A stretch of 64,000 bases of DNA from Halapricum desulfuricans (GTDB taxonomy: Archaea > Halobacteriota > Halobacteria > Halobacteriales > Haloarculaceae). The stretch covers positions 310,001 to 374,000 of the forward strand of contig NZ_CP064788.1 of the NCBI RefSeq assembly GCF_017094525.1. The letters run 5' to 3'. Below are positions 1 through 64,000 of this stretch, one piece after another. The stretch's first letter is position 1. Each line of letters begins with the position of its first letter. The position numbers were made by a program, and so were the translations under genes. The notes under the pieces are model-generated. The model saw only the letters and a program-made list of their open reading frames with translations, ran no database searches and was not told the DNA's origin.

Positions 1-79
1 AGCGAATATCTTGACGCATATACAGACGGTCAAGGCGACCGCACCGGGGCTTGATTCCGGTTCACTTCTGCTCGGACTG

Positions 80-159
80 ATACTGGTGGCGATACCATTT
101 CGAAATGATCTGACACGCCGTCGTACCAGATATCGTCACGAACGTATAGCCACCAGTAT
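80..159. repeat. Palindromic mobile-like element, subfamily A (inverted copy)
   Basis: An 80-bp element bounded by near-perfect inverted arms: ATACTGGTGGCGATAC on the left and GTATAGCCACCAGTAT on the right. The centre carries TTTCGAAAT and a GATATC-type segment. It matches the copies at 25447-25526 and 48048-48127 but lies in the opposite orientation. It has no coding capacity. It sits about 65 bp upstream of the ATP-grasp gene. Confidence 0.85.
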
Positions 160-224
160 GACACACCCGGACCAGGCCGGTAATCAGTGCATAGTTTTGC
201 CCTCATTTCTCCCATCGTAAGGGT

Positions 225-1367
225 ATGAACGCCCACGAGGCAGTCAAATCACTCTATCTCAGAGCGGGGAGGGTGGTCTTGGACAACAAACTGCTTGATG
301 CGAAGTGGTTCGTCGAACAGGAGATTAATACCTGGACGGACTGGATGGACGTCCCGGTTCGTCGCCGCCTGCCCCTGTGGAGACAGGGGTTTCTCAGCCC
401 GAATATCCAGCTCTACGATCTAGAGAACACCGATCCGGAGAAGTACCTCAGTCATCTCCAGGCGTTCCGTCTGTACGCCCGTGCGAACGGTGATCACCGC
501 TACCTCGTAGACGATAAGCTCAGCCAGCACTGGATGCTGGCCGACTATCCGGACAGTCGGCCGACGGCACACGGACTTCTCGACCGTGGATACGTTCACG
601 GTGTCGCAGGAACCGAACTCGACGCCGATGCGGTCGCGATCGAAGACTGGCTTCCGGAGACACTTGAGGCCGAATCCCGACTCGTACTCAAACAACTCCG
701 TGGAGAGGGCGGCAATCAGGTGATCGTCTGCAGTCACGATACGGACGGGTACCGCATCGACGGAGAACCGGTCGACGAAGCCGAACTCTGCGAGCAACTC
801 GAACCACTCTCGAGCTATCTGGTGTCTGCGTACGTCGACCAGCACGACTACGCGGCCGAGCTGTATCCTGATTCGCCCAACACGATCCGGATCCTCACTG
901 TCTGGGACGACGAAACCGACGACCTGTACGTGCCCGCGGCCTGTCAGCGGATCGGAACCGATTCATCTCGCCCCGTGGACAACTTCGGTGCGGGTGGTAT
1001 CGCGGCGAACCTCGACGTCGAGACCGGTGTACTCGGGCAAGCAGTCCAGTATCCGTTCGGAGGATCCGTGTCCCGGTTCGAGAACCACCCGAATACCGGT
1101 GAGCGAATCGTGGGTGTCTCGATTCCGCATTGGGACCGGATCAGGACTACCGTCGAAGAGATTGCCCGCGACAATACGAACATCCCGATTATTGGCTGGG
1201 ATGTCCTGCTGTCAGAGTCGGGTGAGCCGACAATTATCGAGGCCAACACCGGGACGCATCTCGATGTTCTACAGGCCCATCGCCCCTTGCTGGCGGATCC
1301 AGACGTTACTCGAGTTGTCTCGCGGTACTTGCCCGAGGTCCAGTACCAAGCTGCTCCCGCACCCTGA
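225..1367 (+). CDS. Sugar-transfer associated ATP-grasp family protein
   Basis: A 380-residue protein resembling the sugar-transfer associated ATP-grasp family, found near polysaccharide biosynthesis genes and presumed to ligate an acid to an amine on a glycan or carrier using ATP. Visible features are an ATP-binding lysine strand near residues 153-163 (LVLKQLRGEGG), the SPNTIRILT block near 217-225, a glycine-rich FGAGGIAANLD block near 254-264, and a metal-binding EANTG motif near 339. Start ATG 225 gives the usual family length. The last 62 bases overlap the 3' end of the convergent HalOD1 gene. The substrate cannot be told from sequence; the glycan genes downstream fit a role in surface polysaccharide. 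Confidence 0.85.
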   Translation: MNAHEAVKSLYLRAGRVVLDNKLLDAKWFVEQEINTWTDWMDVPVRRRLPLWRQGFLSPNIQLYDLENTDPEKYLSHLQAFRLYARANGDHRYLVDDKLSQHWMLADYPDSRPTAHGLLDRGYVHGVAGTELDADAVAIEDWLPETLEAESRLVLKQLRGEGGNQVIVCSHDTDGYRIDGEPVDEAELCEQLEPLSSYLVSAYVDQHDYAAELYPDSPNTIRILTVWDDETDDLYVPAACQRIGTDSSRPVDNFGAGGIAANLDVETGVLGQAVQYPFGGSVSRFENHPNTGERIVGVSIPHWDRIRTTVEEIARDNTNIPIIGWDVLLSESGEPTIIEANTGTHLDVLQAHRPLLADPDVTRVVSRYLPEVQYQAAPAP

Positions 1368-1578
1368 CCTCGCTGCTGGTTACGAAGACGGTGCAACCCT
1401 CGTATTCGAACCGGAATTCTCGCCTCTGATCCGATGGAGACCCGAACAGCGCCTCGAGTGCATCTGGATCGATGACGTTCGCCAGCGGCTCGAGTTCCTT
1501 CGGTGAAATACCCTTTGTTTTAGCAACGGAGTTTACAATATTATGGGTTATAGGTTCAACGAGGTCAGGTTCTCGCAT
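1306..1578 (-). CDS. HalOD1 output-domain protein
   Basis: A 90-residue protein made almost entirely of a HalOD1 domain, a small alpha/beta domain found only in haloarchaea and presumed to be a signalling output module. The family pattern is clear: a helix with ISPKELEPLANVID, the DPDALEALF segment, then a beta-strand pair around FRFEYEGCTVFV. The ATG at 1578 lies about 27 bp from the centre of a TATA-like box, which fits a leaderless transcript. It converges on and overlaps the ATP-grasp gene. Its partner and ligand are unknown. Confidence 0.8.
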   Translation of the reverse strand: MREPDLVEPITHNIVNSVAKTKGISPKELEPLANVIDPDALEALFGSPSDQRREFRFEYEGCTVFVTSSEVRVREQLGTGPRASTARQLE

Positions 1579-1600
1579 AGGATTCTGTAACTCGGTAAAT

Positions 1601-1610
1601 GATAAAAGCT
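1601..1610 (-). promoter_or_regulatory. TATA box of the HalOD1 gene
   Basis: Read on the minus strand this is AGCTTTTATC, centred 27 bp before the ATG at 1578. That spacing puts the transcription start on or next to the start codon and supports the chosen start. Confidence 0.55.
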
Positions 1611-1842
1611 CCCTTCAGAATTCCTGATAAGTGAGAAATGCTCTCCGTCGCCGAGATCACAAGGGTACTTGCGGGCACGGAGACTCCGCTCGGGTGACGT
1701 CGTCACGACCGCGTCGGGGGAAGAATCGATCCTGTTTATATACATATCGAGGCGAATACCCCGACCCACCGTGGTCAGGGATGAAGCCGTCACACCAGGA
1801 TACAAACCATTAAGTCGATATATCGCTAATCAGCAGACAGCG

Positions 1843-3084
1843 ATGGAATACAGTCACCGCTACCGCGCCTACCCGACAGACGAGGTAGCGGAGCGGCTGG
1901 AACACCATCTCGATGTGCATCGCCAACTCTACAACCACGTCCGCTGGGAGTACGAGAACAGCCCAGCGGACGACAAGCCCAGCGAGTACGACCAGAACAA
2001 CAACCTCCCCGAGTGGAAACAGCGGTGGCCGATATTTGCTGAATTGCACTCGAAAGCCGCCCAAGCCACCGTCGCACGCTTCTACCACAATCTCACCATC
2101 CTGCGCAAACTCAAAGAGAAGGGGTACGACGTCGGTCGGCTCACACGCCAAGCGCCCAGTGAGTACCGGAGCGTGACGTACAACCAGTCTGGTTTCGACC
2201 TCGATGAAAAGAGGGGCCACGACACGGACGCCTACGTCCGCTTCAGCAAGATCGGGTGGGTGAAAATCCGATACTCACGTCCAATCCCTGACCACGCCAC
2301 GATCAACGAAGTCACGTTCAAGAAGGAGACGACCGGCGAGTGGTTCGTCTCTTTCGGGCTGGAAACCGATGATGCCGTTCTGCCCGAGAAGCCCGACGTG
2401 GATTCGCTGGACGCGAGCAACAGCGTGGGGATCGACCTTGGCATCCAGAAATACATCCATACCTCGGACGGGACGACTGTGGAGTGGCTCGACCTCGAAG
2501 ACGAATACGAGCGACTCCGGCGCGAGCAACGGAACCTCTCGCGGAAAGAACACGGGTCGAACAACTGGGAGAACCAACGGAAGCAGGTCGCCAAAGTCAA
2601 GCGTCACATCCGGCGCAAAGTGCTGGACTACCAGCACAAAATAACGACGTGTCTCGTCCGCGAGTACGACGCGGTGTTTGTCGAGGACTTAGACGTCACG
2701 GAGATGTTGGAGCAGTCGCACAATGCTCGGAACAAGCAAGATGCGGCATGGCGACAATTCATTCAACTCCTCGAATACAAGGCCGACCTGTACGGGTGTC
2801 ACGTCGTGCAGGTCGAACCCAAGGGGACAACGAAAGAGTGCGCTCGATGTGGTGTGGAGACGGCGAAGCCGATCTGGGTCAGGGACCACTCCTGTCCGAG
2901 TTGTGGATTCGAGACGGATCGGGATGCGAATGCTGCGATGAACGTCCTCAAACGGGGGTTTGCTGCACTAGGGCTGGGATGGCCCGAATCAACGCCTGTG
3001 GAGACCGTGACCGCTACGGACACGGATGACATCCATGAAGTGTCTGCAAGTCACGTCGTCGAAACAGGAAGCCTGTCCTCGTGA
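1843..3084 (+). CDS. tnpB: TnpB, RNA-guided endonuclease of IS200/IS605 family
   Basis: A 413-residue TnpB, an omega-RNA-guided DNA nuclease with a RuvC fold that helps IS200/IS605 elements persist. All active-site parts are present: RuvC-I Asp198 in GIDLG, RuvC-II Glu281 in VFVEDLDV, RuvC-III Asp361 in DRDAN, and a zinc ribbon with Cys333, Cys336, Cys351 and Cys354. The N-terminal half is the usual helical and beta-barrel recognition region. ATG 1843 is chosen because the conserved family start (MEYSHRYRAYPTD) begins there; upstream in-frame codons do not look like coding sequence. It appears intact and possibly active. Confidence 0.95.
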   Translation: MEYSHRYRAYPTDEVAERLEHHLDVHRQLYNHVRWEYENSPADDKPSEYDQNNNLPEWKQRWPIFAELHSKAAQATVARFYHNLTILRKLKEKGYDVGRLTRQAPSEYRSVTYNQSGFDLDEKRGHDTDAYVRFSKIGWVKIRYSRPIPDHATINEVTFKKETTGEWFVSFGLETDDAVLPEKPDVDSLDASNSVGIDLGIQKYIHTSDGTTVEWLDLEDEYERLRREQRNLSRKEHGSNNWENQRKQVAKVKRHIRRKVLDYQHKITTCLVREYDAVFVEDLDVTEMLEQSHNARNKQDAAWRQFIQLLEYKADLYGCHVVQVEPKGTTKECARCGVETAKPIWVRDHSCPSCGFETDRDANAAMNVLKRGFAALGLGWPESTPVETVTATDTDDIHEVSASHVVETGSLSS

Positions 3085-3121
3085 GAGCAGGATTCCCCGC
3101 GCCACCGTGCGCGGGGAACAT
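2990..3121 (+). ncRNA. Putative omega-RNA region of TnpB element
   Basis: In this family the guide RNA overlaps the tnpB 3' end and runs to the right end of the element. Here the 3' part of tnpB and the following 37 bases contain two short hairpins and a GC-rich terminal hairpin at about 3096-3115. The coordinates are an inference from family architecture. The guide would be read from bases just past 3121, inside the DICT gene. Confidence 0.35.
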
Positions 3122-3835
3122 TCAATTGTCGGTGCCACTCTCGGCGAGGGTCGTCGCGATTTCCGCAACCTGCTCGGGGTCGTTGGTCCAGACCCCGTCG
3201 TACCCGTCCGCTTGCTCCCGTGCGAGCAGTCCACAGGCCTGCATCTCGTCAGTACCGCCGTCGAACGCGAGGACCCAGTGACGATCGATCCCCTCGGCCG
3301 GCTGGCCGTGGTAGGTCACTCCCTGGATCTCCGGTGGCTTCCAGTCGGCGACGCCGTAGATATGAATGTCGAGGTCCGTGTCGGTCGCGAGCGTTCGATA
3401 CACGTCGGCCTGGGACTCGAACGTCGAGAGCGCCTGGAAGCTCACCCGGAGCGTCCCGCGTCCGACGCGATAGGCGCGGTCTTCGATCTCCCGACTGACC
3501 GCGAGCAGTTCGCGTCGAGTCATTCCTCTGACCAGCGTGTCGTCGATCAGATCGAAGACAGCGCTGTAGCCCGCCGCGACTTCCTCGCGCTCGGTCGGCC
3601 GGACGAGCGGCGGTTCGAGCAACCCTTCGAGTGCCGTGACTCCCAGTGATCCCACGAACTCGCCGTCCGCCTCGAGGACGACGAACGGGTCCGGACCGCC
3701 CGGAGGCAGGTGGCGGTGTTCGACGGTGACGCCGTGTGCGTCGAACCACTCCTCGATGTCGGTTGGCCCACCGCTTCGATAAACCGTAAGCCGGTACTCA
3801 GTGGATTGCAACTCCTGGAAGTACGATTCGAACAT
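3122..3835 (-). CDS. DICT sensory domain protein
   Basis: A 237-residue protein matching haloarchaeal DICT-domain proteins, which are sensory modules of two-component or light-related signalling. Visible traits are the N-terminal MFESYFQEL helix, a beta-rich middle with LEADGEFVGSLG, and a C-terminal segment with DIHIYGVADW and HWVLAFDGG near residues 160-200. The start at 3835 removes 69 implausible residues of upstream reading frame and leaves only 2 bp to the DUF7344 gene ahead of it, so the two form an operon. The stop codon abuts the right end of the TnpB element. The signal sensed is not known. Confidence 0.8.
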   Translation of the reverse strand: MFESYFQELQSTEYRLTVYRSGGPTDIEEWFDAHGVTVEHRHLPPGGPDPFVVLEADGEFVGSLGVTALEGLLEPPLVRPTEREEVAAGYSAVFDLIDDTLVRGMTRRELLAVSREIEDRAYRVGRGTLRVSFQALSTFESQADVYRTLATDTDLDIHIYGVADWKPPEIQGVTYHGQPAEGIDRHWVLAFDGGTDEMQACGLLAREQADGYDGVWTNDPEQVAEIATTLAESGTDN

Positions 3836-3837
3836 CG

Positions 3838-4212
3838 TTACGAACGGCTGGCTTCGACACTCCGGCGGACGATGTCCCGGACAAGAGGTTCGAGCGACTC
3901 GGGCGTGACTGCCCCGCTCTCGCGGTCCCAGGCTACCAGGCCTGCCTCGACGAGCAACGGTAGATGGATATGGTGGAGCGCGAGATGGTGCTTCGTGTGA
4001 TCGGCAGGAGTGCTCATCGTTCCTCTTTGGGTGGCCTCCCACCCCGTGAGAACAGTGGCGAGTTCCTCGATCGGGGTCTCCCCTTCTTCGAGCAAGTGAT
4101 ACAGCACCCGGCGTCGCTGGACCGACGAGAGCGCGTCGTAGAACCGATCCTCGGACAACCGTGAGTCGCTGCTACTGGCGGCTCTTCGATCGGTCTTCTC
4201 AGGAGCGACCAT
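3838..4212 (-). CDS. DUF7344 HTH-like protein
   Basis: A 124-residue haloarchaeal winged-helix-like protein. The DUF7344 signature is present: a helix with FYDALSSVQRRRVLYHL, then TPIEELATVL, then HHIHLPLLVEAGLVAWDRESGAV. Such proteins are taken as DNA-binding regulators. It is the first gene of a two-gene operon with the DICT sensor, suggesting a sensor and its regulator. A TATA-like CTATAATG about 22-28 bp before the start fits a short or absent leader. Confidence 0.82.
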   Translation of the reverse strand: MVAPEKTDRRAASSSDSRLSEDRFYDALSSVQRRRVLYHLLEEGETPIEELATVLTGWEATQRGTMSTPADHTKHHLALHHIHLPLLVEAGLVAWDRESGAVTPESLEPLVRDIVRRSVEASRS

Positions 4213-4343
4213 ACACTATTATTCATTATAGATCAATATAATCATTCCCCTATGGGTGCTACTATCCGATACGTCTGTGGCCGGTGACGATCCTGTCCAA
4301 ACGAGTTGGTCTCGCTCGGGCGGTCCGTCTCTCCAGTTGCGGA

Positions 4344-5258
4344 CTACCAGATTTCCGTGCCCGCCGCCAGAGACGAGCGTGTCGTCCCCGGGGTGGACTC
4401 ATCCAGCCGATCCAGCAGTGCCGCCGGCGGCCCGATCCACGCGCCGACGTCCTGAGCGTGTTCGATCAATCGACGGTACAGCCGTCGATAACCCGGGAAC
4501 TCCCGTTCGTTGAAATACCGCGGGTGCCACAGCACCGTCATCACGGCGTCGTTCTCGCGCGCCTCGGCGACGAGATCCGCACAGGCCTGCCAGGCCGCCT
4601 GGGGTCGTGACGCGGGATCGGGGAGGGTCTGTTCCATCAGCGTCAACGGGAGCACGGTGAACGACTCCGAGAGCGGTTTCACGAGTCCGTAGTCGTACAC
4701 GAAGCCGTAGTCGGTGCTGGATCCGAGCGTCGAGTCGTATTCCAGTCCCAGTTCGGCCTGGATCCGCCAGGTTTCGGGCGTGTTCATCCGGAGGTAGTGC
4801 TGGCGGCCGCCACGGACCGGGTGACCGAGTACGTCCTCCAGCTGCTCTTTCTCCTGGAGCAGACACTCGATGTCGTCGCCGGAGTGATACGAGCCGTGGA
4901 GGCCGACCTCCCACCCGCCGTCGTCGAGTTCCCGGATCACCGCTGCGATGTCGTCGTCGGTCGGATCGTATCGACCGAGCTGCTGGATCCAGGTATCGGG
5001 CCGGACCCAGTCGAGGGGGTCGCCGCTGGCGAACGGTCCTGGCTCGCTGAGGAAGTAAAACGCCGACCGAACGCCAAGGTCGTCTTCGAGCGCCATGATC
5101 TCCTCGAACTGCCAGTAGGGGTTCTCCCGGGCGACAAACGACCGCAGGTGATCCATCGACCGCTCCGCGAGTGTGTAATACAGCGCCTGGTGGAACCGCT
5201 TGTACGGCCGATCGACGTCGTGTGTGAGACACAGCGCGAAGGAGTGATCGTCAATCAT
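4344..5258 (-). CDS. Polysaccharide deacetylase family protein (NodB-like)
   Basis: A 304-residue carbohydrate esterase 4 (NodB homology) family protein expected to remove N-acetyl groups from a glycan or glycan precursor. The metal and catalytic motifs are recognisable: THDVD near residues 12-16 (general base and metal Asp), HGSYHS near 120-125, and a C-terminal LWHPRYF near 245. There is no signal peptide, so it probably acts in the cytoplasm on a sugar-lipid intermediate. It is the last gene of the seven-gene glycan operon; its ATG overlaps the wecB stop by 8 bp. Confidence 0.8.
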   Translation of the reverse strand: MIDDHSFALCLTHDVDRPYKRFHQALYYTLAERSMDHLRSFVARENPYWQFEEIMALEDDLGVRSAFYFLSEPGPFASGDPLDWVRPDTWIQQLGRYDPTDDDIAAVIRELDDGGWEVGLHGSYHSGDDIECLLQEKEQLEDVLGHPVRGGRQHYLRMNTPETWRIQAELGLEYDSTLGSSTDYGFVYDYGLVKPLSESFTVLPLTLMEQTLPDPASRPQAAWQACADLVAEARENDAVMTVLWHPRYFNEREFPGYRRLYRRLIEHAQDVGAWIGPPAALLDRLDESTPGTTRSSLAAGTEIW

Positions 5259-6336
5259 CGTCGGCCATGGCAGCGGGTGGGTGGCTCAGTGCTCGGACGA
5301 CGCGCTCTGCCGCCTCCCCACCACCGTACAGCGTCGGCTTCGCTTCGGGGTTCGGACGCGGGCGTGTGAGTGCTGTCCGGATCGCCGCCGGGTCGGCATC
5401 GACGAGGACGTTCCAGCCGGCCTCGACCGTCTCGGGCCACTCGGTCGTCTCCCGGAGGGTCACACAGGGGCGGTCGAGATAGAACGCCTCCTTCTGGACG
5501 CCGCCTGAGTCGGTGGCGACTCGCTCTGCGCCCGAGAGTAAGGCCACGAAGTCCAGGTAGCCCACCGGGTCGACGAGTTCCAGTGCCGAGGCCGCCTCCT
5601 CGTGGAGACCGTACTCCTCAAGTGCCGCGACCGTACGCGGGTGAGCGGGCAGGACCACCGTAGCCGACACGCTCGCGAGTCCCTCGACGATCGACCGCAG
5701 GCGGTCCTCGGCGTCGGTGTTTCGCTCGCGGTGGACCGTCGCGAGGACGTACGGCTCCCCGGTCAGTCCCAGGTCATCGACGATCGTGGAGTGCGCCAGT
5801 GCGTGCTCCCGGACCGCCAGCAGCGCGTCGTACATCACGTCGCCGGTCACGACGACCTCGCCCCGGACGTCGCCGGCTCGCAGCGTTTCGGCGGCCCGAT
5901 CGGTGGGGGCACACAGCAGGTCCGCGCACTGGTCGACCACCACGCGGTTGACCTCCTCGGGCATCGACCAGTCGCCGCTGCGGACGCCGGCCTCGACGTG
6001 GACGAGCCGAACCGGGCGCTTTGCGGCGACCAGCCCGGCCCCGAGCGTGGAGTTCGTGTCGCCGTAGACGAGCACGACGTCGGGGGCTTCCTCGTCGACG
6101 ACGTCGTCGAGTCGCTCCATGACCTGGGCGGTCTGGACGGCGTGACTGCCCGAGCCGACGCCGAGGTTGTACGACGGCTCCGGGATCGGGAGTTCCTCGA
6201 AGAACACCGACGACAGCATCTCGTCGTAGTGCTGGCCCGTGTGGACGAGCACCTCCTCGTGGCGGCTGAGCTGTTCGGAGACCGGAAAGGCCTTGACGAA
6301 CTGCGGCCGGGCACCGACGACGGTGAGGACTTTCAT
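5251..6336 (-). CDS. wecB: UDP-N-acetylglucosamine 2-epimerase (WecB/WbpI family)
   Basis: A 361-residue non-hydrolysing UDP-GlcNAc 2-epimerase-like enzyme. It interconverts gluco and manno sugar nucleotides at C2. The signatures are VGARPQFVKA at the N terminus, GDTNSTLG, HVEAGVRS, ATVHRERNTD, and TDSGGVQKEAF with LRETTEWPET near the C terminus. The start at 6336 is the conserved family start and overlaps the upstream GT2 stop by 4 bp (ATGA). In this operon the substrate may be the 2,3-diacetamido uronic acid nucleotide, as for Pseudomonas WbpI, rather than UDP-GlcNAc itself; sequence alone cannot separate these. Confidence 0.92.
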   Translation of the reverse strand: MKVLTVVGARPQFVKAFPVSEQLSRHEEVLVHTGQHYDEMLSSVFFEELPIPEPSYNLGVGSGSHAVQTAQVMERLDDVVDEEAPDVVLVYGDTNSTLGAGLVAAKRPVRLVHVEAGVRSGDWSMPEEVNRVVVDQCADLLCAPTDRAAETLRAGDVRGEVVVTGDVMYDALLAVREHALAHSTIVDDLGLTGEPYVLATVHRERNTDAEDRLRSIVEGLASVSATVVLPAHPRTVAALEEYGLHEEAASALELVDPVGYLDFVALLSGAERVATDSGGVQKEAFYLDRPCVTLRETTEWPETVEAGWNVLVDADPAAIRTALTRPRPNPEAKPTLYGGGEAAERVVRALSHPPAAMADDD

Positions 6337-7325
6337 CCCTTGACCTCCAGTTCCTCGTTGTCCCGCCGGTCGAACACGACCGCGGCGACCAACATGACGA
6401 CGCCGAACAGCAGCCCGTACGTGGTTGTGCGCCCGCTCTCTCCGGCGTTCCACAGCGACCGGATGCCGTGGCCGAACCCGGCCAGCAACCCGGTCGCGCT
6501 GAACCCGTAGAAGGCGGCAGGGGGATGGACACCGTCGTCGAGATGGCGAACCCGGAGTCGCCACAGGAACTGTCGTGCCAGCAACAGCGAGAGCTGTGGC
6601 ACGAACGAGGAGTACTCGATGTGGCTGGTCTCCTCGCCGTAGACCGCGGGCATGTCGACGTCGGCGATCCGGAACCGATGGACGTTCATGTGAACGAGCA
6701 TATCGTTGCAGAACCCGAACCGGTCGTACACCGCGTCGAGATCGATCGCCTCCAGTGCTTCCCGGGAGACTGCCGTGTACCCGTTCTGTGGGTCCATCAT
6801 CCCCCAGTAGCCGCTGGCGACCTTGGTGAGGAGGGTCAAGATTGCGTTGCCGAACAGCCGCCAGCGGGACATCGACGCCCGGTACTCCGGTCGTTCGAGT
6901 CGGTTGCCCTTGGCGTAGTCGGCCCGACCCTCCGCGACCGGATCGACGATCCGATTGAGGATGTCGGGGTCCATCTGTCTGTCGGCGTTCATCACAGCCA
7001 CGACGTCGATGCCGTCCTCGACGGCCTGGCGATACCCCGTCTTGATCGCGGCCCCGACACCCCGGTTCCGTTCGTGTCTGGCCGTCACGACGCGTTGCCG
7101 GTAGCTGACGCCGCCGTCGGCCGTGACGAGTGACTGCTCGCTCTGTCGGTCGTTCATTCGCTGTGCCTGTTCGGTGATCTCCGTCCAGGTGTCGTCAGTC
7201 GAGGCGTCGTCGACAGCGTAGATCCGGTCGACAAAGGCCGGGACCGTCGCGATAACCTCTCCGACGAATCCCGCCTCGTTGTAGGCGGGAATGACGACGC
7301 CGACGGTCTGACCCTTGTACATCAC
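6333..7325 (-). CDS. Glycosyltransferase family 2, membrane-anchored
   Basis: A 330-residue GT2 protein with the GT-A fold, similar to dolichol-phosphate sugar transferases. The N terminus reads GVVIPAYNEAGFV. The metal-binding and acceptor regions appear as VDDASTDDT and VVAVMNADRQMDPD, and the later MMDPQNGYTAVSR is typical of this group. One or two hydrophobic segments follow residue 265. It probably loads a sugar onto a lipid carrier for the glycan made by this operon. It overlaps both neighbours by 4 bp, which suggests translational coupling. A second in-frame ATG three bases later is equally possible. Confidence 0.9.
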   Translation of the reverse strand: MMYKGQTVGVVIPAYNEAGFVGEVIATVPAFVDRIYAVDDASTDDTWTEITEQAQRMNDRQSEQSLVTADGGVSYRQRVVTARHERNRGVGAAIKTGYRQAVEDGIDVVAVMNADRQMDPDILNRIVDPVAEGRADYAKGNRLERPEYRASMSRWRLFGNAILTLLTKVASGYWGMMDPQNGYTAVSREALEAIDLDAVYDRFGFCNDMLVHMNVHRFRIADVDMPAVYGEETSHIEYSSFVPQLSLLLARQFLWRLRVRHLDDGVHPPAAFYGFSATGLLAGFGHGIRSLWNAGESGRTTTYGLLFGVVMLVAAVVFDRRDNEELEVKG

Positions 7326-8692
7326 TCTACCCCGCGGCCGTCACCGATCGTTCGGACGGTGTGGCCCGACCCCGTGAGGGTCAGCGCCTGCCGACCGTCG
7401 ACGACGACCATGGGGTCCATCCGGTCCCACCGGACCCGGTCGAACGCGCTGTGATCGGTGACGAGGACGGCGGCATCGAGATCCAGTCTGTGCAGTTTAT
7501 CGACGCTCGTCGGCGTCCCCTCAAACGGAGAGAGGTCCGAACAGACCGGATCGACGAGGTAGACGTTCGCGCCCAGCTGGTTCAGATCCCGGACGACGGA
7601 GAACGCTGGCGAGTACCGGACTTCGTCGACGTCCGGCCGGTAGGTCACCCCGAGGACGGCCACGTTCGCGCCGAACAGCGGGTGATCCGATCCGTCCATG
7701 GCCTCCCGGAGTTGCTCGATCGCGTACAGCGGCATGCTGTCGTTGATCTGGCGGGCCATGCGCACGATCGGGGCCGAGGTCTCGATGCTGTCCAGCAGGA
7801 AGTAGGGGTACACCGGAATGCAGTGACCGCCGACGCCGATACCCGGTCTGTGGATGTCACAGAACGGCTGGGTGTTGGCGAGTTCGATCGCCTCGGGGAC
7901 GTCCACGCCGAGTTCGGGGGCGACCGTGGCGAGTTCGTTCGCCAGGGCGATGTTGACGTCGCGGTAGATCCCCTCGAACACCTTCACACACTCGGCGGTT
8001 CGGGCGTCCGGGGCGGCGTGGACGTCGTTCGTCGTGATCTCCCCGTAGACGAGTTCCGCGACGCGCGTGCTCTCGTCGTCGATCCCGCCGACGATCTTCG
8101 GGTAGGCCCCGCGGATGTCCTGCAACGCGCGTCCGCTCATCGTCCGCTCGGGACAGAACGCCAGCCCGACGCTCTCGGGATCGGGGACGCTCCGGCGGAG
8201 GATCGGCCACAGCGTCTCCGCGCAGGTCCCGGGCGGCACCGTCGACTCGACGACGACGATATCACCGGGATCGAGTTGCATGCCGATGTCTCGGGTGAGC
8301 GTCGTCAGCGTCGACAGATCCGGCACGTCCTGATCGTCGAGCAGGGTGGGGACGATCACCACGTGGACGCTCGCATCGGCGGCAGCTTCCTCAACGTCGG
8401 TGGTCGCCGACAGTGCTCCACTGGAGACGGTTCGCTCAATCTCCGCCTCCAGTCCGGGTTCGTTCTCGACGGGCGAGCGACCGTCGTTGATCGTCCCGAC
8501 GACCGACTCGCTGATGTCGACGCCGGTGACGTTTCCGGTGACGGAAGCGTAGACGGCCGCGAGCGGCACCCCCATCTTTCCGAGTCCGTACACGGCGACC
8601 GGTACCTGTCCGTCGGTGAACGCACGCCGCTGTTCGTCCGGCGTCGCTCCCGAACCGTACAACCGTTCCAGTGACTGTTCAGATCGTGACAT
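7322..8692 (-). CDS. Nucleotide sugar dehydrogenase (UDP-GlcNAc/ManNAc 6-dehydrogenase, WbpA/WecC type)
   Basis: A 456-residue NAD-dependent nucleotide-sugar 6-dehydrogenase, oxidising C6 of UDP-GlcNAc or UDP-ManNAc to the uronic acid. The Rossmann motif VYGLGKMGVPLA lies near residues 34-45. The catalytic cysteine Cys291 is in GVGGHCIPVYP, and a C-terminal domain carries VLGVTYRPDVDEVRYSP. Start 8692 is the family start and overlaps the upstream oxidoreductase by 14 bp. With WbpB-, WbpE- and WbpD-like neighbours the likely product is UDP-GlcNAcA. Confidence 0.9.
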   Translation of the reverse strand: MSRSEQSLERLYGSGATPDEQRRAFTDGQVPVAVYGLGKMGVPLAAVYASVTGNVTGVDISESVVGTINDGRSPVENEPGLEAEIERTVSSGALSATTDVEEAAADASVHVVIVPTLLDDQDVPDLSTLTTLTRDIGMQLDPGDIVVVESTVPPGTCAETLWPILRRSVPDPESVGLAFCPERTMSGRALQDIRGAYPKIVGGIDDESTRVAELVYGEITTNDVHAAPDARTAECVKVFEGIYRDVNIALANELATVAPELGVDVPEAIELANTQPFCDIHRPGIGVGGHCIPVYPYFLLDSIETSAPIVRMARQINDSMPLYAIEQLREAMDGSDHPLFGANVAVLGVTYRPDVDEVRYSPAFSVVRDLNQLGANVYLVDPVCSDLSPFEGTPTSVDKLHRLDLDAAVLVTDHSAFDRVRWDRMDPMVVVDGRQALTLTGSGHTVRTIGDGRGVE

Positions 8693-9659
8693 TTGGTGCC
8701 ACCTCAGATTCCTCCGCGGCGAGCGCCTCGATACGGTTGGCCAGCGCCAGTGCCCGCCGTCCATCTTCGCCCGTCACGATCGGTTCCTCACCGGATCGGA
8801 CGGCGGCCGTGAACGATTCGAGCTGGTTTTTCAGCGGTTCGCCGTTCTCGACCATCGGCTGCTCGATCAGGTTCTCGTATCGATACCGGACTGACCCCTT
8901 CTCCTCGACGAACTCGGGGTAGGACTTGCGGTAGATGTGGACCGAGCGATCGATGTAGTCGACGTCGACCTTGCAACTGCGGGCGGTGATCGAGAGTTTC
9001 CGGATCTTCTGCTGGGTGAGGCGGCTGGCCGTGAACGTCCCGATGACACCGTCCTCGAAGGTCACCGAGGCGGTGACGTACTGGCCGTCCTCGGTCCCGT
9101 CGGCTGTCACGCTCCGGACTGGAACGTCCAGCACGTCCAGAACCACGTCCAGGTCGTGCAGCATGAGATCGAGCGCCACGCTGGTGCCCATGTCCCGGTC
9201 CAGTGGCGGTCCGAGCCGGCGGGCATCGACGGCGATCACGTCCAGGTCGGCCACGACGTCCTGAAGGGTCCTGACGGCGGGGTTGAACCGCTCGATGTGC
9301 CCGACCTGCAGCACCACGCCGTTGTCCTCGGCCTGCTCGATCAGCGTCTCGGCCTGTCCGTCGGTCTCGACGAACGGCTTCTCGACGAGCACGTGGATTC
9401 CGCGGTCGATCGCCCGGCTGGCGATATCGTAGTGATACGCCGTCGGGACCGCGATCGAGAGGACGTCGACCGCCTCGAAGAGGTCCTCGGGGTCGCGGGG
9501 ACTCGTCCCGTGGTCTGCGGCGACCGACAACGCGCGTTCCGGATCGTTGTCGTAGATGCCCACCAGATCGACGTTCGGGAGCTCCTCGTAGACGCGGGCG
9601 TGATGGCTCCCCATCTGGCCGACGCCGTAGACGCCGGCGGCGAGGGTTTCGTCGGTCAT
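8679..9659 (-). CDS. Gfo/Idh/MocA oxidoreductase (UDP-GlcNAcA 3-dehydrogenase type, WbpB-like)
   Basis: A 326-residue NAD(P)-dependent oxidoreductase. It has an N-terminal Rossmann fold (GVYGVGQMGSHHARVY, residues 9-24) and the family catalytic EKP motif at residues 93-95. The middle MLHDLDVVLDVL helix is typical of sugar 3-dehydrogenases that precede a DegT aminotransferase. The expected reaction is oxidation of the C3 hydroxyl of UDP-GlcNAcA to a 3-keto sugar. The ATGA overlap with the aminotransferase gene supports a shared pathway. Confidence 0.88.
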   Translation of the reverse strand: MTDETLAAGVYGVGQMGSHHARVYEELPNVDLVGIYDNDPERALSVAADHGTSPRDPEDLFEAVDVLSIAVPTAYHYDIASRAIDRGIHVLVEKPFVETDGQAETLIEQAEDNGVVLQVGHIERFNPAVRTLQDVVADLDVIAVDARRLGPPLDRDMGTSVALDLMLHDLDVVLDVLDVPVRSVTADGTEDGQYVTASVTFEDGVIGTFTASRLTQQKIRKLSITARSCKVDVDYIDRSVHIYRKSYPEFVEEKGSVRYRYENLIEQPMVENGEPLKNQLESFTAAVRSGEEPIVTGEDGRRALALANRIEALAAEESEVAPNVTI

Positions 9660-10753
9660 TCGCCGATCGCCTCCCAGGCGCGAGTGAGGTGTCTCTCGAC
9701 CGCCTCGACGATGGTGGTGATGTCCTCGTCCGTGAGCCCCGGATGGACCGGCAGCGAGAGCACTTGATCCGTGGCTCGCTCGGCGACCGGTGTGGTGGCC
9801 TCCTCGCCGGCATAGGCCCCCTGTCTGTGGATCGTCGTCGGGTAGTAGACGCCGGTTCCGATGTCGCGCTCCTCGAGGTCAAGTTTCAGCGCGTTGCGCT
9901 GGGGGTACTGGACGGTGAACTGGTGGTAGGCGTGCTCGGTTCCGGGGCGCGGTTCGGGCAACTCAAGCCTGTCGCCGTCCAGTTCCTCGAGCAGGCGCTG
10001 GGCGTTGCGGCGGCGCTGGTCGACGTAGTACGGGAGTTTCTGCAGCTGGGTGAGACCGATCGCGCCGGCGATGTTGGTCATTCGGTAGTTGTGCCCCAGC
10101 GTCGCGTGCGTGTACGAGCCCGTGCGCCCGTGGTTGATGAACTGGTCGGCTCGACGAGCGACAGCCTCGTCGTCGGTGACGACGATCCCGCCCTCGCCGG
10201 TCGTCATGTTCTTGGTCGGGTAAAACGAGAAACAGCCGGCGTCACCGATCGTGCCGACGTGTTCGCCGTCGATGGTCGCGCCGTGAGCCTGGGCGGCGTC
10301 CTCGATCAGCGCCAGGTCGTGGGCGTCGGCGATCTCGCGGAACCGCTCCATCCGCGCCGGCTGGCCGTAGAGGTGGACGACGAGTATCGCGTCGGCGTCG
10401 TGTTCGCGGACGGCCGCCTCGGCGCTGTCGGGATCGAGATTGAGCGTCTCGGGATCGATATCGGCGAACACCGGCTCGGCGTTGGCGAACCGGATCGCGT
10501 TCGCGGTCGCGATGAACGAAAACGGCGTCGTGACGACGCTGTCGCCCTCGCCGATACCGAGCGCTTCCAGAGCGGTGTGCAGCGCTGCGGTCCCGTTGAC
10601 GGTCGCGACGCCGTGCTCGGCACCGACGTACTCCGCGAACGACGCCTCGAACTGTTCGACCTCTTCTCCGGCGACGAGTCGACCCTCTTTGATCACGTCT
10701 TCGACGCTCTCGAACTCCGGCTCGCCGATGTCCGGGGCTGCAAGCGATATCAT
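9656..10753 (-). CDS. DegT/DnrJ/EryC1/StrS aminotransferase (WbpE-like)
   Basis: A 365-residue PLP-dependent sugar aminotransferase that would place an amino group on the 3-keto sugar. The PLP lysine is Lys181 in FYPTKNMTTGEGG. The cofactor aspartate is Asp152 in EDAAQAHG, and NGTAALH near 53-59 is the phosphate-binding turn. Start ATG 10753 is the conserved family start (ISLAAPDIG) and overlaps the acetyltransferase stop by 4 bp. Its place between a WbpB-like and a WbpD-like enzyme specifies the 3-amino route. Confidence 0.92.
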   Translation of the reverse strand: MISLAAPDIGEPEFESVEDVIKEGRLVAGEEVEQFEASFAEYVGAEHGVATVNGTAALHTALEALGIGEGDSVVTTPFSFIATANAIRFANAEPVFADIDPETLNLDPDSAEAAVREHDADAILVVHLYGQPARMERFREIADAHDLALIEDAAQAHGATIDGEHVGTIGDAGCFSFYPTKNMTTGEGGIVVTDDEAVARRADQFINHGRTGSYTHATLGHNYRMTNIAGAIGLTQLQKLPYYVDQRRRNAQRLLEELDGDRLELPEPRPGTEHAYHQFTVQYPQRNALKLDLEERDIGTGVYYPTTIHRQGAYAGEEATTPVAERATDQVLSLPVHPGLTDEDITTIVEAVERHLTRAWEAIGE

Positions 10754-11334
10754 GCGATCGTGTTCCCCCCTTCGAGCGGGTCCGGCAGCGGTTCGTGTCG
10801 CGCGGGCGTGCCCACGGCCAGCGTCTCCGGCGGGACATCCTCGGTGACGATGCTCCCGGCGGCGACGAACGATCCGCGGCCGATGGTCACGCCGGGGAGG
10901 ATCGTCGCGTTCGCGCCGACGGAGACGTCGTCTTCCAGCGTCGGGCCCTCCAGATCCTGCTCGACGCGGACCGGGTACTCGTCGTTGGTCAGGACCGCGC
11001 TCGGGCCGAGAAAGACAGAATCGCCGATCGTCGTCTGCCGGGGGACGTAGACGTTCGTCTGGCAACTCACCGACGAGCCGATCGTGCAGGCCCCGTCGAC
11101 GACAGTATTCGTCCCGAGCAGGACGTCGTCCCCGATCGTCGTGTCTTCCCGGACCAGCACGTTGTGGCCGGTCGAGAAGGAGTCGCCGATCTCGACGTCG
11201 TCGTAGATCACTGTCCCCGACCGGATCGTTGCGTCGTTGCCGATCTGCGTCTGATCCGTGTCGCTGCCGTTGGAGCGGCCGAGCGTCGCGTTCTCGTCTA
11301 CTGTACAGTCGATACCGAGTGTGACGTATTCCAT
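10750..11334 (-). CDS. Hexapeptide-repeat N-acetyltransferase (WbpD-like)
   Basis: A 194-residue left-handed beta-helix acyltransferase. Many hexapeptide repeats are visible (for example VTIGRGSF, TTIGDDV, CTIGSSV) and the C-terminal VGTPARHEP is typical of sugar N-acetyltransferases. It would acetylate the 3-amino group to give the 2,3-diacetamido uronic acid nucleotide. It is the first gene of a seven-gene operon with nearly continuous 4-bp overlaps. No clear TATA box lies within 40 bp, so the operon mRNA probably has a leader. Confidence 0.88.
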   Translation of the reverse strand: MEYVTLGIDCTVDENATLGRSNGSDTDQTQIGNDATIRSGTVIYDDVEIGDSFSTGHNVLVREDTTIGDDVLLGTNTVVDGACTIGSSVSCQTNVYVPRQTTIGDSVFLGPSAVLTNDEYPVRVEQDLEGPTLEDDVSVGANATILPGVTIGRGSFVAAGSIVTEDVPPETLAVGTPARHEPLPDPLEGGNTIA

Positions 11335-11788
11335 TGCAGGTCCTCGCTGACCGGTTTCACGGGTGGCCAGCGCTTACGCCATGACTCGGGTCGATTGCCG
11401 CTTTGTTATTGAGTGCTTTGCGGGGACCACAGGATCGTACTATCGCAGGACATCGGTCCGATATTCTCTCGTGAGCCGCGTGGCCGTGGTTGCGATACCG
11501 ACCTGCCGGGACGACCACACGTCGGAAGCGGTCACGCCGCTCGCTCTCGGCATTCACCGCTTTGCAGTCGTGCGGTTACACGCGAGAACGACGTATCTCG
11601 ACATGATAAACGGACGCCCCGGGAGACGACCTCCGCGTATCGGTAGGCGACTGTATCGCCCCACAGTAGGTGAATACTACGCTCCGCTGGTGACCATAGT
11701 CACGTCGTAACAAAGTGGATACGTCGTCTCTTCTTCGGCACGTCTGATCGCTCGGACGAGTATACGTGATCAAGACAACACCGATATA
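11335..11788. other. Non-coding region between divergent genes
   Basis: These 454 bp separate the glycan operon from the DUF7344 membrane gene. No open frame here has haloarchaeal codon bias or recognisable homology, and no clear repeat was found. It should hold both promoters; an AT-rich AATAACAAAG (minus strand, around 11405) is the best TATA candidate for the operon. Confidence 0.5.
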
Positions 11789-12331
11789 ATGTCAGAAGAA
11801 ACAGATATGCTCTCGCCCGACCAGGCGTTCGATATCCTGAGCAACCAGCGTCGTCGGTATGCCCTGCATTACCTCTCGGACCATCCCGAAGGAGAGAAGC
11901 TCCAGGAACTCGCACGCCAGCTCGCCGCCTGGGAGAACGAGATCGCCGCCGAAGAGGTCTCAAAGAAACAGCAAAAACGTGTGTACGTCTCTCTGTATCA
12001 GACGCATATCCCCAAGCTCGAAGCCGAAGGGGTCGTCGACTACGATAGCGAGAGCGGGCTGATCACGCTGACTCGCCATGCGGACGACGTCACGACCTAC
12101 CTACAGGACGACGAAGACCGGTCTGACCAGTGGCACCGCTATTATCTCGCTCTGGTCGTGGCCGGTACCGTCGTCTTCACCGCGACAGTTCTCGAGCTTC
12201 CCGTCTTCGCTGTACTCACACCGACGATCGTCGGTCTCACGATTCTCTTCGCGTTCGGTGTTCTCACTGTCCAGTACTTCCTCGTGCGTCGCCGTGAGTC
12301 ACAGGGGGTATCCAGGAGCAGTGAGCACTAG
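11789..12331 (+). CDS. DUF7344 protein with two C-terminal membrane helices
   Basis: A 180-residue protein. The N-terminal DUF7344 winged-helix-like domain has AFDILSNQRRRYALHYLS near residues 13-30 and YQTHIPKLEAEGVVDYDSESGLI near 70-92. Two hydrophobic helices follow near 120-140 and 145-165. It may be a membrane-tethered regulator. The stop codon shares a CTAG palindrome with the stop of the convergent small gene. A target is not evident. Confidence 0.82.
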   Translation: MSEETDMLSPDQAFDILSNQRRRYALHYLSDHPEGEKLQELARQLAAWENEIAAEEVSKKQQKRVYVSLYQTHIPKLEAEGVVDYDSESGLITLTRHADDVTTYLQDDEDRSDQWHRYYLALVVAGTVVFTATVLELPVFAVLTPTIVGLTILFAFGVLTVQYFLVRRRESQGVSRSSEH

Positions 12332-12438
12332 TCCTCGTCCTCGACGGGAATCAGTTCCTCCGGACTCCGCTTGTACCGCGGTCTGTTCGCGAACTTCCGA
12401 ATCAGTTCCTTGTCTTCTTTCGAGAGGTGTTTCGTCAT
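12328..12438 (-). CDS. Small 36-residue basic/acidic protein
   Basis: A 36-residue open frame starting MTKHLSKEDKELIRKF and ending in an acidic PVEDED tail. Supporting points are haloarchaeal codon bias, the TATA-like box about 28 bp before the ATG giving a leaderless transcript, and a protein-like charge pattern. It converges on the DUF7344 membrane gene, and the two stop codons overlap in one CTAG. The function is unknown; the basic helix followed by a proline-rich acidic tail could bind a partner protein or nucleic acid. Confidence 0.65.
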   Translation of the reverse strand: MTKHLSKEDKELIRKFANRPRYKRSPEELIPVEDED

Positions 12439-12750
12439 CACCCCCGCTTGGACTGGAAGACGTATAAGTACGTCCCGACTTCCTGCACGTATCGATGCCT
12501 AGGAGCAGCATACTCACACATGGGTTCGTTTACCTGTGACTGATTATGCGACAATAACCACGTTTTAAGTAACTCCGGAGTGTGTCTATGACATCATGTG
12601 TGGGACACAGCGACGTATTCGTGGAGGTGATCGTCCGCTCGAACGGATGTGCGACGACACGGGCCGTCGCACTGCGTCCGAACAGTGTGGTCGCCACTGC
12701 CAGCCAGAGATCGGGCCGTTGATCGACATCCCGGGACAGGCAAGGTGACC
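12439..12750. other. Non-coding region upstream of the HTH_10 regulator
   Basis: These 312 bp hold the promoter of the small minus-strand gene and of the HTH_10 gene. An AT-rich stretch around 12540-12575 (ACAATAACCACGTTTTAAG) may be a promoter. No conserved frame was found. Confidence 0.4.
12461..12470 (-). promoter_or_regulatory. TATA box of the 36-residue gene
   Basis: Minus-strand TACTTATACG is centred 28 bp before the ATG at 12438. This is the spacing of a leaderless haloarchaeal promoter and is the main reason to accept the small gene. Confidence 0.55.
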
Positions 12751-13431
12751 ATGGGGATCGTTACCGAGATCACGGTCCCCGGCGATGCGTTCGAACTCGG
12801 GGCGTCGCTCGCGCCGCTCGAGGACGTGCACGTGACGTTCGAGCGAGTGGTACCGACCGGCGGCCAGCTGTTTCCGTACATGTGGGTCTCGACGGACGAT
12901 CACACGCTGTTCTGTCAGCTCCTCCAGCGGAACCCGGCGGTCGAGGATCTGGAGATGGTTCACCGGGAGGAGGAGCGGGCGCTGTACGACGTCTCCTGGT
13001 GTGACGACACGGACGGGTTCCTGTCCTGTCTCCGGACCACCGACCTGGTCGTGCTCCGGGCTGGCGGCACAGCCGGTTCCTGGGAGTTCGAACTCCGGTT
13101 CGCCGACCAGGAAACTATCTCCGCCTTCCAGAAGAAGTGTGCCGACTGCGCGATCTCGATCTCCGTCGACAGAGTCACCACCAAGAGCGTCTCGGACCCG
13201 CTGGAGGAGAAGCTCACGAAATCCCAGCGCCGGACCGTCCAGCTCGCCCTCGAAAAGGGGTATTTCGACGTGCCGCGAAAGACGACGCTCGTGGAACTGG
13301 CGGCGGAACTGGACGTGTCCGATCAGGCAGTCTCGGCCCGGATCCGTCGAGCCACCAAAAAGCTCTCACAGCAACTGCTCTTGCCCTACCAGTCCGAGGA
13401 ACACAAGCAGGCACCACCGAAACAGCGATAG
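12751..13431 (+). CDS. Bat-like regulator with C-terminal HTH_10 domain
   Basis: A 226-residue member of the bacterio-opsin-activator-like family. The C-terminal HTH_10 domain at about residues 155-215 has LTKSQRRTVQLALEKGYFDVPRKTTL and the recognition helix LDVSDQAVSARIRRA. The N-terminal 150 residues are the GAF/HTH-associated beta-rich part without a PAS domain. ATG 12751 starts the conserved IVTEITVP strand; the longer frame is not supported. It is a probable transcription regulator with unknown targets; the gene stands alone. Confidence 0.88.
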   Translation: MGIVTEITVPGDAFELGASLAPLEDVHVTFERVVPTGGQLFPYMWVSTDDHTLFCQLLQRNPAVEDLEMVHREEERALYDVSWCDDTDGFLSCLRTTDLVVLRAGGTAGSWEFELRFADQETISAFQKKCADCAISISVDRVTTKSVSDPLEEKLTKSQRRTVQLALEKGYFDVPRKTTLVELAAELDVSDQAVSARIRRATKKLSQQLLLPYQSEEHKQAPPKQR

Positions 13432-13842
13432 TTTCCACCATCGACCGGGCACCGAATCGCTTGTCGCTGTTCTGTCGTGTGTATCGTTGGGTGTGGATAT
13501 CCAATGCCAATGTACAACTCGATTCCGACCGAAGGTGTTGTCAGGTCGGCGATGGCTGTGCCGGGATCAGTCACCCGCTGATCGTGATCGGTTGCCGATC
13601 ACTGTGATAGATCCCCCCGATCGATCGCCCCCACCTCAGACGGGTATATTCGTGCCCAATCCTGGCGCGGACCCACGACCGGCCTGATCGGTTGCGTTCC
13701 AACCGGAAGGAACCGTCGACGTAGCTCCCACACCCATCCCCACCCACCACACCCGACGTTCCTTCCGTTTCGTGCCGACCGGGACACCACTCGCGAGATC
13801 TGTCGCCCGCCCGGAGACACATCTCCATCACAGTGGTCGCTG
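13432..13842. other. Non-coding region between convergent genes
   Basis: These 411 bp lie between the 3' ends of the HTH_10 and TrmB-type genes. An imperfect inverted repeat around 13577-13604 (GATCGTGATCGG / CCGATCACTGTGAT) and a GGTTCC/GGAACC-type dyad near 13696-13711 may act as terminators. No gene was recognised. Confidence 0.4.
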
Positions 13843-14646
13843 TCAGTGTTTTGGGTCGCGGTCCTGCAGCAGGCCCTGCGCCATGAGCCGCCGTGAGATC
13901 ACCACGAGCCCGTTCCCGAATCCCTCACCGAAGATAGCCCGCTCCTCCTTGCTTTCGGGCATGATCGAACTCACGAGAAGCGTCGACCGGTCGACCATGA
14001 GCAGCCGGCCGATCGCGGTCTCACCCTGGGTATCGTTCGCCCCCTGCAGCCACTCCAGCCCTGAGACGAACGTCGTCGCGTTCGGTATGGCGTCCCGGAT
14101 CTGCTCCTGGAGCGGCTCGCTCAACGCGCCGACGATCAACTCGATGTCGTCCTCAACCGCGTTGAGCGTGTCGACGAGTGCCGGGGTCAGCAGCGACTGG
14201 TCGCCGAGTACCAGCACGACCTCGTCGTTCGCATCGGTTATGAGTCCGTTCGTCCGGTTCTCGATGGCCTCCTGACCGACCATCGACCACACCTGCTGGA
14301 CGGGCGATTCGTCGTCCTGCTCGACCACTTCGACCGTCTCGAGGGCGCTCTGCAACCGCTCGACGCGGGCCTCGTACTGATCACGGAGCGTCTCGGTGGC
14401 CTCCGCGATCGAGACCGCCCGAAACCGCTGTGGGCTCGAGTGGTGGATCTCGACCAGCCCCTGTGCCTCTAGCACCCGGATCGCGTCGTAGACCCGCGTG
14501 CGCGGCACCTCCGTCATCTCGCTGAGTTGTTTGGCTGTGCCCGTCTCCAGGCGCGACAGTCCGACGAAACACCTCGCCTCGTACTCCTTCAAGCCGAGTT
14601 GTTGGAGGAGTTCGATCGCTTCCTCCAGGTTTTCTTCCGTGCTCAT
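13843..14646 (-). CDS. TrmB family transcriptional regulator
   Basis: A 267-residue TrmB-type protein. Its N-terminal winged helix has QQLGLKEYEARCFVGLSRL near residues 14-32 and VPRTRVYDAIRVLEAQGLVEI near 46-66. A coiled segment leads to a C-terminal effector domain with WSMVGQEAI and IGRLLMVDRSTLLVSS. TrmB proteins bind sugars or similar ligands and control metabolic genes. The first codon follows directly after one copy of a 12-bp repeat and a 7-bp-arm palindrome. It is divergent from a paralogue at 15022. Confidence 0.9.
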   Translation of the reverse strand: MSTEENLEEAIELLQQLGLKEYEARCFVGLSRLETGTAKQLSEMTEVPRTRVYDAIRVLEAQGLVEIHHSSPQRFRAVSIAEATETLRDQYEARVERLQSALETVEVVEQDDESPVQQVWSMVGQEAIENRTNGLITDANDEVVLVLGDQSLLTPALVDTLNAVEDDIELIVGALSEPLQEQIRDAIPNATTFVSGLEWLQGANDTQGETAIGRLLMVDRSTLLVSSIMPESKEERAIFGEGFGNGLVVISRRLMAQGLLQDRDPKH

Positions 14647-14677
14647 TGTGTCCCAACCTCCCGGGAAAACTCCCGGG
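14647..14677. promoter_or_regulatory. Candidate operator: 12-bp repeat plus palindrome upstream of TrmB gene 1
   Basis: TGTGTCCCAACC at 14647-14658 touches the start codon of the minus-strand TrmB gene. Next to it, CCCGGGA-AAAC-TCCCGGG at 14660-14677 is a perfect palindrome with 7-bp arms. The same 12-mer recurs at 14949-14960 near the second TrmB gene. The role as a binding site is inferred. Confidence 0.5.
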
Positions 14678-14948
14678 CCTTGTACACCGGTACGCGTCCA
14701 CAACAGATATGTATTGTCACTCCGTCCGTGACTGAACGGACAGATTGAGATTGTTTATCGGCTCGTATCACTTTTTTCGCCCGCAATTCGACGGAATCAC
14801 AGATTTGTGAGGATTTGAGTAACACCACTCAGTCCGGACTGGGGTCGGTCGCCTCCGAACTGTATCCGAACAATCACGTAACTCAGTTAATCACAAAAGA
14901 GATATACGGTACGATTCCGTATCGTTCAACTGGCACGCAGACCAGTGC
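14678..14948. other. AT-rich intergenic spacer of the divergent TrmB pair
   Basis: This is the middle of a 375-bp intergenic region (14647-15021) between the two TrmB genes. It includes AT-rich stretches around 14745-14785 and 14885-14915 that could hold promoters. It contains no recognisable gene. Confidence 0.4.
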
Positions 14949-15002
14949 TGTGTCCCAACCACCTTGCTGCTGCGTGTCACCCAGCCGGCCCACCCGGCTG
15001 GG
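14949..15002. promoter_or_regulatory. Candidate operator: 12-bp repeat plus palindrome upstream of TrmB gene 2
   Basis: TGTGTCCCAACC at 14949-14960 repeats exactly the motif next to TrmB gene 1. A second dyad, CCCAGCCG-GCCCACC-CGGCTGGG at 14980-15002, lies 20 bp before the ATG at 15022. The arrangement parallels that of gene 1. Confidence 0.5.
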
Positions 15003-15021
15003 TACATACTACTCCCGAGTG

Positions 15022-15837
15022 ATGACGCCCGATCCAACAGCGGACCCACAGACGGTCGCCACCGAGCAACTCGAGCAGTTCGGGTTGAGCGCGTACGCAG
15101 CGCAGACGTTCGTCGCGCTCGCGAGTCTCGGTACGGGAACGGCAAGGGACGTGAGCCGAGTGTCGGACGTCCCGCGTACGCGCGTCTACGACGCGATCGA
15201 TGAACTACACAGCCGGGGCCTCGTCGACGTCCGGCAGTCCTCGCCCAAGGAATTCTGGGTCATCTCGGCGGAAACTGCGACGCGAACCTTCGAGCGGGAA
15301 CTACAGCATCGTACGGATCTGCTCCGGACGGCACTGAGCGAACTCGAACCCGAAACGCGACAGGACGAACAGCGAGGCGTCTGGACAGTCGAGGGCCAGC
15401 GAGCGGTCACCCAGCGGGTCGTGGAGTTTCTCGCCGGTGCCGAAGACGAGATCGTCTACATGACCGTTGCGGACCTCCTGACTGCTGACCTGCTCGAAGG
15501 ATTGCAGGACGCGAGCGCGCGCGGCGTCACGGTCAACCTCGCCGGCGTCTCGAATCCAGTCCGGGATCGCATCCGGGAGGAGGTCCCGGACGTCGAGACC
15601 TTCGAGTCCCTGTGGGACTGGTCGGATACGCCCGCCGGCCGACTGCTGATGATCGACAGAGAGCAGACGCTCGTGAGTGTCCTGGTCAACGGCGACGACG
15701 CGGTCCCGTCCGACCCACGGTCGGAAACCGCGATCTGGGGCACGGGCGAGACGAACAGCCTCGTCGTCGTCCTAAAAGCGATATTCACCTGGCAACTCGA
15801 TAGAGCTGACGACGACGGAACTGACTCGTCGGCGTGA
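15022..15837 (+). CDS. TrmB family transcriptional regulator (paralogue)
   Basis: A 271-residue paralogue of the divergent gene at 13843-14646. They share the winged-helix recognition core VPRTRVYDAI, the QSSPKEFWVIS / SSPQRFRAVS strand and the effector-domain GRLLMIDREQTLVSV. ATG 15022 gives a length and N terminus matching the paralogue. The stop codon abuts the stop of the convergent DUF7344 gene without any spacer. The pair may have arisen by local duplication and may cross-regulate through the shared 12-bp repeat. Confidence 0.9.
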   Translation: MTPDPTADPQTVATEQLEQFGLSAYAAQTFVALASLGTGTARDVSRVSDVPRTRVYDAIDELHSRGLVDVRQSSPKEFWVISAETATRTFERELQHRTDLLRTALSELEPETRQDEQRGVWTVEGQRAVTQRVVEFLAGAEDEIVYMTVADLLTADLLEGLQDASARGVTVNLAGVSNPVRDRIREEVPDVETFESLWDWSDTPAGRLLMIDREQTLVSVLVNGDDAVPSDPRSETAIWGTGETNSLVVVLKAIFTWQLDRADDDGTDSSA

Positions 15838-16164
15838 TTATCTGTTTCCGGCCTTGACAGGCGGAACGATCGTCTGCACCGGCAGTGAATCCATGACCTG
15901 CTCGAGTCCGTCATGGGCGTGATACTGCACGGCCCCGCTGTCGCGGTCGTACTCGACGATCCCGTAGGACTGGAGTTTCGGCAGGTGCGTGTGATGGAGT
16001 TCGGCGTGGATCTTCTCACGGGAGTTATCAGGGCTATCGGCGAGTAGCCGTACCGTGAGATCTTCGACTGTCGTCTCCCCTGCCGCCTGCAGACACCGGA
16101 TCACCCGACGCCGTCGACCGTCAGCGAGCAACTGGAGACACTCGTCCATGATCGGTTCTCTCAT
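15838..16164 (-). CDS. DUF7344 HTH-like protein
   Basis: A 108-residue DUF7344 protein. It has CLQLLADGRRRRVIRCL and ELHHTHLPKLQSYGIVEYDRDSG, the second being the family hallmark. An ATG at 16194 would add ten residues, but an AAAATAT box near 16203 would put the transcription start near 16177, so the start at 16164 is preferred. It lacks membrane helices. It converges directly on the TrmB gene. Confidence 0.78.
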   Translation of the reverse strand: MREPIMDECLQLLADGRRRRVIRCLQAAGETTVEDLTVRLLADSPDNSREKIHAELHHTHLPKLQSYGIVEYDRDSGAVQYHAHDGLEQVMDSLPVQTIVPPVKAGNR

Positions 16165-16319
16165 GGGCGAACGTTCGACCTCCACACACATCACTGTGTC
16201 ATATTTTCACAAACAAAGTGGTTTTGATGATATGAGTAACAGTAGTCGATGTGAACGTACACGAACGCCTGCAGTCCGGATCGGGTGCGACGGGCGGCCA
16301 ATGGCAATTCTTTTGGGAT

Positions 16320-16329
16320 AACTTATTTG
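16320..16329 (+). promoter_or_regulatory. TATA box deciding a GTG start
   Basis: ACTTATTTG lies about 31 bp before the GTG at 16356. Transcription would begin near 16350, downstream of the ATG at 16251, so the longer frame is unlikely to be translated. Confidence 0.5.
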
Positions 16330-16355
16330 TTGTACCGACGCTAAGTCTTCGTATC

Positions 16356-16787
16356 GTGTCTGAAGATATAGAAAAGCATGCTTCAGGGGGAGATGCTAGG
16401 CCCGAGGGGAATTTCCACGAGGCCCTGCAAGAACTGTTGATTTCGGCACACGAAAACGGTATCGATGTTACTGGTGGGTGGCAGATCGTTCCCGAGGGCG
16501 ACACGGCGCTGGCGTGGGACGTCGAAATCACCCAGCTTGCCCGAGAGACCACACACCAGTCGCCGACGACGGATAGGTTTCCGATCGATTCGATTCTGAC
16601 GGCTGTGGCGTCTCACGAGGGTGTCGAAAAGACTGAGCTCCCGCCGTTGCAGGATTCGATCGACGTCGAGTCGCTGGAGACGATGTTCGACGACCTGGCC
16701 GATGGACAGCCCGGCGAAGTGACGTTTTATTATTCCGGACACAGGGTCACCGTCTACGGGGACGGACGGATCACGGTAGAAGGATAG
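16356..16787 (+). CDS. HalOD1 domain protein with N-terminal haloarchaeal module
   Basis: A 143-residue protein with GTG start. Residues 15-55 hold a module seen in related haloarchaeal proteins (HEALQELLISAHENGIDVTGGW, then AWDVEITQLARE). Residues 70-143 form a HalOD1 domain with SILTAVASHEGVEKTELPP, DVESLETMFDD and a terminal VTFYYSGHRVTVY strand pair. It is a presumed signalling output protein. An alternative ATG at 16251 would add 35 residues. Confidence 0.75.
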   Translation: MSEDIEKHASGGDARPEGNFHEALQELLISAHENGIDVTGGWQIVPEGDTALAWDVEITQLARETTHQSPTTDRFPIDSILTAVASHEGVEKTELPPLQDSIDVESLETMFDDLADGQPGEVTFYYSGHRVTVYGDGRITVEG

Positions 16788-16897
16788 ATCACACCAGCCG
16801 GAGATAGTTCACGATCAGTTCGGTCGTCGTTGCGCACGACGAAGTCGTGGAATTCCGCGCTGCCGTGGCGGCGTGATTTCGGTTCAACTGGACGGTG

Positions 16898-18358
16898 TCA
16901 GGTCAGTGTCGACCTGAGCGACCCGAGGTCGATCACGTCGGTCAGGGCCACCAACACCAGCCAGACCGCGCCACCGATACAGACTACACCGAACAGCAAC
17001 GGGATCGTCGTCGCAAAGCTGACCAGTGGATACACCACGGTCGACATTCCGGCCGTGATGGCAGCGATGACGAGCGTCGACCGGGCGAGTTTACCCTTGT
17101 CGAGGGGCAGCTCGCCGGAGATGATGTACAGTTCCGTGCCGACATAGATGCTGTCGGTGATCACGGTGGCCACGGCCGCGCCGACGACCCCGAACATCGG
17201 AATGAAGATCAGGTTGAGCACGAAGTTCGCCATCGCGAGGGTTCCCTTGGCGATCGCGCGCTCCCGGGCGCGTCCGAGGTAGTCAAGCGCGTCGCTCGTG
17301 ATCGAGTTCAGCGCCCGGACCACCACGAACAGGCTGAATATCTGGAGGACCGGTACGGCACCCGCGTAGTCAGATCCGAAGATCAGATTGATAGTCGGGT
17401 CGGCAACGAGGACCACGCCCGCAGCGGCCGGCGCGTACAGCGCCACGATATAGGTGAACGACCGCTCGTAGAGGGAGGCTGCGCGGTTCAGTTCGTCCTT
17501 TGCCTTTTGCTCGCCGAAGGTCGGCGAGATTCCGAACCCCAGCGAGTGTGCGGGCGCGATCAGGAATTCGGTGAGCTGTTTGCCCAGCGTGTAGAACGCG
17601 ATGGCCGTCGAACCACGGAACATGCCAAGCAGGATAGTGTCGATACGGCTGTTGAGTACGCCCGCACCCATCGTGAACGTGAGCGGGACGCTGTAGCGAA
17701 GCACGCGTTTGGAGATCGCTGAGGTGACCGTCCCCCTGATGGAGTCCGCTTCGTAGAAGTAGACGTAGATGATCGCCGTCGCGACGACTGCCGCGACCCC
17801 CGAACTGATTACGTATCCTACCATCGCGCCCTCCAGGCCGAATCCGAGGATCAGCAGCCCCGGAACAGCGATGATCAGCAGGAGGTTCGAGAGGATTGTT
17901 GTCGCGGCGTTGAGATCCATCCGATTGAACCCCTGAAAGAACATTGCGGCCACGCCGCCGAGGGCCTTCAGAGCGATATACGCGACGCCGATCAACAGCA
18001 GCGGGCCGATCGCCGGGTCACCGACAAACGCGGCGATCCGCCTGTGAATGACCGCGAGAACGGTACAGACGACGGTAGTTGCGACCACGGTGTAGAAATA
18101 CGTACTCCGGATAATGTCGGGCACCAGCTCGGGCTCTTTCTTGCGGTACTCCGCCGCGTACTTGGCACCGGATTTGTTTAGGCCGAGACTGGCGAACATC
18201 AACACGAATCCAAGTACTGCGAGGGTGAGAAACAGCTGGCCGTACTCGTTGGGGGTGAGCAAGTAGCGGGTCAGAATGAGGATCAACCCACCCTTGGCGA
18301 CCATCCGGAAGACCTGTGAAATAAAGACGAACGACACGCCCCGACCGACTTTTCCCAT
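16898..18358 (-). CDS. Flippase, MOP superfamily (Wzx-like)
   Basis: A 486-residue multi-pass protein of about 12-14 helices, typical of polysaccharide flippases that move lipid-linked oligosaccharides across the membrane. The N-terminal GRGVSFVFISQVFRMVAKGG, the LTPNEYGQLFL segment and the EFLIAPAHSLGFGISPTF segment near residue 260 are family-like. It probably exports the product of the glycan genes around it. No RNA or promoter signal was distinguished upstream. Confidence 0.92.
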   Translation of the reverse strand: MGKVGRGVSFVFISQVFRMVAKGGLILILTRYLLTPNEYGQLFLTLAVLGFVLMFASLGLNKSGAKYAAEYRKKEPELVPDIIRSTYFYTVVATTVVCTVLAVIHRRIAAFVGDPAIGPLLLIGVAYIALKALGGVAAMFFQGFNRMDLNAATTILSNLLLIIAVPGLLILGFGLEGAMVGYVISSGVAAVVATAIIYVYFYEADSIRGTVTSAISKRVLRYSVPLTFTMGAGVLNSRIDTILLGMFRGSTAIAFYTLGKQLTEFLIAPAHSLGFGISPTFGEQKAKDELNRAASLYERSFTYIVALYAPAAAGVVLVADPTINLIFGSDYAGAVPVLQIFSLFVVVRALNSITSDALDYLGRARERAIAKGTLAMANFVLNLIFIPMFGVVGAAVATVITDSIYVGTELYIISGELPLDKGKLARSTLVIAAITAGMSTVVYPLVSFATTIPLLFGVVCIGGAVWLVLVALTDVIDLGSLRSTLT

Positions 18359-18754
18359 TAGTTGTAGCCGGGTGATCCCCGCTCATTGTTATGCCGAGAC
18401 TACGGTACTGTGGTGTGTTCTGGCACCGTTTACATCACCCACAACCTCGAGCAATACTGTCACAGCTCGGGACAGTCCATCAGGATTGATAGTCACTGTT
18501 TTATAGGCTGAGCAGGCCGAGTGCCTCGGGGTCGTACGGAAATCGGTAGATTTCCGTGATGAGCGTTGGACAAAGTCCAACGAACCTGCGAGCGGGCTGA
18601 ACCCGCGAGCAGATGACGAGAGACGAAGTCTCTCGAACCACTTGACCCCGAGGCGGTTCACGCACGACGGGTCACGCTCGATATCCATTACTATCCGAAT
18701 CCCACCGATTAGGCAGGACAATACTATGCCCTGAAGAACTGATAACTATAGACG
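18359..18754. other. Intergenic region with multi-hairpin element
   Basis: These 396 bp lie between the divergent flippase and GT61 genes. Besides the structured element at 18523-18654 there is AT-rich sequence around 18480-18510 and 18720-18750 that could hold promoters. No reading frame is convincing. Confidence 0.5.
18523..18654. ncRNA. Multi-branched hairpin element (candidate structured RNA or IS relic)
   Basis: A perfect 11-bp outer stem (GCCTCGGGGTC / GACCCCGAGGC) encloses four hairpins: 18538-18555 (7 bp, loop GGTA), 18565-18581 (7 bp, loop AAA), 18592-18606 (5 bp, loop CTGAA) and 18617-18635 (8 bp, loop GAA). The whole folds as a four-armed junction. It shares the phrase GCGAGCAGAT with the hairpin array at 28836-29147 (GTGAGCAGAT there). 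The strand transcribed, if any, is unknown. Confidence 0.5.
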
Positions 18755-20029
18755 ATGGCAACTCGTTTGTGGCAGTTATTAGGGGACGCAGGCGCAGTCT
18801 ATCGCCGCGGTGGACATACAGCGCTGACACGCGGCGCATTCAGATACGGTCGACAGCGCCTGCCGGTCGAACTGTGGCCGGAGCTGTTGCTAGATCCGAT
18901 CGGAGCGGCCGACAGACGGATCCCGGTCCAGGAGACGCCTGATATCCAGTTGGCTTACGAGGGAAACTATCGGGAATCGCTTCCACGACCGCTGAAAGCG
19001 GCCGAGGGTCGGACACTCGGCGCTGAAGGGGCTGTCTACCGCTACGATGACGCCGATGTCGTGGGCCGACGGCCGATTGTCGGCGTCGACGGGCGGTACT
19101 TCCCCCCGTCGTGGCTCGGCGTCGAGACTGCGTTTTTCCTCCATCAGGAGAAGTACCTGAAGCGCAATCTGCCGCTCACGTGGTCGCTTCGGACACTCCT
19201 GGGATCGGGGCCGGATCGCGCGATCGATACCGGATTCTTGCTCTTGGGCGAGCGCAGCCTCGAGTTCCCGGCCTGGCACCACGAAGTCCTGCCGAAACTC
19301 CAGTTTCTGGAAGCGTACGAGGAGCAGACGGGCGAATCCCCGACGCTTATCGTGAACGCCGATCTCGGCCAGTTTCACGAACAGTCACTCCGGTTGATGG
19401 GGTATGACCCCGACTCGTGGGTCGACCCCGGAGACGGTGCGATTCGCGTGCGGAAGTTGCTCGTCGCTCCACACCCACGCCGCGCGCGGGGCACGCACCT
19501 TCACACGACGGCGCTGGACTGGGTCGGTGAACGCATTCGATCGAACCTCCCCGACAGGAGCGACGACTTCTCCAAGCGGGTGTACGTCTCCCGGCGGGAC
19601 GCAGAGAGGCGACGCGTCCGGAACGAAACGGAGGTCGTAGACGCGCTCCGTGACCGGGGGTTCGAGTGGTACGAACCCGGCCGCCTCGACTACGAGGAGG
19701 AGATTGCCCTCTTTTCGGGTGCCGATCTCATCGTCGGCGCGCACGGGATGGGGCTCGCAAGCATGTTCCACGCGAGCGACGCGGCGCTCGTCGAACTGTT
19801 CCCTCGTGGCGGGGCGACGGAACATTACTTTCTCACGGCCGCTGAACGCGGCTTCGCCTACGAGTTTCTCTCCTGTGATTCGATCGAAGAGGGGGGGAAC
19901 GTGCGCGCCAGAGATCGAGACTTTGTCGTCGACACCGACGAACTACTGTCTCGTATCAAACGCGTCGAATCCGCAGTGGAGACTCACTCCGACGGTGAGA
20001 CCGACGTCCAGAGCGAGACGGTCCGATAG
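18755..20029 (+). CDS. Glycosyltransferase family 61 protein
   Basis: A 424-residue GT61-like (DUF563) glycosyltransferase. Recognisable parts are a central LEFPAWHHEVLPKLQFL, the RVYVSRRDAERRRVRNE block near residues 272-288 and the C-terminal FSGADLIVGAHGMGLASMFHA near 326-346. It has no signal peptide or membrane helix. It presumably adds a residue to the surface glycan in the cytoplasm. Its last 46 bases overlap the 3' end of the convergent DUF1616 gene. Confidence 0.88.
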   Translation: MATRLWQLLGDAGAVYRRGGHTALTRGAFRYGRQRLPVELWPELLLDPIGAADRRIPVQETPDIQLAYEGNYRESLPRPLKAAEGRTLGAEGAVYRYDDADVVGRRPIVGVDGRYFPPSWLGVETAFFLHQEKYLKRNLPLTWSLRTLLGSGPDRAIDTGFLLLGERSLEFPAWHHEVLPKLQFLEAYEEQTGESPTLIVNADLGQFHEQSLRLMGYDPDSWVDPGDGAIRVRKLLVAPHPRRARGTHLHTTALDWVGERIRSNLPDRSDDFSKRVYVSRRDAERRRVRNETEVVDALRDRGFEWYEPGRLDYEEEIALFSGADLIVGAHGMGLASMFHASDAALVELFPRGGATEHYFLTAAERGFAYEFLSCDSIEEGGNVRARDRDFVVDTDELLSRIKRVESAVETHSDGETDVQSETVR

Positions 20030-21027
20030 GCGGTGTCAGCGTTCACGTTCTGCGGTGGCTCACCCTGATAGAGATAGTATCGGAGGCGGAGATTCTCTCC
20101 AACCAGCGTCGGTTCGACCGTGTGTGTCGCTGTCCAGGTCTCGCCGGTCGGGACCGTCGATCGCTCCCGAAAGACCTGTTCGGACTCCGTGACAGTCACC
20201 GAATCGTCCGAGACATCGATCCGCTGGAGGACAGCTACGGCAGTGTAGTCCGTTTCGCTGCCCTCGTGGTTCTCGACCCGCACCGCGAGTTCAGCATCGG
20301 TTCCCTGCCGGATCTCCTCTGGATAGCCCGAGGCGAGGAGTTCGCCGTCGCCGTTCTCGCTCAGCACCGCAAAGCTCGTGTACGCTTCACCGTTGTCCGG
20401 TGAAAGGACCACGAACCCCATCGTCGCGACGGCACTGACGACGCTGAGGACGAAGAGGACGGTAAGCACCCGGTCGGTGACTCTCGCTCCCTCGAAGGCT
20501 TCTCTCACTGAGGCTATCCACGCACCGAACGACAGGTGGAGCCGTTCGTCCCGGGGAACGAGGTTTCGCCGGACGAACGCTGTCACGACGCCGAACAGGA
20601 CGACAGCGTTCAGTCCCGTCACCACGGCACTCTGTGAGAGTGAGCCGCTGATCGGCGCGACGACGAGTGCCAGCACCGGGAGCAACGCGAGACTCAGCCC
20701 GAACGAGAGGAGGAACCGCTCGGTCCAGGAGGGTGCGCCCCCCTGAGCGAGTCGACGCAGCCCAAACTGCGTTCGGCCTGATAGTACCGGGTCGTCCTGA
20801 TCCGACTCGGTAGACTGCCTGGGAAAGATGATCGCCAGCAGGAGGTAGCCCGGAACGAACAGGGCGATAACGATACCGACGACAGCGCGCGCGAGCGGGA
20901 ACACCGTCGATAGACGAAAGGTCAGTCCGTCGAATAGCGCGACCAAAACCACGACCCCGACGAGGTCGACAGGTATTGTAATGTGGATGCGCCGAATCTC
21001 TTGCAGTGCGTTTCTCATAATTTCCAT
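19984..21027 (-). CDS. DUF1616 family membrane protein
   Basis: A 347-residue archaeal membrane protein. About five helices fall between residues 18 and 215 (for example VGVVVLVALFDGLTF and VVGIVIALFVPGYLLLAIIFP, the latter a DUF1616 hallmark). A beta-rich extracellular region of about 130 residues follows, containing SENGDGELLASGYP and EIRQGTDAELAVRVENHE. Such proteins often sit in glycan clusters, but their role is unknown. A second start at 21018 is possible. Confidence 0.85.
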   Translation of the reverse strand: MEIMRNALQEIRRIHITIPVDLVGVVVLVALFDGLTFRLSTVFPLARAVVGIVIALFVPGYLLLAIIFPRQSTESDQDDPVLSGRTQFGLRRLAQGGAPSWTERFLLSFGLSLALLPVLALVVAPISGSLSQSAVVTGLNAVVLFGVVTAFVRRNLVPRDERLHLSFGAWIASVREAFEGARVTDRVLTVLFVLSVVSAVATMGFVVLSPDNGEAYTSFAVLSENGDGELLASGYPEEIRQGTDAELAVRVENHEGSETDYTAVAVLQRIDVSDDSVTVTESEQVFRERSTVPTGETWTATHTVEPTLVGENLRLRYYLYQGEPPQNVNADTAYRTVSLWTSVSPSE

Positions 21028-21474
21028 GGTTGCTATGGGGTGAGCACATACCGTGCTAACACAGCATCATTCCGCCCGACCGCCCGTTGGCAGTTCTGTA
21101 CAAGCTGCTTTACCGGAGAACCAAATGGTAATGGTGTGATTTCCGGTCGTCTCTCGACAGTTTCGTACTGTTTAACGGTGCCACGCATACCAGATATCAG
21201 CGAGTCGTTCTTTGATTTCGCCCGTCGCCACTGTCCGGGTCGCGACTGACTCACCAGCTCGGACTCGGTTGCGCTCGCTCCCCTCCACGACGAGTCGGCG
21301 GCCCCGTCGTAACCCCCCTCGGCATATGTTTTCAGCGGCTGTCCGAACACCGGGCCGCTGAATCTGGGGGACCGAAAGATTCCCGACCCCCCATACGGCC
21401 GGTTGTGACGATTTACCGATACGATCACACGAACGAGAGGCGTCGACCAGGGACAGACTTACAACCAAACCGTC
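21028..21474. other. Intergenic region with palindromic element
   Basis: These 447 bp lie between two membrane-protein genes on the minus strand. The final part is occupied by a palindromic element. Upstream of it a GGGGGT/ACCCCC-rich dyad around 21310-21392 may be a transcription terminator or a repeat relic. No gene was recognised. Confidence 0.45.
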
Positions 21475-21475
21475 T
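21393..21475. repeat. Palindromic element, subfamily B (degenerate arms, inverted copy)
   Basis: Left arm ATACGGCCGGTTGTGA and right arm TTACAACCAAACCGTCT, with the internal block CGATTTACCGATACGAT typical of subfamily B. The arms pair imperfectly. Its last base is the first base of the stop codon of the minus-strand gene that ends at 21475. Confidence 0.7.
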
Positions 21476-23259
21476 CATCGGACGTAATACAGTTCAGTGT
21501 CCCCGTTGGAGAAGACGCGATTCACACCGATCTGACGGTCGATACTCTCGAAGTCCGAGCGCGAGAAGCGGTGCTCACGGTAGGCCGTCAGCTCCCGCTC
21601 GTAGGTGTTCTGGGAAATGATCAGGTGCCAGTCTCCGGCCTCGGCTTTCTCCCGCAGCCGGTTCATTTGGGAGCTGTTGACGGTTCCGTCGCGCTGGCCG
21701 TTGTTCTCCAGGGAGACGATGGCGTCGTAGTACCGCTGGGGTTCCTGCATGACGCCGTTGAGAATCGCGTCCTCCCCGGTCATCTCGAAGGTCGTCTCGT
21801 ACCCGTCCACACGCGCGTCGGTGACGTGCTGGTTGGCCCGGTGGATGTACGGTGAGTTGAACAGCACGAGCGAGGACAGCAGGAACAGCACGACGAACAC
21901 TGTGGCCACGGACGGGCCGACTGCGACACGAAACTTGGTCTCGGAGAGCGCCATGATCCCGTAGGTGATGGCAATCGCACCGAGGGCCACGACGACGAAC
22001 ATCATGAATCCGGCCTGCCGGAAGTAGTACTGCCCGACATTGCCAAACATGTATACGCCGAACACTGGGACCATCACCAGCAGAGACGTTGCGAGATAGA
22101 CGATCATCCTGTCGGTATCGACGCTCCCGTCGGTACTTCTGGTGAGGACGGTGAGGACCAGAGATCCCGCCGCGATGATAAAGAGCGTACTCACCCCGAA
22201 CAGCTTGAGAAAGACCACGACCGGACTTGATCCGATAGCGGAGAGTGAGGCGGTCTGTGAGCCGATCGCCGATCCGGCCCCGGCAGAGGAGCTTCCTGTG
22301 ACGTACGCGGCCAGTGAGTCTGCGGTCCCGGTGAGGACTGGGACTATACCCGGTGCCTGTCCGATCCAGGCAACGAAGAGTACGGCTGAGACGGCGAGGA
22401 CGGGAATCAGCGACCGGTGTGTCCACGGCGACCGGTCGTTGCTGGACAGCAACTGCACGAAGACGATGGCAGCGAGTATCAGCAGGACGTTAAACGCCTG
22501 CATCGGATGATACAGGATTGTAGCCCCGACCGTGAGCACGACGATGCCGGTCAGGGCAGTCAGGCTCCCGAGCGTCCGTTCGGCACCGGGCGATCGAAGA
22601 TATCCGACCACCAGGTACAGCACGATCGGAGCGAACAGGATCGCCTGACTACTGGGGTGGGCGTGGATGGTGACGGCCAGCTGGTGCAGCGGAACCAGCA
22701 GGAAAGCGCTGAACGCACCGACGGTGATGGCGGTCTCTCCACCGACGATGCCCCGGACAACGAGGGGTGTGAAGATGTAGAAGACGAGCGCGGTACCGAG
22801 CGGGACGAGCATCAGCGATTCCCACACCGAAAGCCCGGTGAAGCCCGCGATGAACGCGGCGACCGAGTGGATGCCGGGATACACGGACTCGTAGGGCGTC
22901 ATTGTCCCAGCTGTCAATTCTCTGATCACGCCCACGTGCGTCATCGAGTCGTGAATCCCGTGGAACAAATACCCTCGAACGACCGGCAGCGAGATGACCG
23001 CGAAACTCGACGCCCCGCCCAGGACGATTCCGAAGCGCCGATAGAGGTGGTTCGTCGTCAAGAATGCGATCAATGCCCCCATCAGGAACGCGACCCCGAT
23101 TCCGATCCACACCCACAGCGGCGTGGACGCGTAGATCGAGAGTTCGTAGCCAGTCGCGGGATTCGCGTGTGCGACGAGAAGTGCGACAGTGAGACTGCTG
23201 AAACCGATAAGACCGAGTAATTGTGCCGACCGATCGGTGATATGTGCTAGTCGCTTCAT
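21475..23259 (-). CDS. Multi-pass membrane protein of glycan cluster, unknown function
   Basis: A 594-residue protein with about 12-13 hydrophobic helices from residue 14 to 470, followed by a soluble C-terminal domain of about 120 residues (GEDAILNGVMQEPQRYYDAI). The layout recalls GT-C-type transferases, and a HDSMTH motif in the first large loop (near residue 105) fits such a fold. No diagnostic motif was found, so the glycosyltransferase idea is only an inference. The stop codon touches a palindromic element. Confidence 0.7.
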   Translation of the reverse strand: MKRLAHITDRSAQLLGLIGFSSLTVALLVAHANPATGYELSIYASTPLWVWIGIGVAFLMGALIAFLTTNHLYRRFGIVLGGASSFAVISLPVVRGYLFHGIHDSMTHVGVIRELTAGTMTPYESVYPGIHSVAAFIAGFTGLSVWESLMLVPLGTALVFYIFTPLVVRGIVGGETAITVGAFSAFLLVPLHQLAVTIHAHPSSQAILFAPIVLYLVVGYLRSPGAERTLGSLTALTGIVVLTVGATILYHPMQAFNVLLILAAIVFVQLLSSNDRSPWTHRSLIPVLAVSAVLFVAWIGQAPGIVPVLTGTADSLAAYVTGSSSAGAGSAIGSQTASLSAIGSSPVVVFLKLFGVSTLFIIAAGSLVLTVLTRSTDGSVDTDRMIVYLATSLLVMVPVFGVYMFGNVGQYYFRQAGFMMFVVVALGAIAITYGIMALSETKFRVAVGPSVATVFVVLFLLSSLVLFNSPYIHRANQHVTDARVDGYETTFEMTGEDAILNGVMQEPQRYYDAIVSLENNGQRDGTVNSSQMNRLREKAEAGDWHLIISQNTYERELTAYREHRFSRSDFESIDRQIGVNRVFSNGDTELYYVR

Positions 23260-23437
23260 TGTGTATCGCTCGGATAACGAGTCGGGTAGTTATGGCCATA
23301 ATACCACGTTTCGTTCCTCTGGTGCAGACAGTATATATTTCATAATGTGTCGTTATAGAGTCCCTACGACCCGAAAACTGGCAATATAGTGTGTACGAAT
23401 ACAAACCTTTTTGCAATCCTGGGACCTGCCAACCACT

Positions 23438-25390
23438 ATGAAGTTCTCTCGCCGGCGATACTTAGTTGCGGCCAGTCTGGCAATGGCTGGGTGTTCTGGG
23501 TGTGGCAGCCCGCGGACGGACGACGAGCCGTTCGATCCCAATCACACCGTCGCGGAAGGCGGGTCCGGGGACTACGAAACCCTGGTCGAGGCCTACGAGG
23601 TTGCGGATACGGGCGACGTGATCGGTGTCGGTGATGGCCACTACTCGCTGGCGCCAGTGGTGCAGACGGTCGGGGAGTCCCCGGTCGGTGCGTTCGACAC
23701 TTTCGAGAAAACAGGCCTGACGATAGTCGGGCGGTCGACTGACCGAACGTCGCTGTCCTTTGGGTCCGAGCAAAACATCCTGGCGATGCCGTCCTGGCAG
23801 CTCTGGCGGCTTTCGATCGATTCGGCCGATACCGTCGTCGGTCCACGCGCGAACACGTTCCGCGCGTGCCGGATCGCTTCGCCGATCATGGACCCACCGG
23901 GATACGGCGGACCCTCTCACCGATTCGGCGAGAACGAGAGGCTTACCACGACGGGCATGCCACGGAGGACCTCGGCCGAGCAGACCTATCACGGACTCAC
24001 GTTCGATAGAGTCCTGAACGGCGTCGAGGATCTCGGATTTGACCCGACGGGCCAGGAACCGATCGACGCCCTCTTCGAGAACGCCTACGAGTCCGGTACG
24101 CTCATCGAACTCCCGCCCGGCGAGTACCGGATCGAGTCGGAACACGTCGGCAGCACGGTCTCGCGGTTCGGATTGCGAGGGCTGGGTACCAGCAGACGCG
24201 ACGTCCAGATCGTCCCGACATCGGGGATGGCTCTCAAGTGGCTGAAAGCAGTCGGTGCTGGACCACACCTGCTGGAGAACCTCTCCTTTCAGGAGCGCAG
24301 CGACGACAAGACACAGGTCTCGCTGTGGCTTACGACCAGTGACGGTTCCGTCATCAAAAACGTGGAGTGGCTCGGGCGGACGCCACCCGACAAAAATATC
24401 GGTTACTCGCTGGCAGCAGAGGTGACTGAAGTAGATGGCGTGTTCGTCATCGACGGTATCTACGCCGGCCTCGACGAGCCAGCCACGGTAGTCGACTACC
24501 CGAACGGGGTCGCCTTCGTCCGGAGCGGACCGACCCACGAGGGGGAAGTGATCCTCCGGAATCCAGTCATCCACGGACGCAACTCCAACGCAACACGCTC
24601 TACGGCACCGACGGGTGTCATGACCATCCAGGGTGGGGAGTTCGTCAACAACCAGAACACCAACATCCGATTCGGTGCTGGCGACCACCCCACGAAGGTC
24701 TCCAGCGCCACCGGCAGCTATGTCAAGGTCGACGGCTCTCGAAACAGCGCGGACGCAATCAGGCTTAACGGCGGAGAAAGGGTGTTCAGTGGCGCGGTCT
24801 TCCGGGACATCCACGTCGAGTGGACCAAAGACAGAGGACGCGCAGTGATCGCGCTCCCCGAGTTCAGCAGTCACGGCCGGACGGAGTTCTACGACTGCGT
24901 GATCCACAACGACGGCCAGAACACACCAACCGTCAAGGCCGCACCCACTTCAATCTCAGACGACGAAGTGGTGTTCGAGAACTGTGTTTTCACCGGACAG
25001 GGTGGTGGATTCATCACCAGAGACAGACCCGGATCGGTGATCCGTAACTCCTGTATCGATATGCCAAACGCGTCGATCAGCGGCTTCAAGACCGAGAACA
25101 TTACGAACGGGGACTGCGCTCTCCCCAAGCAGCCGCCCTCCACGACAGCCACGATCACGGCGAACAAGCGAGAGGGCAGGAGCGTGACGTTTACCGCGAT
25201 GGACTCGCAGGGCACCATCGACAGTTACAGGTGGGATCTCGACGGCGAAACCAGGACCGGCAGGACAATCACGTACACGTTCGACCACGCGGGTACCTAC
25301 ACCGTTACGCTCACCGTCGAAGATACTGATGGTGTGACGGATTCGACGACCTCCGAACTGATCGTCGACTATCCCGAGCTGGTACGGTAG
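23438..25390 (+). CDS. Secreted lipoprotein with beta-helix and PKD domain
   Basis: A 650-residue exported protein. The N terminus has an RRRYLVAASLAMAGCSG signal with Tat-like arginines and a lipobox cysteine near residue 19. Residues 40-560 show repeated short strands typical of a right-handed parallel beta-helix (pectate-lyase-like), for example GVMTIQGGEFVNNQNTN and VVFENCVFTGQGGG. The C-terminal 85 residues form a PKD domain (DSYRWDLDGE, HAGTYTVTLTVEDTDG). It may bind or cut a polysaccharide at the cell surface; catalytic residues cannot be assigned. The start at 23438 places the signal peptide first. Confidence 0.82.
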   Translation: MKFSRRRYLVAASLAMAGCSGCGSPRTDDEPFDPNHTVAEGGSGDYETLVEAYEVADTGDVIGVGDGHYSLAPVVQTVGESPVGAFDTFEKTGLTIVGRSTDRTSLSFGSEQNILAMPSWQLWRLSIDSADTVVGPRANTFRACRIASPIMDPPGYGGPSHRFGENERLTTTGMPRRTSAEQTYHGLTFDRVLNGVEDLGFDPTGQEPIDALFENAYESGTLIELPPGEYRIESEHVGSTVSRFGLRGLGTSRRDVQIVPTSGMALKWLKAVGAGPHLLENLSFQERSDDKTQVSLWLTTSDGSVIKNVEWLGRTPPDKNIGYSLAAEVTEVDGVFVIDGIYAGLDEPATVVDYPNGVAFVRSGPTHEGEVILRNPVIHGRNSNATRSTAPTGVMTIQGGEFVNNQNTNIRFGAGDHPTKVSSATGSYVKVDGSRNSADAIRLNGGERVFSGAVFRDIHVEWTKDRGRAVIALPEFSSHGRTEFYDCVIHNDGQNTPTVKAAPTSISDDEVVFENCVFTGQGGGFITRDRPGSVIRNSCIDMPNASISGFKTENITNGDCALPKQPPSTTATITANKREGRSVTFTAMDSQGTIDSYRWDLDGETRTGRTITYTFDHAGTYTVTLTVEDTDGVTDSTTSELIVDYPELVR

Positions 25391-25446
25391 TTACTATTTG
25401 CTTCCAGAGAATGGCCTCGCTCGTTGAAAGTGGGACCACCGTCTTG

Positions 25447-25526
25447 ATACTGGTGGCTATACGTTCGTACAGATATCCGGCACACCGTCGTGCCGGATCA
25501 TTTCGAAATAGTATAGCCACCAGTAT
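25447..25526. repeat. Palindromic element, subfamily A
   Basis: Perfect inverted arms ATACTGGTGGCTATAC / GTATAGCCACCAGTAT enclose an internal hairpin (CCGGCAC-ACCGTC-GTGCCGG) and TTTCGAAAT. The length is 80 bp. It sits between the convergent lipoprotein and GT4 genes, 56 bp after the former stop. Confidence 0.9.
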
Positions 25527-25585
25527 GAGGTGACGCGGATCGCTGTGTCGTCTCGAAACAACTTGTGGTCGCACCCGCTGTGCGA

Positions 25586-26680
25586 TCACGACGCCGTGAC
25601 CGGGGTGGCGCGCGCCGGCGTGGCGTCGTCCACCGTCGCGTACAGCTCTGTGAGTCGGTCGGCAGCGGCCTCCCAAGAGTAGTCCGCGACGGCGACCGCC
25701 CGATTGGTCCGGCCCATCCGATCGACACGGTCCGGATCGGCCAGCAACTCCACGAGGGCTTCGGTGAGCGCGTCGGCGTCGCCGGGCTGGACCAAGAGTC
25801 CGTTGTCCTCGCCGACGACCTCCGGGATCGAACCGACCGGCGTGGAGACGATCGCCATGCCCGCCGCCATCGCTTCCAGGATCGCGATCGGGAGGCCTTC
25901 GGCCCGCGTCGGCAACGCGTAGATCGTTCCCGACGAGAGCAACGCCCGTTTCTTGGCCTCGTCGACGTAGCCGAGATAGGTCACGTGATCGTGCTCGGCG
26001 GCAAGCCGCTCTACGCGGTCGGCGAGTGGTCCGCTCCCCGCGATAGTGACCTGGAAGGGCGCCACGTCAGGGTCGTCGCTCGCGGCTTCGACGGCGGCCA
26101 CGAACTCGGTGATGCCCTTGCGCTCGATGAGGTTCGAGAGGAAGACGACGTGGGGCATCTCCGGATATTCGGGGTCGTATTCCCCGGTCGGAACGGCGTT
26201 CGGGACGACGACGATACGGTCCTCGGGGACGACCGCTGCGAGCACCGACTGCCAGTACGACGAGAGGACCACGACCCGCGTGGTCGCGTTGAGAACGACC
26301 GACTGGAACCACGACACGACCCGCGAGTCCGGTTGCAGGAACGTATCGAACGAGGACCCGTGGACGTGGAGGACGACGGGACAGTTCCAGACGTACCGTC
26401 CGAAGAGGACGTAGAACGCGTTCCTGTAGAACGAGTGCTGGAACGACGAGTGGACGTGCATGACGTCGGGCCGTCGCTCCAGCGGGAACTGCACCATCCG
26501 CCAGATCGACAGGAGGGCACCGACGAGAAGGGCCCGTATCGTGGCGGCGCTGGCAGGTCCAGTCTCGTATACGGTCGTCGTGACGGTATCGAGATGTCGC
26601 TGTTGCTCGGCTATGTAGCGGGACACACCACCGGTCCGGCTCTGTTCCGGACCCACGATCAGGATTTCCTGTGACGACAT
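25586..26680 (-). CDS. Glycosyltransferase family 4 (GT-B)
   Basis: A 364-residue GT4 enzyme. The N-terminal domain has the glycine-rich GPEQSRTGGVSRYI loop. The C-terminal domain has VVFLSNLIERKGITEFVAA near 190-210 and the sugar-nucleotide binding ALPTRAEGLPIAILEAMAAGMAIVSTPVGSIPE near 275-307, including the E-x7-E motif. It probably transfers a sugar during surface glycan assembly. It stands alone with a 133-bp upstream gap. Confidence 0.93.
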   Translation of the reverse strand: MSSQEILIVGPEQSRTGGVSRYIAEQQRHLDTVTTTVYETGPASAATIRALLVGALLSIWRMVQFPLERRPDVMHVHSSFQHSFYRNAFYVLFGRYVWNCPVVLHVHGSSFDTFLQPDSRVVSWFQSVVLNATTRVVVLSSYWQSVLAAVVPEDRIVVVPNAVPTGEYDPEYPEMPHVVFLSNLIERKGITEFVAAVEAASDDPDVAPFQVTIAGSGPLADRVERLAAEHDHVTYLGYVDEAKKRALLSSGTIYALPTRAEGLPIAILEAMAAGMAIVSTPVGSIPEVVGEDNGLLVQPGDADALTEALVELLADPDRVDRMGRTNRAVAVADYSWEAAADRLTELYATVDDATPARATPVTAS

Positions 26681-26813
26681 TCGTGTGTGGGGTCTTGGAT
26701 TCTGACCCCTTAGTCAAAGACTCCCTACTGCATTGATGTAAAACGAGAGTGCCATCTCGTTAACGCTTCTTGTCCGCTGGCGCGGACTGCGATGTTGTCT
26801 GAAGATCGCCCCC

Positions 26814-28526
26814 TCAAGCCCCGACAACGGTTGTCGTCTCGATGATATCAAGGTCTTCATTCAGCAGGATCCGATCACGCCACACGGCGTAGTTGAGCGC
26901 ATACCAGGAAACTTCGTCAGTTCCCTCTCTGATGACGCCACGGTAGTGCTCTGGAACGAATTCGGGCATCGGATACTCGTCGAACGCATTCGACAGCGGA
27001 CCGTCGTCGAGATACCGCTGCATCGGAAGGAGGCTATAACCTTTCCGTTTCTTGGTATCGTACGCCGGAAGACGCTCGTTGAGCAGTTCCTTGAGAAGGT
27101 ATTTGTGCTGTACGACCCTCGTCGGCTGATCTCTCGACGGGACGGCGAACCGCGCATATCGATCGGCAGGTGAAATCGCGAGGGCGGTCTCGAATACCTT
27201 CCGTCCACTGAAGGGTGTCTGGATGGCCTTCCCGCTGTCGTGTGCGGCGTGGCGCCAAATAGTTAAAATATTGTCATGGAAATACTCGATCGCGTGACCG
27301 AGGTGCATGTGGGCTGCATAGCCTTTCCGGTCGTCGGCGTCCACCCGTCGCTCGGTGTATCGAAGCCGGCGATTTTTTCGCTCCTCAACGGCAGTCTGGC
27401 CGAACATATCGGCGACGAGGTTTTGATCCGAATGGATCCGAAAGTTCATCGCACAGCCGGTCGGGTCACTCGCCGGACGCCTGAGTTGCTCACTAGTCTT
27501 TTTGAGCGCCTCTAGCTGCCAAGTCAGATTCGGAACGAGACGAGCGGCTCGCCCCGCGTACCGCGCCAGATACGCCAGCGCGGCTGTCCCCGTACCAAAG
27601 AGGCCATCGGCGAGCCCGCCATTGAGGTAGATTTGATGGGGGGACCGAGAAACGGCGAGGTGCATCAGCGTCGCCTGCGGGAGGAGGAGCGGTTGTCCCG
27701 TTGCGTCGATTGTGGTTTCGACGTGATCCAGAAAGTTCTCTTCGTCGGACAGTACTACTTCGTGCGCCGAGCCGAGGAGATCGCTCGCCCGCCGAGCGTA
27801 TTCGATCTCGAACTCGAACTCCGGGGAGTCGAACGCAGCGCTGACTGTGGCGTCGTTGTCGAGATACGTGTGGATGAGCGTCGAATCCACGCCGCCGGAA
27901 AGCATCGTCGCTACCGACCCGTTGAATTTCGCGTCTCCGATAACGTCCGTAAAATGCCGATCGAGACGATGTTTGGCTTCAGCTCCATTGATCGTCTCGT
28001 CGACCGAGATGGTCTCGACCAGTTCCGTCTCGGGCACGTCCGTCGTCGTCCACTCGAGCACTTCGCCATGACCCAGCCGACCGACTTCTTCGACGTACGT
28101 ATCCGTGGGGCGGGTCCCGAACAACAGCTGATCGATCGGGACCGACGATGGGACGGTTCGGTGCGATACCGGGAGTTGTGAGAGAACGTTTTTGAAGTGA
28201 TCTCCGACCACGATCGCGCGATCCTGAGGACGTCGACAGTAGTAGACGTTGAACGAGGACGCAATACCCCGGTAAGCTTTGACCTTTCGTGCCCCGGTCG
28301 AATCGAAACAAATCAGACTGTACTCTCCGGGGAGCGATTGCGCCCGATCCACAACATCGACAAAAGACGTCCGGTCGTCTATGGAATCGACGATTCGTCC
28401 GGGCCGTGTCCCTAAGATCGTCCAGTGAGTGGACTCTGTTTCGAGGTGAACTGCGGTCGGGTTGGCGATGAGCACCGTGATGGTCGACCCCGACTGGGCT
28501 ACCCCTTTGCGGCTGAGAACCATCAC
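26814..28526 (-). CDS. Asparagine-synthase-like protein without glutaminase cysteine
   Basis: A 570-residue protein of the asparagine synthase fold. The PP-loop SGGVDS at residues 210-215 marks an ATP-pyrophosphatase synthetase domain. The N-terminal 190 residues resemble a glutaminase fold (GEYSLICFDSTGARKVKAYRG), but the chain starts MMVLSRKG, so the catalytic Cys2 of class II amidotransferases is absent. Glutamine hydrolysis is therefore unlikely; ammonia or another amine may be used. The glycan-cluster location suggests amidation of a uronic acid or modification of an acceptor, which is an inference. Confidence 0.8.
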   Translation of the reverse strand: MMVLSRKGVAQSGSTITVLIANPTAVHLETESTHWTILGTRPGRIVDSIDDRTSFVDVVDRAQSLPGEYSLICFDSTGARKVKAYRGIASSFNVYYCRRPQDRAIVVGDHFKNVLSQLPVSHRTVPSSVPIDQLLFGTRPTDTYVEEVGRLGHGEVLEWTTTDVPETELVETISVDETINGAEAKHRLDRHFTDVIGDAKFNGSVATMLSGGVDSTLIHTYLDNDATVSAAFDSPEFEFEIEYARRASDLLGSAHEVVLSDEENFLDHVETTIDATGQPLLLPQATLMHLAVSRSPHQIYLNGGLADGLFGTGTAALAYLARYAGRAARLVPNLTWQLEALKKTSEQLRRPASDPTGCAMNFRIHSDQNLVADMFGQTAVEERKNRRLRYTERRVDADDRKGYAAHMHLGHAIEYFHDNILTIWRHAAHDSGKAIQTPFSGRKVFETALAISPADRYARFAVPSRDQPTRVVQHKYLLKELLNERLPAYDTKKRKGYSLLPMQRYLDDGPLSNAFDEYPMPEFVPEHYRGVIREGTDEVSWYALNYAVWRDRILLNEDLDIIETTTVVGA

Positions 28527-29305
28527 CGGAACCTACCCTAGGGATGTACTTAATAATAAACCAGCTATACGTGCGATATCTGCGAGCGGTTTGAACGTTC
28601 ACGCTTCCGCCGAGGCTTCATACAGTGAAAAAGCACGATCAGTCGGCCAGTTCGTATTGATTCCGCATCGGTCGAGCGAAGAGTGCAAGATGCACTCTCT
28701 GAGGGGCCGTAGAAAGATCATTTCCAGACGCCATACATAGACCAATACTGCTACTGCCTGATTCCAGAGGGCAAAATTCTGTTCAACCCCCTTTCACCTA
28801 ATTCGAGGCGGAGACCCCACCCTCAATGAGTCGTTCGAGAAGCGAAGATTCTCGTAATCCCGAAAATCGAAGATTTCTGGTGGGCGAACGAGACGCTCTG
28901 CGTCTCGTCAACGTCGGCAAAACGCGGACGACGGAGGCGCACCCGTAGACGTGCGCTTGAATAGCGAGGGATCGGAGATCCCTCGGACCATGCGAACGGC
29001 GAAGCCGTGAGCAGATCGCGGGATGTTGAACGTGAGTGGGGAGTACGTCCCCCCTGCCTCTGCTGAGGCATAGAACGGGAGTCCACGCGAAAGCCCTCCC
29101 CTCAACGAGCGAGCGGGGCGATTGCCCCCGAGCGAAGTAGGGGAGGGTAGTTTACTCGTGCCTTCACTCTATATTCATCACGACAGCCGGAACCCATCAC
29201 TGATTAAGGGTTTCAACAAGGCCAGAGCTCCCGATTTTCGCGATTACGAGAGGGCGTCACTCGAACGACGCCTTGAGAGAGGGGGGACTTAGCGCCTGCA
29301 ACCAA
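28527..29305. other. Long non-coding region with hairpin arrays
   Basis: This 779-bp stretch contains no convincing gene. A 7-bp hairpin at 28681-28697 (GAGTGCA-AGA-TGCACTC) and the TnpB-type relic at 28801-29150 occupy it. A GGCGTC/GACGCC hairpin at 29253-29272 lies near the end of the small minus-strand gene. Confidence 0.55.
28801..29150 (+). mobile_element. Decayed IS200/IS605-type relic with hairpin array
   Basis: Non-coding remnant whose right part resembles the region after haloarchaeal tnpB genes: GGGGAGTACGT, a GCCTC/GAGGC hairpin, the phrase GAACGGGAGTCCACGCGAAAGCCC, then a long terminal hairpin at 29094-29147 closed by CCCTCCCCT/AGGGGAGGG. Before it lies a run of hairpins at 28836-28854, 28864-28876, 28888-28908, 28937-28956, 28965-28985 and 28996-29008. 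No transposase or TnpB coding part is left. Confidence 0.6.
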
Positions 29306-29545
29306 CTAACAGTTGTCGATCAGATTGACGAGCAAACTCTCCTGGGAAACGATAAAACTCTGGTCCCGAATGGACTCCTCGTCCGGGGGGAGGAGCAGGA
29401 TCTGTCCTGATCCGTTGTTGGTTTCGATAACGTCCATGTCCCCGAGTTCGTACCCGAGATCGTCCTCCAGATCGGGATCGGGTGGCACGGATTCCCAGTC
29501 GACCGGCTCAGAGCGTTGCTCGTCGCCATCGATATCACTTGTCAT
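29306..29545 (-). CDS. Small acidic haloarchaeal protein, unknown function
   Basis: A 79-residue acidic protein. The N-terminal half is disordered-looking (MTSDIDGDEQRSEPVDW). The C-terminal half has a regular pattern (LGYELGDMDVIETNNGSGQILLLPPDE, then FIVSQESLLVNL) that looks like a small folded beta unit. Codon use is haloarchaeal. The divergent neighbour is a HalOD1 gene, which hints at a signalling link. Confidence 0.6.
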   Translation of the reverse strand: MTSDIDGDEQRSEPVDWESVPPDPDLEDDLGYELGDMDVIETNNGSGQILLLPPDEESIRDQSFIVSQESLLVNLIDNC

Positions 29546-29933
29546 CGGTCAGCCTCTGTCCGTCCGAACGGATCTGCGGCCGGCTCAAGTTTGCCCGCTG
29601 GGCCGAAACCGGCACTCGATCCCCGTGTTTGGTTCACACTACTCTCGGTAAGTGGTTCCTTCCTCGCCGACAAGGCGTCGGTAGGACATGGGTTCTCTCT
29701 GTCGCTATGAGCCATACATTGGTATGACGGTATTACCGTATTAGGTGTTCTTGCCACTTGTCCACGAATACATCCGGAGTGGTTGCCGCTCTGTCCACGC
29801 CCAGTTGCCTGTCTCGGTGCGCTTCGCTGATGACGCCTGGTTTCCAGATACTTACCACATCTCTGTGATTGGCTCGTTTTAATTCAAAAGTGGGATGATG
29901 GGATTTATATGGTGTTCGCAATTACTGGCGGTC
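29546..29933. other. Non-coding region between small acidic and HalOD1 genes
   Basis: These 388 bp precede the HalOD1 gene and include its TATA box at 29897-29909. A minus-strand open frame at 29733-29921 lacks recognisable homology and is not accepted. A short AT-rich dyad (TACGGTATTACCGTA-like, 29724-29741) is visible. Confidence 0.4.
29897..29909 (+). promoter_or_regulatory. TATA box deciding a GTG start
   Basis: GGATTTATATGG is about 30 bp before the GTG at 29934, so the upstream ATG codons at 29895 and 29898 lie inside the promoter itself and cannot be the start. Confidence 0.5.
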
Positions 29934-30221
29934 GTGCAATCTAACACTCGTGGCGAGTCGTGGACGGTTCTCACTCACTGGAACCGGCAGGAAGACATCG
30001 CACTCGCGCTGGACCGTGCGCTCGACGAACTCGACGGTGTCGAGGACGACGTCGTTATCTTCGACTATATCGACCCCGAGGCGATCAACGCACTCTTCGG
30101 AGGGCCTGCATCCGATCGCGGGGCGAACGAGCTCCACTTTACCTGCCAGCAGCACGAGATCCGGATCAGTGACGACGGGACCATCGGAGCCAGATCTGAC
30201 TCGGAGTACCGCGTCTCGTGA
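29934..30221 (+). CDS. HalOD1 output-domain protein
   Basis: A 95-residue protein with GTG start. The HalOD1 pattern is clear: TVLTHWNRQEDIALALDRALDELDGV, then IFDYIDPEAINALFGG, then the strand pair ELHFTCQQHEIRISDDG. It is a single-domain member of a haloarchaeal family presumed to act in signal output. The start is set by the TATA box at 29897. Confidence 0.8.
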   Translation: MQSNTRGESWTVLTHWNRQEDIALALDRALDELDGVEDDVVIFDYIDPEAINALFGGPASDRGANELHFTCQQHEIRISDDGTIGARSDSEYRVS

Positions 30222-30322
30222 TACGGACTGCTGTTCGGCGGTACCGTTGGGATCGCCCGGAGTCGATCCGGAATTGACGGATAACAGTCTGTGGGACAGC
30301 TGTCCGTTCGATCGCACGAGGA

Positions 30323-30898
30323 TCACTCCGTCGACGGACGAAGCCGTCGTCTGAACCACGACAGCCCGGGTCGTCTGTCGAGGTGCCAGAGCAGGGTGGC
30401 ACCACCCAGTAGCGTCGCCTCGAAGAGGAGATACAGGCGCCCCTGTGGCGTTCCCAGGAACTCGACGAACGCATCGAAGAACACCCCTGCCTGGGACAGG
30501 AGTCCAATGCCAGCCTCGGACGAGGCCGGGATCAGCGGCCACAGGAGGAACCCGGTCGCGAGTTCACCGCCGGTCAAAAGCGAGTACGAGGCGTCACCCA
30601 GCAGGTGTGTGCCGTAGGCGAGTGCGAACACGATACCCAGGGCCGTTCTCCCGTCGGCGCGAGCCAGCAGGATCACAAGTGCTGACAGCGGGACCGCAAA
30701 CAGCAGGGAGTGGCCGAGCGAGAGTCCGCTGGGAAGCACCCCAAACGTCCAGGCCAGCGGCTTGTCGATCAGGTCTGGCAGCTGGGAGGCGATCACGATC
30801 GCACCGGCCGCTGCAGTGGTCGGACCACGACCGGCCGCGACTCTGTGGACGGCCGATCCGAACAGGTACGCCAGCGCGAGATGTTCCCAGGGCCACAT
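30323..30898 (-). CDS. Membrane-bound metal-dependent hydrolase (YdjM-like)
   Basis: A 191-residue membrane protein of the inner-membrane metal-dependent hydrolase family. It starts MWPWEHLALAYLFGSAVHR, where the His residues are family features. It continues with SQLPDLIDKPLAW and GHSLLFAVPLSALVILL and ends in a GTHLLGDASYSLL block with conserved His and Asp. About five helices are present. Start 30898 is the conserved family start; 37 upstream residues in the open frame look unconserved. The substrate is unknown. Confidence 0.82.
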   Translation of the reverse strand: MWPWEHLALAYLFGSAVHRVAAGRGPTTAAAGAIVIASQLPDLIDKPLAWTFGVLPSGLSLGHSLLFAVPLSALVILLARADGRTALGIVFALAYGTHLLGDASYSLLTGGELATGFLLWPLIPASSEAGIGLLSQAGVFFDAFVEFLGTPQGRLYLLFEATLLGGATLLWHLDRRPGLSWFRRRLRPSTE

Positions 30899-31317
30899 CA
30901 GGCGCACCTGCCCGGCGACAGCGGGACCGAACGCCGTTTCGGGTGGCCCGCACACCGATACTGACAGACGAAGTAGTTCATCCTGCAAATGTCTGTCTCC
31001 GGCTGCCATGGTTGTTATGCGGGTCGTACACCCGACTGTCTCGTTCCCGAACGGGTAAGGGGATGTTACCGCGAGACGATCACCGCCGCATACGGATCGC
31101 TGTCTGCTCCTTCCGAATCGACCGCCCGATAGCGGTCGGACCGATAAATCGATACCGCAACCGTATCACATCTCGGACGCTGCTCCCTCGGACAGCCGAG
31201 ACGTCCGTCGGGCTAAGAGGTCGATCGTCCCACCTGGGAAAAGCCCGAATAGGTCGTGTTCACTGCTCGCAGGGGCTGACTAACAATACCGTCACAGCTT
31301 GAACTGTGTAGCGAGTG
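30899..31317. other. Non-coding region with palindromic element
   Basis: These 419 bp separate divergent genes. A subfamily B element occupies 31090-31166. Short AT-rich stretches near 31280-31300 (CTAACAATACCG) may hold the promoter of the DUF354 gene. No other gene was recognised. Confidence 0.45.
31090..31166. repeat. Palindromic element, subfamily B (degenerate arms)
   Basis: Left end ATACGGATCGCTGT and right end ATACCGCAACCGTAT pair only partly. The inner block CTTCCGAATCGACCG ... CGGTCGGACCGATAAATCG matches the copies at 62043 and 63091. It is an old, decayed copy of 77 bp. Confidence 0.65.
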
Positions 31318-32427
31318 ATGCACTATCTGTTCTTTACGAACACGCCTGCCCACGTCCACATGTACAAACATGTGATCAGGAAGTTACAACAGCGCGGTCA
31401 CCAGACGTCCATTCTGGCACGGGATTACGGGTGTACGATCGCGTTGCTCGACTGGGAGGAGTTGGACTACACGGTCTACGGGAGTTGTGGCACCGACCGG
31501 CGGTCGCTGTTCAAGCAGTTGCCCGGCCACTATTACCACATCGCCCGAACGGTCCGACGACTCGACCCGGACCTCATCTTCGGGATGGGAGCGTACGGGG
31601 CCCACGCGGGGCTGCTCTCGCGAACGCCCTCGGTACTCGTTCTCGACTCCGAACCCACGTCGCTCGATCACGCGATATCGACACCGTTTGCACGCGTGAT
31701 CCTGACACCGTCGGCCTTCCGGAAAGACCTGGGGGAGTCTCACTACACCTTCGAGGGGTTCAAGGAATCGGCGTATCTCCACCCGTCGGTGTTCGACCCC
31801 GATCCGACAATCCGGGACGATCTCGGTGTTGGGCCCGACGAGCAGTACGTCATCCTCCGGCTGAACGCCTTCGGCTCCCATCACGACGTCGGAAGGGACG
31901 GCCTCACGCCGGAGGTACGAGGGCCCCTGATCGAGCGCCTTGCAGAACACGCAACGGTCTTCGTCTCCGACGAGGACGACTCGCTCGACTTCTCGACGCT
32001 CCCCGCCCGCCCGTTCGATCTCCACCCGGCGAAGCTTCACGACGCACTGGCCGAAGCAAGCGTGCTCGTCGCAGACACACAGACGATGGTCACGGAAGCC
32101 GCACTGCTGGGGACGCCGGCCATCAGATCGAACTCCTTTGTCGGGGAAGACGACATGGGTAACTTCCTGGAGCTGGAGCGGGCCGGACTGATCGTCAACC
32201 TCCGGGACGCGACCGAAATCGTCGACAGGGCGATCTCATTACTCGCTGACGACGAGACTGGATCGACGTGGCGACAGCGACGGGACGCGTACGTCAAAGA
32301 CATGGTCAACCTCACGGATATCCTCGTGGAGGTCGCCGAATCCTTCGAGACGGTCGAATCCGTATCACACCTCCGGCCAGCACGGCTGCGGGCAGAGCAG
32401 ACACGCGGGGGCAAAAATGTCGGATGA
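31318..32427 (+). CDS. DUF354 glycosyltransferase-like protein
   Basis: A 369-residue DUF354 protein with a GT-B-like fold, related to UDP-GlcNAc 2-epimerase and MurG-type enzymes and often found in archaeal polysaccharide clusters. The N terminus has LFFTNTPAHVHMYKHVIRKLQQRGH, followed by DLIFGMGAYGAHAGLLSR near residues 83-100. The C-terminal half has LHDALAEASVLVADTQTMVTEAALLGTPAI near 240-270. ATG 31318 follows an in-frame GTG at 31315. It overlaps the following HTH gene by 11 bp. Confidence 0.85.
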   Translation: MHYLFFTNTPAHVHMYKHVIRKLQQRGHQTSILARDYGCTIALLDWEELDYTVYGSCGTDRRSLFKQLPGHYYHIARTVRRLDPDLIFGMGAYGAHAGLLSRTPSVLVLDSEPTSLDHAISTPFARVILTPSAFRKDLGESHYTFEGFKESAYLHPSVFDPDPTIRDDLGVGPDEQYVILRLNAFGSHHDVGRDGLTPEVRGPLIERLAEHATVFVSDEDDSLDFSTLPARPFDLHPAKLHDALAEASVLVADTQTMVTEAALLGTPAIRSNSFVGEDDMGNFLELERAGLIVNLRDATEIVDRAISLLADDETGSTWRQRRDAYVKDMVNLTDILVEVAESFETVESVSHLRPARLRAEQTRGGKNVG

Positions 32428-32695
32428 ATGGGACGAGATCGGATTCGTGATCAGCTCCGATTACCGGGTCACAACGCTGAAACGTCTCGCTGAGGGGCCT
32501 GCCACGCCCTCACAGATCGCCGACGAAGCCGATATCGGTATCGCCCATGTCTCCCGGGCACTCAAGGGACTGCGCGATCGGGGACTCGTCGAACTCCTGG
32601 TACCGGAGGAGCGCAAGAAAGGACGCGTCTACGGGATCACCACGGACGGAAACAATGTCTGGCAGCAGATCGAATCGCAGAACCTGATCGATTGA
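32417..32695 (+). CDS. Winged-helix HTH regulator (MarR/ArsR-like)
   Basis: A 92-residue single-domain winged helix. The sequence FVISSDYRVTTLKRLAEGPATPSQIADEADIGIAHVSRALKGLRDRGLVELLVP is a full wHTH with the recognition helix at residues 40-58. An 11-bp overlap with the DUF354 gene points to co-transcription and possible control of the glycan cluster. No ligand-binding domain is present. Confidence 0.88.
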   Translation: MSDEWDEIGFVISSDYRVTTLKRLAEGPATPSQIADEADIGIAHVSRALKGLRDRGLVELLVPEERKKGRVYGITTDGNNVWQQIESQNLID

Positions 32696-32872
32696 GAGCG
32701 GTTTCCTGACTGTGGGTGTCTTATACTCCTCCTCTGTAAAATAGTGGAAATATTCGGCCAGCCAGTGTGTCGAAATCAGATCGCCGCGCAACTCAAAAAG
32801 CCCGTGGCGATCCAACCGGGGCGTTTTGGACGACAAATCTCGAAGGAGACAGTTAGGATAATCGTGAATACA

Positions 32873-33355
32873 ATGGCGCAAAACCGACAAAGTTCGCTCG
32901 AACTCTACGTACGGTCACTGGCTCCGCGGACTGCGATCAGGCCCCATCTCGACCGAATTGAGGCCCTCGAGGCGCTGGCCGCGGACGGTCTCGTTTCCGA
33001 GTATGCCATCCACGTCGTCGGGGACGGGATCATTCACGAGGGCGACTACGACGGAGTCCCGATCGCCCAACACCTCACCCAGCGCCTCGCTGAAATCGAA
33101 GCGTGGGCCGAGGAGCACGATGCCAGTATCCCCGGTATCAGAACGACGACCGTCACGGAAACTTATTTCAACGACATGGAGTACACCGTGACGAGGGTCC
33201 CCCACAAGATGGTTCTCGAATACACGAGCGGGCAACTCCGGTTTTGCTCACCGGCGATCGCCGACGGGGAGCGGTTCGGTGTCGACGAACATCTCGCCGA
33301 CATTCGCACCTCAGCGGGATATTCGGACCGATCGAGAATGGAGCGAAATCTGTAG
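32873..33355 (+). CDS. Haloarchaeal HTH-domain-type protein, unknown function
   Basis: A 160-residue protein. Its N terminus (LELYVRSLAPRTAIRPHLDRIEALEALAADGLVSEYAIHVVGDGI) recalls haloarchaeal proteins annotated as HTH domain, in which a ferredoxin-like strand-helix unit is followed by a conserved IEAWAEEHDASIPGI segment. The C-terminal half has EYTVTRVPHKMVLEYTSGQLRFCSPAI. The start at 32873 follows an AAGGAGA-containing leader. The function is unknown. Confidence 0.7.
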   Translation: MAQNRQSSLELYVRSLAPRTAIRPHLDRIEALEALAADGLVSEYAIHVVGDGIIHEGDYDGVPIAQHLTQRLAEIEAWAEEHDASIPGIRTTTVTETYFNDMEYTVTRVPHKMVLEYTSGQLRFCSPAIADGERFGVDEHLADIRTSAGYSDRSRMERNL

Positions 33356-33417
33356 CGACCTCTCGGCGACGTGTAGCCGATTCTCGAAGAACAGCCGTGT
33401 TCTTTCCCACAGTGCAC

Positions 33418-33439
33418 TCCGTCTGTTTTGAAAGACGGA
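33418..33439. terminator. Hairpin between convergent genes
   Basis: TCCGTCT-GTTTTGAA-AGACGGA is a perfect 7-bp-arm hairpin with a T/A-rich loop. It lies in the 116-bp gap between the 3' ends of the genes at 32873 and 33472 and could serve both as a terminator; no T-run follows. Confidence 0.4.
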
Positions 33440-33471
33440 TTCTCGTAGTACAGCCGCTAGTCTGACCGACA

Positions 33472-33834
33472 CTAGAAGGGCTGGGCCAGGTATATTACGT
33501 GATAGGCATTCCACGCGGTCACCGGTATGCCAACGAGAGACAATCCGAGTGGAACGGAAACACACTGTGGCCGGGGCAAGCGCTTCCATACCGCATAGCA
33601 ACCACCCAAAAAGGCAGCTTTCACCCCGACAGCGGCGACGAACGTCGCCGCCACATCGAGGTCGTACTGCTCGATAAGGAACGCAAGGAGCGGCCCCGCT
33701 TCGGTGAGTCCCTCCATGCCGAGCCCGACGGTCGTCGTCACCACGTCACCGACACCGTAAAACAGGATCGCAGTCACCCAGATCGAGCGATCCGGTGACG
33801 GTCCGATCGAAGGCGAAACCAACCGTGAGTGCAT
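33472..33834 (-). CDS. Small membrane protein (DUF5658-like)
   Basis: A 120-residue protein with about three or four hydrophobic helices: WVTAILFYGVGDVVTTTVGLGM near 18-40, AATFVAAVGVKAAFLGGCYAVW near 60-82 and a C-terminal VPLGLSLVGIPVTAWNAYHVIYL. The pattern resembles haloarchaeal DUF5658 proteins. The start at 33834 has a TATA box 32 bp upstream; the open frame continues 34 codons further without support. The role is unknown. Confidence 0.72.
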   Translation of the reverse strand: MHSRLVSPSIGPSPDRSIWVTAILFYGVGDVVTTTVGLGMEGLTEAGPLLAFLIEQYDLDVAATFVAAVGVKAAFLGGCYAVWKRLPRPQCVSVPLGLSLVGIPVTAWNAYHVIYLAQPF

Positions 33835-33861
33835 AACCCGATACTCGGTCGGGAATATCTT

Positions 33862-33871
33862 GGTTAAATAT
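33862..33871 (-). promoter_or_regulatory. TATA box deciding the start of the small membrane gene
   Basis: Minus-strand ATATTTAACC lies 32 bp before the ATG at 33834. It places the transcription start near 33840 and excludes the longer reading frame that begins at 33936. Confidence 0.5.
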
Positions 33872-33959
33872 GGCATATAGCAGAAATGATTCGATCCAGA
33901 TCGCGGTTCGTCGATCGTAAGTACAACATTCATCACGCTGAACGCCGAACAGTCGGTAG

Positions 33960-35207
33960 ATGCGACTGGACGACTTCATCGAGGACTTCCAGCGCGACGA
34001 GGCCGCCGAGAAGCGACGCCTCGCCGAACAGAAGTCCTACGAGATCACCGACTACCTCGATGAGGTCGAACGGGAGTTCGAGCAGGCTGTCTCCGGGGAT
34101 TCGCTGTTCGGGGCGACGGCTCCGGAGATCTTCGTCGGTCGATCGTCGTACCCCAACGTCTCGACGGGCGTGCTCTCACCCGTCACGGACGGCAACGCCG
34201 CCGACTTTGCCACCTCTGGCGAGTGGTACCGGCAGGGCCTGGGCGTCTCTGAGGTCCTCCAGCGTCGGACCGGCCTGCTGAATTCGACCCGGTCGGCAAA
34301 CGTCGACGTGCGGGACGTCTGGGACGGGTTCGTCGGCGTCCAGCGGGAAGTCGCCATCGCCGATCACCCCGTCGACGTCGAGGTCGGTCTGGACAGCAAA
34401 CCCGATATCGACCTCTCGCTCGACGACGTGGGCGCACCGACCGGGCCGCGAGCCAGCGCCGAGTCGGCCGACCTCGCGGAGAACCCCCACGTCCCCCGGC
34501 CGGTCGAGAAGACGCTGGAGGACGACGACTGGCAGGCCGAGGGTGCGATGACCTATCTCTACCGGCGCGGGTTCGACGTCTACGACATCAATACGATCCT
34601 CTCGGCCGGCGCGCTCGGTCGGGGCCGAAACCGACGGCTCGTCCCGACGCGGTGGTCGATCACCGCCGTCGACGACACTGTCGGGCAGTACCTCCGTGGT
34701 GGGATCAGAAACGCCTCGACCATCAGCGAGACCGAGGTGCACTACAACGAGTACATGGGCAACCGCTACTGGATCGTTCTGACGCCCGGCCAGTGGGAGT
34801 TCGAACTCGTCGAGATGAAAGCCCCCGACAGCGTCTGGAACCCCGCTGGCGAGGCCTACTACCTCGCCAGCGCCCACGAGGGCTACGAGGGTCGGACGGG
34901 CTACGTCGAGGAGACCGCCGGCGCGTACTACGCCTCCCGACTGGGCGTGCTCGAGCACCTCCACGACCGGGACAGGCAGGCCAAGTGTCTCGTCCTCCGG
35001 GAAGTGACCGACGACTACTGGGCTCCGGTCGGCGTCTGGCAGGTCCGGGAAGGCGTTCGCAACGCCTTCGAGGGCCGGCACGGCGAGAGCGAGACCTTCC
35101 GACAGGCCGTGACCGACGTGACCAAGCAGTTGCCGGTCTCGCTGGATGCGCTCCGGCGCAAGTCAGAACTGGTCGCCGGGCTGCAGGCGAAACTGAGTGA
35201 TTTCTGA
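33960..35207 (+). CDS. nreA: DNA repair protein NreA
   Basis: A 415-residue archaeal Nre-family protein, linked with DNA-damage repair through PCNA. Family blocks are GRSSYPNVSTGVLSPV near 60-75, RRTGLLNSTRSANVDVRD near 102-120, and NRYWIVLTPGQWEFELVEMKAPDSVWNP near 268-295. The chain ends in QAKLSDF, a fit to the QxxLxxF PCNA-interacting motif. A zinc-finger N terminus, as in NreB, is not present. The gene starts 123 bp from the divergent membrane gene. Confidence 0.92.
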   Translation: MRLDDFIEDFQRDEAAEKRRLAEQKSYEITDYLDEVEREFEQAVSGDSLFGATAPEIFVGRSSYPNVSTGVLSPVTDGNAADFATSGEWYRQGLGVSEVLQRRTGLLNSTRSANVDVRDVWDGFVGVQREVAIADHPVDVEVGLDSKPDIDLSLDDVGAPTGPRASAESADLAENPHVPRPVEKTLEDDDWQAEGAMTYLYRRGFDVYDINTILSAGALGRGRNRRLVPTRWSITAVDDTVGQYLRGGIRNASTISETEVHYNEYMGNRYWIVLTPGQWEFELVEMKAPDSVWNPAGEAYYLASAHEGYEGRTGYVEETAGAYYASRLGVLEHLHDRDRQAKCLVLREVTDDYWAPVGVWQVREGVRNAFEGRHGESETFRQAVTDVTKQLPVSLDALRRKSELVAGLQAKLSDF

Positions 35208-35265
35208 CCGCGACCGCTGTGATAGCCGTCACAGGACTTTTGCTCGCTGCCTGTGATGTATTCGC

Positions 35266-35760
35266 ATGGAAAAAATCGTTCTCCAGTCGCTTGACACGCC
35301 CGATCCCGGTGGTATCGACGTCGCGTTCAGCCTCGGCGGCGGGGCCGCCAGCGCGTTCCTGTCGACGCTGCTTGTCGGGGCGATTCTAGTGGCGCTCGCT
35401 CCCGACTACACCGAGCGACAGATCGACGAGATTCGCGAGAACGTCGTCGGCGCGTTCATTTATGGGGTGATCTCCCTGATCGCGCTGCTACTCCTGTCGC
35501 TGGTGCTGTTCATCACGATTATCGGAGTTCCGGTTGCCGTCGCGCTGCTCGTGCTCGCGGTCGTCCTCTGGGCGGTCGGCGCGGCCATCGCTTTTCTCGC
35601 AATCGCCGACAGTCTGGTCGGACACGACGACGGCTGGGCCGTACCACTGGTGCTCGCTGCGGGGATCAACGGCGGGCTCGCGCTCACCGGGATCGGCGGG
35701 CTCGTATCGTTTTTCGTCGGCGCTGTCGGCTTCGGGACTGTCCTGCGAGACCTGCTGTGA
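35266..35760 (+). CDS. Four-helix membrane protein, paralogue 1
   Basis: A 164-residue protein with four hydrophobic helices (residues 28-45, 60-85, 85-112 and 125-160) and the loop DYTERQIDEIRENVVGAF between the first two. It resembles a haloarchaeal bactofilin-like or DUF8173-like group. It is a clear paralogue of the gene at 36205 (TLLVGA/TLLSGA, YTERQIDEIR/YTDRMIDAVR, GLVSFFVGAVGFG/GLVSLGAAAAGFG). The upstream TCACAGGACTTTT motif is shared with the paralogue. The function is unknown. Confidence 0.75.
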   Translation: MEKIVLQSLDTPDPGGIDVAFSLGGGAASAFLSTLLVGAILVALAPDYTERQIDEIRENVVGAFIYGVISLIALLLLSLVLFITIIGVPVAVALLVLAVVLWAVGAAIAFLAIADSLVGHDDGWAVPLVLAAGINGGLALTGIGGLVSFFVGAVGFGTVLRDLL

Positions 35761-36036
35761 TCAGTCGACGATGACCTCGACCGGTTCCTCGTCCTCACCT
35801 GTTTCCTCGTGCTCGTCGCTACCGCTGGTTTCCTGATAGACCAGCAGCCCGGCGATCGCGAGCACGATCCAGGACCGCCAGTTCGCGAGGTTCAGCGTGT
35901 AGCCGACGCCGAACGGTTTCTCGACGACCATGCGCTCGCCGGGCTGCCAGTAGGACGACAGCAACCGCTTGAGGCTCGGTCGCTCGAAGTTGTACGGCAC
36001 GCCGAAGAGTTCGCCGGACTGTGGCTTGTCCGTCAT
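35761..36036 (-). CDS. DUF5808 domain protein
   Basis: A 91-residue protein. The DUF5808 block spans residues 9-60: ELFGVPYNFERPSLKRLLSSYW, then a GVGYTLNLANWRSW turn. One hydrophobic helix (IVLAIAGLLVY) and an acidic tail follow. It is probably membrane-associated with unknown function. It lies between two paralogous membrane-protein genes; its stop begins directly after the stop of the first. Confidence 0.85.
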   Translation of the reverse strand: MTDKPQSGELFGVPYNFERPSLKRLLSSYWQPGERMVVEKPFGVGYTLNLANWRSWIVLAIAGLLVYQETSGSDEHEETGEDEEPVEVIVD

Positions 36037-36204
36037 ACACGGCCGTACGTCGGCCGACACTAAGTCGTTTGTCCTCGGTGGTTCGCCGGACTGCCTTTCC
36101 GCTTGCCGTCGGGACCGTCCCGTCCACGGCTGCGACTCGGCCAGCACTCCCCACCCGGAACGACGGGTCACAGGACTTTTCTCTATGGCTGGTGAGCATC
36201 GGAC

Positions 36205-36699
36205 ATGACCGCGTCCGCCGTCTTGCAGTCCTGTGCCTTCGGGGGATCGCCGGATCTCGTGACCACGCTTGTCGGTGGCGCAGTGATCACGTTTCTGGCG
36301 ACACTGCTGAGTGGAGCGTTCCTGACGACGTTCGAGCCCCGGTATACCGACCGGATGATCGACGCGGTCCGCGCGCGGCCGCTCGGATCGCTCCTCTACG
36401 GGTTGCTCTCGATGTTGACTGCCAGACTGCTCGTGCTTTTGCTTACGATCACTGTCATCGCAGCCCCGGTCGCGCTGATAGTGCTCGTGGTTGCCGTCGT
36501 CGCCGCCGTACTGGGCGCGACGATCGTGTTCCTGGGAATCGCCGGTCGACTGGTCGACATCGACGACCACTGGCTCACGGCGCTGGTGCTCGCTGCGGCC
36601 CTCAACGGCGGACTGGTGCTCACGGGCGTCGGCGGGCTGGTCTCGCTCGGCGCTGCCGCGGCCGGCTTCGGCGCGATGTTGAACGACTACATCGGGTAG
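36205..36699 (+). CDS. Four-helix membrane protein, paralogue 2
   Basis: A 164-residue paralogue of the gene at 35266 with the same helix pattern and the same length. A copy of the same upstream motif (GTCACAGGACTTTT at 36167-36180) lies about 25-38 bp before the start, matching TATA position. The pair arose by local duplication that included the promoter. The function is unknown. Confidence 0.72.
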   Translation: MTASAVLQSCAFGGSPDLVTTLVGGAVITFLATLLSGAFLTTFEPRYTDRMIDAVRARPLGSLLYGLLSMLTARLLVLLLTITVIAAPVALIVLVVAVVAAVLGATIVFLGIAGRLVDIDDHWLTALVLAAALNGGLVLTGVGGLVSLGAAAAGFGAMLNDYIG

Positions 36700-36711
36700 G
36701 CGCCAGCCCGA

Positions 36712-37917
36712 TCAGCGCTGCTGGTCGTCCGCGTTCTCGATGATCTCGTCGGGGTCCTGGATGTCGGCCCCGATGTCGCCGGACTTGACCGCCTCTGCCT
36801 CCTGTTCCATCGCTTCGATGTCGACGTCCTCCGTCGCTTCGAGGATCTCTTCGATGTCGTCCAGGCCGAGCATCTCGCGGGTCTCGGCGTCGAACTCGAG
36901 CCCCTCGAGTATCTCGCCGTCGGTCCGGGTGTCGGAGCCGGTGAGGTGTTTGCCGTAGCGGCCGACCAGCGAGGTCAGTTCCTGGGGCAGGACGAACGTC
37001 GTCGATTCGCCCTTGCCGATCTCCTCGAGGGTCTCCATGCCGCGTTCGATGACGGCGCGTTCGCCCATCGCCTCGGCGGATTTGGCCCGCAGGACCGTCG
37101 AGATGGCGTCACCCTGTGCTTCGAGGATCTGGCTTTGCTTTTCACCCTGCGCGCGGATGATGTTCGACCGCTTGTCCCCCTCTGCTTTCTCGATCGCGCT
37201 CCGGCGTTCACCCTGTGCTTCGAGGATCATCGCACGGCGGCGACGCTCGGCGGAGGTCTGCTGTTCCATCGCCTGCTGGACGTCCGTACTCGGGTTGACC
37301 TCCCGGACCTCGACGCTCTCGACGCGGATCCCCCACTCGTCTGTCGGCTCGTCCAGTTCCTCGCGGATCTTCGAGTTGATCTGCTGGCGCTTGTTGAGCG
37401 TATCGTCCAGTTCCATGTCACCCAGCACCGCTCGCAACGTCGTCTGGGCCAGATTCGACACCGCGCGCTCGTACTGCTGGACCTCTAAGAACGCCTTCTT
37501 TGCGTCCATGACCCGGATGTAGACGACGGCGTCGGCGGTCACCGGCGAGTTGTCACGGGTAATCGCCTCCTGGCGCGGAACGTCCAGCGTCTGGGTACGC
37601 ATATCGAAGACGTAGGTCTTGGAGACGAACGGCGGGATGAAGTGGATCCCCGGCTCGAGCAGGCGACGGAACTCCCCGAAGACGGTCACCGCGCGTTTCT
37701 CGTAGGCCTCGACGACCTCGACGGCGGAGTACACCGTCGCGACGGCGATCGACAGCAGGAGAAAGCCCGCGATCAGCACGGGATCGACCGTGAAACTGAC
37801 CCCGAGTGCCCCGCTCGACAGCACGGCCAGCAGCGCAGCGATGACCAGTGCCGCGAGGATGATTGCAGTTGCGTTGTTCGCCGTCTTCCGGACGCGCGGA
37901 ATGGATGACTTGTCCAT
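36712..37917 (-). CDS. SPFH/band-7 (stomatin/prohibitin) family protein
   Basis: A 401-residue membrane-anchored SPFH protein. Two N-terminal hydrophobic segments (residues 14-40 and 45-65) precede the SPFH domain at about 70-240, with EKRAVTVFGEFRRLLEPGIHFIPPF and RTQTLDVPRQEAITRDNSPVTADAVVYIRV. A long coiled coil of ILEAQGERRSAIEKAEGDKR type follows, then an acidic C-terminal tail. Such proteins organise membrane microdomains and often regulate membrane proteases; LonB is in the same window but not adjacent. Start 37917 begins the conserved N terminus. Confidence 0.92.
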   Translation of the reverse strand: MDKSSIPRVRKTANNATAIILAALVIAALLAVLSSGALGVSFTVDPVLIAGFLLLSIAVATVYSAVEVVEAYEKRAVTVFGEFRRLLEPGIHFIPPFVSKTYVFDMRTQTLDVPRQEAITRDNSPVTADAVVYIRVMDAKKAFLEVQQYERAVSNLAQTTLRAVLGDMELDDTLNKRQQINSKIREELDEPTDEWGIRVESVEVREVNPSTDVQQAMEQQTSAERRRRAMILEAQGERRSAIEKAEGDKRSNIIRAQGEKQSQILEAQGDAISTVLRAKSAEAMGERAVIERGMETLEEIGKGESTTFVLPQELTSLVGRYGKHLTGSDTRTDGEILEGLEFDAETREMLGLDDIEEILEATEDVDIEAMEQEAEAVKSGDIGADIQDPDEIIENADDQQR

Positions 37918-37964
37918 ACTTGAGACATGGTGACACACACGCAAAGTCTCGTCGCCCGTGACTG

Positions 37965-38093
37965 TCACTCCAGTTTGGCCCCGCAGGCCGGACACTTCGG
38001 GCCAGACTCGCCTTCGACCGGCTCGACCGCGAGCTGGCATCGCTCGCACCACCGCAGGTTGCCTCCCTCGCCGTCAGGTGTATCGTGGGTCAT
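37965..38093 (-). CDS. Small zinc-ribbon protein, 42 residues
   Basis: A 42-residue protein with two CxxC knuckles (WCERCQ near residue 15-20 and KCPACG near 33-38) that form one zinc ribbon. The rest is acidic. It is typical of haloarchaeal micro-proteins with zinc fingers, which often act as regulators. It lies between the SPFH gene and HMG-CoA reductase on the same strand, 48 bp and 50 bp from each. Confidence 0.82.
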   Translation of the reverse strand: MTHDTPDGEGGNLRWCERCQLAVEPVEGESGPKCPACGAKLE

Positions 38094-38142
38094 ATTACCA
38101 ATCACCAATCGTGCCGGGGAGTGCCTCTCGACGGAACGACGC

Positions 38143-39354
38143 CTACCGGCCGTGTTCCTCGTGGGCGCTGGCGAGGTGGCGGCCGGCAAGCGCACCCAGC
38201 AGCGAGAGTTCGCCGGCAAGCCCGGCCGCGGCGATGACTTCTGCGAGTGCGTCGCCGTTCGTGCCGACGGGGTCGCCACCGCCGGCGAGGCCGAGCACGT
38301 CCAGCGCCTCCGACTGGGTCGGCAGGCCGGTCCCGCCGCCGACGGTCCCGACCGGCAACGAGGAGAAGGTCACGGATGCGTAGAGGCCGTCCTCGCGGGC
38401 CTCGACGCTCGTGATCGCGTTCGACCCGTCGACGACGTGCGCCTCGTCCTGGCCCAGCGCGAGGAAGGCCGCGCCGACGACGTTGGCGACGTGAGCGTTG
38501 AACCCCAGACTGGCGGCCTTGGCGCTGCCGACCAGGTTCTTGCGCGTGTTGACTTCGGCGATGGCCTCGGCGGTCGTCCCGAATCGGTCCTCGACGACCT
38601 CGCTGGGCAGGAAGACGTCGGCCGCGACGGTGTAGCCGCGTCCCTCGACGGCGTTGATCGCGGCGGGCTTCTTGTCTGTACAGAGGTTCCCCGAGACCGC
38701 CACCAGCGAGGCGGGAGTCTTTTCTTCGACCACTTCGGCGACCGAGCGGCTGGCGATGGTCACCATGTTCATTCCCATGGCGTCGCCGGTGTCGAAATCG
38801 AACCGGAGGAAGACGTTGTCGCCGACGACGTACGGCGTCACCTCGTTGAACGCGATGTGCGGGTCGGTCTCCTCGGCGACCTCGGCGATCAGGTCCTCGT
38901 TGTCCTCGACCCACTCGACGACCTCGGCGGCCTCTGTGACGCCCGACACCGAGAAGACGGGCGCGCGGGTGATCCCGTACTTCAGCACCTCGGCCTTCGC
39001 GCCGCCGGCCTCGCGGATGGCTCCCATCCCGCGGTTGACGCTAGCGACGAGCGCCCCCTCGGTCGTCGCGAGTGGCACGTAGAAGTCGTCGTCGGCCGCC
39101 GATCCATCGATCGGGAGCGGCCCGGCGACTCCCATCGGAATCTGGGCCGCGCCGACCATGTTCTCGATGTTGGGCTCGGCGCGGTCGGCGGGGAACGAGT
39201 AGTCGCCGACCGTCTCCAGGTCGGCCCCGACTTCCTCGGCCAGCAGTTGCCGGCGAGCCGCGGCTGCCGTGTCGGCGTCGGCGTGGTCTTCGAGTTCGTA
39301 CAGCCGGAGATCGCCCTCCCTGACGCGCTCGGCGAGGTCTGCTGCGCTTGGCAT
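38143..39354 (-). CDS. hmgA: 3-hydroxy-3-methylglutaryl-CoA reductase (NADPH), class I
   Basis: A 403-residue HMG-CoA reductase, the mevalonate-forming step of archaeal isoprenoid lipid synthesis and the target of statins. Class I motifs are ENMVGAAQIPMGVAGPLPIDG near 67-87, with the catalytic Glu in TTEGALVASVNRG near 98-110, the catalytic Lys in LCTDKKPAAIN near 224-235, and the DAMGMNMVT cofactor loop near 190. The C terminus has a His in HLASAHEEHG. Start 39354 matches the usual haloarchaeal N terminus. Confidence 0.97.
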   Translation of the reverse strand: MPSAADLAERVREGDLRLYELEDHADADTAAAARRQLLAEEVGADLETVGDYSFPADRAEPNIENMVGAAQIPMGVAGPLPIDGSAADDDFYVPLATTEGALVASVNRGMGAIREAGGAKAEVLKYGITRAPVFSVSGVTEAAEVVEWVEDNEDLIAEVAEETDPHIAFNEVTPYVVGDNVFLRFDFDTGDAMGMNMVTIASRSVAEVVEEKTPASLVAVSGNLCTDKKPAAINAVEGRGYTVAADVFLPSEVVEDRFGTTAEAIAEVNTRKNLVGSAKAASLGFNAHVANVVGAAFLALGQDEAHVVDGSNAITSVEAREDGLYASVTFSSLPVGTVGGGTGLPTQSEALDVLGLAGGGDPVGTNGDALAEVIAAAGLAGELSLLGALAGRHLASAHEEHGR

Positions 39355-39395
39355 GCCAACAGATGACGGTCCCGAGACCCTAAACGTTGCTTTTG

Positions 39396-39474
39396 ATACT
39401 GCCGGCTGTAACAAACTGAAGGAATTCGCCACCCCGGGGGGCGAATATCTTTACGAACTTACAGCCGGCAGTAT
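39396..39474. repeat. Palindromic element, subfamily C
   Basis: Perfect arms ATACTGCCGGCTGTAA / TTACAGCCGGCAGTAT enclose an inner hairpin (ATTCGCC-ACCCCGGG-GGCGAAT). The length is 79 bp. The arm sequence differs from subfamilies A and B, yet left and right arms remain complementary. It lies between the HMG-CoA reductase start and hicB. Confidence 0.88.
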
Positions 39475-39558
39475 GAGTGTGGTGCTGTGTGCGCTGGCAC
39501 GGAGTGTAGCGGCTGTGGACCGAAAGGTTATGAATGAAGTCGCCCCTATTCCAAATTA

Positions 39559-39846
39559 ATGGCGAGTTCCACGCGTGACAGTGATCTCGACCACGAAGAC
39601 GAGATCCGGATGTGGCGGGAGGACGACGTATGGGTCATCACAGACGTGGAAACCGGCGTCACGACGCAGGGGGAAACCCGAGAAGAGGCCCTGGAAATGA
39701 TCGACGAAGCCGTCGCACTCCACCGTGGTGACGCCGTGGGGACTCCCGAAGAAGAACGTGAGGTGCTTCGGGATCTCGATATCGACCCTGACGAGGTCAA
39801 GGCCGCACGCGAAGAGGACGATGAACTTCCGGAATTTCTGCAGTAA
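39559..39846 (+). CDS. hicB: HicB-family antitoxin
   Basis: A 95-residue HicB-like antitoxin. The half-RNase-H-like core is visible: IRMWREDDVWVITDVETGVTTQGETREEALEMIDEAVALH. An acidic C-terminal tail replaces a DNA-binding domain. HicB normally blocks the HicA ribonuclease. The partner should follow at once, but an IS6-type element begins 25 bp after the stop. Only damaged hicA fragments remain (40560-40628 and 42029-42151). Confidence 0.85.
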   Translation: MASSTRDSDLDHEDEIRMWREDDVWVITDVETGVTTQGETREEALEMIDEAVALHRGDAVGTPEEEREVLRDLDIDPDEVKAAREEDDELPEFLQ

Positions 39847-39870
39847 AATATACGGCCCGATTTCTCGGCG

Positions 39871-40559
39871 GTGTTCAGATAAGGATGAATAGTGAGGCGG
39901 TGTGTTTTCTGAGTGCTCTATGCCCGAAAACACACGCCTCAGCGGAAGTATCGACCAGATCAACTTAGAGTTTGTTGAACGCGAAGCGACACCGCGACTG
40001 CTGATGAAGCTCGGTATTCAGCTGCATCTTGCTGGACTATCGCTTTCGAATACAGTTTTGATTCTTGAGGTGTTTGGTGTCGAGCGGGCACGATCGACCG
40101 TTCATAATTGGGTTCACAAAGCCGATCTACAGCCAGAGTCTGGTCAATCACCGGATCACGTTGCGGTTGATGAGACCGTGATCCGACTCAATGACGAGCG
40201 GTACTGGCTGTACGCCGCTGTCGACCCCGAAACCAACGAATTGCTCCATACAAAGCTTGAACCGACAACAAACAAGGTGATCGCTCACTCTTTCTTCGCT
40301 GAACTCTGCGAGAAACACGATGTCGACGACGCTATGTTTCTCATCGATGGGTCGTTCTCGCTGAAAGACGCCTGTCAACGACACGGCCTCGATTTCAGAT
40401 ATGAACGCCATGGAAATCGGAATAGTGTCGAACGTATCTTTCGTGAGATAAAACGCCGTACCTCTTCGTTCTCAAACTGTTTCAGCAACGCCCGAGCAGA
40501 GACAGCCGACGACTGGCTTCGATCGTTCGCCTTCGCATGGAATCAGCTAATCTGAACAC
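39871..40559 (+). mobile_element. IS6-type insertion sequence, 689 bp
   Basis: Bounded by GTGTTCAGATAAG on the left and CTAATCTGAACAC on the right, which are inverted copies with one mismatch. The element holds one transposase. The size is normal for haloarchaeal IS6 members. No perfect 8-bp target duplication is seen: TCTCGGCG on the left against GACCATTT on the right. This suggests later rearrangement or insertion by recombination. Confidence 0.8.
39920..40555 (+). CDS. IS6 family transposase
   Basis: A 211-residue DDE transposase. The catalytic residues are seen as Asp84 in HVAVDETVI, Asp143 in LIDGSFSLKD and Glu171 in RNSVERIFREIKRR. The N-terminal HTH region has SLSNTVLILEVFGVERARSTVHNWVH. 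ATG 39920 is the family start; a GTG six codons upstream is not needed. The chain is intact and full-length for the family, so the element may still be active. Confidence 0.93.
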   Translation: MPENTRLSGSIDQINLEFVEREATPRLLMKLGIQLHLAGLSLSNTVLILEVFGVERARSTVHNWVHKADLQPESGQSPDHVAVDETVIRLNDERYWLYAAVDPETNELLHTKLEPTTNKVIAHSFFAELCEKHDVDDAMFLIDGSFSLKDACQRHGLDFRYERHGNRNSVERIFREIKRRTSSFSNCFSNARAETADDWLRSFAFAWNQLI

Positions 40560-40628
40560 GACCATTTCTCCGGCCGAGAAGTCGTGAAGGCCGTTACTTC
40601 CCAAATGAGTCGAGAGGGGCCTGTCTGA
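40560..40628 (+). pseudogene. hicA: hicA 5' fragment beyond the IS6 element
   Basis: In frame, these 23 codons read DHFSGREVVKAVTSQM and then diverge to a stop. FSGREVVKALT is the HicA N-terminal signature. The initiating ATG is missing and the double-stranded-RNA-binding core with its catalytic His is absent. The fragment directly follows the right end of the IS6 element, in the position expected for the toxin partner of the hicB at 39559. Confidence 0.6.
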
Positions 40629-40805
40629 ACGGCCCGAAAAAGTCACTTTCTGTATGATTTGACTATCAGTTTCGGCTGCTCCCGCGGTGTAGATCGAGAT
40701 GATTCCGATTCACCGCTCCGAACAGACGATAGCAACCAAATCTCGCCGGTGTCTGCCGACAGCTGTCGCTCACCGCCCAGTGAACAGGCCGTGGGCTGAC
40801 CCCGG

Positions 40806-41978
40806 TCAGCCCGCGGCCGTTGCCTGTGACGCCCGCACACCAACCCCGTTCGCTTTGACTTTCCACCGGCGTCGTAACTCTTCTTCCAGCTCGTGCCGAA
40901 TCCAGTCACGGAACGTCTTGAATGTGAACTCCTCGGGCAGGTCGCGCCCGCCCCGGCGCGGGCGGGCGACGACCGCCCACCTGAGCACGAGCCACAGGTT
41001 CTCCAGCAATGCTGCGACCAACATGATGGCAAACCGCACGACAGGATCACGCGTCGTCGTGATCCCGCGTGCTTGCCGGAGTAAGCGGTAGGTTGTTTCA
41101 ATGCCAGAGCGTTTCCTGTAGAGGCGTTCGATTTGCTTGGCCGAGCGATCAGTAACGCCGCACGCGACGTAGCCACGGACAACCTCACCGTGCTTGCCAC
41201 GATCACCGTTCTGGTAGGAGACAGCGACCGCGAGCGGGAAGCGCAGTTCCCGCTCGCTGTCTTTGTACATGCGATAGGTCGTCATGTACGACTTGTGGAC
41301 GTCGAGTTTGTCTTTCATGCGCTCGCCCTTCTTCGGAACGTGGACGACCGTTGCGGCGATATCGCGAGCACGGCGGATGACGCGCTCGTTGTAGAAGCCG
41401 CTGTCGGCAAGCAGCAGGTCGATCTCGAAGGGGTAGTTCTCGACGCGGGCGAGCACGCGCTCGACCGCGTCAGCCTCATCTTCGTCACTGCGGACATACG
41501 TCATCGCCAGCGTCACCGGCTTCTCGTTGGAGACGACGTAGGCCGTGCAATAGCGGTGGCAGGTAGTTGTCCCGTCCTTGGGAGCCATCGAGCAGAGTTC
41601 GCCGTCGTCGGCGTAGTGCTCGCCATGATAGGGGTTATCGATGAAGTCGATGGAGACGATTCTCGACCGGTCAGGGTCGAGAATCGTCATGGCGAGGCGT
41701 CCGAGCAGACGGTTAGCGACGAACTCGAGCCACGCTCGGTCGAGCGTATGGAGCCATGTGAAGACAGTGTCGTCACACGGCGTTCCGTTGGTGTCGTTGC
41801 AGGTTTCCCAAATCGAGGTCTGGTTGACGCAAGCCAAGATGACGACGAGCCAGATGTCGCCGGGGTCGAGGGGGCTCCCCTCGACACCCGGCAACGGGAG
41901 TGGAGTAATGACTTCTTCCGCTACGTCTTTCACGTCCGATGCCGAAAGGTAACCGTCTGGATCGGGGATCTTGAACAC
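40806..41978 (-). CDS. DDE transposase, ISH3/IS4-like
   Basis: A 390-residue transposase. The DDE residues are suggested by SIDFIDNPYHGEHYAD near 112-127, DLLLADSGFYNERVIRRARD near 188-207 and the GIETTYRLLRQARGI block near 286-300. The length fits the ISH3 group of haloarchaea. The start is uncertain: GTG at 41978 is the only usual start codon near the conserved N terminus. Inverted repeats could not be defined. A GGGCTGA/TCAGCCC hairpin lies at the 3' end (40793-40812). Fragments of hicA lie on both sides. Confidence 0.85.
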   Translation of the reverse strand: MFKIPDPDGYLSASDVKDVAEEVITPLPLPGVEGSPLDPGDIWLVVILACVNQTSIWETCNDTNGTPCDDTVFTWLHTLDRAWLEFVANRLLGRLAMTILDPDRSRIVSIDFIDNPYHGEHYADDGELCSMAPKDGTTTCHRYCTAYVVSNEKPVTLAMTYVRSDEDEADAVERVLARVENYPFEIDLLLADSGFYNERVIRRARDIAATVVHVPKKGERMKDKLDVHKSYMTTYRMYKDSERELRFPLAVAVSYQNGDRGKHGEVVRGYVACGVTDRSAKQIERLYRKRSGIETTYRLLRQARGITTTRDPVVRFAIMLVAALLENLWLVLRWAVVARPRRGGRDLPEEFTFKTFRDWIRHELEEELRRRWKVKANGVGVRASQATAAG

Positions 41979-42028
41979 ATCCAGATCCAGACACTTTCTC
42001 GTTGTTAACTCGGCGATTCAATTCCGCT

Positions 42029-42151
42029 GATTACGCCGGTTGGGAAGTACCGAAGGCCCTGACAAAGAATCGCTTCCACATCGTCGATCGGACCGGAAGT
42101 CACGTCAGCGACTTCGAAGCGTGGTGTGAGTGGATCGAAGGCAATATTTGA
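42029..42151 (+). pseudogene. hicA: hicA remnant with internal deletion
   Basis: Forty codons read DYAGWEVPKALTKNRFHIVDRTGSHV and then jump to SDFEAWCEWIEGNI and a stop. The first part is the HicA N terminus including the GSH catalytic-histidine region. The second part is the normal C terminus of haloarchaeal HicA. About 30 residues between them are missing and there is no start codon. It is therefore a second, independent hicA relic next to the ISH3-like transposase. Confidence 0.6.
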
Positions 42152-42208
42152 GGGTCGCGGCGATCGCCCACGGGCAGCTTCAAGTCCGTCACGCTCGACT
42201 CTTGTGAC

Positions 42209-42670
42209 ATGAACGACGCTGCCGGGATCTACGCACGCGAATCGGACGTTCTCGATCGCTACGTCCAGATCGGGGTCGCGGGCGATCGCGTCCTCGCGCT
42301 CTCGTTCCCCGAATCGCCGGACGCCGAGTCGGATACTGACCACCCGATGCTCGACCGGATCGAGGCGTACCTCGAAGGAGAAGACGACGACTTCGCGGAC
42401 GTGACGGTCGCGCTGACCGTCCCGACCGACCGGCGGGGAGTCCTGGAGACGCTCCGGGAGGTGCCTTACGGCGAGGAGGTCAGCGTCGAGCAGCTGGTGC
42501 GGATGACGCCGGGGCTCGATCCCGAGAGCGACGAAGACAGAGAAACCGTCAGGACGGCGCTCGCCGAGAACCCAGCGCCGCTGTTGCTCCCCGATCACCG
42601 GGTCCGTGACGGGCCGTCGGCTGCCCCGGGCGACGTCGCCGATCACCTCCGACGGATCGAGGGACTGTAG
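42209..42670 (+). CDS. MGMT-like (alkyltransferase-like) protein lacking the acceptor cysteine
   Basis: A 153-residue protein resembling the DNA-binding C-terminal half of O6-alkylguanine-DNA alkyltransferases. The helix-turn-helix GVLETLREVPYGEEVSVEQLVRMT spans residues 77-100. At the active site the canonical PCHRV reads PDHRV, with Asp129 instead of Cys. Alkyl transfer is therefore not possible; it could mark lesions like ATL proteins, which carry a different substitution at this site. ATG 42209 is well placed. Confidence 0.8.
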   Translation: MNDAAGIYARESDVLDRYVQIGVAGDRVLALSFPESPDAESDTDHPMLDRIEAYLEGEDDDFADVTVALTVPTDRRGVLETLREVPYGEEVSVEQLVRMTPGLDPESDEDRETVRTALAENPAPLLLPDHRVRDGPSAAPGDVADHLRRIEGL

Positions 42671-42685
42671 CACGGGCCGCCGGGC

Positions 42686-43462
42686 TCACGCGAGTCCCTC
42701 GTGAACGACGAGTTCCAGCGCGTTGACGAGGTAGTGCGCGACGACGACCACCAGCAGGCTCCCCGAGAGGACGAACGCGCCCGCGAGCACGACCCCGAGC
42801 ACGCCGGTCACGGCGATTCCGGCGCGACCCTGTGCGCCGTGGCCCAGTCCGAAGGCGACCGAGGAGACGGCGACCAGCGGCCACGGCGAGAGGTCGAATC
42901 CGGCCGCGATGACACCGATCGCGGCCGCCCGGAAGAGTAACTCCTCGACGGCGGCGATCGTCGGGAGGACGAGTCCGAGCAGGACGAGCCAGCCGCCGGG
43001 CGAGTCGGGTGCGAGCATCGACCTGAGGCGCTCGTCGTACTCGATGCCCACCACGTCGAGCGCGCGGGAGCTGGCCTCGTTGGCCGCCCAGAGTCCGACG
43101 CCGAGCGCGACCCCCCACAGCAGTGTCCGTCCGGTAGTCTCGCCAGCGCCGAGACCGAACGCTCTCGGCGGAATGGAAAAGACGACCGCACCACCGACGA
43201 CCACGACCGCGAACAGCCCCTGCGTGACCGCGACGTTGGCCAGCAGCGACGCCGTCGAGAGTTCGGTCAGTCGCGGGTGGGAGAGCCGCGTCCTGACTCC
43301 GCGTCGCGAGTGGACGCCCGGATCGACGCCGACCGGTGTGAACTGCCAGTCGATCGTTGGTGGATCGCGGACAGTTCGGGCCGAAAGCCACGCGAGAACG
43401 AGAAACGCCGTTAGAACGAGGCCAGTGAGCCCGGCGAAGGCGGCCCACTGGGGGTCAGCCAT
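42686..43462 (-). CDS. CPBP family intramembrane glutamic endopeptidase
   Basis: A 258-residue multi-pass protein of the CAAX-protease/bacteriocin-processing family. The catalytic EELLFR motif is at residues 173-178, followed by VAFGLGHG near 201-208 and AHYLVN near 242-247. About seven helices are present. It is directly downstream of lonB (1-bp gap), so the two proteases may be co-transcribed. The substrate is unknown. Confidence 0.9.
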   Translation of the reverse strand: MADPQWAAFAGLTGLVLTAFLVLAWLSARTVRDPPTIDWQFTPVGVDPGVHSRRGVRTRLSHPRLTELSTASLLANVAVTQGLFAVVVVGGAVVFSIPPRAFGLGAGETTGRTLLWGVALGVGLWAANEASSRALDVVGIEYDERLRSMLAPDSPGGWLVLLGLVLPTIAAVEELLFRAAAIGVIAAGFDLSPWPLVAVSSVAFGLGHGAQGRAGIAVTGVLGVVLAGAFVLSGSLLVVVVAHYLVNALELVVHEGLA

Positions 43463-45598
43463 CTACTGCGGGCTGGGCGAGCTGGGGCCGACCTGCCGAT
43501 CCAGCGCCTTGCCGGTGATCGACCGCAGGCGGTCGACCAGCGAGTCCTTCTCGGGTTCGCCCGCCAGCGCGACTTCGAGCACCTCGGAGAGGTGCTGGAC
43601 GGGGATGATCTCGATCTGGTCCTTGTACTCGTCTTCGATCATCACGTCCTGCTCGTTGGCCGCGGGGATGATGATCCGGTCGATCCCGGACTTGGCCGCG
43701 GCCTCGATCTTGTGGGTGACGCCGCCGACCGGCAGCACGTCACCGCGCACGGACAGCGAGCCGGTCATCGCGACATCCTGCTCGATGGGGATGTTCTCCA
43801 GCGCGGAGATAACGGCCGTCGCCACGGTGACGGAGGCCGAGTCGCCCTCGACGCCCTCGTAGGACTGGACGAACTGGATGTGGATGTCCTTCTCGGAGAT
43901 GTCCTCGTCGCTGAACTTCTTGATGATCGCGCTGACGTTCTGGACCGCCTCCTCGGCGATCTCCTGCAGTTTCCCGGTCGCGATCACTTCGCCGGGGCCC
44001 TGACTGGGCGTCACCTCGGCCATGACCGGCATGACGATTCCGCTGTCTTCGCCCATCACGGCCAGGCCGTTGACGCGGCCGACCACGCTGCCGTCACTGA
44101 CTGTCAGCTCGTAGTCCTTGCGCCGCTCGATGTAGTTGTCCGCAAGCTGCTGTTCGATCGAGCGCGAGCGTCGCTTGGCCTGCAGGACGTCCTCGCGTTC
44201 GGTGAACTCCTTGTCCTCCGCGCGGGCGATGTCGCCGGCGACGCGGACCAGCCCGCCGAGGTCTCGGAGTTTGAGCGTGAGGTGCTCCTTCCGCCCGGAC
44301 CGACGCTGGGCCTCGAGGATGATCTCCTCGACGGCCTCCTCGGTGAAGTGAGGCAGGCGGCCGTCCTTCTCGACTTCCTGGGCGACGAACCGGGCGTACT
44401 TGCGTCGCATCTCCGGCTCGTCCTCGATGGTGTCGTCCATGTACACCTCGTACCCGTACCCCTTGATACGGGAGCGCAGGGCGGGGTGCATGTTCTCCAT
44501 GGCGTCGAGGTTCCCCGCCGCGACCATGATGAAGTCCGTCGGGACGGGCTCGGTCTGGACCATTGCACCCGAGGAGCGCTCGGACTGGCCCGTGATCGAG
44601 AACTCCCCCTCCTGGATCGCGGTCATCAGCTTCTGCTGGGACCGGATGTCCAGCGTGTTCATCTCGTCGATGAACAGCACGCCCTTGTTGGCCTTGTGGA
44701 TCGCGCCGGCCTCGACGCGGTCGTGGCTGGGCGTCTCCATGCCGCCGGACTGGAAGGGGTCGTGGCGGACGTCGCCCAGCAGTGCCCCGGCGTGTGCGCC
44801 GGTCGCGTCCTCGAAGGGTGCGACCTGCTGGTTGGCGTTGTTGACCAGCAGGTTCGGAATCATCGCGTCCGAACCGCGGTTCAGATAGCGGAAGACCAGG
44901 AAGACGATCCCGGCCGCGAGAATGCCCAGCAGGATACTCCGGGCGAAAAACAGCGCGTACCCGATGATCGCGATGATGATGATCCACATCAGGAACGACC
45001 GCATCTGGTTGCGCTTGCGGGCCTCCTCCTTGTGGGCGTCGACGATCTGTTCGCCCTTGCCCGCCGGCACGGTGCGGACCTTCGGCTCGTTGCCGTCGTC
45101 GGGGTTGTGATAGACCAGCACGTCCTGCAGGTCTTCCTTGGGCAGCAGCTGGCTCATCGCCTTCGCCAGCATCGACTTGCCCGTCCCGGGCGAGCCGATC
45201 ATCATCACGTGGCGGCGCTGCTTTGCCGCCTTCTTGACGATGTCCCGGGCGTGGTCCTGGCCGATCACCTGATCGACCAGCCGGTCGGGGACCTCGATCT
45301 CCTCGGTCGTCTCGATGTCGAGTCCACCCAGCAGACCGTCCGCGTCGTCCTCGACCGTCGCCTCGTCGCCCTCGACGGAAACGCCGCTACCCAGATCGGT
45401 CTTCGTGTCGTCCCCGTCGGCGACCGTCTCGTCGGCCGCTGGTTCGACCTCGCCGGCAGTCGATTCGACTGTCTCCTCCTCGTCCGTCCGAGGGGACGAT
45501 GCCTCGGTCTCGTCGTCGACGGCCCGTTCCGACTCGCTGTCGGCAGACGTCGTGCCGTCTCCGTCGGGGGTGCCGTCAGTGTCTGTGTGTTCGCTCAT
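43463..45598 (-). CDS. lonB: ATP-dependent protease LonB, membrane-anchored
   Basis: A 711-residue archaeal LonB. An acidic N-terminal extension of about 100 residues precedes the AAA+ domain, with Walker A GSPGTGKS near 135-142. Two membrane helices lie inserted in it near 200-240 (SFLMWIIIIAIIGYALFF). Sensor blocks include LFIDEMNTLDIRSQQKLM. The C-terminal serine-lysine protease domain has the Ser in VEGDSASVTV and Lys in GGVTHKIEAA. It degrades membrane and soluble regulators and is essential in Haloferax. Start MSEHTD at 45598 is chosen over ATG 45616. Confidence 0.96.
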   Translation of the reverse strand: MSEHTDTDGTPDGDGTTSADSESERAVDDETEASSPRTDEEETVESTAGEVEPAADETVADGDDTKTDLGSGVSVEGDEATVEDDADGLLGGLDIETTEEIEVPDRLVDQVIGQDHARDIVKKAAKQRRHVMMIGSPGTGKSMLAKAMSQLLPKEDLQDVLVYHNPDDGNEPKVRTVPAGKGEQIVDAHKEEARKRNQMRSFLMWIIIIAIIGYALFFARSILLGILAAGIVFLVFRYLNRGSDAMIPNLLVNNANQQVAPFEDATGAHAGALLGDVRHDPFQSGGMETPSHDRVEAGAIHKANKGVLFIDEMNTLDIRSQQKLMTAIQEGEFSITGQSERSSGAMVQTEPVPTDFIMVAAGNLDAMENMHPALRSRIKGYGYEVYMDDTIEDEPEMRRKYARFVAQEVEKDGRLPHFTEEAVEEIILEAQRRSGRKEHLTLKLRDLGGLVRVAGDIARAEDKEFTEREDVLQAKRRSRSIEQQLADNYIERRKDYELTVSDGSVVGRVNGLAVMGEDSGIVMPVMAEVTPSQGPGEVIATGKLQEIAEEAVQNVSAIIKKFSDEDISEKDIHIQFVQSYEGVEGDSASVTVATAVISALENIPIEQDVAMTGSLSVRGDVLPVGGVTHKIEAAAKSGIDRIIIPAANEQDVMIEDEYKDQIEIIPVQHLSEVLEVALAGEPEKDSLVDRLRSITGKALDRQVGPSSPSPQ

Positions 45599-45803
45599 TC
45601 TATTCGTTGCTGTCACCAGTAGTCAGGGTCTGTCGACTGATATACTTTCTCCCCTCGGCCAGACGCTCCGTCTCCGATATTATGCCGCGAGACCGGCTGT
45701 AGGGCCAATATTCCAGTTTTTCACCGATCGATGAAACGACCCGTGTGCCGTCCGACGGACTCGCGGGCTTTATAAAACGTGCCGCCGAGGTACAACCAGA
45801 GTT

Positions 45804-46361
45804 ATGACTCGTGGGTTCTATATCGGCCGCTTTCAGCCGTACCACAACGGCCACCACACGGTGATAGAGCACATCGCCGACGAGGTAGATGAACTTGTCC
45901 TCGGGATTGGCAGCGCCGATGTCTCGCACACGGTCCGTAACCCGTTCACGGCGGGCGAGCGGATCATGATGCTCACGAAGGCCGTCCGGGAGTTCGAGCG
46001 CGAACACGACCTGGTTACATACGTCGTCCCGATCGAGGACATCGACCGCAACGCCGTCTGGGCCGGCCACGTCGAGAGCATGTGCCCGGACTTCGATGTC
46101 GTCTACTCGAACAACCCGCTGGTGATCCGGCTGTTCGAGGAGGACGAGATCGAAGTTCGACAGTCACAGATGTTCGATCGCGAACGGCTGGAGGGAACCG
46201 ACATCCGCGAGAGCATGATCGACGACGACCCCTGGCGCGATCGCGTACCCGATCCCGTCGTCGACGTCGTCGAAGAGATCAACGGCATCCAGCGGCTGCG
46301 AACGATCGCACAGGACGACGTCGTCGATCGCTGGGAAGCCGACGAGGACAACGAGCCGTAG
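45804..46361 (+). CDS. nadM: Nicotinamide-nucleotide adenylyltransferase (archaeal NadM)
   Basis: A 185-residue NMN adenylyltransferase making NAD from NMN and ATP. The nucleotidyltransferase HxGH motif is in GRFQPYHNGHHTV (residues 8-20, HNGH). The second motif EGTDIRESM lies near 130-138. The domain layout and length match the archaeal family. It is divergent from lonB with 205 bp between starts. Confidence 0.95.
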   Translation: MTRGFYIGRFQPYHNGHHTVIEHIADEVDELVLGIGSADVSHTVRNPFTAGERIMMLTKAVREFEREHDLVTYVVPIEDIDRNAVWAGHVESMCPDFDVVYSNNPLVIRLFEEDEIEVRQSQMFDRERLEGTDIRESMIDDDPWRDRVPDPVVDVVEEINGIQRLRTIAQDDVVDRWEADEDNEP

Positions 46362-46452
46362 TACTGCGAGTCGAGCGCTCGTTCGAGAGCCGTGGCGTCT
46401 CGACGTCCCCCGCGACGCAACCCCTATCAATGAGGACGCCGAGTGAACGGAT

Positions 46453-47343
46453 ATGTACGCCGACACGCTCGTTCTCGATGTCGACGGCGTCCTGGTGGAC
46501 GTCGCCGGGTCCTATCGCCGTGCGATCGTCGAGAGCGTCGAACGGGTCTACGGGGAGACCATCGCCCAGCCCGCGATCCAGCAGTTCAAAGACGCCGGCG
46601 GGTTCAACAACGACTGGGAGCTGACCGACGCCGTCGCGCTGTACGTGCTGGCCGGCCGAGAGGGGTTCCCGCTGAGCATCGAGACCTTTACCGATCGCAT
46701 CGCCGCCTCGGGCGGGGGACTGGCGGCGGCCCGGTCGGTCGTCGACGACGAACTCGACCCGGCACAGCGCGAGCGTGCGCTCGACGCCTGGGACCGCGAC
46801 CGACTCCGGGACGTGTTCCAGCAACTGTATCTCGGATCGGAGCTCTACCGGGAGATCGAGGGCGGCTCGCCCGAACTGCACACCCGGGGATACATCCACG
46901 ACGAGCCTGTCCTGCTCAATCCGGAGATCCGCGACGAACTGACCGACCGGTTCGCGATCGGGATCCTGACCGGTCGCCCCGCCGCGGAGGCCGACATCGC
47001 GCTCGAACGGGTCGGACTCGACGTGCCTGACGCCCACCGGTTCACGATGGACGACTGGGCGGCGAGCAAACCGGACCCGACCGCGTTGGTGACGCTCGCC
47101 GACCGGCTCGGCGGCACGGAAATCGCCTTCGTCGGGGACACGCTCGACGACATTCGGACGGCGGAAAACGCCGCCCGCGTGGACCCGGATCGAACGTACC
47201 GCGGGATCGGTGTGCTGACCGGCGGGCTCGACGGCGACGCCGGACGCGAGAAGTTCGAACGCGCCGGCGCGAGCGCGGTCGTCGAGTCGGTCGACGATCT
47301 GCCCGAACTGCTGGAGTCGATCGAGGAGACGCCGGCGGACTGA
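46453..47343 (+). CDS. HAD-superfamily hydrolase (TIGR01548 type)
   Basis: A 296-residue HAD phosphatase-like protein. Motif I is [11 protein letters not shown] near residues 7-17. Motif II is GILTGRP near 174-180. Motif III/IV is SKPDPTALV followed by [12 protein letters not shown]. An inserted cap domain between about 20 and 150 includes [10 protein letters not shown]. It fits the subfamily named TIGR01548, whose substrate is unknown. The two genes that follow on the plus strand are NpdG and, further, NikR. Confidence 0.85.
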
Positions 47344-47382
47344 TCGCGGAACGCTTAACCACTTCTCGGCAAAGGTACGCCT

Positions 47383-48048
47383 ATGCGAATCGCGATACTC
47401 GGCGGGACGGGAGACATCGGCGAGGGACTGGCGCTGCGGTGGGGCTACGACACCGACCACGAACTCGTGATCGGGTCGCGCGAGGCCGACCGCGCCCGGG
47501 CCAAGGCCGACGAGTACGAGACGGAACTGGACAGTCGCGGCCGGGACGTGACCATCGAGGGGGCGCAAAACCCCGACGCCGCGGCCGACGCCGACGCGGT
47601 CGTTGCGGCGGTTCCGGCGTACCACCTCACGGATACGGTCGAAGCGGTCGCCGACAGGCTGGACGACGCGGTACTGGTCAGCCCCGCAGTCGGCATGCAA
47701 CGTGACGGTGACGGGTTTCACTACAACCCGCCCAGCGCCGGTAGCGTGACCGCGCTGGCGGCCGACGCCGCCCCAGAGGACGTCCCCGTCGTCGGTGCGT
47801 TCCACAACCTCGCGGCCGGTCGTCTGGCGAACCTCGACGCCGACCTCGGGATCGACACGCTACTCGTCGGCGACGACTCCGACGCCAAGTCGATCGTCGC
47901 CGACCTGGCCGACGGGATCGAGGGATTGCGACCGCTCGATGCTGGCGGACTCGCGAACGCACCCGAGATCGAGGGGATCACGCCGCTTCTGATCAACGTC
48001 GCCCAGCACAACGACGGGCTGCACGACCTGGGCGTTCGGTTCGGCTAA
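47383..48048 (+). CDS. npdG: F420H2:NADP oxidoreductase (NpdG)
   Basis: A 221-residue NADPH-dependent F420 reductase, exchanging hydride between F420H2 and NADP. The N-terminal Rossmann motif ILGGTGDIGEGLALR lies at 4-18, followed by GSREADRARAKA. GAFHNLAAGRL near 146-156 and the C-terminal ITPLLINVAQHN are family features. The stop codon TAA overlaps the first base of a palindromic element. It starts 39 bp after the HAD gene, likely in one transcript. Confidence 0.93.
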   Translation: MRIAILGGTGDIGEGLALRWGYDTDHELVIGSREADRARAKADEYETELDSRGRDVTIEGAQNPDAAADADAVVAAVPAYHLTDTVEAVADRLDDAVLVSPAVGMQRDGDGFHYNPPSAGSVTALAADAAPEDVPVVGAFHNLAAGRLANLDADLGIDTLLVGDDSDAKSIVADLADGIEGLRPLDAGGLANAPEIEGITPLLINVAQHNDGLHDLGVRFG

Positions 48049-48127
48049 TACTGGTGGCTATACGTTCGGAAAGATATCTGGCACGACGGCGTGCCAGATC
48101 ATTTCGAAATGGTATAGCCACCAGTAT
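48048..48127. repeat. Palindromic element, subfamily A
   Basis: Perfect arms ATACTGGTGGCTATAC / GTATAGCCACCAGTAT with an inner hairpin CTGGCAC-GACGGC-GTGCCAG and TTTCGAAAT. The length is 80 bp. The first base is the last base of the npdG stop codon. Confidence 0.9.
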
Positions 48128-48221
48128 AACACGCCAACGCTCGGCTGACGACCGCTCGGCCCCAGCTGTCAGTGATGACGAGCAAGTGCGAACGCCGTTC
48201 CATTCCGTTCTATAATGCTGA

Positions 48222-48231
48222 TGTTTATTAA
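48222..48231 (+). promoter_or_regulatory. TATA box of nikR
   Basis: TGTTTATTA is centred 27 bp before the ATG at 48254. It implies a leaderless nikR transcript. Confidence 0.5.
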
Positions 48232-48253
48232 CTCAGGTCCGCTCAGTTAGCAT

Positions 48254-48667
48254 ATGACCGTCGCAAGCGTTTCGATGCCGGAGGAGTTGCTCGATCGGAT
48301 CGACGAGTTCGCCGACGAACACGGCTACACGGGCCGCAGCGAGGTGCTTCGGGAGGCCGCGCGGAACCTCATGGGCGAGTTCGAGGACAAGCGACTCGAA
48401 GAGCGGGAACTGCTGGGGATCGTGACGGTGTTGTTCGATTACGAGACGTCTAACGCCGAAGAGCGGATGATGCAGTTGCGCCACGAGTACGACAGGCTCG
48501 TGGTTTCGAACTTCCACAGCCACGTCGGCGACCACCAGTGCATGGAACTGTTCATTCTCGAGGGCGGTCTGGAGGACATCTCGACGTTCGTCGGCAAGAT
48601 CCGGGCGACGCAGGGGACGACGACCGTCGATTACTCCGTGACGCCAGTCGACGTCAATGTCGCATAA
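48254..48667 (+). CDS. nikR: Nickel-responsive regulator NikR
   Basis: A 137-residue ribbon-helix-helix repressor. The DNA-binding strand-helix unit is [17 protein letters not shown] with [11 protein letters not shown]. The C-terminal ACT-like domain carries a full set of nickel ligands: His77, His88, His90 and Cys96, in [13 protein letters not shown]. No nickel transporter gene is in this window, so it acts in trans or on itself. Confidence 0.92.
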
Positions 48668-48696
48668 CGGGGCTGTCAGAGGCTCGTTCGCGGCCG

Positions 48697-48954
48697 CTAG
48701 GCCGTGACCATCCAGGTCGTCGAGGAAGAGTAACCCCACTTTTCGATGTCGATGTCGAAGTCGCCGTCCTGGAGCGGGGCCATGTTCGTCCCGACCTCCT
48801 TGGCCGACATGCCGAGTTCCTCGCCGATGAGTCGCGACTTGAAGTAGGTCTGCGTGTCGGCGTGCTCCCGGAGGTACTCCAGGATCGACTGTTGTTTGTC
48901 CGTCAGCGTGGTCTGGGCTCCCCCGCTTCCGTGTCGTTGTGCCGTCGCGCTCAT
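48697..48954 (-). CDS. DUF7123 family winged-helix-like protein
   Basis: An 85-residue haloarchaeal protein. The family pattern is LTDKQQSILEYLREHADTQTYFKSRLIGEELGMSAKEVGTNMAPLQD, a small wHTH, followed by IDIEKWGYSSSTTWMV. It is probably a DNA-binding regulator. The start at 48954 matches the usual family N terminus; the longer frame has no support. Confidence 0.9.
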   Translation of the reverse strand: MSATAQRHGSGGAQTTLTDKQQSILEYLREHADTQTYFKSRLIGEELGMSAKEVGTNMAPLQDGDFDIDIEKWGYSSSTTWMVTA

Positions 48955-49122
48955 ATCTCTCCGTACGCATGATCCCCTAATAGGGAGTTTGGTACGATCG
49001 GCTAACTCTCCGCTGTCTTGCGGTTTCACGGTCGCAATCGATCCCAGACGGCCCCACAGCGGACCAGCGTGACGGGAGTGGTACGAGGCGGAAACAGTTC
49101 CGTTCCGTCGGGACCGGAACGG

Positions 49123-49464
49123 CTACCCGTCGTGGCGCACGTACAGCGCACAGTAGGCGTCGGGTTCGATCTCGCCGGCGACGCGCGTGCACGCTCCGAC
49201 GCCGTCGTCGTTTCTGTCCTCGACGTAGTACCGGCAGTTCGAACACTGACGGTCCCCGCTCGGGGAGTCCTGATACGACGCAGCGTCCTTGCTGGAGAGG
49301 CCATCCGGGTCCCGTCGTTCACCGCCGATACTCGTCGCCGTCCGGTACGCCTCGGGCACGCCGCCGTCGTCGTCTCCGCCGCCCGCACAACCGGCCAGCG
49401 CGACCGCCGTCGCGGCCGTCGCACCGGCAACGAACCGCCGCCGAGTCGATCGTTGGTCGTTCAT
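49123..49464 (-). CDS. Tat-exported lipoprotein HiPIP (high-potential iron-sulfur protein)
   Basis: A 113-residue protein. It has a Tat signal (STRRRFVAGATAATAVALAGC) with lipobox Cys26. It is followed by a short linker and a HiPIP-like domain with four cysteines at 74, 77, 92 and 105, spaced C-x2-C-x14-C-x12-C as in HiPIPs that bind one 4Fe-4S cluster. It probably carries electrons on the outer face of the membrane. A second start nine codons upstream is not supported. Confidence 0.85.
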   Translation of the reverse strand: MNDQRSTRRRFVAGATAATAVALAGCAGGGDDDGGVPEAYRTATSIGGERRDPDGLSSKDAASYQDSPSGDRQCSNCRYYVEDRNDDGVGACTRVAGEIEPDAYCALYVRHDG

Positions 49465-49520
49465 AGGCGGCGATACGTGCGCTGGAAACAAGGTTCTATG
49501 GGGGTCGATATTACGGAAGT

Positions 49521-49562
49521 GCGAGGGAAAGCCTCGCGCTTCAGCGCGCGGAGGAAGTCAAG
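49521..49562 (+). mobile_element. Solo right-end remnant of an IS200/IS605 element
   Basis: GGGAAAGCCTCGCGC-TTCA-GCGCGCGGAGGAAGTCA resembles the terminal hairpin and tail of haloarchaeal TnpB elements. There is no coding part nearby. It may alternatively act as the terminator of the aIF1 gene, which ends at 49571 on the minus strand. Confidence 0.45.
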
Positions 49563-49570
49563 AGAGGCGA

Positions 49571-49888
<318 letters not shown>

Positions 49889-49898
49889 CTACTAAACA

Positions 49899-50096
49899 CT
49901 ATCGGGACCACCACCTGACGTGCTCGGCGACGGCCGCGCCCGCGAGCGCGACGGCGCGTTCGGCAGTGTCCGGGTCGGCTTCGCCGGCGTACCGGACCCG
50001 CTCGTATCGCCGCCGGTAGGCTCGCGTGAGGTCGGCCGCCGGATCTGATCGGGGCTGCCGGCGCAACCAGACCGCACGATAGAGGCGTCGAAACAC
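49899..50096 (-). CDS. Small basic protein, unknown function
   Basis: A 65-residue frame from GTG, upstream of aIF1 on the same strand with a 34-bp gap. It is arginine-rich at first (MFRRLYRAVWLRRQ) and then has an alanine-rich helix with AERAVALAGAAVAEHVRWW. Codon choice is haloarchaeal with strong G/C at third positions, which supports coding. No family was recognised. Confidence 0.5.
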   Translation of the reverse strand: MFRRLYRAVWLRRQPRSDPAADLTRAYRRRYERVRYAGEADPDTAERAVALAGAAVAEHVRWWSR

Positions 50097-50306
50097 GCCG
50101 ATACGGCGGCCGCCGGCGACGCTTTCGGCGACTTGCCCGACCCGATCCGACGTGTGTCTTCGAGTCCGTCATGTGTATCCGTGTTGTGTGATATGGCCTG
50201 CCACAGAGGGCCGACTGCGTGCTCTGCAATCCCACGCAGTCGTTGTCACGTTCACCGGCCGCAGTTAACGTTCTGACCATCAGGAGGTTGATAGTAACCG
50301 TCAGCG

Positions 50307-50588
50307 CTACCAGCTCTTGCAGTCCCGACACACCAGTCCGTCGTCCCCGCGCCACCGGCGTTCGACGACAGAACCGCAGGTCGCACAGGCCCCGCCCTCG
50401 GACCGGTAACTCATCGTCGAAATCGCTCGACCGACCGCCTCGGGCGGTTTCCCGCCCTGTCGTTCGTCAGTGGACTCGCCGGGCCGTTCCTCAGCGGGCT
50501 CGCCGGATTGCTCGTCGGACTCACCGACGCTCTCGTCGGACGTGTCGTCCCGCGCGAGGAAGTCTTCGAGGGTGGCGTCCCGCTCCAT
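50307..50588 (-). CDS. DUF7573 zinc-ribbon protein
   Basis: A 93-residue protein. Residues 1-60 are acidic and low-complexity (EDFLARDDTSDESVGES). The C-terminal zinc ribbon has CATCGSVVERRWRGDDGLVCRDCKSW with four cysteines. It matches the DUF7573 group of haloarchaea. Its function is unknown; it is divergent from a small membrane-protein gene. Confidence 0.85.
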   Translation of the reverse strand: MERDATLEDFLARDDTSDESVGESDEQSGEPAEERPGESTDERQGGKPPEAVGRAISTMSYRSEGGACATCGSVVERRWRGDDGLVCRDCKSW

Positions 50589-50662
50589 ACAGCCCGGTCA
50601 GGGAGCCAGCGAGAAAAGTCCGCGGGACGAACACACAAGTACCAGCCGCGAGAAGGGGGGAT

Positions 50663-50893
50663 ATGGTTTCGCTGGAGACGTTCCTCTCGGAGTTGCTCGA
50701 TAGCATCGGGGCGATCGGCCCGGCGTTCGTCGACGTGGCGACTCGGGACCCGATCGCCGCCGTGCTGGTGCTGTTCGGCGGACTGTTCGTCCTCGCGGCG
50801 GTCGGCGTCCTGGGCGTGCTCGCGCTGGGCGCGATCGCGGAGCTGGTCACGCCGAGTCGACCCGGCCGATCGCATCCCCCAGAAGCTCGATAG
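50663..50893 (+). CDS. Small membrane protein, unknown function
   Basis: A 76-residue protein with one or two hydrophobic helices between residues 28 and 62 (AAVLVLFGGLFVLAAVGVLGVLALGAI). A GGGGGG ribosome-binding-like tract lies just before the ATG. The 3' end overlaps the convergent mer gene by 47 bp. No family is recognised. Confidence 0.65.
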   Translation: MVSLETFLSELLDSIGAIGPAFVDVATRDPIAAVLVLFGGLFVLAAVGVLGVLALGAIAELVTPSRPGRSHPPEAR

Positions 50894-51827
50894 CCGTCTC
50901 GACGTCGGGGCCCAGCGGCGAGCCGGCGACGAAACTGTCGGCGTACTCGAGGACACTCTCGATCTGACCGGTGACGGTCCCGGGCGTGCCCGTGATGCAG
51001 AAGGCGTCGATCATCGCCGGCGTCACGGCTCCGAACGCCTCTTCGAAGTCCCCCCGGGAGATGGCCGCGCTGATCTCCTCGGCGCGCTCGCGGTCGAGAC
51101 CGTGACGCTCCAGCAGCGGCGGCGCGGCGCTCCCGGTGATGAACGCCACCGGCGGCCGCGCGGCCTCGCGGGCGGCCTGCTCGTCCTCGGCGATCGAGAC
51201 GCTCGCGTACGCGCCGAAGTCGAACTCGCCGCGGTGGTCCGGGCGTTCCTCGAGCCCCTGTGCGACCTGCTTGGCTGCCCACTCGTAATCGCGTCGATGT
51301 GAGCCGTTGAACAGCACGCCGTCGGCGTGTTTTGCGGCCATTCTGGTCATGTGCGGGCCCTGCGCGCCGACGTAGACCGGGATCGACCCGACCTCGTAGT
51401 TGAGGGCGGCGTCTTCGGCCCGGAACGTGCCGTCGTGATCGACGCGCTCGCCCGCCCACAGTCGCTGTGCGACCTTGAACGTCTCCAGCGTCCGCCGGAG
51501 CGCGCCGTCTTGGTCGTAGCCGAGGTTCGCGAGCGTCGATTTGTCGCCGGGGCCGATCCCGAACAGACCGCGACCGCCCGAGAGCTCCTCCAGCGTGGCC
51601 ATCCGCGAGGCCAGCGTGACGGGATGGGTCTCGTAGGGATTGGCGATGCCCGGCCCGAGGCGGATGTCGTCGGTCTCGCGGGCGATGTCGGTCAGCGCCA
51701 CGAACTGGTCGCGGTTGTTGTAGTGGTGGCTGACGAAGGCGGCATCGAGGCCGGCCGATTCGGCTGCGACTGCGAAGTCTGAAAGCGTTGCGACTGGGTG
51801 TTCTGGGGTGAGTTCGAGTCCGTACAT
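50847..51827 (-). CDS. mer: F420-dependent 5,10-methylenetetrahydromethanopterin reductase-like (LLM class)
   Basis: A 326-residue TIM-barrel luciferase-like F420 enzyme. It resembles archaeal Mer, which interconverts methylene- and methyl-tetrahydropterins; in haloarchaea the natural pterin and role are less certain. Features are AAFVSHHYNNRDQFVALTDIARE near residues 31-53, GRGLFGIGPGDKSTL near 85-99 and SIPVYVGAQGPHMTRMAAKHADG near 147-169. The start at 51827 forms a TGATG overlap with the cofE stop, indicating coupled translation. Confidence 0.88.
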   Translation of the reverse strand: MYGLELTPEHPVATLSDFAVAAESAGLDAAFVSHHYNNRDQFVALTDIARETDDIRLGPGIANPYETHPVTLASRMATLEELSGGRGLFGIGPGDKSTLANLGYDQDGALRRTLETFKVAQRLWAGERVDHDGTFRAEDAALNYEVGSIPVYVGAQGPHMTRMAAKHADGVLFNGSHRRDYEWAAKQVAQGLEERPDHRGEFDFGAYASVSIAEDEQAAREAARPPVAFITGSAAPPLLERHGLDRERAEEISAAISRGDFEEAFGAVTPAMIDAFCITGTPGTVTGQIESVLEYADSFVAGSPLGPDVETAIELLGDAIGRVDSA

Positions 51828-52579
51828 CAGTAGCTCCACTGGCGTAGCGCCTGTCGAACGAAGTCGGTCTCCGGGTCCCGGAAGAGCAGGTCGTGGCCGT
51901 CGTGGTCGCCGAACGACCAGTCACGGACGACCGCGACCGGCGTTCCGCCCGCTCCCTCGCCGGTGACGAGGTTCGCCGCCCCGGCGAGTTCGTCGACCAC
52001 CGACTGGACGGTCACGCCGAGTTCGCGCCCGTCGCGGTCGCGCTCGCCGCGCCAGTCGCGGTTGGCGGCCATCCCGTCCCAGCCGAGTGCAACCGCGCGC
52101 TGGCCGTGACGGAAGGGGCGACCCGACGTGTCGGTGACGACGACTGCGACGTCGGCCGACAGCGACTCGCGGATCGCCCGGGCGCTGGCGGCGGGGTCGT
52201 CCGGCAACAGCAGCAGGTCTCCGTCGGGGACGTTCGAGCGGTCGATCCCGGCGTTGACCGTGATGTGCCCGAACTGCGTGACCGTCAGCAGGAACGGCGC
52301 CTCCATGAGCAGTTCCTCGCTCTCCGCGAGGACGGCCTGCGCGAAGCGGGGGTCCTTCCGGTCGCCGGTGATCCCCTCGAGACGGCGTGCGATCGACCGG
52401 GCGCGGTGGCTCGGCTCGAACGCCGAGAGGTCGAACGCCCGTCCCTCAGCTTTCGAGACGATCGTGCTCGCGACGCAGACCACGTCGCCGTCCTGCAGGT
52501 CAGCCTGCGCTTCGATCAGCGCGGCGATATCGTCACCGGCCCGGACCTCCGGGAGTCCCGGGACCGCGAAGACCTCCAT
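51827..52579 (-). CDS. cofE: Coenzyme F420-0:L-glutamate ligase (CofE)
   Basis: A 250-residue CofE, which adds glutamates to F420-0 with GTP. The chain has AVPGLPEVRAGDDIAALI near 4-21, DVVCVASTIVSKAEGR near 33-48, and VVVTDTSGRPFRHGQRAVALGWDGM near 146-170. The start at 52579 matches the family; an ATG eight codons upstream is possible. The gene is joined to mer by a one-base overlap, so F420 maturation and its use are co-expressed. Confidence 0.94.
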   Translation of the reverse strand: MEVFAVPGLPEVRAGDDIAALIEAQADLQDGDVVCVASTIVSKAEGRAFDLSAFEPSHRARSIARRLEGITGDRKDPRFAQAVLAESEELLMEAPFLLTVTQFGHITVNAGIDRSNVPDGDLLLLPDDPAASARAIRESLSADVAVVVTDTSGRPFRHGQRAVALGWDGMAANRDWRGERDRDGRELGVTVQSVVDELAGAANLVTGEGAGGTPVAVVRDWSFGDHDGHDLLFRDPETDFVRQALRQWSY

Positions 52580-52780
52580 ACCAATCCCTGGGGCGAGATA
52601 CACAAAAAGTGACCCGATAGAAGCACGGCCTGCCAGAGACGCGTACAGCCCACGGTAGGGATTACCGTCGCCGATCGGGTGACAGGATCATCGTTCCCGG
52701 GCGAACACTATGGATTTCTACGTCAACCTCTGTCAGTACCGAAAGGATTTCGGTTCTCTGTCGTGATCGGTCAGATACCA

Positions 52781-53983
52781 ATGTCCAGCTTCGGGGCTGC
52801 CGCTGTCGGGGCCGGATCCGGGGCCGACACCGAGATTGATCTCGGTGCGGGTGCCGTCTACCAGTATTATCACACGCCCTGGACAGAGATACGGGCGTCG
52901 CTTGATGCCGTCGCCGCGGCGGGCTACGACGCGATCCAGGTTCCGCCGGCCCAGCGGAGCAAACGTACCTGGTCGGACCCGGAGCCGCGGGGCTATCAGC
53001 CGATCGATCACCTCGATTTCGACAGCGTCTTCGGGACCGAATCGGCGTACCGAGAGATGGTCGAGACGGCCCACGAACACGGGCTGGCCGTCATCGCCGA
53101 TGCGGTCACCAACCACATGGCCGAGGGAGTCGATTTCGACCAGTTCCCGCACTTTAGCTGGGGCGATTTCCGTCACGAGGGGCCGATCAGGGACGACGAG
53201 GACGACTGGGAACTCCAGCACCGCGACCTCGAGGGGTTGCCGGACCTCCGCCAGGAGTCGGCTCACGTTCGGGACGTGCTGGAATCGTACGTCGACAGGT
53301 ACGCCGAGATGGGCGTCGACGGGGTTCGCTGGGACGCGGTCAAGCACGTTCAGGCGGCGTTCTTCCGCGACTACGCGAACCCGTGGGCGGCCGAACGTGG
53401 TCTCTTTACCGTCGGTGAGGTGCTGCACGGCTCGGTCTCGTACTGCGAGGCGTATCTCGAGACGGGCATGACGGTCATGGACTATCCGCTCTATTTCACG
53501 ATGCGCGAGGACGTGTTCCACCGGGACGGCGATTTCAACGCCCTGGAGGGGGCTGGCCTCGTGAACCGGGATCCGGGTCGGACGATGACGTTCGTCTCCA
53601 ACCACGACAGTCCACCGCCGGAGTACGAGGTGCTCGCACACGCGTTCATCCTCACGTATCAGGGATATCCCCGCGTGTACAGCAACCGCTTCGAGATCGA
53701 GAACGAGACGATCTCGAACCTGCTATCGATCCGGCGGCGCTTCGCCGCGGGGCCGGCACTGACGCGCCATCTCGACGCTGCCTGTTACGTGTTCGAACGC
53801 GAGGGGAACCTGCTGGTCGGACTCAACCGCGCTGCTGACTCCCGCTCCGTCACGGTCGACACGCCCTGGGAAGCGACCACACTGCAGGACTACGCCCACA
53901 CCGGCCCGGACGTTACGACCGACGCTGACGGGACCGTCGAGCTCTCGATCCCACCGGTCGACTGGGTCTGTTACGCACCCTGA
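52781..53983 (+). CDS. Alpha-amylase family glycosidase (GH13), cytoplasmic
   Basis: A 400-residue compact GH13 enzyme acting on alpha-1,4-glucans. The conserved regions are DAVTNH near 107-112, nucleophile Asp185 in GVRWDAVKH, acid/base Glu213 in VGEVLHG, and Asp276 in SNHDS. There is no signal peptide and no C-terminal starch-binding module, so it likely works on internal glycogen-like material or imported dextrins. An upstream in-frame ATG at 52679 adds 34 unlikely residues. Confidence 0.9.
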   Translation: MSSFGAAAVGAGSGADTEIDLGAGAVYQYYHTPWTEIRASLDAVAAAGYDAIQVPPAQRSKRTWSDPEPRGYQPIDHLDFDSVFGTESAYREMVETAHEHGLAVIADAVTNHMAEGVDFDQFPHFSWGDFRHEGPIRDDEDDWELQHRDLEGLPDLRQESAHVRDVLESYVDRYAEMGVDGVRWDAVKHVQAAFFRDYANPWAAERGLFTVGEVLHGSVSYCEAYLETGMTVMDYPLYFTMREDVFHRDGDFNALEGAGLVNRDPGRTMTFVSNHDSPPPEYEVLAHAFILTYQGYPRVYSNRFEIENETISNLLSIRRRFAAGPALTRHLDAACYVFEREGNLLVGLNRAADSRSVTVDTPWEATTLQDYAHTGPDVTTDADGTVELSIPPVDWVCYAP

Positions 53984-54031
53984 TAGCGGTGCGAACCCGG
54001 ACTTCCGTTCCACGCCCCGACCGGACTGTCG

Positions 54032-54526
54032 TCACCTCCGACGTATCGTCACGGCCAGTTCACCGTCGCCGACCTCGGCGGTCAGCATCGTCGCCTCATC
54101 GGCCGGGGCGGCCCCGGTGACGCTGCCGGGATTGAGCAGGCGGACGCCCTCGACGGTCGCGTCCAGCAGTTCGTGGGTGTGTCCCGAAACGCCGATGACT
54201 GGGCCGTCGACGTCCTGATCGCGGACGATCCGGGCGACGCGCTCCTCGTAGTCGCGCCGACTCCCCGTGCCGTGGGTCACGACGAACGTGACGCCACCAA
54301 GCCGGACGGTCTCGACATCCGCCAGGCCGACCCCGTGCGGGTCCATGTTCCCGCCGACGGCCGTGAGTCGCGTTGCGAGGTCGCGCACGTCCGCTAGCGC
54401 CTTCGTCGAGTCGAAATCGCCCGCGTGGATCACGTGATCGGCCTCCCGGATGTGACGGCGCGCCCACGACGGGATCGCGTGTGCACGCGAGGGAATGTGC
54501 GAATCGCTGATGATCGCGACGTTCAT
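54032..54526 (-). CDS. Metallophosphoesterase, YfcE/MJ0936 family
   Basis: A 164-residue calcineurin-like phosphodiesterase. Metal-binding motifs appear in order: SDSH (7-10), AGDFD (35-39), GGNMD (58-62), THG (84-86) and GHTH (115-118). The length is that of the stand-alone YfcE group. It is divergent from the Nudix fusion gene, with about 70 bp between starts. Its natural substrate is unknown. Confidence 0.93.
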   Translation of the reverse strand: MNVAIISDSHIPSRAHAIPSWARRHIREADHVIHAGDFDSTKALADVRDLATRLTAVGGNMDPHGVGLADVETVRLGGVTFVVTHGTGSRRDYEERVARIVRDQDVDGPVIGVSGHTHELLDATVEGVRLLNPGSVTGAAPADEATMLTAEVGDGELAVTIRRR

Positions 54527-54598
54527 GCCCAGGCGTAGACGAGCGTGGCCCAAAAGCGCGGCGTCGGCATTTTGTTGGCCCGCCGCGAACGACCGAAC

Positions 54599-55837
54599 AT
54601 GGACGAACGCGAGGTCGTGACGTGCTTTCTGCGCAACGACGGGCAGCTCCTGCTCGTTCGCCGCAGCGACGACGCCGAGTCGTACCCCGGCCAGTGGGGC
54701 GCGATCACCGGCTATCTCGCGCCCGAGCGGGGCGCACCGCCCGACGAGCCGGGGACGGCCGCACGGCGGGAGATCCGCGAGGAGACCGGGATCGACGACC
54801 CGGCGCTCGTTCGCCGCGGCGAGCCGTTCGCGGTCGAAGACGCCCACCGAGGGACGCGCTGGCGCGTCCATCCGTTCCTGTTCGAGACCGGGACGCGCGA
54901 GATCGACCCGAACTGGGAACTCCAGACGTACGAGTGGGCCCACGCGACCGAGATCCGGCGGCGCGAGACGGTGCCCGACCTGTGGCGCTCGTACGACGGC
55001 GTTCGGCCGACGGTCGAGAGCGTCGCGGCCGACGACGAGCACGGCTCGGCCTGGCTGTCGGTGCGCGCGCTGGAGGTGCTGCGCGACGAGGCCGCGCTGA
55101 CCGAGGACTTCGAGACCGTCGCCGGCGTCGCTCGCGCGTTACTCGCCGCCCGTCCGTCGATGGCGGTCGTCGAGAACCGGATCAATCGCGCGATGAGCGA
55201 GGCGAGCGAACGCGTGCCGGGGGCCGTCGAGCGAGCGGCCCGCGAGGGGATCACGAGCGCTGTCGAGGCCGATCGGGCGGCCGCCGCCGTCGCCGCGGCA
55301 CGGATCGAGGGCGCGCGAGTCTGTACGCTCTCGCGGTCCGGGACGGTCGAGCAGGCGCTGGATCTTGCCGACCCCGAGGCCGTCCTGATCGCGGAATCCC
55401 GGCCCGGCGGCGAGGGCGTCGCCGTCGCCGAGTCGCTGGCCGCCCGCCACAGCGTGACGCTGACGAGCGATGCCGCTCTGGCCGGACAACTGAACGCGTT
55501 CGGCGCCGACGCGGTCGTCGTCGGTGCCGACACGATCTTCCCCGATCGCGTGCTGAACAAGGTCGGCACGTACGGGCTCGCGCTGGCGGCGGCAGCCCGG
55601 GAGATCCCGCTATACGTCGTCGCCAGCGCGGACAAGGTCGCTCCGGATGACGGGATCGATACCGAACCGGCAGCCGCAACGCTGTACGACGGCGACGCCG
55701 ATCTCACGGTCGCGAACCCGCTGTTCGAGGCGACGCCGACCGCACTGTGCACGGCGATTTGTACCGAGCGCGGTGCGCTCGAGACCGACGACGTGGCCGA
55801 GGTCGCCGCCCGTCATCGGTCGCTGCGGGAATGGTGA
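54599..55837 (+). CDS. Nudix hydrolase fused to eIF2B-like sugar-phosphate isomerase domain
   Basis: A 412-residue two-domain protein. Residues 1-140 are a Nudix domain with a complete Nudix box (GYLAPERGAPPDEPGTAARREIREETGI split over 38-65, the REIREETG core included). Residues 165-412 resemble the eIF2B alpha / ribose-1,5-bisphosphate isomerase fold, with VLIAESRPGGEGVAVAESLA near 262-281, VVVGADTIFPDRVLNKVGTYGLALAA near 307-332 and a C-terminal ANPLFEATP. It may hydrolyse a nucleotide-like compound and handle the released sugar phosphate. This fused arrangement is the main point of interest. Confidence 0.88.
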   Translation: MDEREVVTCFLRNDGQLLLVRRSDDAESYPGQWGAITGYLAPERGAPPDEPGTAARREIREETGIDDPALVRRGEPFAVEDAHRGTRWRVHPFLFETGTREIDPNWELQTYEWAHATEIRRRETVPDLWRSYDGVRPTVESVAADDEHGSAWLSVRALEVLRDEAALTEDFETVAGVARALLAARPSMAVVENRINRAMSEASERVPGAVERAAREGITSAVEADRAAAAVAAARIEGARVCTLSRSGTVEQALDLADPEAVLIAESRPGGEGVAVAESLAARHSVTLTSDAALAGQLNAFGADAVVVGADTIFPDRVLNKVGTYGLALAAAAREIPLYVVASADKVAPDDGIDTEPAAATLYDGDADLTVANPLFEATPTALCTAICTERGALETDDVAEVAARHRSLREW

Positions 55838-55849
55838 GGGGCTCGCCGA

Positions 55850-56653
55850 CTACTCGGCGGCGTCGACGACCTCGTAGCTGATGCCGTTCTCGCGCAGGCG
55901 ATCGGTGTGGCGCGACAGGTCTGTCGTCGTCGCGACGAGTAGCACGGTCAGCCCCTTGGTCGCGGCCTCCTGGACGGCCTCGGGGGTCCCGAACCGGATG
56001 TCGGGTTCGAGTCCAGCCGCACGGACGCCGACCAGCGCCTCGGTGCCGGCAGCGGCCACCAGATCGTGGTCGTCGGCTTCCGTCTCGACGCGCTCGGGAT
56101 CGAGTGTCCGCGAGCCGCCGTTGCGGACGTGTGGGACCGAGACGATGGTCACCGTCCCGAGGTCGTACTCGACGACGCCCTCGAAGTTCGTGATACCGAC
56201 GTCTTCCCCGGCCGTCGCGTCGGTCACCGCGACCGCCGTTGCGTTGCCGGTCGCGCCGGCCTCGGCGTGCAACAGCCCCTCCCGCATCGTCAGCGTGACC
56301 GTCTGACCCTCCCGCAGGTCGGTCGCGGCGACGGCCGTCTCGATCTCGACCTGACCGATGACGTCCTCGGAGACGTGATCGAGGAAGTCCTGAAGCGACG
56401 CCGTCTGTGAGATCAGCCAGTCGACGCCCTCCTTCGTCACCTCGTAGCGCCCCCGGCCGTGTTTCTCGACGAACCCGTCCTCGACGAGTTCCTGCAGGTA
56501 GTCGCTGACCGCCTGCGCGGTGACACCGATCTCGTCGGCGATCTCCTGCTGGCTGACCGCCGGCTGGCGCTCGGCGATCTCGACGAGGATCTGATACCGC
56601 GTGGCTGTGCGCTTGCTCTCCAGCACCCCGGCGTCCTCCTCGGGCGCGCCCAT
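55850..56653 (-). CDS. MarR/winged-helix regulator with C-terminal DUF7839 domain
   Basis: A 267-residue protein. The N-terminal wHTH (VSQQEIADEIGVTAQAVSDYLQELVEDGFVEKHGRGRYEVTKEG) covers residues 30-75. The C-terminal 150 residues form a beta-rich domain with EGQTVTLTMREGLLHAEAG and ITNFEGVVEYDLGTVTIVSVP, typical of the haloarchaeal DUF7839 group. It is a likely regulator that senses an unknown ligand. The start at 56653 is favoured because the conserved part begins soon after. Confidence 0.85.
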   Translation of the reverse strand: MGAPEEDAGVLESKRTATRYQILVEIAERQPAVSQQEIADEIGVTAQAVSDYLQELVEDGFVEKHGRGRYEVTKEGVDWLISQTASLQDFLDHVSEDVIGQVEIETAVAATDLREGQTVTLTMREGLLHAEAGATGNATAVAVTDATAGEDVGITNFEGVVEYDLGTVTIVSVPHVRNGGSRTLDPERVETEADDHDLVAAAGTEALVGVRAAGLEPDIRFGTPEAVQEAATKGLTVLLVATTTDLSRHTDRLRENGISYEVVDAAE

Positions 56654-56740
56654 GGCGCACTCTCGGGACGCCCCCCGCATGTATCTTTGCCACCGGTCGC
56701 CTGTATCAGCGTCACGTGTGCGCCCGGAGTCAGTGCTCTG

Positions 56741-58084
56741 TCACCCGAGGCTGCCTTCCATCTCGAGGGCGACCAGCCGGTTCAGTTCGGCGGCGTACGC
56801 GACCGGCAACTCCTCGCTCAGCGGCTTGAGGAAACCGCTGACGATGAGCCCTTTGGCGTCGTCCTCGTCGAGTCCGCGGCTTTGCAGGTAAAAGACATCC
56901 TCGTCGCCGATCTTGCCGACCGTCGCCTCGTGAGCGATCGTGGCGTCGTCGCCGATCACCTCGATGTGGGGCATCGTGTCGCTGGTCGACTCATTGTCGA
57001 ACATCAGCGCGTCACACTCGACGCTCGTCGCCACGTCCTCGGGATCGTCGAACGAGCGCACGAGTCCCCGGAAGTTCGTCCGGCCGCCGTCTCTGCTGAT
57101 CGATTTCGCCTCGATCGTCGCGGTCGTGCCGGGTGCTTCGTGGTGGATCTTCGCGCCCGAATCCAGGTTCTGCCCGTCGTCGGCGCAGGTGACGGTGAGG
57201 TGCTTGGCGCTCGCCCCGCGACCGCGCAGGATCGAAGACGGATACAGCATCGTGACCTTCGATCCCAGCATCCCGGAGATCCACTCCATCCGGCCGCCGG
57301 CCTCGACGATCGCACGGTCGGTGTTCAGACAGTAGGTGTTGCGCGACCAGTTCTGGATCGTCGAGTGCTGGACGTGTGCGTCCTCGCCGACGATCACCTC
57401 GACGGCCCCGCAATCGAGGTTGCTCGCGTTATAGGTCGGCGCGGAACAGCCCTCGATGTAGTGGACCTCACTTTCGGGCTCGGCGACGATCAGGTTGTGG
57501 CTGAACTGGCCCGTCCCCGGTTCGTTCATCCGGAAGTACGCGTGGATCGGCAGCGTGACTGACACGCCTTCGGGGACGTACAGGAACGACCCGCCCGACC
57601 AGAACGCGTAGTGCAGCGCCGCGAACTTGTGCTCGTCCGGCGCGATAGCGCTCGTGAAGTACTCCCGGACCAGATCCGGGTGCTCGTGGACGGCGTCGTC
57701 CATGCTACAGAAGATCACGCCCTCGTCGGCCCACCGCTGTTCGAGCCGGTGATACAGCACCTCGGATTCGACCTGTGCACCGTCGCCCGCCAGCGCCTCC
57801 CGCTCGGTCTCGGGAATTCCCAGCCGGTCGAACGTCCGGGCGAGGCCTTCGCGAGCCCCCTCGTCGAACGTCACGTCGACATCCGGCCGGAGATACGGGA
57901 CGATCCCGTCGAGATCAAGCGCCGAGAGGTCGGGCTGTCCCGGCCATCCCTCCGGCATCGGGAGTTCGTGGAACCGCTCCAGCGCGTCCAGCCGGAGCTC
58001 GAGCAGCCACCCGGGCTCGTCCTTGGCTTCCGAGACCGCGCGCACTGCGTCTGGTGTTAGCGCTGTGTTGGTCGATTGCATCAT
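56741..58084 (-). CDS. SufB/SufD family Fe-S assembly protein, orphan
   Basis: A 447-residue SufB/D-like beta-helix protein. Features are LYVPEGVSVTLPIHAYFRMN near 170-190, EGCSAPTYNASNLDCGAVEV near 215-235, QNWSRNTYCLNTDRAIVEAGG near 248-268, and the C-terminal YAAELNRLVALEMEGS typical of SufB. The usual neighbours sufC and a second sufB/D are absent here, so it may be an extra or specialised copy. A start at 58081 (second Met) is equally possible. Confidence 0.88.
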   Translation of the reverse strand: MMQSTNTALTPDAVRAVSEAKDEPGWLLELRLDALERFHELPMPEGWPGQPDLSALDLDGIVPYLRPDVDVTFDEGAREGLARTFDRLGIPETEREALAGDGAQVESEVLYHRLEQRWADEGVIFCSMDDAVHEHPDLVREYFTSAIAPDEHKFAALHYAFWSGGSFLYVPEGVSVTLPIHAYFRMNEPGTGQFSHNLIVAEPESEVHYIEGCSAPTYNASNLDCGAVEVIVGEDAHVQHSTIQNWSRNTYCLNTDRAIVEAGGRMEWISGMLGSKVTMLYPSSILRGRGASAKHLTVTCADDGQNLDSGAKIHHEAPGTTATIEAKSISRDGGRTNFRGLVRSFDDPEDVATSVECDALMFDNESTSDTMPHIEVIGDDATIAHEATVGKIGDEDVFYLQSRGLDEDDAKGLIVSGFLKPLSEELPVAYAAELNRLVALEMEGSLG

Positions 58085-58136
58085 GTGTTATCACCGGCTT
58101 CTCTCGTGTGGCCCGTCGTTGCTGTGAGGGAGACTC

Positions 58137-58601
58137 TCAGCGGCCTTTTCCATGGTCATGTCCGTGGCCGTGATCGTGACCCTCTCCGTGGTCGTGACTA
58201 TGTCCGTGACCGTCGCCGTGATCGTGGCCGTGGCCGTCTCCATGCCCATCGCCGCTGCAGTTGGTCCCGTCGGGGACCGCTTCCTCCAGTTCCCCGGTCT
58301 GGAGCTGTTCGACCGCGTCCTCCACGGTCCCGGACGCACCGCGGAAGACGTCGATATCCATCGATTCGAAGCGCTCGACGGCCTTCTGCCCGAGGTTCCC
58401 ACAGACGAGCGCATCCGCGCCCGTCGAGGCGATGATCTCGGGCGGCGAGCGGTTGCCGCCGTGGTGTCGCCCGTCGTTTCCGTGGACTTCCAGCGTCCCC
58501 ACTTCGGTGTCGTACACCGTGTAGTTCGGCGCGCGGCCGAAGTGTGGCGATACGTCAGCGTCGAACCGTCCGTCGTCGAGACTCGGCACACAGACTCGCA
58601 T
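58137..58601 (-). CDS. NifX/NafY-type cofactor-binding protein with His-rich tail
   Basis: A 154-residue protein. Residues 1-105 match the dinitrogenase iron-molybdenum cofactor biosynthesis domain: VCVPSLDDGRFDADVSPHFGRAPNYTVYD, then IIASTGADALVCGNLGQKAVERF. The last 45 residues are a glycine/histidine-rich tail with over 15 histidines, a likely metal-binding or metal-storage segment. No nitrogenase genes are nearby. It lies next to a SufB/D-like gene, so a role in metal-cluster handling is plausible. Confidence 0.88.
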   Translation of the reverse strand: MRVCVPSLDDGRFDADVSPHFGRAPNYTVYDTEVGTLEVHGNDGRHHGGNRSPPEIIASTGADALVCGNLGQKAVERFESMDIDVFRGASGTVEDAVEQLQTGELEEAVPDGTNCSGDGHGDGHGHDHGDGHGHSHDHGEGHDHGHGHDHGKGR

Positions 58602-58704
58602 CGTCTACTCCTACGTTCCGGCAAAGCATACCGGTTGTGGTCGTCTGCTCGGTGTGTTCTCGACGGTAGCTCCACGGTCCCGCGTCCGTCCGGTGACGGG
58701 CGAA

Positions 58705-58721
58705 CTTATAGCCACCAGTAT
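58705..58721. repeat. Half copy of subfamily A palindromic element
   Basis: CTTATAGCCACCAGTAT matches the right arm of subfamily A with one change. No left arm or inner hairpin is found upstream. It is a truncated or decayed copy between the NifX-like gene and an unknown gene. Confidence 0.6.
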
Positions 58722-58743
58722 CAATAGCGGCTGACGATATCGG

Positions 58744-59277
58744 TCACAGATACCGACTGACGATGCTGGCGACGCGGTTGCGCAGTCCGGCCTCGCCCTC
58801 GACGGTGCCGTCCGCACTGACGACGTATTCGGTGTCGTATTTCTCGACGTGGAGTTCGGCCGCGTCCTCCTCAAGTGTGACCGCGAAGTCGTTCTCCTCG
58901 AGACGACCGCGGATGACCTCGAACTCCTCGGGGATCTCGACCGTGTCCGACCCGTCGCCATCAGCCGCGTCGGCATCGGCGAGTCGCCCCTCGGGAAAGC
59001 CGTAGCTGGGGATGTCACGCTCTCGCACGCCGTCGCGCAACGCTTCGGGCGACACTGTCTCCCAGTCCGGCCAGTCCGATTCGAGCGCGTCGAGAAAACT
59101 GATCAACACGAGCTGCTCGTCGTCCGGGTAGTCGGGGTTCGACTCCGCTGTCGTGTAGGTCTCGCCGTCGACTTCGTACTCCCAGTCGGCGATCGTCATG
59201 TCCTCGGGCTTGTCGACGACGACAGCCTCGTCCGGATCACCGTCTTCACGATCGAACACCCGCGTCCCTACGTTCAT
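58744..59277 (-). CDS. Acidic haloarchaeal protein, unknown function
   Basis: A 177-residue acidic soluble protein. The N-terminal half has a compact beta part (GTRVFDREDGDPDEAVVVDKPED) and the motif DWPDWETVSPEALRDGVRERDIPSYGFPEGRL. The C-terminal 55 residues look like a small alpha/beta domain (VTLEEDAAELHVEKYDTEYVV). The start at 59277 is set by the ribosome-binding-like sequence at 59281. No recognised family. Confidence 0.65.
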   Translation of the reverse strand: MNVGTRVFDREDGDPDEAVVVDKPEDMTIADWEYEVDGETYTTAESNPDYPDDEQLVLISFLDALESDWPDWETVSPEALRDGVRERDIPSYGFPEGRLADADAADGDGSDTVEIPEEFEVIRGRLEENDFAVTLEEDAAELHVEKYDTEYVVSADGTVEGEAGLRNRVASIVSRYL

Positions 59278-59280
59278 CGT

Positions 59281-59286
59281 CCTCCC
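59281..59286 (-). promoter_or_regulatory. Ribosome binding site deciding a start
   Basis: GGGAGG on the minus strand lies 4 bases before ATG 59277. It favours this start over the ATG at 59301, eight codons upstream. Confidence 0.5.
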
Positions 59287-59365
59287 ATCGGTGTCTGACA
59301 CACTTTGTCTTTTCCGTCGATCGCTTTCCGCGAGTATTTACCGCCCAGCCGTCTATCCGTTCCCA

Positions 59366-59914
59366 ATGACCCGAATCGACGTCGTGGACAACCACGGCCA
59401 GTTCACCCACCTCGAACAGCGCGCGCTTCGTGACATGGGGATCGACGTCGAGTTGATCGACAACACGACGCCACTCGAAGAGATCGACGCCGACGGACTC
59501 GTTCTCTCCGGCGGTCCGGATATCGAACGCGTCGGTAACTCCCGCGAGTATCTCGATCTGGACGTTCCCGTCCTCGGGATCTGTCTCGGGATGCAGCTCA
59601 TCGCCGATGAACGCGGCGGCACGGTCGGGGAGGGGGAGTACGGCGGCTACGCCGACGTGACCGTCGAGATCGACGACGAGACCGACCCACTCGTCGGCTC
59701 GCTCGCACCCGAAACGCGGGTGTGGGCCAGCCACGCCGACGAGGTCAAATCAGTCCCAGAAGGGTTCGCCCGGACGGCCCACAGCGACGTCTGCGGCGTC
59801 GAGGCCATGTCCAACACCGACGAGGACCTCTACGGCGTCCAGTGGCATCCCGAAGTCGCCCACACCGAAGAGGGCGAGGAAGTCTTCGAGAACTTCCGGG
59901 CGATCTGCGAGTAG
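59366..59914 (+). CDS. guaAA: GMP synthase subunit A (glutamine amidotransferase)
   Basis: A 182-residue class I glutamine amidotransferase that supplies ammonia for XMP amination to GMP. The catalytic triad is Cys73 in GICLGMQ, His161 and Glu163 in QWHPE. The archaeal enzyme is split, and the synthetase subunit is not in this window. Start 59366 gives the typical N terminus RIDVVDNHGQF. It is divergent from the acidic-protein gene. Confidence 0.95.
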   Translation: MTRIDVVDNHGQFTHLEQRALRDMGIDVELIDNTTPLEEIDADGLVLSGGPDIERVGNSREYLDLDVPVLGICLGMQLIADERGGTVGEGEYGGYADVTVEIDDETDPLVGSLAPETRVWASHADEVKSVPEGFARTAHSDVCGVEAMSNTDEDLYGVQWHPEVAHTEEGEEVFENFRAICE

Positions 59915-59986
59915 GTGTCACCGACGGTTTCCGCCGCTGAGATTCGAACGTATGCTTTATCCTGTCGGCCATCCGGGTTTCGATAG

Positions 59987-61843
59987 ATGACGGCGACGCA
60001 GGGAAACCTGGCAGCGCTGTCGCGGTTCGTCTTCCGGACGCCGCGGTGGTACACGACGTTAACCTTTGCACTGCTGATCGCGGCCGTGAGCGGCGTCGCC
60101 GCCTTCGATTCGGCGTTCGTGCTCGACGACGCCTGGCAGGGAGTGTTCTTCGTCGGCCTGCCGACCGTGGCCGCGAGCCTGTTGACCGCGCCGCTCGATC
60201 GCCGACTCGGCGGCCGACTCACGCACAACCACTCCTCGCTGCTGGCGCTGTTCAGCGAACTGCTGGTCATCGGCATCCTGACCGTGGCGGCTGTCGTCGC
60301 GCTGGCGACCCCGCTGGGCCAGCCGTTCGTCTTCGACGCGCTGTTGCTGGCGCTGGCCGCGATCTTCGCCGTCCGGTTGCTGGTCGTGCTCGCGGTCTCC
60401 CGCCACCGGCTCGCGATCGCCGCGCTTCCGGCCGGTCTCCAGACTGCCGCTGCTGCGGTGCTGCTGGTCGTCTACACCGGCACCCTTCGGTTCGTCGGGG
60501 ACAGCGGTCCGCTCGTCGATCGACTGTTCTCGCGCGCGAACCACGCCGATCTCCCGGTCGTCTTCCGTCCGCAGGACCTGCTCGTGCTGGCGCTGATGTG
60601 TCTCGTCTATGCCGGTGCAGTCTGGCTGTTCTTGCTCGTGATCGATCGGCCCTGGCGGCGCAGCCTCGGCGTCAGCGTGCTGGAGTTCGTCGGCGGGTTC
60701 ATGAGCCACCTCGCGGAGGGTTCGCGCGAGCTCGAGACATTCTTCGAGGAGATCGGCGAAACCGCCGTCGTTCCCGTCTCGGTGCTCTCGTTTCGCCGCC
60801 CGTCCGACGACGAAGAGAAGGCCCGGTTCGTGTTGCCGATGATCCACCCCGGACCGATGGGCGACATCGGCGGCGGCAACCTCCCGGTTCGGATCGACGA
60901 GCACGCCGACGGGCTCGCGTTCCCGCCACACGCCACCGCCGGCCACGACTTCAACCTCGTCACCGAACGCGAGGTCGAGGCGCTCGTCGACGCCGCCGAA
61001 CGCGCCCACGGTCAGATCGAGTACGCCGCCACGGCCACTCCCGGTTCGCGTGTCGAGGCCGGGGAAGCGACGCTGACGGGTCACGCCTTCGACAGTTCGG
61101 CCTTCGCGGCGGCGACGTTCGCGCCGGGCTACGCCGACGACGTCGAGTTCGGCGTCGGCCTCTCGGCGATCGCCGCGGCGCGCGACGGCGAGTTCGAGGA
61201 CGTCATGCTCGCGGACGCCCACAACTGTAACGACGGGCTGACCGGCCCCGATCTCGGGCACGTCGTCCCCGGCAGCAGGCGAGCGTTCGATCTGATCGAC
61301 GGCACCGAGCGACTCGCCGATCAACTGGCCGAGACGACACAGTCCACCCTCGAACTCGGGACGGCGCGCGATCCGACGCCCTGGGACGCCGAAGACGGGA
61401 TCGGTTCGCTCGGGATCCGGGCGGCGCTGTTGGGGGTCGAGGACCACACGACCGCCTACGTGCTGATCGACGGCAACAACATGGTCCCCGGCCTGCGCGA
61501 ACGGATCATCGAAGCCGTCGACGGCCCCGACCTGCTGGAAGTGCTCACCACGGACACCCACGCGGTCAACACGATCGAGGCCGAGAACCCCGTCGGCGGC
61601 TCGATTCCCGAGGACGAACTGGTAGCGCTGATCGACGACCTCCTCGCGCAGGCCCGCGCTGACCTCGAACCCGTCGAGGCCGGGATGGCCACCGAACGGG
61701 CCGAAGTCACGGTCTTCGGCAACGACCGCACGGAGATGCTTGCAAGCACTGCCAACGCCGTCGTCTCGCTCGGCGCGCCGCTGGCCGGCGCGTTCATCGT
61801 GGCCGTCCTCGCGATCAGCGTCCTGCTGTTCTTCCTGACGTGA
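59987..61843 (+). CDS. DUF2070 family archaeal membrane protein
   Basis: A 618-residue protein of the archaea-specific DUF2070 family. About six hydrophobic helices lie between residues 20 and 230. A large soluble region of about 350 residues follows, with FVLPMIHPGPMGDIGGGNLP near 281-300 and MLADAHNCNDG near 405-415. One C-terminal helix (IVAVLAISVLLFFL) closes the chain. Histidine and aspartate residues in those motifs suggest a metal-dependent activity, but none is established. Confidence 0.92.
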   Translation: MTATQGNLAALSRFVFRTPRWYTTLTFALLIAAVSGVAAFDSAFVLDDAWQGVFFVGLPTVAASLLTAPLDRRLGGRLTHNHSSLLALFSELLVIGILTVAAVVALATPLGQPFVFDALLLALAAIFAVRLLVVLAVSRHRLAIAALPAGLQTAAAAVLLVVYTGTLRFVGDSGPLVDRLFSRANHADLPVVFRPQDLLVLALMCLVYAGAVWLFLLVIDRPWRRSLGVSVLEFVGGFMSHLAEGSRELETFFEEIGETAVVPVSVLSFRRPSDDEEKARFVLPMIHPGPMGDIGGGNLPVRIDEHADGLAFPPHATAGHDFNLVTEREVEALVDAAERAHGQIEYAATATPGSRVEAGEATLTGHAFDSSAFAAATFAPGYADDVEFGVGLSAIAAARDGEFEDVMLADAHNCNDGLTGPDLGHVVPGSRRAFDLIDGTERLADQLAETTQSTLELGTARDPTPWDAEDGIGSLGIRAALLGVEDHTTAYVLIDGNNMVPGLRERIIEAVDGPDLLEVLTTDTHAVNTIEAENPVGGSIPEDELVALIDDLLAQARADLEPVEAGMATERAEVTVFGNDRTEMLASTANAVVSLGAPLAGAFIVAVLAISVLLFFLT

Positions 61844-61877
61844 CGAATCTACTCTTGAAAGACGAATTTAAATAAAA

Positions 61878-61962
61878 CGCCGAGGGAGAGATTTGAACTC
61901 TCGAGTCCTCTCGGACACCTGCTCTCGAGGCAGGCGCCTTGGCCGGGCTAGGCTACCTCGGC
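61878..61962 (-). tRNA. tRNA-Ser (CGA)
   Basis: On the minus strand the molecule starts GCCGAGGTAGCC at 61962. The acceptor stem GCCGAGG/CCTCGGC is perfect, the anticodon stem-loop is CCTGC-CTCGAGA-GCAGG (anticodon CGA), a long variable arm and a T arm with GTTCAAATC follow, and the discriminator is G, as in tRNA-Ser. No CCA is encoded. It decodes UCG. A palindromic element lies 80 bp upstream of its 5' end. Confidence 0.96.
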
Positions 61963-62042
61963 TCATCGTCCCGTACCCGGGAGGGACTTGTATCGGTTTC
62001 GATCCGCGCCCGGGCTGGCAACGACTCGCATTCGACATGCTG

Positions 62043-62123
62043 ATACGGTCGGTTGTAAGTCTGTTCCAGATCGATCGCATCTGTTATGCGATCGTACCGG
62101 TAAATCGTTACAACCGACCGTAT
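62043..62123. repeat. Palindromic element, subfamily B
   Basis: Perfect arms ATACGGTCGGTTGTAA / TTACAACCGACCGTAT with an inner hairpin CGATCGCAT-CTGTT-ATGCGATCG and the CCGGTAAATCG block. The length is 81 bp. It lies between tRNA-Ser and the MoxR fragment, next to the point where the MoxR reading frame is lost. Confidence 0.9.
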
Positions 62124-62126
62124 GAA

Positions 62127-62573
62127 GCGACGGGGCCGAAACACCGGGCATTCCTCGAGACTGTCCTCCTGGGTGTGGTGGGACGGGGACACGTCCCGCT
62201 CGAGGACGTGCCCGGGACGGGCAAGACCCTGACGGCCCGGAGTTTCGCGACGGCGCTCGGACTCTCCTTTTCGCGGATTCAGTTCACTCCCGACCTGCTG
62301 CCTGCCGACGTGACGGGCACGCACGTGTTCAACGAGCGCGACGGAACCTCCGAGTTCAGCGAGGGCCCGATCTTCGCCAACGTCGTGCTGGCCGACGAGA
62401 TCAACCGCGCGCCGCCGAAGACCCAATCGGCGCTGCTTGAGGCCACGGAAGAGGGCCAGGTCACCGTCGACGGCGATACCCACGACTTGCCGGACCCCTT
62501 CTTCGTGATGGCGACCCAGAACCCCGTCGCGCCGCTCTCGAGACTGTCTCGCAGGTGTCACACTCCTGTCTGA
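62127..62573 (+). pseudogene. MoxR-type AAA ATPase fragment
   Basis: The frame encodes only the middle of a MoxR AAA+ ATPase. It contains Walker A (EDVPGTGKT), the [22 protein letters not shown] block, Walker B with [20 protein letters not shown], and VMATQNPV. The normal 30-40 N-terminal residues and about 180 C-terminal residues are missing. After ATQNPV the sequence becomes unrelated and stops at 62573. The 5' break is at a palindromic element. No start codon fits, so it is a pseudogene. Confidence 0.8.
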
Positions 62574-62769
62574 CACACATCAGAAAACATAAAGGTATAT
62601 CCGCAAAATATAGCAGTTTGCGTATGTTTCACTCCGAAATTTCTATCAGATATTGTATTTTTATCGCAAGAGGGAAAGTCTGTTAGTCGCGATCCGCGTG
62701 GAGTCGTAATACTCGTTGCCACCGCCAGAACGGCGCGGCGTCCGACCGCGATGGGGAGGGACTGCTCGA

Positions 62770-62931
62770 TCAGTCGTCGATCCACTTCGTCGCTCGAACG
62801 TCGTAGCTCCCGCACTCGGGACAGGTGTGGTACTGGACCGGGAGGTCCGCGCCACAGGACATACACTGATACGGGTACGTCTCCTGCTGGTCGCCTCTGG
62901 CGAGCCGCGCCGCGCGATCGAAGACACCCAT
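62770..62931 (-). CDS. Small zinc-ribbon protein, 53 residues
   Basis: A 53-residue protein with a zinc ribbon of two CxxC knuckles (YQCMSCGADL near 22-31 and HTCPECGSYD near 35-44). The N terminus reads MGVFDRAARLARGDQ. It matches a common haloarchaeal micro-protein type. Its upstream 19 codons in frame are unlikely. The function is unknown; the ribbon could bind nucleic acid or protein. Confidence 0.82.
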   Translation of the reverse strand: MGVFDRAARLARGDQQETYPYQCMSCGADLPVQYHTCPECGSYDVRATKWIDD

Positions 62932-63090
62932 TGCGACCTTCAGGTCGAACCACGCGTCACAGCGGCAAAAAAGGGGTCGACCGTTCACGACTGCCCCGTC
63001 TGTCGATTCGGACTTTCCGAGACGTCCGGGCGTGCGACCTCGCTTCGCTCGATCGTTCCGGGGCTGCGACTGTCGTGTTCAAATCGTGTC

Positions 63091-63172
63091 ATAGTGACCG
63101 TTGTACGTCCTTTCCGGATCGACTGCACGCAGTCGTGCGGTCGTATCGGTAAATCGTTACAACGGTCACTAT
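63091..63172. repeat. Palindromic element, subfamily B
   Basis: Perfect arms ATAGTGACCGTTGTA / TACAACGGTCACTAT with an inner GACTGCACGCAGTCGTGCGGTC hairpin and ATCGGTAAATCG. The length is 82 bp. It lies 49 bp downstream of the tRNA-Tyr 3' end. The arms differ at several bases from those at 62043 but remain complementary to each other. Confidence 0.9.
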
Positions 63173-63221
63173 CATGCGTGAATCCGCACGCGGCGCTCGA
63201 ATGGATGCGCCGCGAGAAGTA

Positions 63222-63295
63222 TCCGCCCTCCCCGATTTGAACGGGGGACAAGTCGATCTACAGTCGACTGCTCTACCAGTCTGAGCTAAGGGCGG
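63222..63295 (-). tRNA. tRNA-Tyr (GUA)
   Basis: On the minus strand the molecule begins CCGCCCTTAGCTC at 63295. The acceptor stem CCGCCCT/AGGGCGG is perfect. The anticodon arm GTCGA-CTGTAGA-TCGAC has anticodon GTA. The T arm reads CCCCCGTTCAAATCGGGGA and the discriminator is A. C1-G72 is the archaeal tRNA-Tyr identity pair. The 74 bases contain no intron and no CCA. Confidence 0.96.
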
Positions 63296-63403
63296 TCGCA
63301 CCTGAACGTACTCCGTCTGGGAGACTTAAGGATTATCATTCGGATCAGGGCGGCGGCGTCCCGACGCCAATCGTTATACGACCGTAACGGCAATGTCCGC
63401 CCG

Positions 63404-63637
63404 ATGAAAGCGCTCGAGCCGTGTCGATACTGCGGCGAGAAACTCGCGACTGGCGGCCGCCCTGTCACCTGCGACGACTGTGAAACCGGCTTTCACCTTG
63501 ACTGTGCCGATCAGGCCGGTGAACTCACGATCGACGTCACCTCTCGGCTGCTGCGCTCGGACAGCTACGAGATCGAATGTCCGGCATGCGGCACCCGCTG
63601 GTCGCTCGATTTCGAACCGGACGAGTGGATCGAGTAG
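63404..63637 (+). CDS. Zinc-finger protein, RING/PHD-like
   Basis: A 77-residue protein with six or more cysteines and histidines in a cross-brace-like order: CRYCGEK, CDDCETGFHLDCADQ and IECPACGTRW. This resembles two zinc sites of RING- or PHD-type knuckles. The acidic C terminus ends DEWIE. It lies 57 bp ahead of the RHH gene on the same strand. The function is unknown. Confidence 0.8.
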   Translation: MKALEPCRYCGEKLATGGRPVTCDDCETGFHLDCADQAGELTIDVTSRLLRSDSYEIECPACGTRWSLDFEPDEWIE

Positions 63638-63694
63638 CGGTGTGACGTCCGTCAGACGGTCGGGAAGATTGAAATAGTTCGGCTGACAACGTGT

Positions 63695-64000
63695 ATGACG
63701 AGCCGGATGAGCAAGATCACGTTCCGCGCGGACGACGACCTCATCGCCCAGCTCGAGGAGTTCGACGCCTCCAAGAGCGAGATTATGCGTGAGGCACTGC
63801 GTGCGTATCTCGACGAGCCGACGACCGCCGAGCGGTCCGAACGCGCGTCCGACGCTGGAGACAGCCTCGACGAACTCGTCGCCGAACGCGTCGACGCGCT
63901 CGTCGCGGAACGCCTCGAGCAGGCGTTTACGCCCCGTCAGCCCCAGGATATCAACGTCAACATCACTGTCGACGGGGCCGACGCCGACACGCAGTCAGAG
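63695..64000 (+). CDS. Ribbon-helix-helix protein, CdrL-like (cut by the window end)
   Basis: The first 102 codons of a gene that continues beyond the window. Residues 5-42 are a CopG/RHH domain (SKITFRADDDLIAQLEEFDASKSEIMREALRAYL). A coiled segment (DELVAERVDALVAERLEQ) follows, then DINVNITVDG. The arrangement resembles the haloarchaeal cell-division regulator pair CdrS/CdrL near ftsZ2; the identification is tentative because the C-terminal zinc ribbons are not in the window. An in-frame ATG at 63707 is an alternative start. Confidence 0.6.
   Translation, partial: MTSRMSKITFRADDDLIAQLEEFDASKSEIMREALRAYLDEPTTAERSERASDAGDSLDELVAERVDALVAERLEQAFTPRQPQDINVNITVDGADADTQSE

Follow-up and report, generated by a model that had tools for sequence, protein, structure and literature searches.

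A four-armed hairpin segment of Halapricum desulfuricans DNA is likely a small mobile repeat nested in an IS200/IS605-type element

RESULTS

The locus and its fold

The stretch of Halapricum desulfuricans DNA analysed here, referred to as the window, is 64,000 nucleotides long. An earlier note on this DNA had located a four-armed segment in the gap separating a flippase gene from a GT61 gene, and domain matches confirmed both neighbours (Table 1). The two genes are directed away from the DNA that separates them, which puts the element described below between divergent genes.

The four-armed fold was present at 18523-18654, with a perfect 11-bp outer stem (GCCTCGGGGTC/GACCCCGAGGC) that encloses the four arms. 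The plus strand had a minimum free energy of -79.1 kcal/mol relative to a shuffle mean of -40.3 (SD, 3.5; z, -11.2), and none of 200 dinucleotide shuffles reached the energy of the native sequence. The minus strand folded nearly equally well (-76.9 kcal/mol; z, -10.4). The inner stems had been given as 7, 7, 5, and 8 bp, which proved inexact; the computed arms were 10, 8, 4+5, and 8 bp. A mechanically called 110-amino-acid open reading frame (18389-18721, minus strand) overlaps the segment. However, homology among the copies ends at the edges of the repeat, so this frame does not account for the feature and the original view that no ORF explains it stood.

Table 1. Features between and including the flippase and GT61 genes (window coordinates)
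Feature	Position	Strand	Comment
Polysaccharide flippase	16898-18358	-	PF01943, 1.1e-28
Target-like sequence TTTAT at the left flank	18500-18504	+	Conservation at background beyond it (40 copies)
Putative terminal-only PATE-like element	18505-18661	+	Left start fused to right end; starts AGGC, ends TTCAC
Left-end start AGGCTGAGCAGGCCGAGT (AGGC..GAGT)	18505-18522	+	Resembles left end upstream of tnpB in L044 and copies elsewhere
PATE palindrome, 5' arm GCCTCGGGG	18523-18531	+	Supplies 9 of the 11 outer-stem bp
Putative inner small mobile repeat, four-hairpin, SMR-like	18532-18640	+	109 bp; starts TCGTACGG, ends CTCGAACCA; at G^C
Hairpin 1 of inner repeat	18535-18558	+	10 bp, 18535-18544 with 18549-18558; loop GGTA; covariation helix 2
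Hairpin 2 of inner repeat	18564-18582	+	8 bp, 18564-18571 with 18575-18582; loop AAA; covariation helix 3
Hairpin 3 of inner repeat	18586-18612	+	4+5 bp, 18586-18589 with 18609-18612 and 18592-18596 with 18602-18606; extra CTGC/GCAG stem; covariation helix 4
Hairpin 4 of inner repeat	18617-18635	+	8 bp, 18617-18624 with 18628-18635; C-GAA-G triloop; covariation helix 5
Palindrome loop remainder and 3' arm CTTGACCCCGAGGC	18641-18654	+	From fold and repeat-less counterparts
Right-end terminus GGTTCAC	18655-18661	+	NNTTCAC also in most copies and downstream of tnpB at L064/L044 and L065/L045
Glyco_transf_61	18755-20029	+	Domain match, 6.2e-22

The outer element has the ends of IS605-type elements

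When 40 copies from 13 genomes were aligned, similarity extended over 18500-18661 and was lost abruptly on both sides, where the flanks were unrelated. Conservation was about 0.75-0.95 within 18505-18661 and 0.37-0.5 just beyond. In other copies, the pentamer at the left flank (TTTAT here) was TCTAC, TTTAC, TGTAC, or a like sequence; if IS200/IS605 is taken as the guide, it would lie outside the element. No target duplication was seen by eye around the outer element in the 40 copies. The element is 157 bp long with the inner repeat and 48 bp without it, and it is too short for a transposase gene and carries none.

The near-terminal palindrome and the ends are of the kind that adjoin tnpB in the same genome (L044/L045). 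Specifically, among loci with a plausible tnpB frame, one tnpB gene (L044/L064) had a like left end before it and a like right end after it, with a two-hairpin insert in each, and another tnpB locus (L045/L065) had a like right end with the two-hairpin form there. To judge from these matches, the present copy joins a left-end start to a right-end terminus around a single palindrome. Thus, the earlier idea of a relic related to IS200/IS605 held for the outer part, whose ends are those of same-genome IS605/IS1341 tnpB elements, fused.

Counterparts of the palindrome that lacked the repeat (L043, L052, L054, and L179) read GCCTCGGGG-CTTGA-CCCCGAGGC or near it, and they share start or end sequences of the same kind as 18505-18661. 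For the window copy itself, the flanks had no DNA-level match in the genus that could serve as a vacated site. Two other copies in the same genome likewise gave no clean empty site; the adjoining DNA was conserved but rearranged. Beside one PATE copy, a stretch of about 903 bp (L041, 2600-3502) is present at five places in the same genome (G000:C1) with 100% identity and appears to be a recently active insertion sequence.

The inner repeat is built from a two-hairpin unit

Comparison of occupied and repeat-less palindromes put the insertion point at GGGG^CTTGA, which delimits the 109-bp inner module and means that two of the 11 outer-stem base pairs are supplied by the insert. A model of the two-hairpin form, R1, matched the module twice in tandem, at 18533-18587 (2.8e-9) and 18589-18640 (4.2e-7). 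In the same genome, L039 with two hairpins and L043 with four occupy the same kind of host palindrome and have the same outer hairpins, the difference between them being an interior segment of about 52 bases. We therefore read the four-hairpin form as a dimer: the basic unit would be two hairpins of 52-60 bp, and the window copy would be the dimeric 109-bp form. The number of arms varied among copies.

The two hairpins of the unit are in inverted arrangement, and the unit has a short, imperfect terminal inverted repeat of about 8 bp, TCGTTCGA/TCGAACCA, with the variant pair TCGTTCGA/TCGGACGA. This terminal repeat is weaker in the window copy, which starts TCGTACGG. A half-unit pattern search of the sampled loci for an autonomous parent returned 100 and 63 half-matches; those judged by eye, among the 40 and 60 listed, were for the most part coincidental hits in coding sequence or reversed full units, and nothing was convincing.

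Insertion rule and hosts

Across the sites at which flanking bases could be measured, the inner repeat was preceded by G in 105 of 112 and followed by C in 108 of 112. Joined-flank queries were built for 81 of the 123 sites, the other 42 having no clear start or lying too near the end of a locus, and at least 29 of the 81 matched a repeat-less site; no target duplication was seen. These comparisons showed that the repeat inserts at a G^C step and does not duplicate its target.

The hosts were PATE palindromes, long Halorubrum-type palindromes (whose arms reach 21-26 bp in the best examples), tnpB 3' regions, and the tnpB coding sequence. A rough scan for inverted repeats, in which boundaries were imprecise and only the tail is informative, found repeats of at least 13 bp at 18 of 117 sites versus 5 of 585 controls. 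Eighteen of the 123 sites lay within 300 bp of a tnpB match, compared with 5% of random positions. Because so few sites were near tnpB, most hosts were taken to be tnpB-less palindromes, with descent from IS605 assumed.

In the case of L119 (2546-2604), the repeat breaks the zinc-finger region of tnpB and brings two in-frame stops, so this tnpB was apparently inactivated by the repeat. At L185 (3064-3125), a 63-base insert lies within the tnpB coding sequence and the frame stays open. The tnpB frame of L207 is also open through the insert, yet the insert length is not divisible by three. In-frame hairpin repeats in tnpB are reminiscent of the in-frame palindromic elements of Rickettsia. The genome of the window also has two copies of a sequence-divergent relative in tnpB coding sequence, without a stop (L235 and L236; G000:C1:416461 and 501141).

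Range and copy number

A 148-base query found full or partial copies at many places in the 2.89-Mb genome of the window. With a 181-base query, every one of the 146 family genomes gave a match at a lax threshold of E ≤ 1, often a weak one, and 31 matches, including the window copy, had E ≤ 1e-32. Within the order, model R1 at E ≤ 1e-4 matched 125 of 146 genomes (114 of the 122 good ones) and 50 of the 56 sampled genera. Of 196 genomes sampled across the phylum (R1, E ≤ 0.01), 36 matched, and 33 of these were within the order; the three outside it were marginal (E, 0.003-0.007). The genome of the window had 27 R1 matches at about 18 places, both strands being counted, since one copy may score on both strands in such per-genome counts. 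A pattern scan of named genomes found at least 120 stretches, and the 80 titles listed were haloarchaea or archaeal metagenome-assembled genomes of haloarchaeal kind. Twenty-one plasmid records matched, those named being haloarchaeal, and no phage record matched the repeat.

In one genome believed to be Haloquadratum (G243), roughly a dozen places were matched by R1. The 11 places examined (L302-L322) carried the short two-hairpin form, nearly all at CACAGG^CGTTGATT or similar. Given this nearly constant host position, the unit seems to have multiplied there together with its host element.

The two layers evolved independently

Inner modules were more alike within genomes than between them (identity, 0.895 versus 0.790; 0 of 2,000 permutations), whereas the outer ends were not (0.744 within versus 0.748 between; 1,235 of 2,000 permutations). 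Since the inner module is homogenised inside genomes and the outer ends are not, it follows that the module spreads or is converted within genomes across hosts. The inner module of the window had an identity of 0.89 to modules of other genera versus 0.75-0.82 to three copies in its own genome. Its closeness to other genera suggested that the window copy was acquired by transfer, which would fit its location among surface-polysaccharide genes.

Likeness to elements of Haloquadratum walsbyi

Small mobile repeats (SMRs) were reported in 2011 in one haloarchaeon, Haloquadratum walsbyi, and their mobilisation was called enigmatic (PMC3119063). The comparisons in this section are with the parts of that paper that describe these repeats and the palindrome-associated transposable elements (PATEs) of H. 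walsbyi. Like a PATE, the outer element has no transposase gene, a near-terminal palindrome common to IS605-type elements, a conserved terminal oligonucleotide, and no target duplication, and it carries an inserted small repeat. A 52-bp "terminal-only" form is described for the PATE HqIRS46, similar in length to the 48 bp found here without the inner repeat. The outer element differs in genus and in sequence family, and its likeness to HqIRS46 is one of description, not of sequence (PMC3119063).

The inner repeat resembles SMR-A of H. walsbyi in length (109 bp here, about 110 bp there), in the lack of target duplication and of a transposase, in its targets, which are palindromes close to the ends of PATEs and IS605-type elements, and in having an enigmatic mover. 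This likeness is also by description and not by the sequences of HqIRS42, HqIRS43, and HqIRS55. SMR-A has prominent inverted terminal repeats, whereas those of the inner repeat are short, about 8 bp, and imperfect. Unlike SMR-A, the inner repeat has a two-hairpin monomer of 52-60 bp as its common form, is spread through the whole order, and is also found within tnpB coding sequence (PMC3119063). In the literature searched, which included few subscription papers, only PMC3119063, in the parts used here, described anything close to the repeat family.

With IS200/IS605 elements of the IS1341 type, as they appear in the part of PMC12558985 drawn on here, the window copy shares end palindromes and terminal motifs. 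In contrast to them, it is without tnpA, tnpB, and the omega-RNA scaffold (PMC12558985).

We consider it likely that the outer layer is a terminal-only, PATE-like element of IS200/IS605 type and that the inner layer is a small mobile repeat built from hairpins. The feature is real and largely explained: it is of the PATE and small-mobile-repeat kind known from Haloquadratum, and here it is order-wide. The family has been followed through 50 of the 56 sampled genera in its fold, its insertion rule, its monomer and dimer forms, and its hosts.

Mobilisation of the two layers

A Y1 (HUH) TnpA acting in trans would move the outer element in single-stranded form, recognising its palindrome and joining the element beside a T-rich pentanucleotide. 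The inner repeat may enter hairpin loops that are exposed in single-stranded DNA, either during replication or in the single-stranded phase of IS605 transposition. At this locus, the palindrome was probably extruded in single-stranded DNA when the repeat entered its loop at G^C, which would have converted a 9-bp hairpin into an 11-bp stem that closes four arms. Such an insertion would usually disable the host element.

The genome of the window has two Y1 TnpA genes, each lying no more than about 1-1.5 kb from a tnpB match. No PF01797 (Y1 TnpA) match was found in 13 of 33 repeat-carrying genomes. These 13 carriers averaged at least 12.2 R1 matches per genome, and the 20 carriers with a Y1 TnpA averaged at least 9.3. 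TnpA is therefore unconvincing as the mover of the inner repeat because more than a third of the carriers do without it and have as many matches.

Bacterial REPIN/REP sequences with RAYT transposases combine a two-hairpin architecture with high copy number. The inner repeat shares both properties, along with the two inverted hairpins and the short terminal inverted repeat, and its two-hairpin unit could be an analogue of a REPIN moved by a Y1 transposase. We regard this as unlikely because no matching dedicated transposase was found, 13 of the 33 carriers had no PF01797 match, copy numbers were independent of PF01797, and neither of the Y1 genes in the genome of the window is solitary. The insertion rule also differs, being a G^C step in IS605-type palindromes and not a fixed tetranucleotide.

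Another explanation is that the inner hairpins are not mobile and that they arise or are exchanged within palindromes through slippage during replication and through gene conversion. These processes could yield dimers, the GNA and TNC loops described below, and homogenisation within genomes. However, the two-hairpin unit occurs in unrelated palindromes and in tnpB coding sequence, and repeat-less counterparts exist, so we think it improbable that slippage and conversion produced the inner hairpins.

With respect to the mobile repeat itself, we tentatively propose something broader, which we hold to be possible and somewhat short of probable. The inner unit may stand at the root of a class of DNA parasites, present across the order, that have no transposase and settle in hairpin loops at G^C. 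Such parasites would exploit IS605-type elements above all, whether at the end palindromes, in the omega-RNA region, or even within the tnpB coding sequence. They would also form dimers and would spread by a host-dependent or single-stranded-DNA-dependent route without a Y1 transposase. A defined substrate is now at hand for testing what moves small mobile repeats.

Folding as DNA or as RNA

Covariation was analysed in two alignments, A1 (60 of 122 referenced units) and A2 (38 of 40 fetched copies, L256 and L272 being left out). A1 was 99.0% paired, with 158 cells changed on both sides, and A2 was 94.2% paired, with 94 such cells; none of 500 shuffles matched either result. The invariance of the most conserved A1 columns proves nothing, since the search pattern itself fixes those columns. 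Homologues with conserved pairing, which the earlier note had proposed looking for, thus exist, although such pairing equally fits the DNA hairpins of a mobile element.

Selection on an RNA would tolerate C-to-T changes, which leave G-U pairs, but not G-to-A changes, which leave A-C mismatches, so near-equal counts of the two speak for DNA. The A2 mismatches were 35 G.T versus 32 A.C (15:15 in the outer stem and 20:17 in the inner arms), one column that was T-G nearly throughout being left out of the count. Similar results were observed with A1 (5 G.T versus 4 A.C). In contrast, the acceptor stems of haloarchaeal tRNAs from the same loci, a small control of 19 tRNAs, had 9 G.T and 0 A.C. A less curated set of 121 units, from which 2 of the 123 sites were dropped as short upstream, duplicate, or hairpin-less, gave 20 G.T versus 10 A.C, a mild excess on the displayed strand.

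The loops were also informative. Among 155 unique hairpins, 131 could form a triloop and 128 of these were closed by C-G. The C-G-closed triloops included 48 GNA and 37 TNC loops (85 of 128), TNC being GNA on the opposite strand. C-GNA-G is an unusually stable loop in DNA. Together, the near-equal mismatches and the C-GNA-G-type loops favoured folding as DNA, on either strand.

The segment could also be a piece of omega-RNA, the TnpB guide RNA, from an IS605/IS1341 right end, with the RNA still working in trans. The right-end palindrome and the TTCAC end do resemble those downstream of tnpB, the two-hairpin repeat of L044/L045 is located where the 3' part of an omega-RNA is expected, and haloarchaeal omega-RNAs are expressed, according to the part of PMC12558985 used here. 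What precedes the palindrome, however, is the left-end start and not a tnpB 3' region, so the scaffold is missing, and the mismatch symmetry also argues against an RNA; we judge this reading very unlikely.

It could be argued from the very stable fold, the strong covariation, and a TATA-like TTTTATAG at 18499-18506 that the DNA separating the flippase and GT61 genes encodes a structured non-coding RNA or a cis-regulatory RNA. We hold this to be highly improbable, given that Rfam covariance models had no match to the region even at E ≤ 1, that the segment is multi-copy with unrelated flanks, that other copies have TCTACAG or TTTACAG in place of the TATA-like box, that G.T and A.C mismatches occur in near-equal numbers against 9:0 in tRNA, that the two strands fold with similar stability, and that the number of arms varies. 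The structured RNA proposed originally was accordingly not borne out, as there was no Rfam match, no conserved promoter-like box, no clear G-U preference, and the triloops were of a DNA-stable type on either strand. Two narrower candidates were judged by eye: a box C/D-like reading of GTGATGA was considered and set aside, and an archaeal bulge-helix-bulge intron was rejected because the junctions are opposed 3-nucleotide stretches and not offset bulges.

The four-armed segment is quite probably DNA, consisting of two nested non-autonomous mobile elements, and most likely no RNA gene. The analysis showed that the elements are nested and sharply bounded, that counterpart sites without the repeat exist, that the layers are homogenised independently, that the hairpins covary, and that an RNA-type wobble bias is absent. 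Deep covariation alone is no proof of RNA: the pairing here is excellent, and the mismatch pattern is DNA-like.

A second composite in the window

Another multi-hairpin composite lies at 28800-29150 of the window, with R1 matches at 28831-28883 (minus strand) and 28932-28990 (plus strand). This region folds into many small hairpins and has a terminal palindrome, CCCTCCCCTCAACGAG..GTAGGGGAGGG, of a kind known from other host sites. It is probably another IS605 remnant invaded by the repeat.

Follow-up and report, generated by a model that had tools for sequence, protein, structure and literature searches.

Introduction

REPINs and BIMEs are short palindromic repeats that are presumably moved in trans, the REPINs being inverted pairs that make up one long hairpin, and mitochondrial double-hairpin elements are tiny mobile units with two hairpins each. 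In the haloarchaeon Haloquadratum walsbyi, PATEs, core-deleted IS605-type elements and SMR-A repeats have been described (Dyall-Smith, 2011; PMC3119063). The PATEs are palindrome-associated transposable elements, of which terminal-only versions of about 52 bp exist (PMC3119063). The SMR-A repeats (HqIRS42, HqIRS43 and HqIRS55) are about 110 bp long, have inverted ends, cause no duplication and lie in the near-terminal palindromes of IS605-type elements and PATEs; their mobilisation was termed "enigmatic" (PMC3119063). The word "hairpin" is absent from the main text of that report. Our search, limited to the open literature, returned no other account of the modules described below and nothing relevant on their sequences.

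The present work concerns a hairpin-rich locus in a 64,000-nucleotide stretch of Halapricum desulfuricans DNA (the window), taken from a haloarchaeal genome of 2.89 Mb in a single contig. We consider it very probable that this locus is a PATE-like, non-autonomous derivative, and that its parent, a haloarchaeal tnpB transposon of the IS605/IS1341 type, had been invaded by double-hairpin DNA modules. Like the PATEs, the element consists of fused IS605-type ends without a transposase gene, its core having been lost between repeats; in contrast to them, the recombining repeats would here be two inserted modules, and not the near-terminal palindromes of the element itself. It resembles the IS200/IS605 tnpB elements with omega or sotRNA (PMC12558985) in parent type, right end and tnpB tail, but it has no gene, and its tail is broken by modules.

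A core-deleted tnpB element with both ends kept

The initial annotation had pointed to an array of hairpins at 28836-29147, and each of the hairpins it named was found in the sequence:

28836: CGAGAA/TTCTCG
28864: AAATC/GATTT
28888: ACGAGACGC/GCGTCTCGT
about 28937: GCGCAC/GTGCGC, in native tnpB codons
about 28965: CGAGGGATC/GATCCCTCG
about 28996: ACGGC/GCCGT
about 29038: GGGG/CCCC
about 29056: GCCTC/GAGGC
29094-29147: closed terminal hairpin of 9 bp, CCCTCCCCT/AGGGGAGGG

Folded as DNA, the segment reached -78.2, compared to -57.2 +/- 3.7 in dinucleotide shuffles (z -5.66, better than 100 of 100 shuffles), and as RNA it again surpassed all of 100 shuffles, with a z of -5.15. The limits of the unit had to be redrawn: it spans 28798-29155 and combines the ends of a transposon with tnpB codons and three inserted modules. 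The transposon's own hairpins are GCGCAC, GGGG/CCCC, GCCTC/GAGGC and the terminal one. The parts of the element and its surroundings are the following (L numbers denote related loci):

28792-28797, plus strand: TTTCAC, a target- or TAM-like motif beside the left end; TCAC or TTCAC is found at the same place in most relatives
28798-28830, plus strand: IS605/IS1341-type left end, CTAATTCGAGGCGGAGACCCCACCCTCAATGAG, which can be aligned to its counterpart in 10 related elements
28831-28876, minus strand: type-A module, truncated by the core deletion; the full 54 bp are present in L046, L047 and L049
28871-28876, no strand: deletion junction, with about 1.26 kb of core lost and microhomology GATTT (best split on L047)
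28871-28913, plus strand: 3' part of a type-C module, the full one being in frame in the parental tnpB; complete in L046, L047, L051, L052 and L057
28914-28962, plus strand: remnant of C-terminal tnpB codons, QNADDGGAPVDVRLN, from translation and alignment with related tnpB
28963-29016, plus strand: type-B module, complete, 54 bp, AGCGAGGGATC...GAGCAGAT; shared by the window, L046 and L047
29017-29092, plus strand: remnant of the tnpB C-terminal tail and right end, including GGGG/CCCC and GCCTC/GAGGC; about 75-96% identity to right ends from other genera
29093-29155, plus strand: terminal palindrome of the right end and terminal TTTAC; conserved in relatives through GTAGTTTAC, after which the flanks diverge
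29229-29290, minus strand: decayed, inverted remnant of a second left end with type-A module; forms inverted repeats with 28815-28869 and has blastn matches to loci carrying type A

A genome of the same genus (G005) contains two full copies of the element in unrelated flanks, with left and right ends about 1.6 kb apart. One of these copies (L047) has an open tnpB of 427 aa. In a domain scan that took the presumed GTG start codon as M, this reading frame matched PF07282 (Cas12f1-like_TNB) at 8.5e-23, and PF01385 (OrfB_IS605) at 1.8e-5, which is under the curated cut-off. The window element corresponds to the first ~76 (74-79) and the last ~282 (279-284) bases of the 1,620-bp parent L047, with 341 of 358 positions identical. 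Because the 358 bp match the start and the end of the parent, the segment at 28798-29155 is a core-deleted, terminal-only IS605/IS1341-type tnpB element that has kept both its ends.

The frame at 28828 on the plus strand is a decayed TnpB C-terminal tail, reading NADDGGAPVDVRLNS, the insert, GMLNVSGEYVPPASAEA, a stop and NGSPRESPPLNERAGRLPPSEVGEG. This frame, along with the full tnpB-bearing elements that match both ends of the segment in relatives, supports the proposal of a tail derived from a haloarchaeal TnpB right end, with tnpB missing. The suggestion that the segment is a non-autonomous derivative is supported too. Its 358 bp are fused IS605-like ends and leave no room for a transposase. 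It had been thought to keep only an RNA-producing part, but the left end is retained as well. This deleted form exists as a single copy. The parent element shows no target duplication; most copies have a fixed (T)TCAC on their left, the right end finishes in ...GTAGTTTAC, and the palindromes are subterminal. Apart from the TCAC or TTCAC on the left, the outer flanks of related elements are unrelated. No empty counterpart of the insertion site of the window element was found in the genus, and the site is deduced from the relatives; a short match in L285 does not extend into the right flank. The decayed remnant at 29229-29290 sits just downstream of the element.

Three modules inserted in the parent

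The alignment took in ten left and fifteen right ends, which came from several genera. The parent holds three blocks of about 54-57 bp, here called types A, B and C, which are missing at the same place in relatives, and each consists of two hairpins joined by short constant linkers. Type A is a 54-bp block that lies reversed in the left end, type C is a block of about 57 bp placed in frame among the tnpB codons, to which it adds 19, and type B is a 54-bp block that ends tnpB early. The type-A site is empty in L048, L050, L052, L053, L055, L056 and L061, and the type-C site, NNCG^TC, in L048, L049, L050, L053-L056, L058, L059 and L061. Type B is absent from all aligned elements other than the window, L046 and L047, and L046 has an additional B in its left end. 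Type C was located 3' of CG in 7 of the 7 copies found, and its end is (C/T)AACG. Filled sites and their empty counterparts, seen across different elements and species, suggest that the modules were inserted precisely. We also observed a tandem pair of type-C modules at the 3' end, and inside, of another tnpB (L033:1468-1610; ATCAACG^...^CCTGTGG), and a type-B-like unit with an extra hairpin ahead of its GAGCAGA end (L134:231-300), possibly another nesting event.

Since L046 and L047 have the modules in common but not the flanks, the modules were apparently carried with a moving host transposon; the loaded transposon would have moved after its invasion, with the modules riding along. In the window, the core deletion has cut A and C short and fused them at a shared AAATC/GATTT stem, and B is intact. 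The parent would first have been invaded by three modules, with A entering the left end, and C and B the 3' portion of tnpB and the right end. The AAATC/GATTT stems common to the left (A) and right (C) modules may then have offered the sites for a deletion of about 1.26 kb, which would have taken most of tnpB and left 358 bp of fused ends. This order of events, together with the palindrome correction proposed below, is in our opinion reasonably probable. It suggests that module insertions in a TnpB transposon may also supply the repeats for its core deletion.

A nested module pair at 18.5 kb

A second array in the window contains a module within a module:

18523-18654, no strand: host palindrome, an IS605/PATE-like end, CCTCGGGG^CTTGACCCCGAGG; empty in L086, L088 and L015
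18532-18640, plus strand: type-A module with a nested type B (18561-18614)

The bare CCTCGGGG^CTTGACCCCGAGG palindrome is also found without a module in L089, L202 and L249. Within the array, B is inserted in the central linker of A (GTGAT^GACGAG), and A modules without B are common. The phrase GAGCAGAT, which the initial annotation reported as common to the two arrays, is indeed shared because a type-B module is present in both; it constitutes the 3' end of that module. Both B and other two-hairpin units occur nested in the linker of A. At L083:1536-1640, a different two-hairpin unit occupies the usual place of B.

Spread and target site of type A

The type-A consensus is TCGTN-CG(hairpin)-TGATSA-CGAGA(hairpin)TCTCG-AACSA. 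A covariance model detected type A in 216 of the 242 haloarchaeal genomes and in 69 of the 74 genera, including 18 copies in the genome of the window; at most 22 candidates were scored per genome, so that high counts are lower bounds. Comparison with empty sites revealed no target duplication. The flanks were G^C in 116 of 120 distinct copies, with G at -4 in 111 of the 120; some of the loci were fetched by a pattern ending in AACSAC, which imposes the flanking C there but not the left G, and copies fetched by similarity have the flanking C too. The IS605/PATE palindrome context (empty site GGGG^CTTGA) accounted for 44 of 106 distinct copies, and the other 62 were outside it. A general insertion of A into palindromes was discarded: it holds for the IS605/PATE context, and at the other 62 sites the flanks pair weakly. 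Matches to the type-A pattern were restricted to haloarchaeal records. Viral contigs gave none, and a viral origin of the modules was set aside.

The modules are like SMR-A in being short, in lacking a target duplication and in residing in near-terminal IS605/PATE palindromes, and perhaps also in having inverted ends. Type A alone measures 53-63 bp and the A+B composites 108-114 bp, the latter close to the ~110 bp of SMR-A, a comparison that draws on the published description. The bare CCTCGGGGCTTGACCCCGAGG units, which are the empty sites here, resemble the ~52-bp terminal-only PATEs. Contrary to SMR-A as described (PMC3119063), the basic unit has two hairpins and 54-62 bp; nesting, variable stems with flipping loops, a G^C target and an occurrence across 89% of the sampled haloarchaeal genomes are likewise absent from that description. 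An A-like unit was found in Haloquadratum sp. J07HQX50 (L172). The modules look like a class-wide version of the "small mobile repeats". Their anatomy of two hairpins is also that of the mitochondrial double-hairpin elements; the modules reside on archaeal chromosomes and plasmids, and have other sequences and another target. They differ from REPINs in having two separate hairpins with variable tips.

Probable DNA palindromes rather than a conserved RNA

Selection at the level of RNA would favour G-U pairs on the transcribed sense. In 60 type-A copies, 98.0% of the stem cells were paired, and there were 171 two-sided changes against 48.5 in shuffles. G-U (24) and A-C (19) were equally rare (p 0.54), as counted in hairpins that had been chosen by their linkers and retained if at least 70% of positions pair. 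The triloops of hairpin 2 occurred in both orientations, with GAA 38 and TTC 37, GGA 27 and TCC 24, the copies being related and the counts thus non-independent; other pairs were less balanced (TTT 14 and AAA 3 in hairpin 2, GGA 30 and TCC 9 in hairpin 1). As there is no excess of G-U and the loops exist in both orientations, the evidence points to DNA-level palindromes and not to a conserved RNA. Copying from arm to arm, or inversion of the DNA palindrome, which flips the triloop, is probably how the stems change and yet stay paired.

The initial annotation saw the tail of the array as resembling omega-RNA or right-end sequences. The element could be an RNA-only locus, in which an enlarged omega-RNA scaffold guides TnpB in trans with a guide taken from the flank after 29155: the element keeps its right end and the stretch that holds the omega or sotRNAs of haloarchaeal tnpB (PMC12558985), the RNA fold is strong (z -5.15), and the genome has other tnpB-bearing elements. 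However, the extra hairpins come for the most part from modules that were inserted separately and whose empty sites are precise. These modules occupy the left end, the tnpB codons and the right end alike, a 54-nt insert splits the scaffold region, and the absence of a G-U excess gives no sign of selection on RNA. Rfam searches at gathering and relaxed thresholds returned no match at the locus, the haloarchaeal sotRNA families RF02656 and RF02657 included, and just as little in the sampled tnpB-bearing loci. In view of the separate insertions and the missing G-U excess, we rejected a conserved non-coding RNA as the leading interpretation of the whole array, and we regard the scaffold interpretation as very unlikely. 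An ordinary decayed gene with chance hairpins deserves even less credence, to the point of being negligible: part of the segment is decayed tnpB coding sequence, but the folds stand far from those of shuffles (z -5.7 and -5.2), type A covaries, and the empty-site alignments, with their precise insertions, rule it out. With the hairpins read as DNA palindromes, some caution is advisable in guide-RNA annotation, since a strong array of covarying hairpins in the right end of a tnpB element can turn out to be mobile DNA; mobile DNA and RNA may be told apart by the test of G-U against A-C and by loop inversion.

How the modules may move

The modules may be regarded as parasites of parasites. Their insertion would favour certain short sites, leave no target duplication and often take place in IS605/PATE palindromes or in other modules. 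They could be minimal IS200/IS605-like elements, with a left and a right hairpin, that move as single-stranded DNA by means of a TnpA/HUH-type transposase acting in trans. This is a serious possibility, if somewhat short of a probable one. The two subterminal hairpins and the lack of target duplication are consistent with it, as are the fixed 5' flank (GNNG in type A, NNCG in type C), the constant 3' end of the module itself, the frequent residence in IS605 palindromes and the two TnpA (Y1) genes of the genome. Against this, the hairpins lie about 5 nt or less from the module ends, there is no linked transposase, and movement between strains of one species was not seen. Copying at palindromes that needs no transposase, through template switching in replication or through break repair, as in mitochondrial double-hairpin elements, would account for the insertion within palindromes and the nested hairpins, and the inverted loops and homogenised arms point to an action of template switching on the modules. 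Yet the strict G^C junction (116/120) and the sharp, conserved ends of the unit look like the work of a specific enzyme, and 62 of 106 copies are outside the IS605/PATE palindrome context; we find this route rather doubtful.

We tentatively propose, with a little less assurance than we attach to movement by TnpA itself, a new class-wide mobile DNA of haloarchaea: double-hairpin modules of 54-62 bp and several types that would use short fixed sites, insert into one another to form arrays, have their stems and loops rewritten by palindrome template switching, and move as single strands with the help of IS605-type TnpA. On the present results, the "enigmatic" repeats of one haloarchaeon would become what looks like a defined class-wide family that has a unit and a target site and shows nesting and empty sites.

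Two further settings of type A were observed. In L161, L211, L226, L232 and L252, some of them named Halorubrum, it recurs amid comparable GC-rich sequence (GCTCGCTG^CGCGCTTCAGTCGCTC or close to it), which suggests another host repeat family. In the genome of the window, at about 6.1 kb and about 458 kb (L014:1480-1540 and L016), there are two tnpB elements of another type, nearly identical to each other, with an A module in the right-end palindrome, directly after the tnpB codons.
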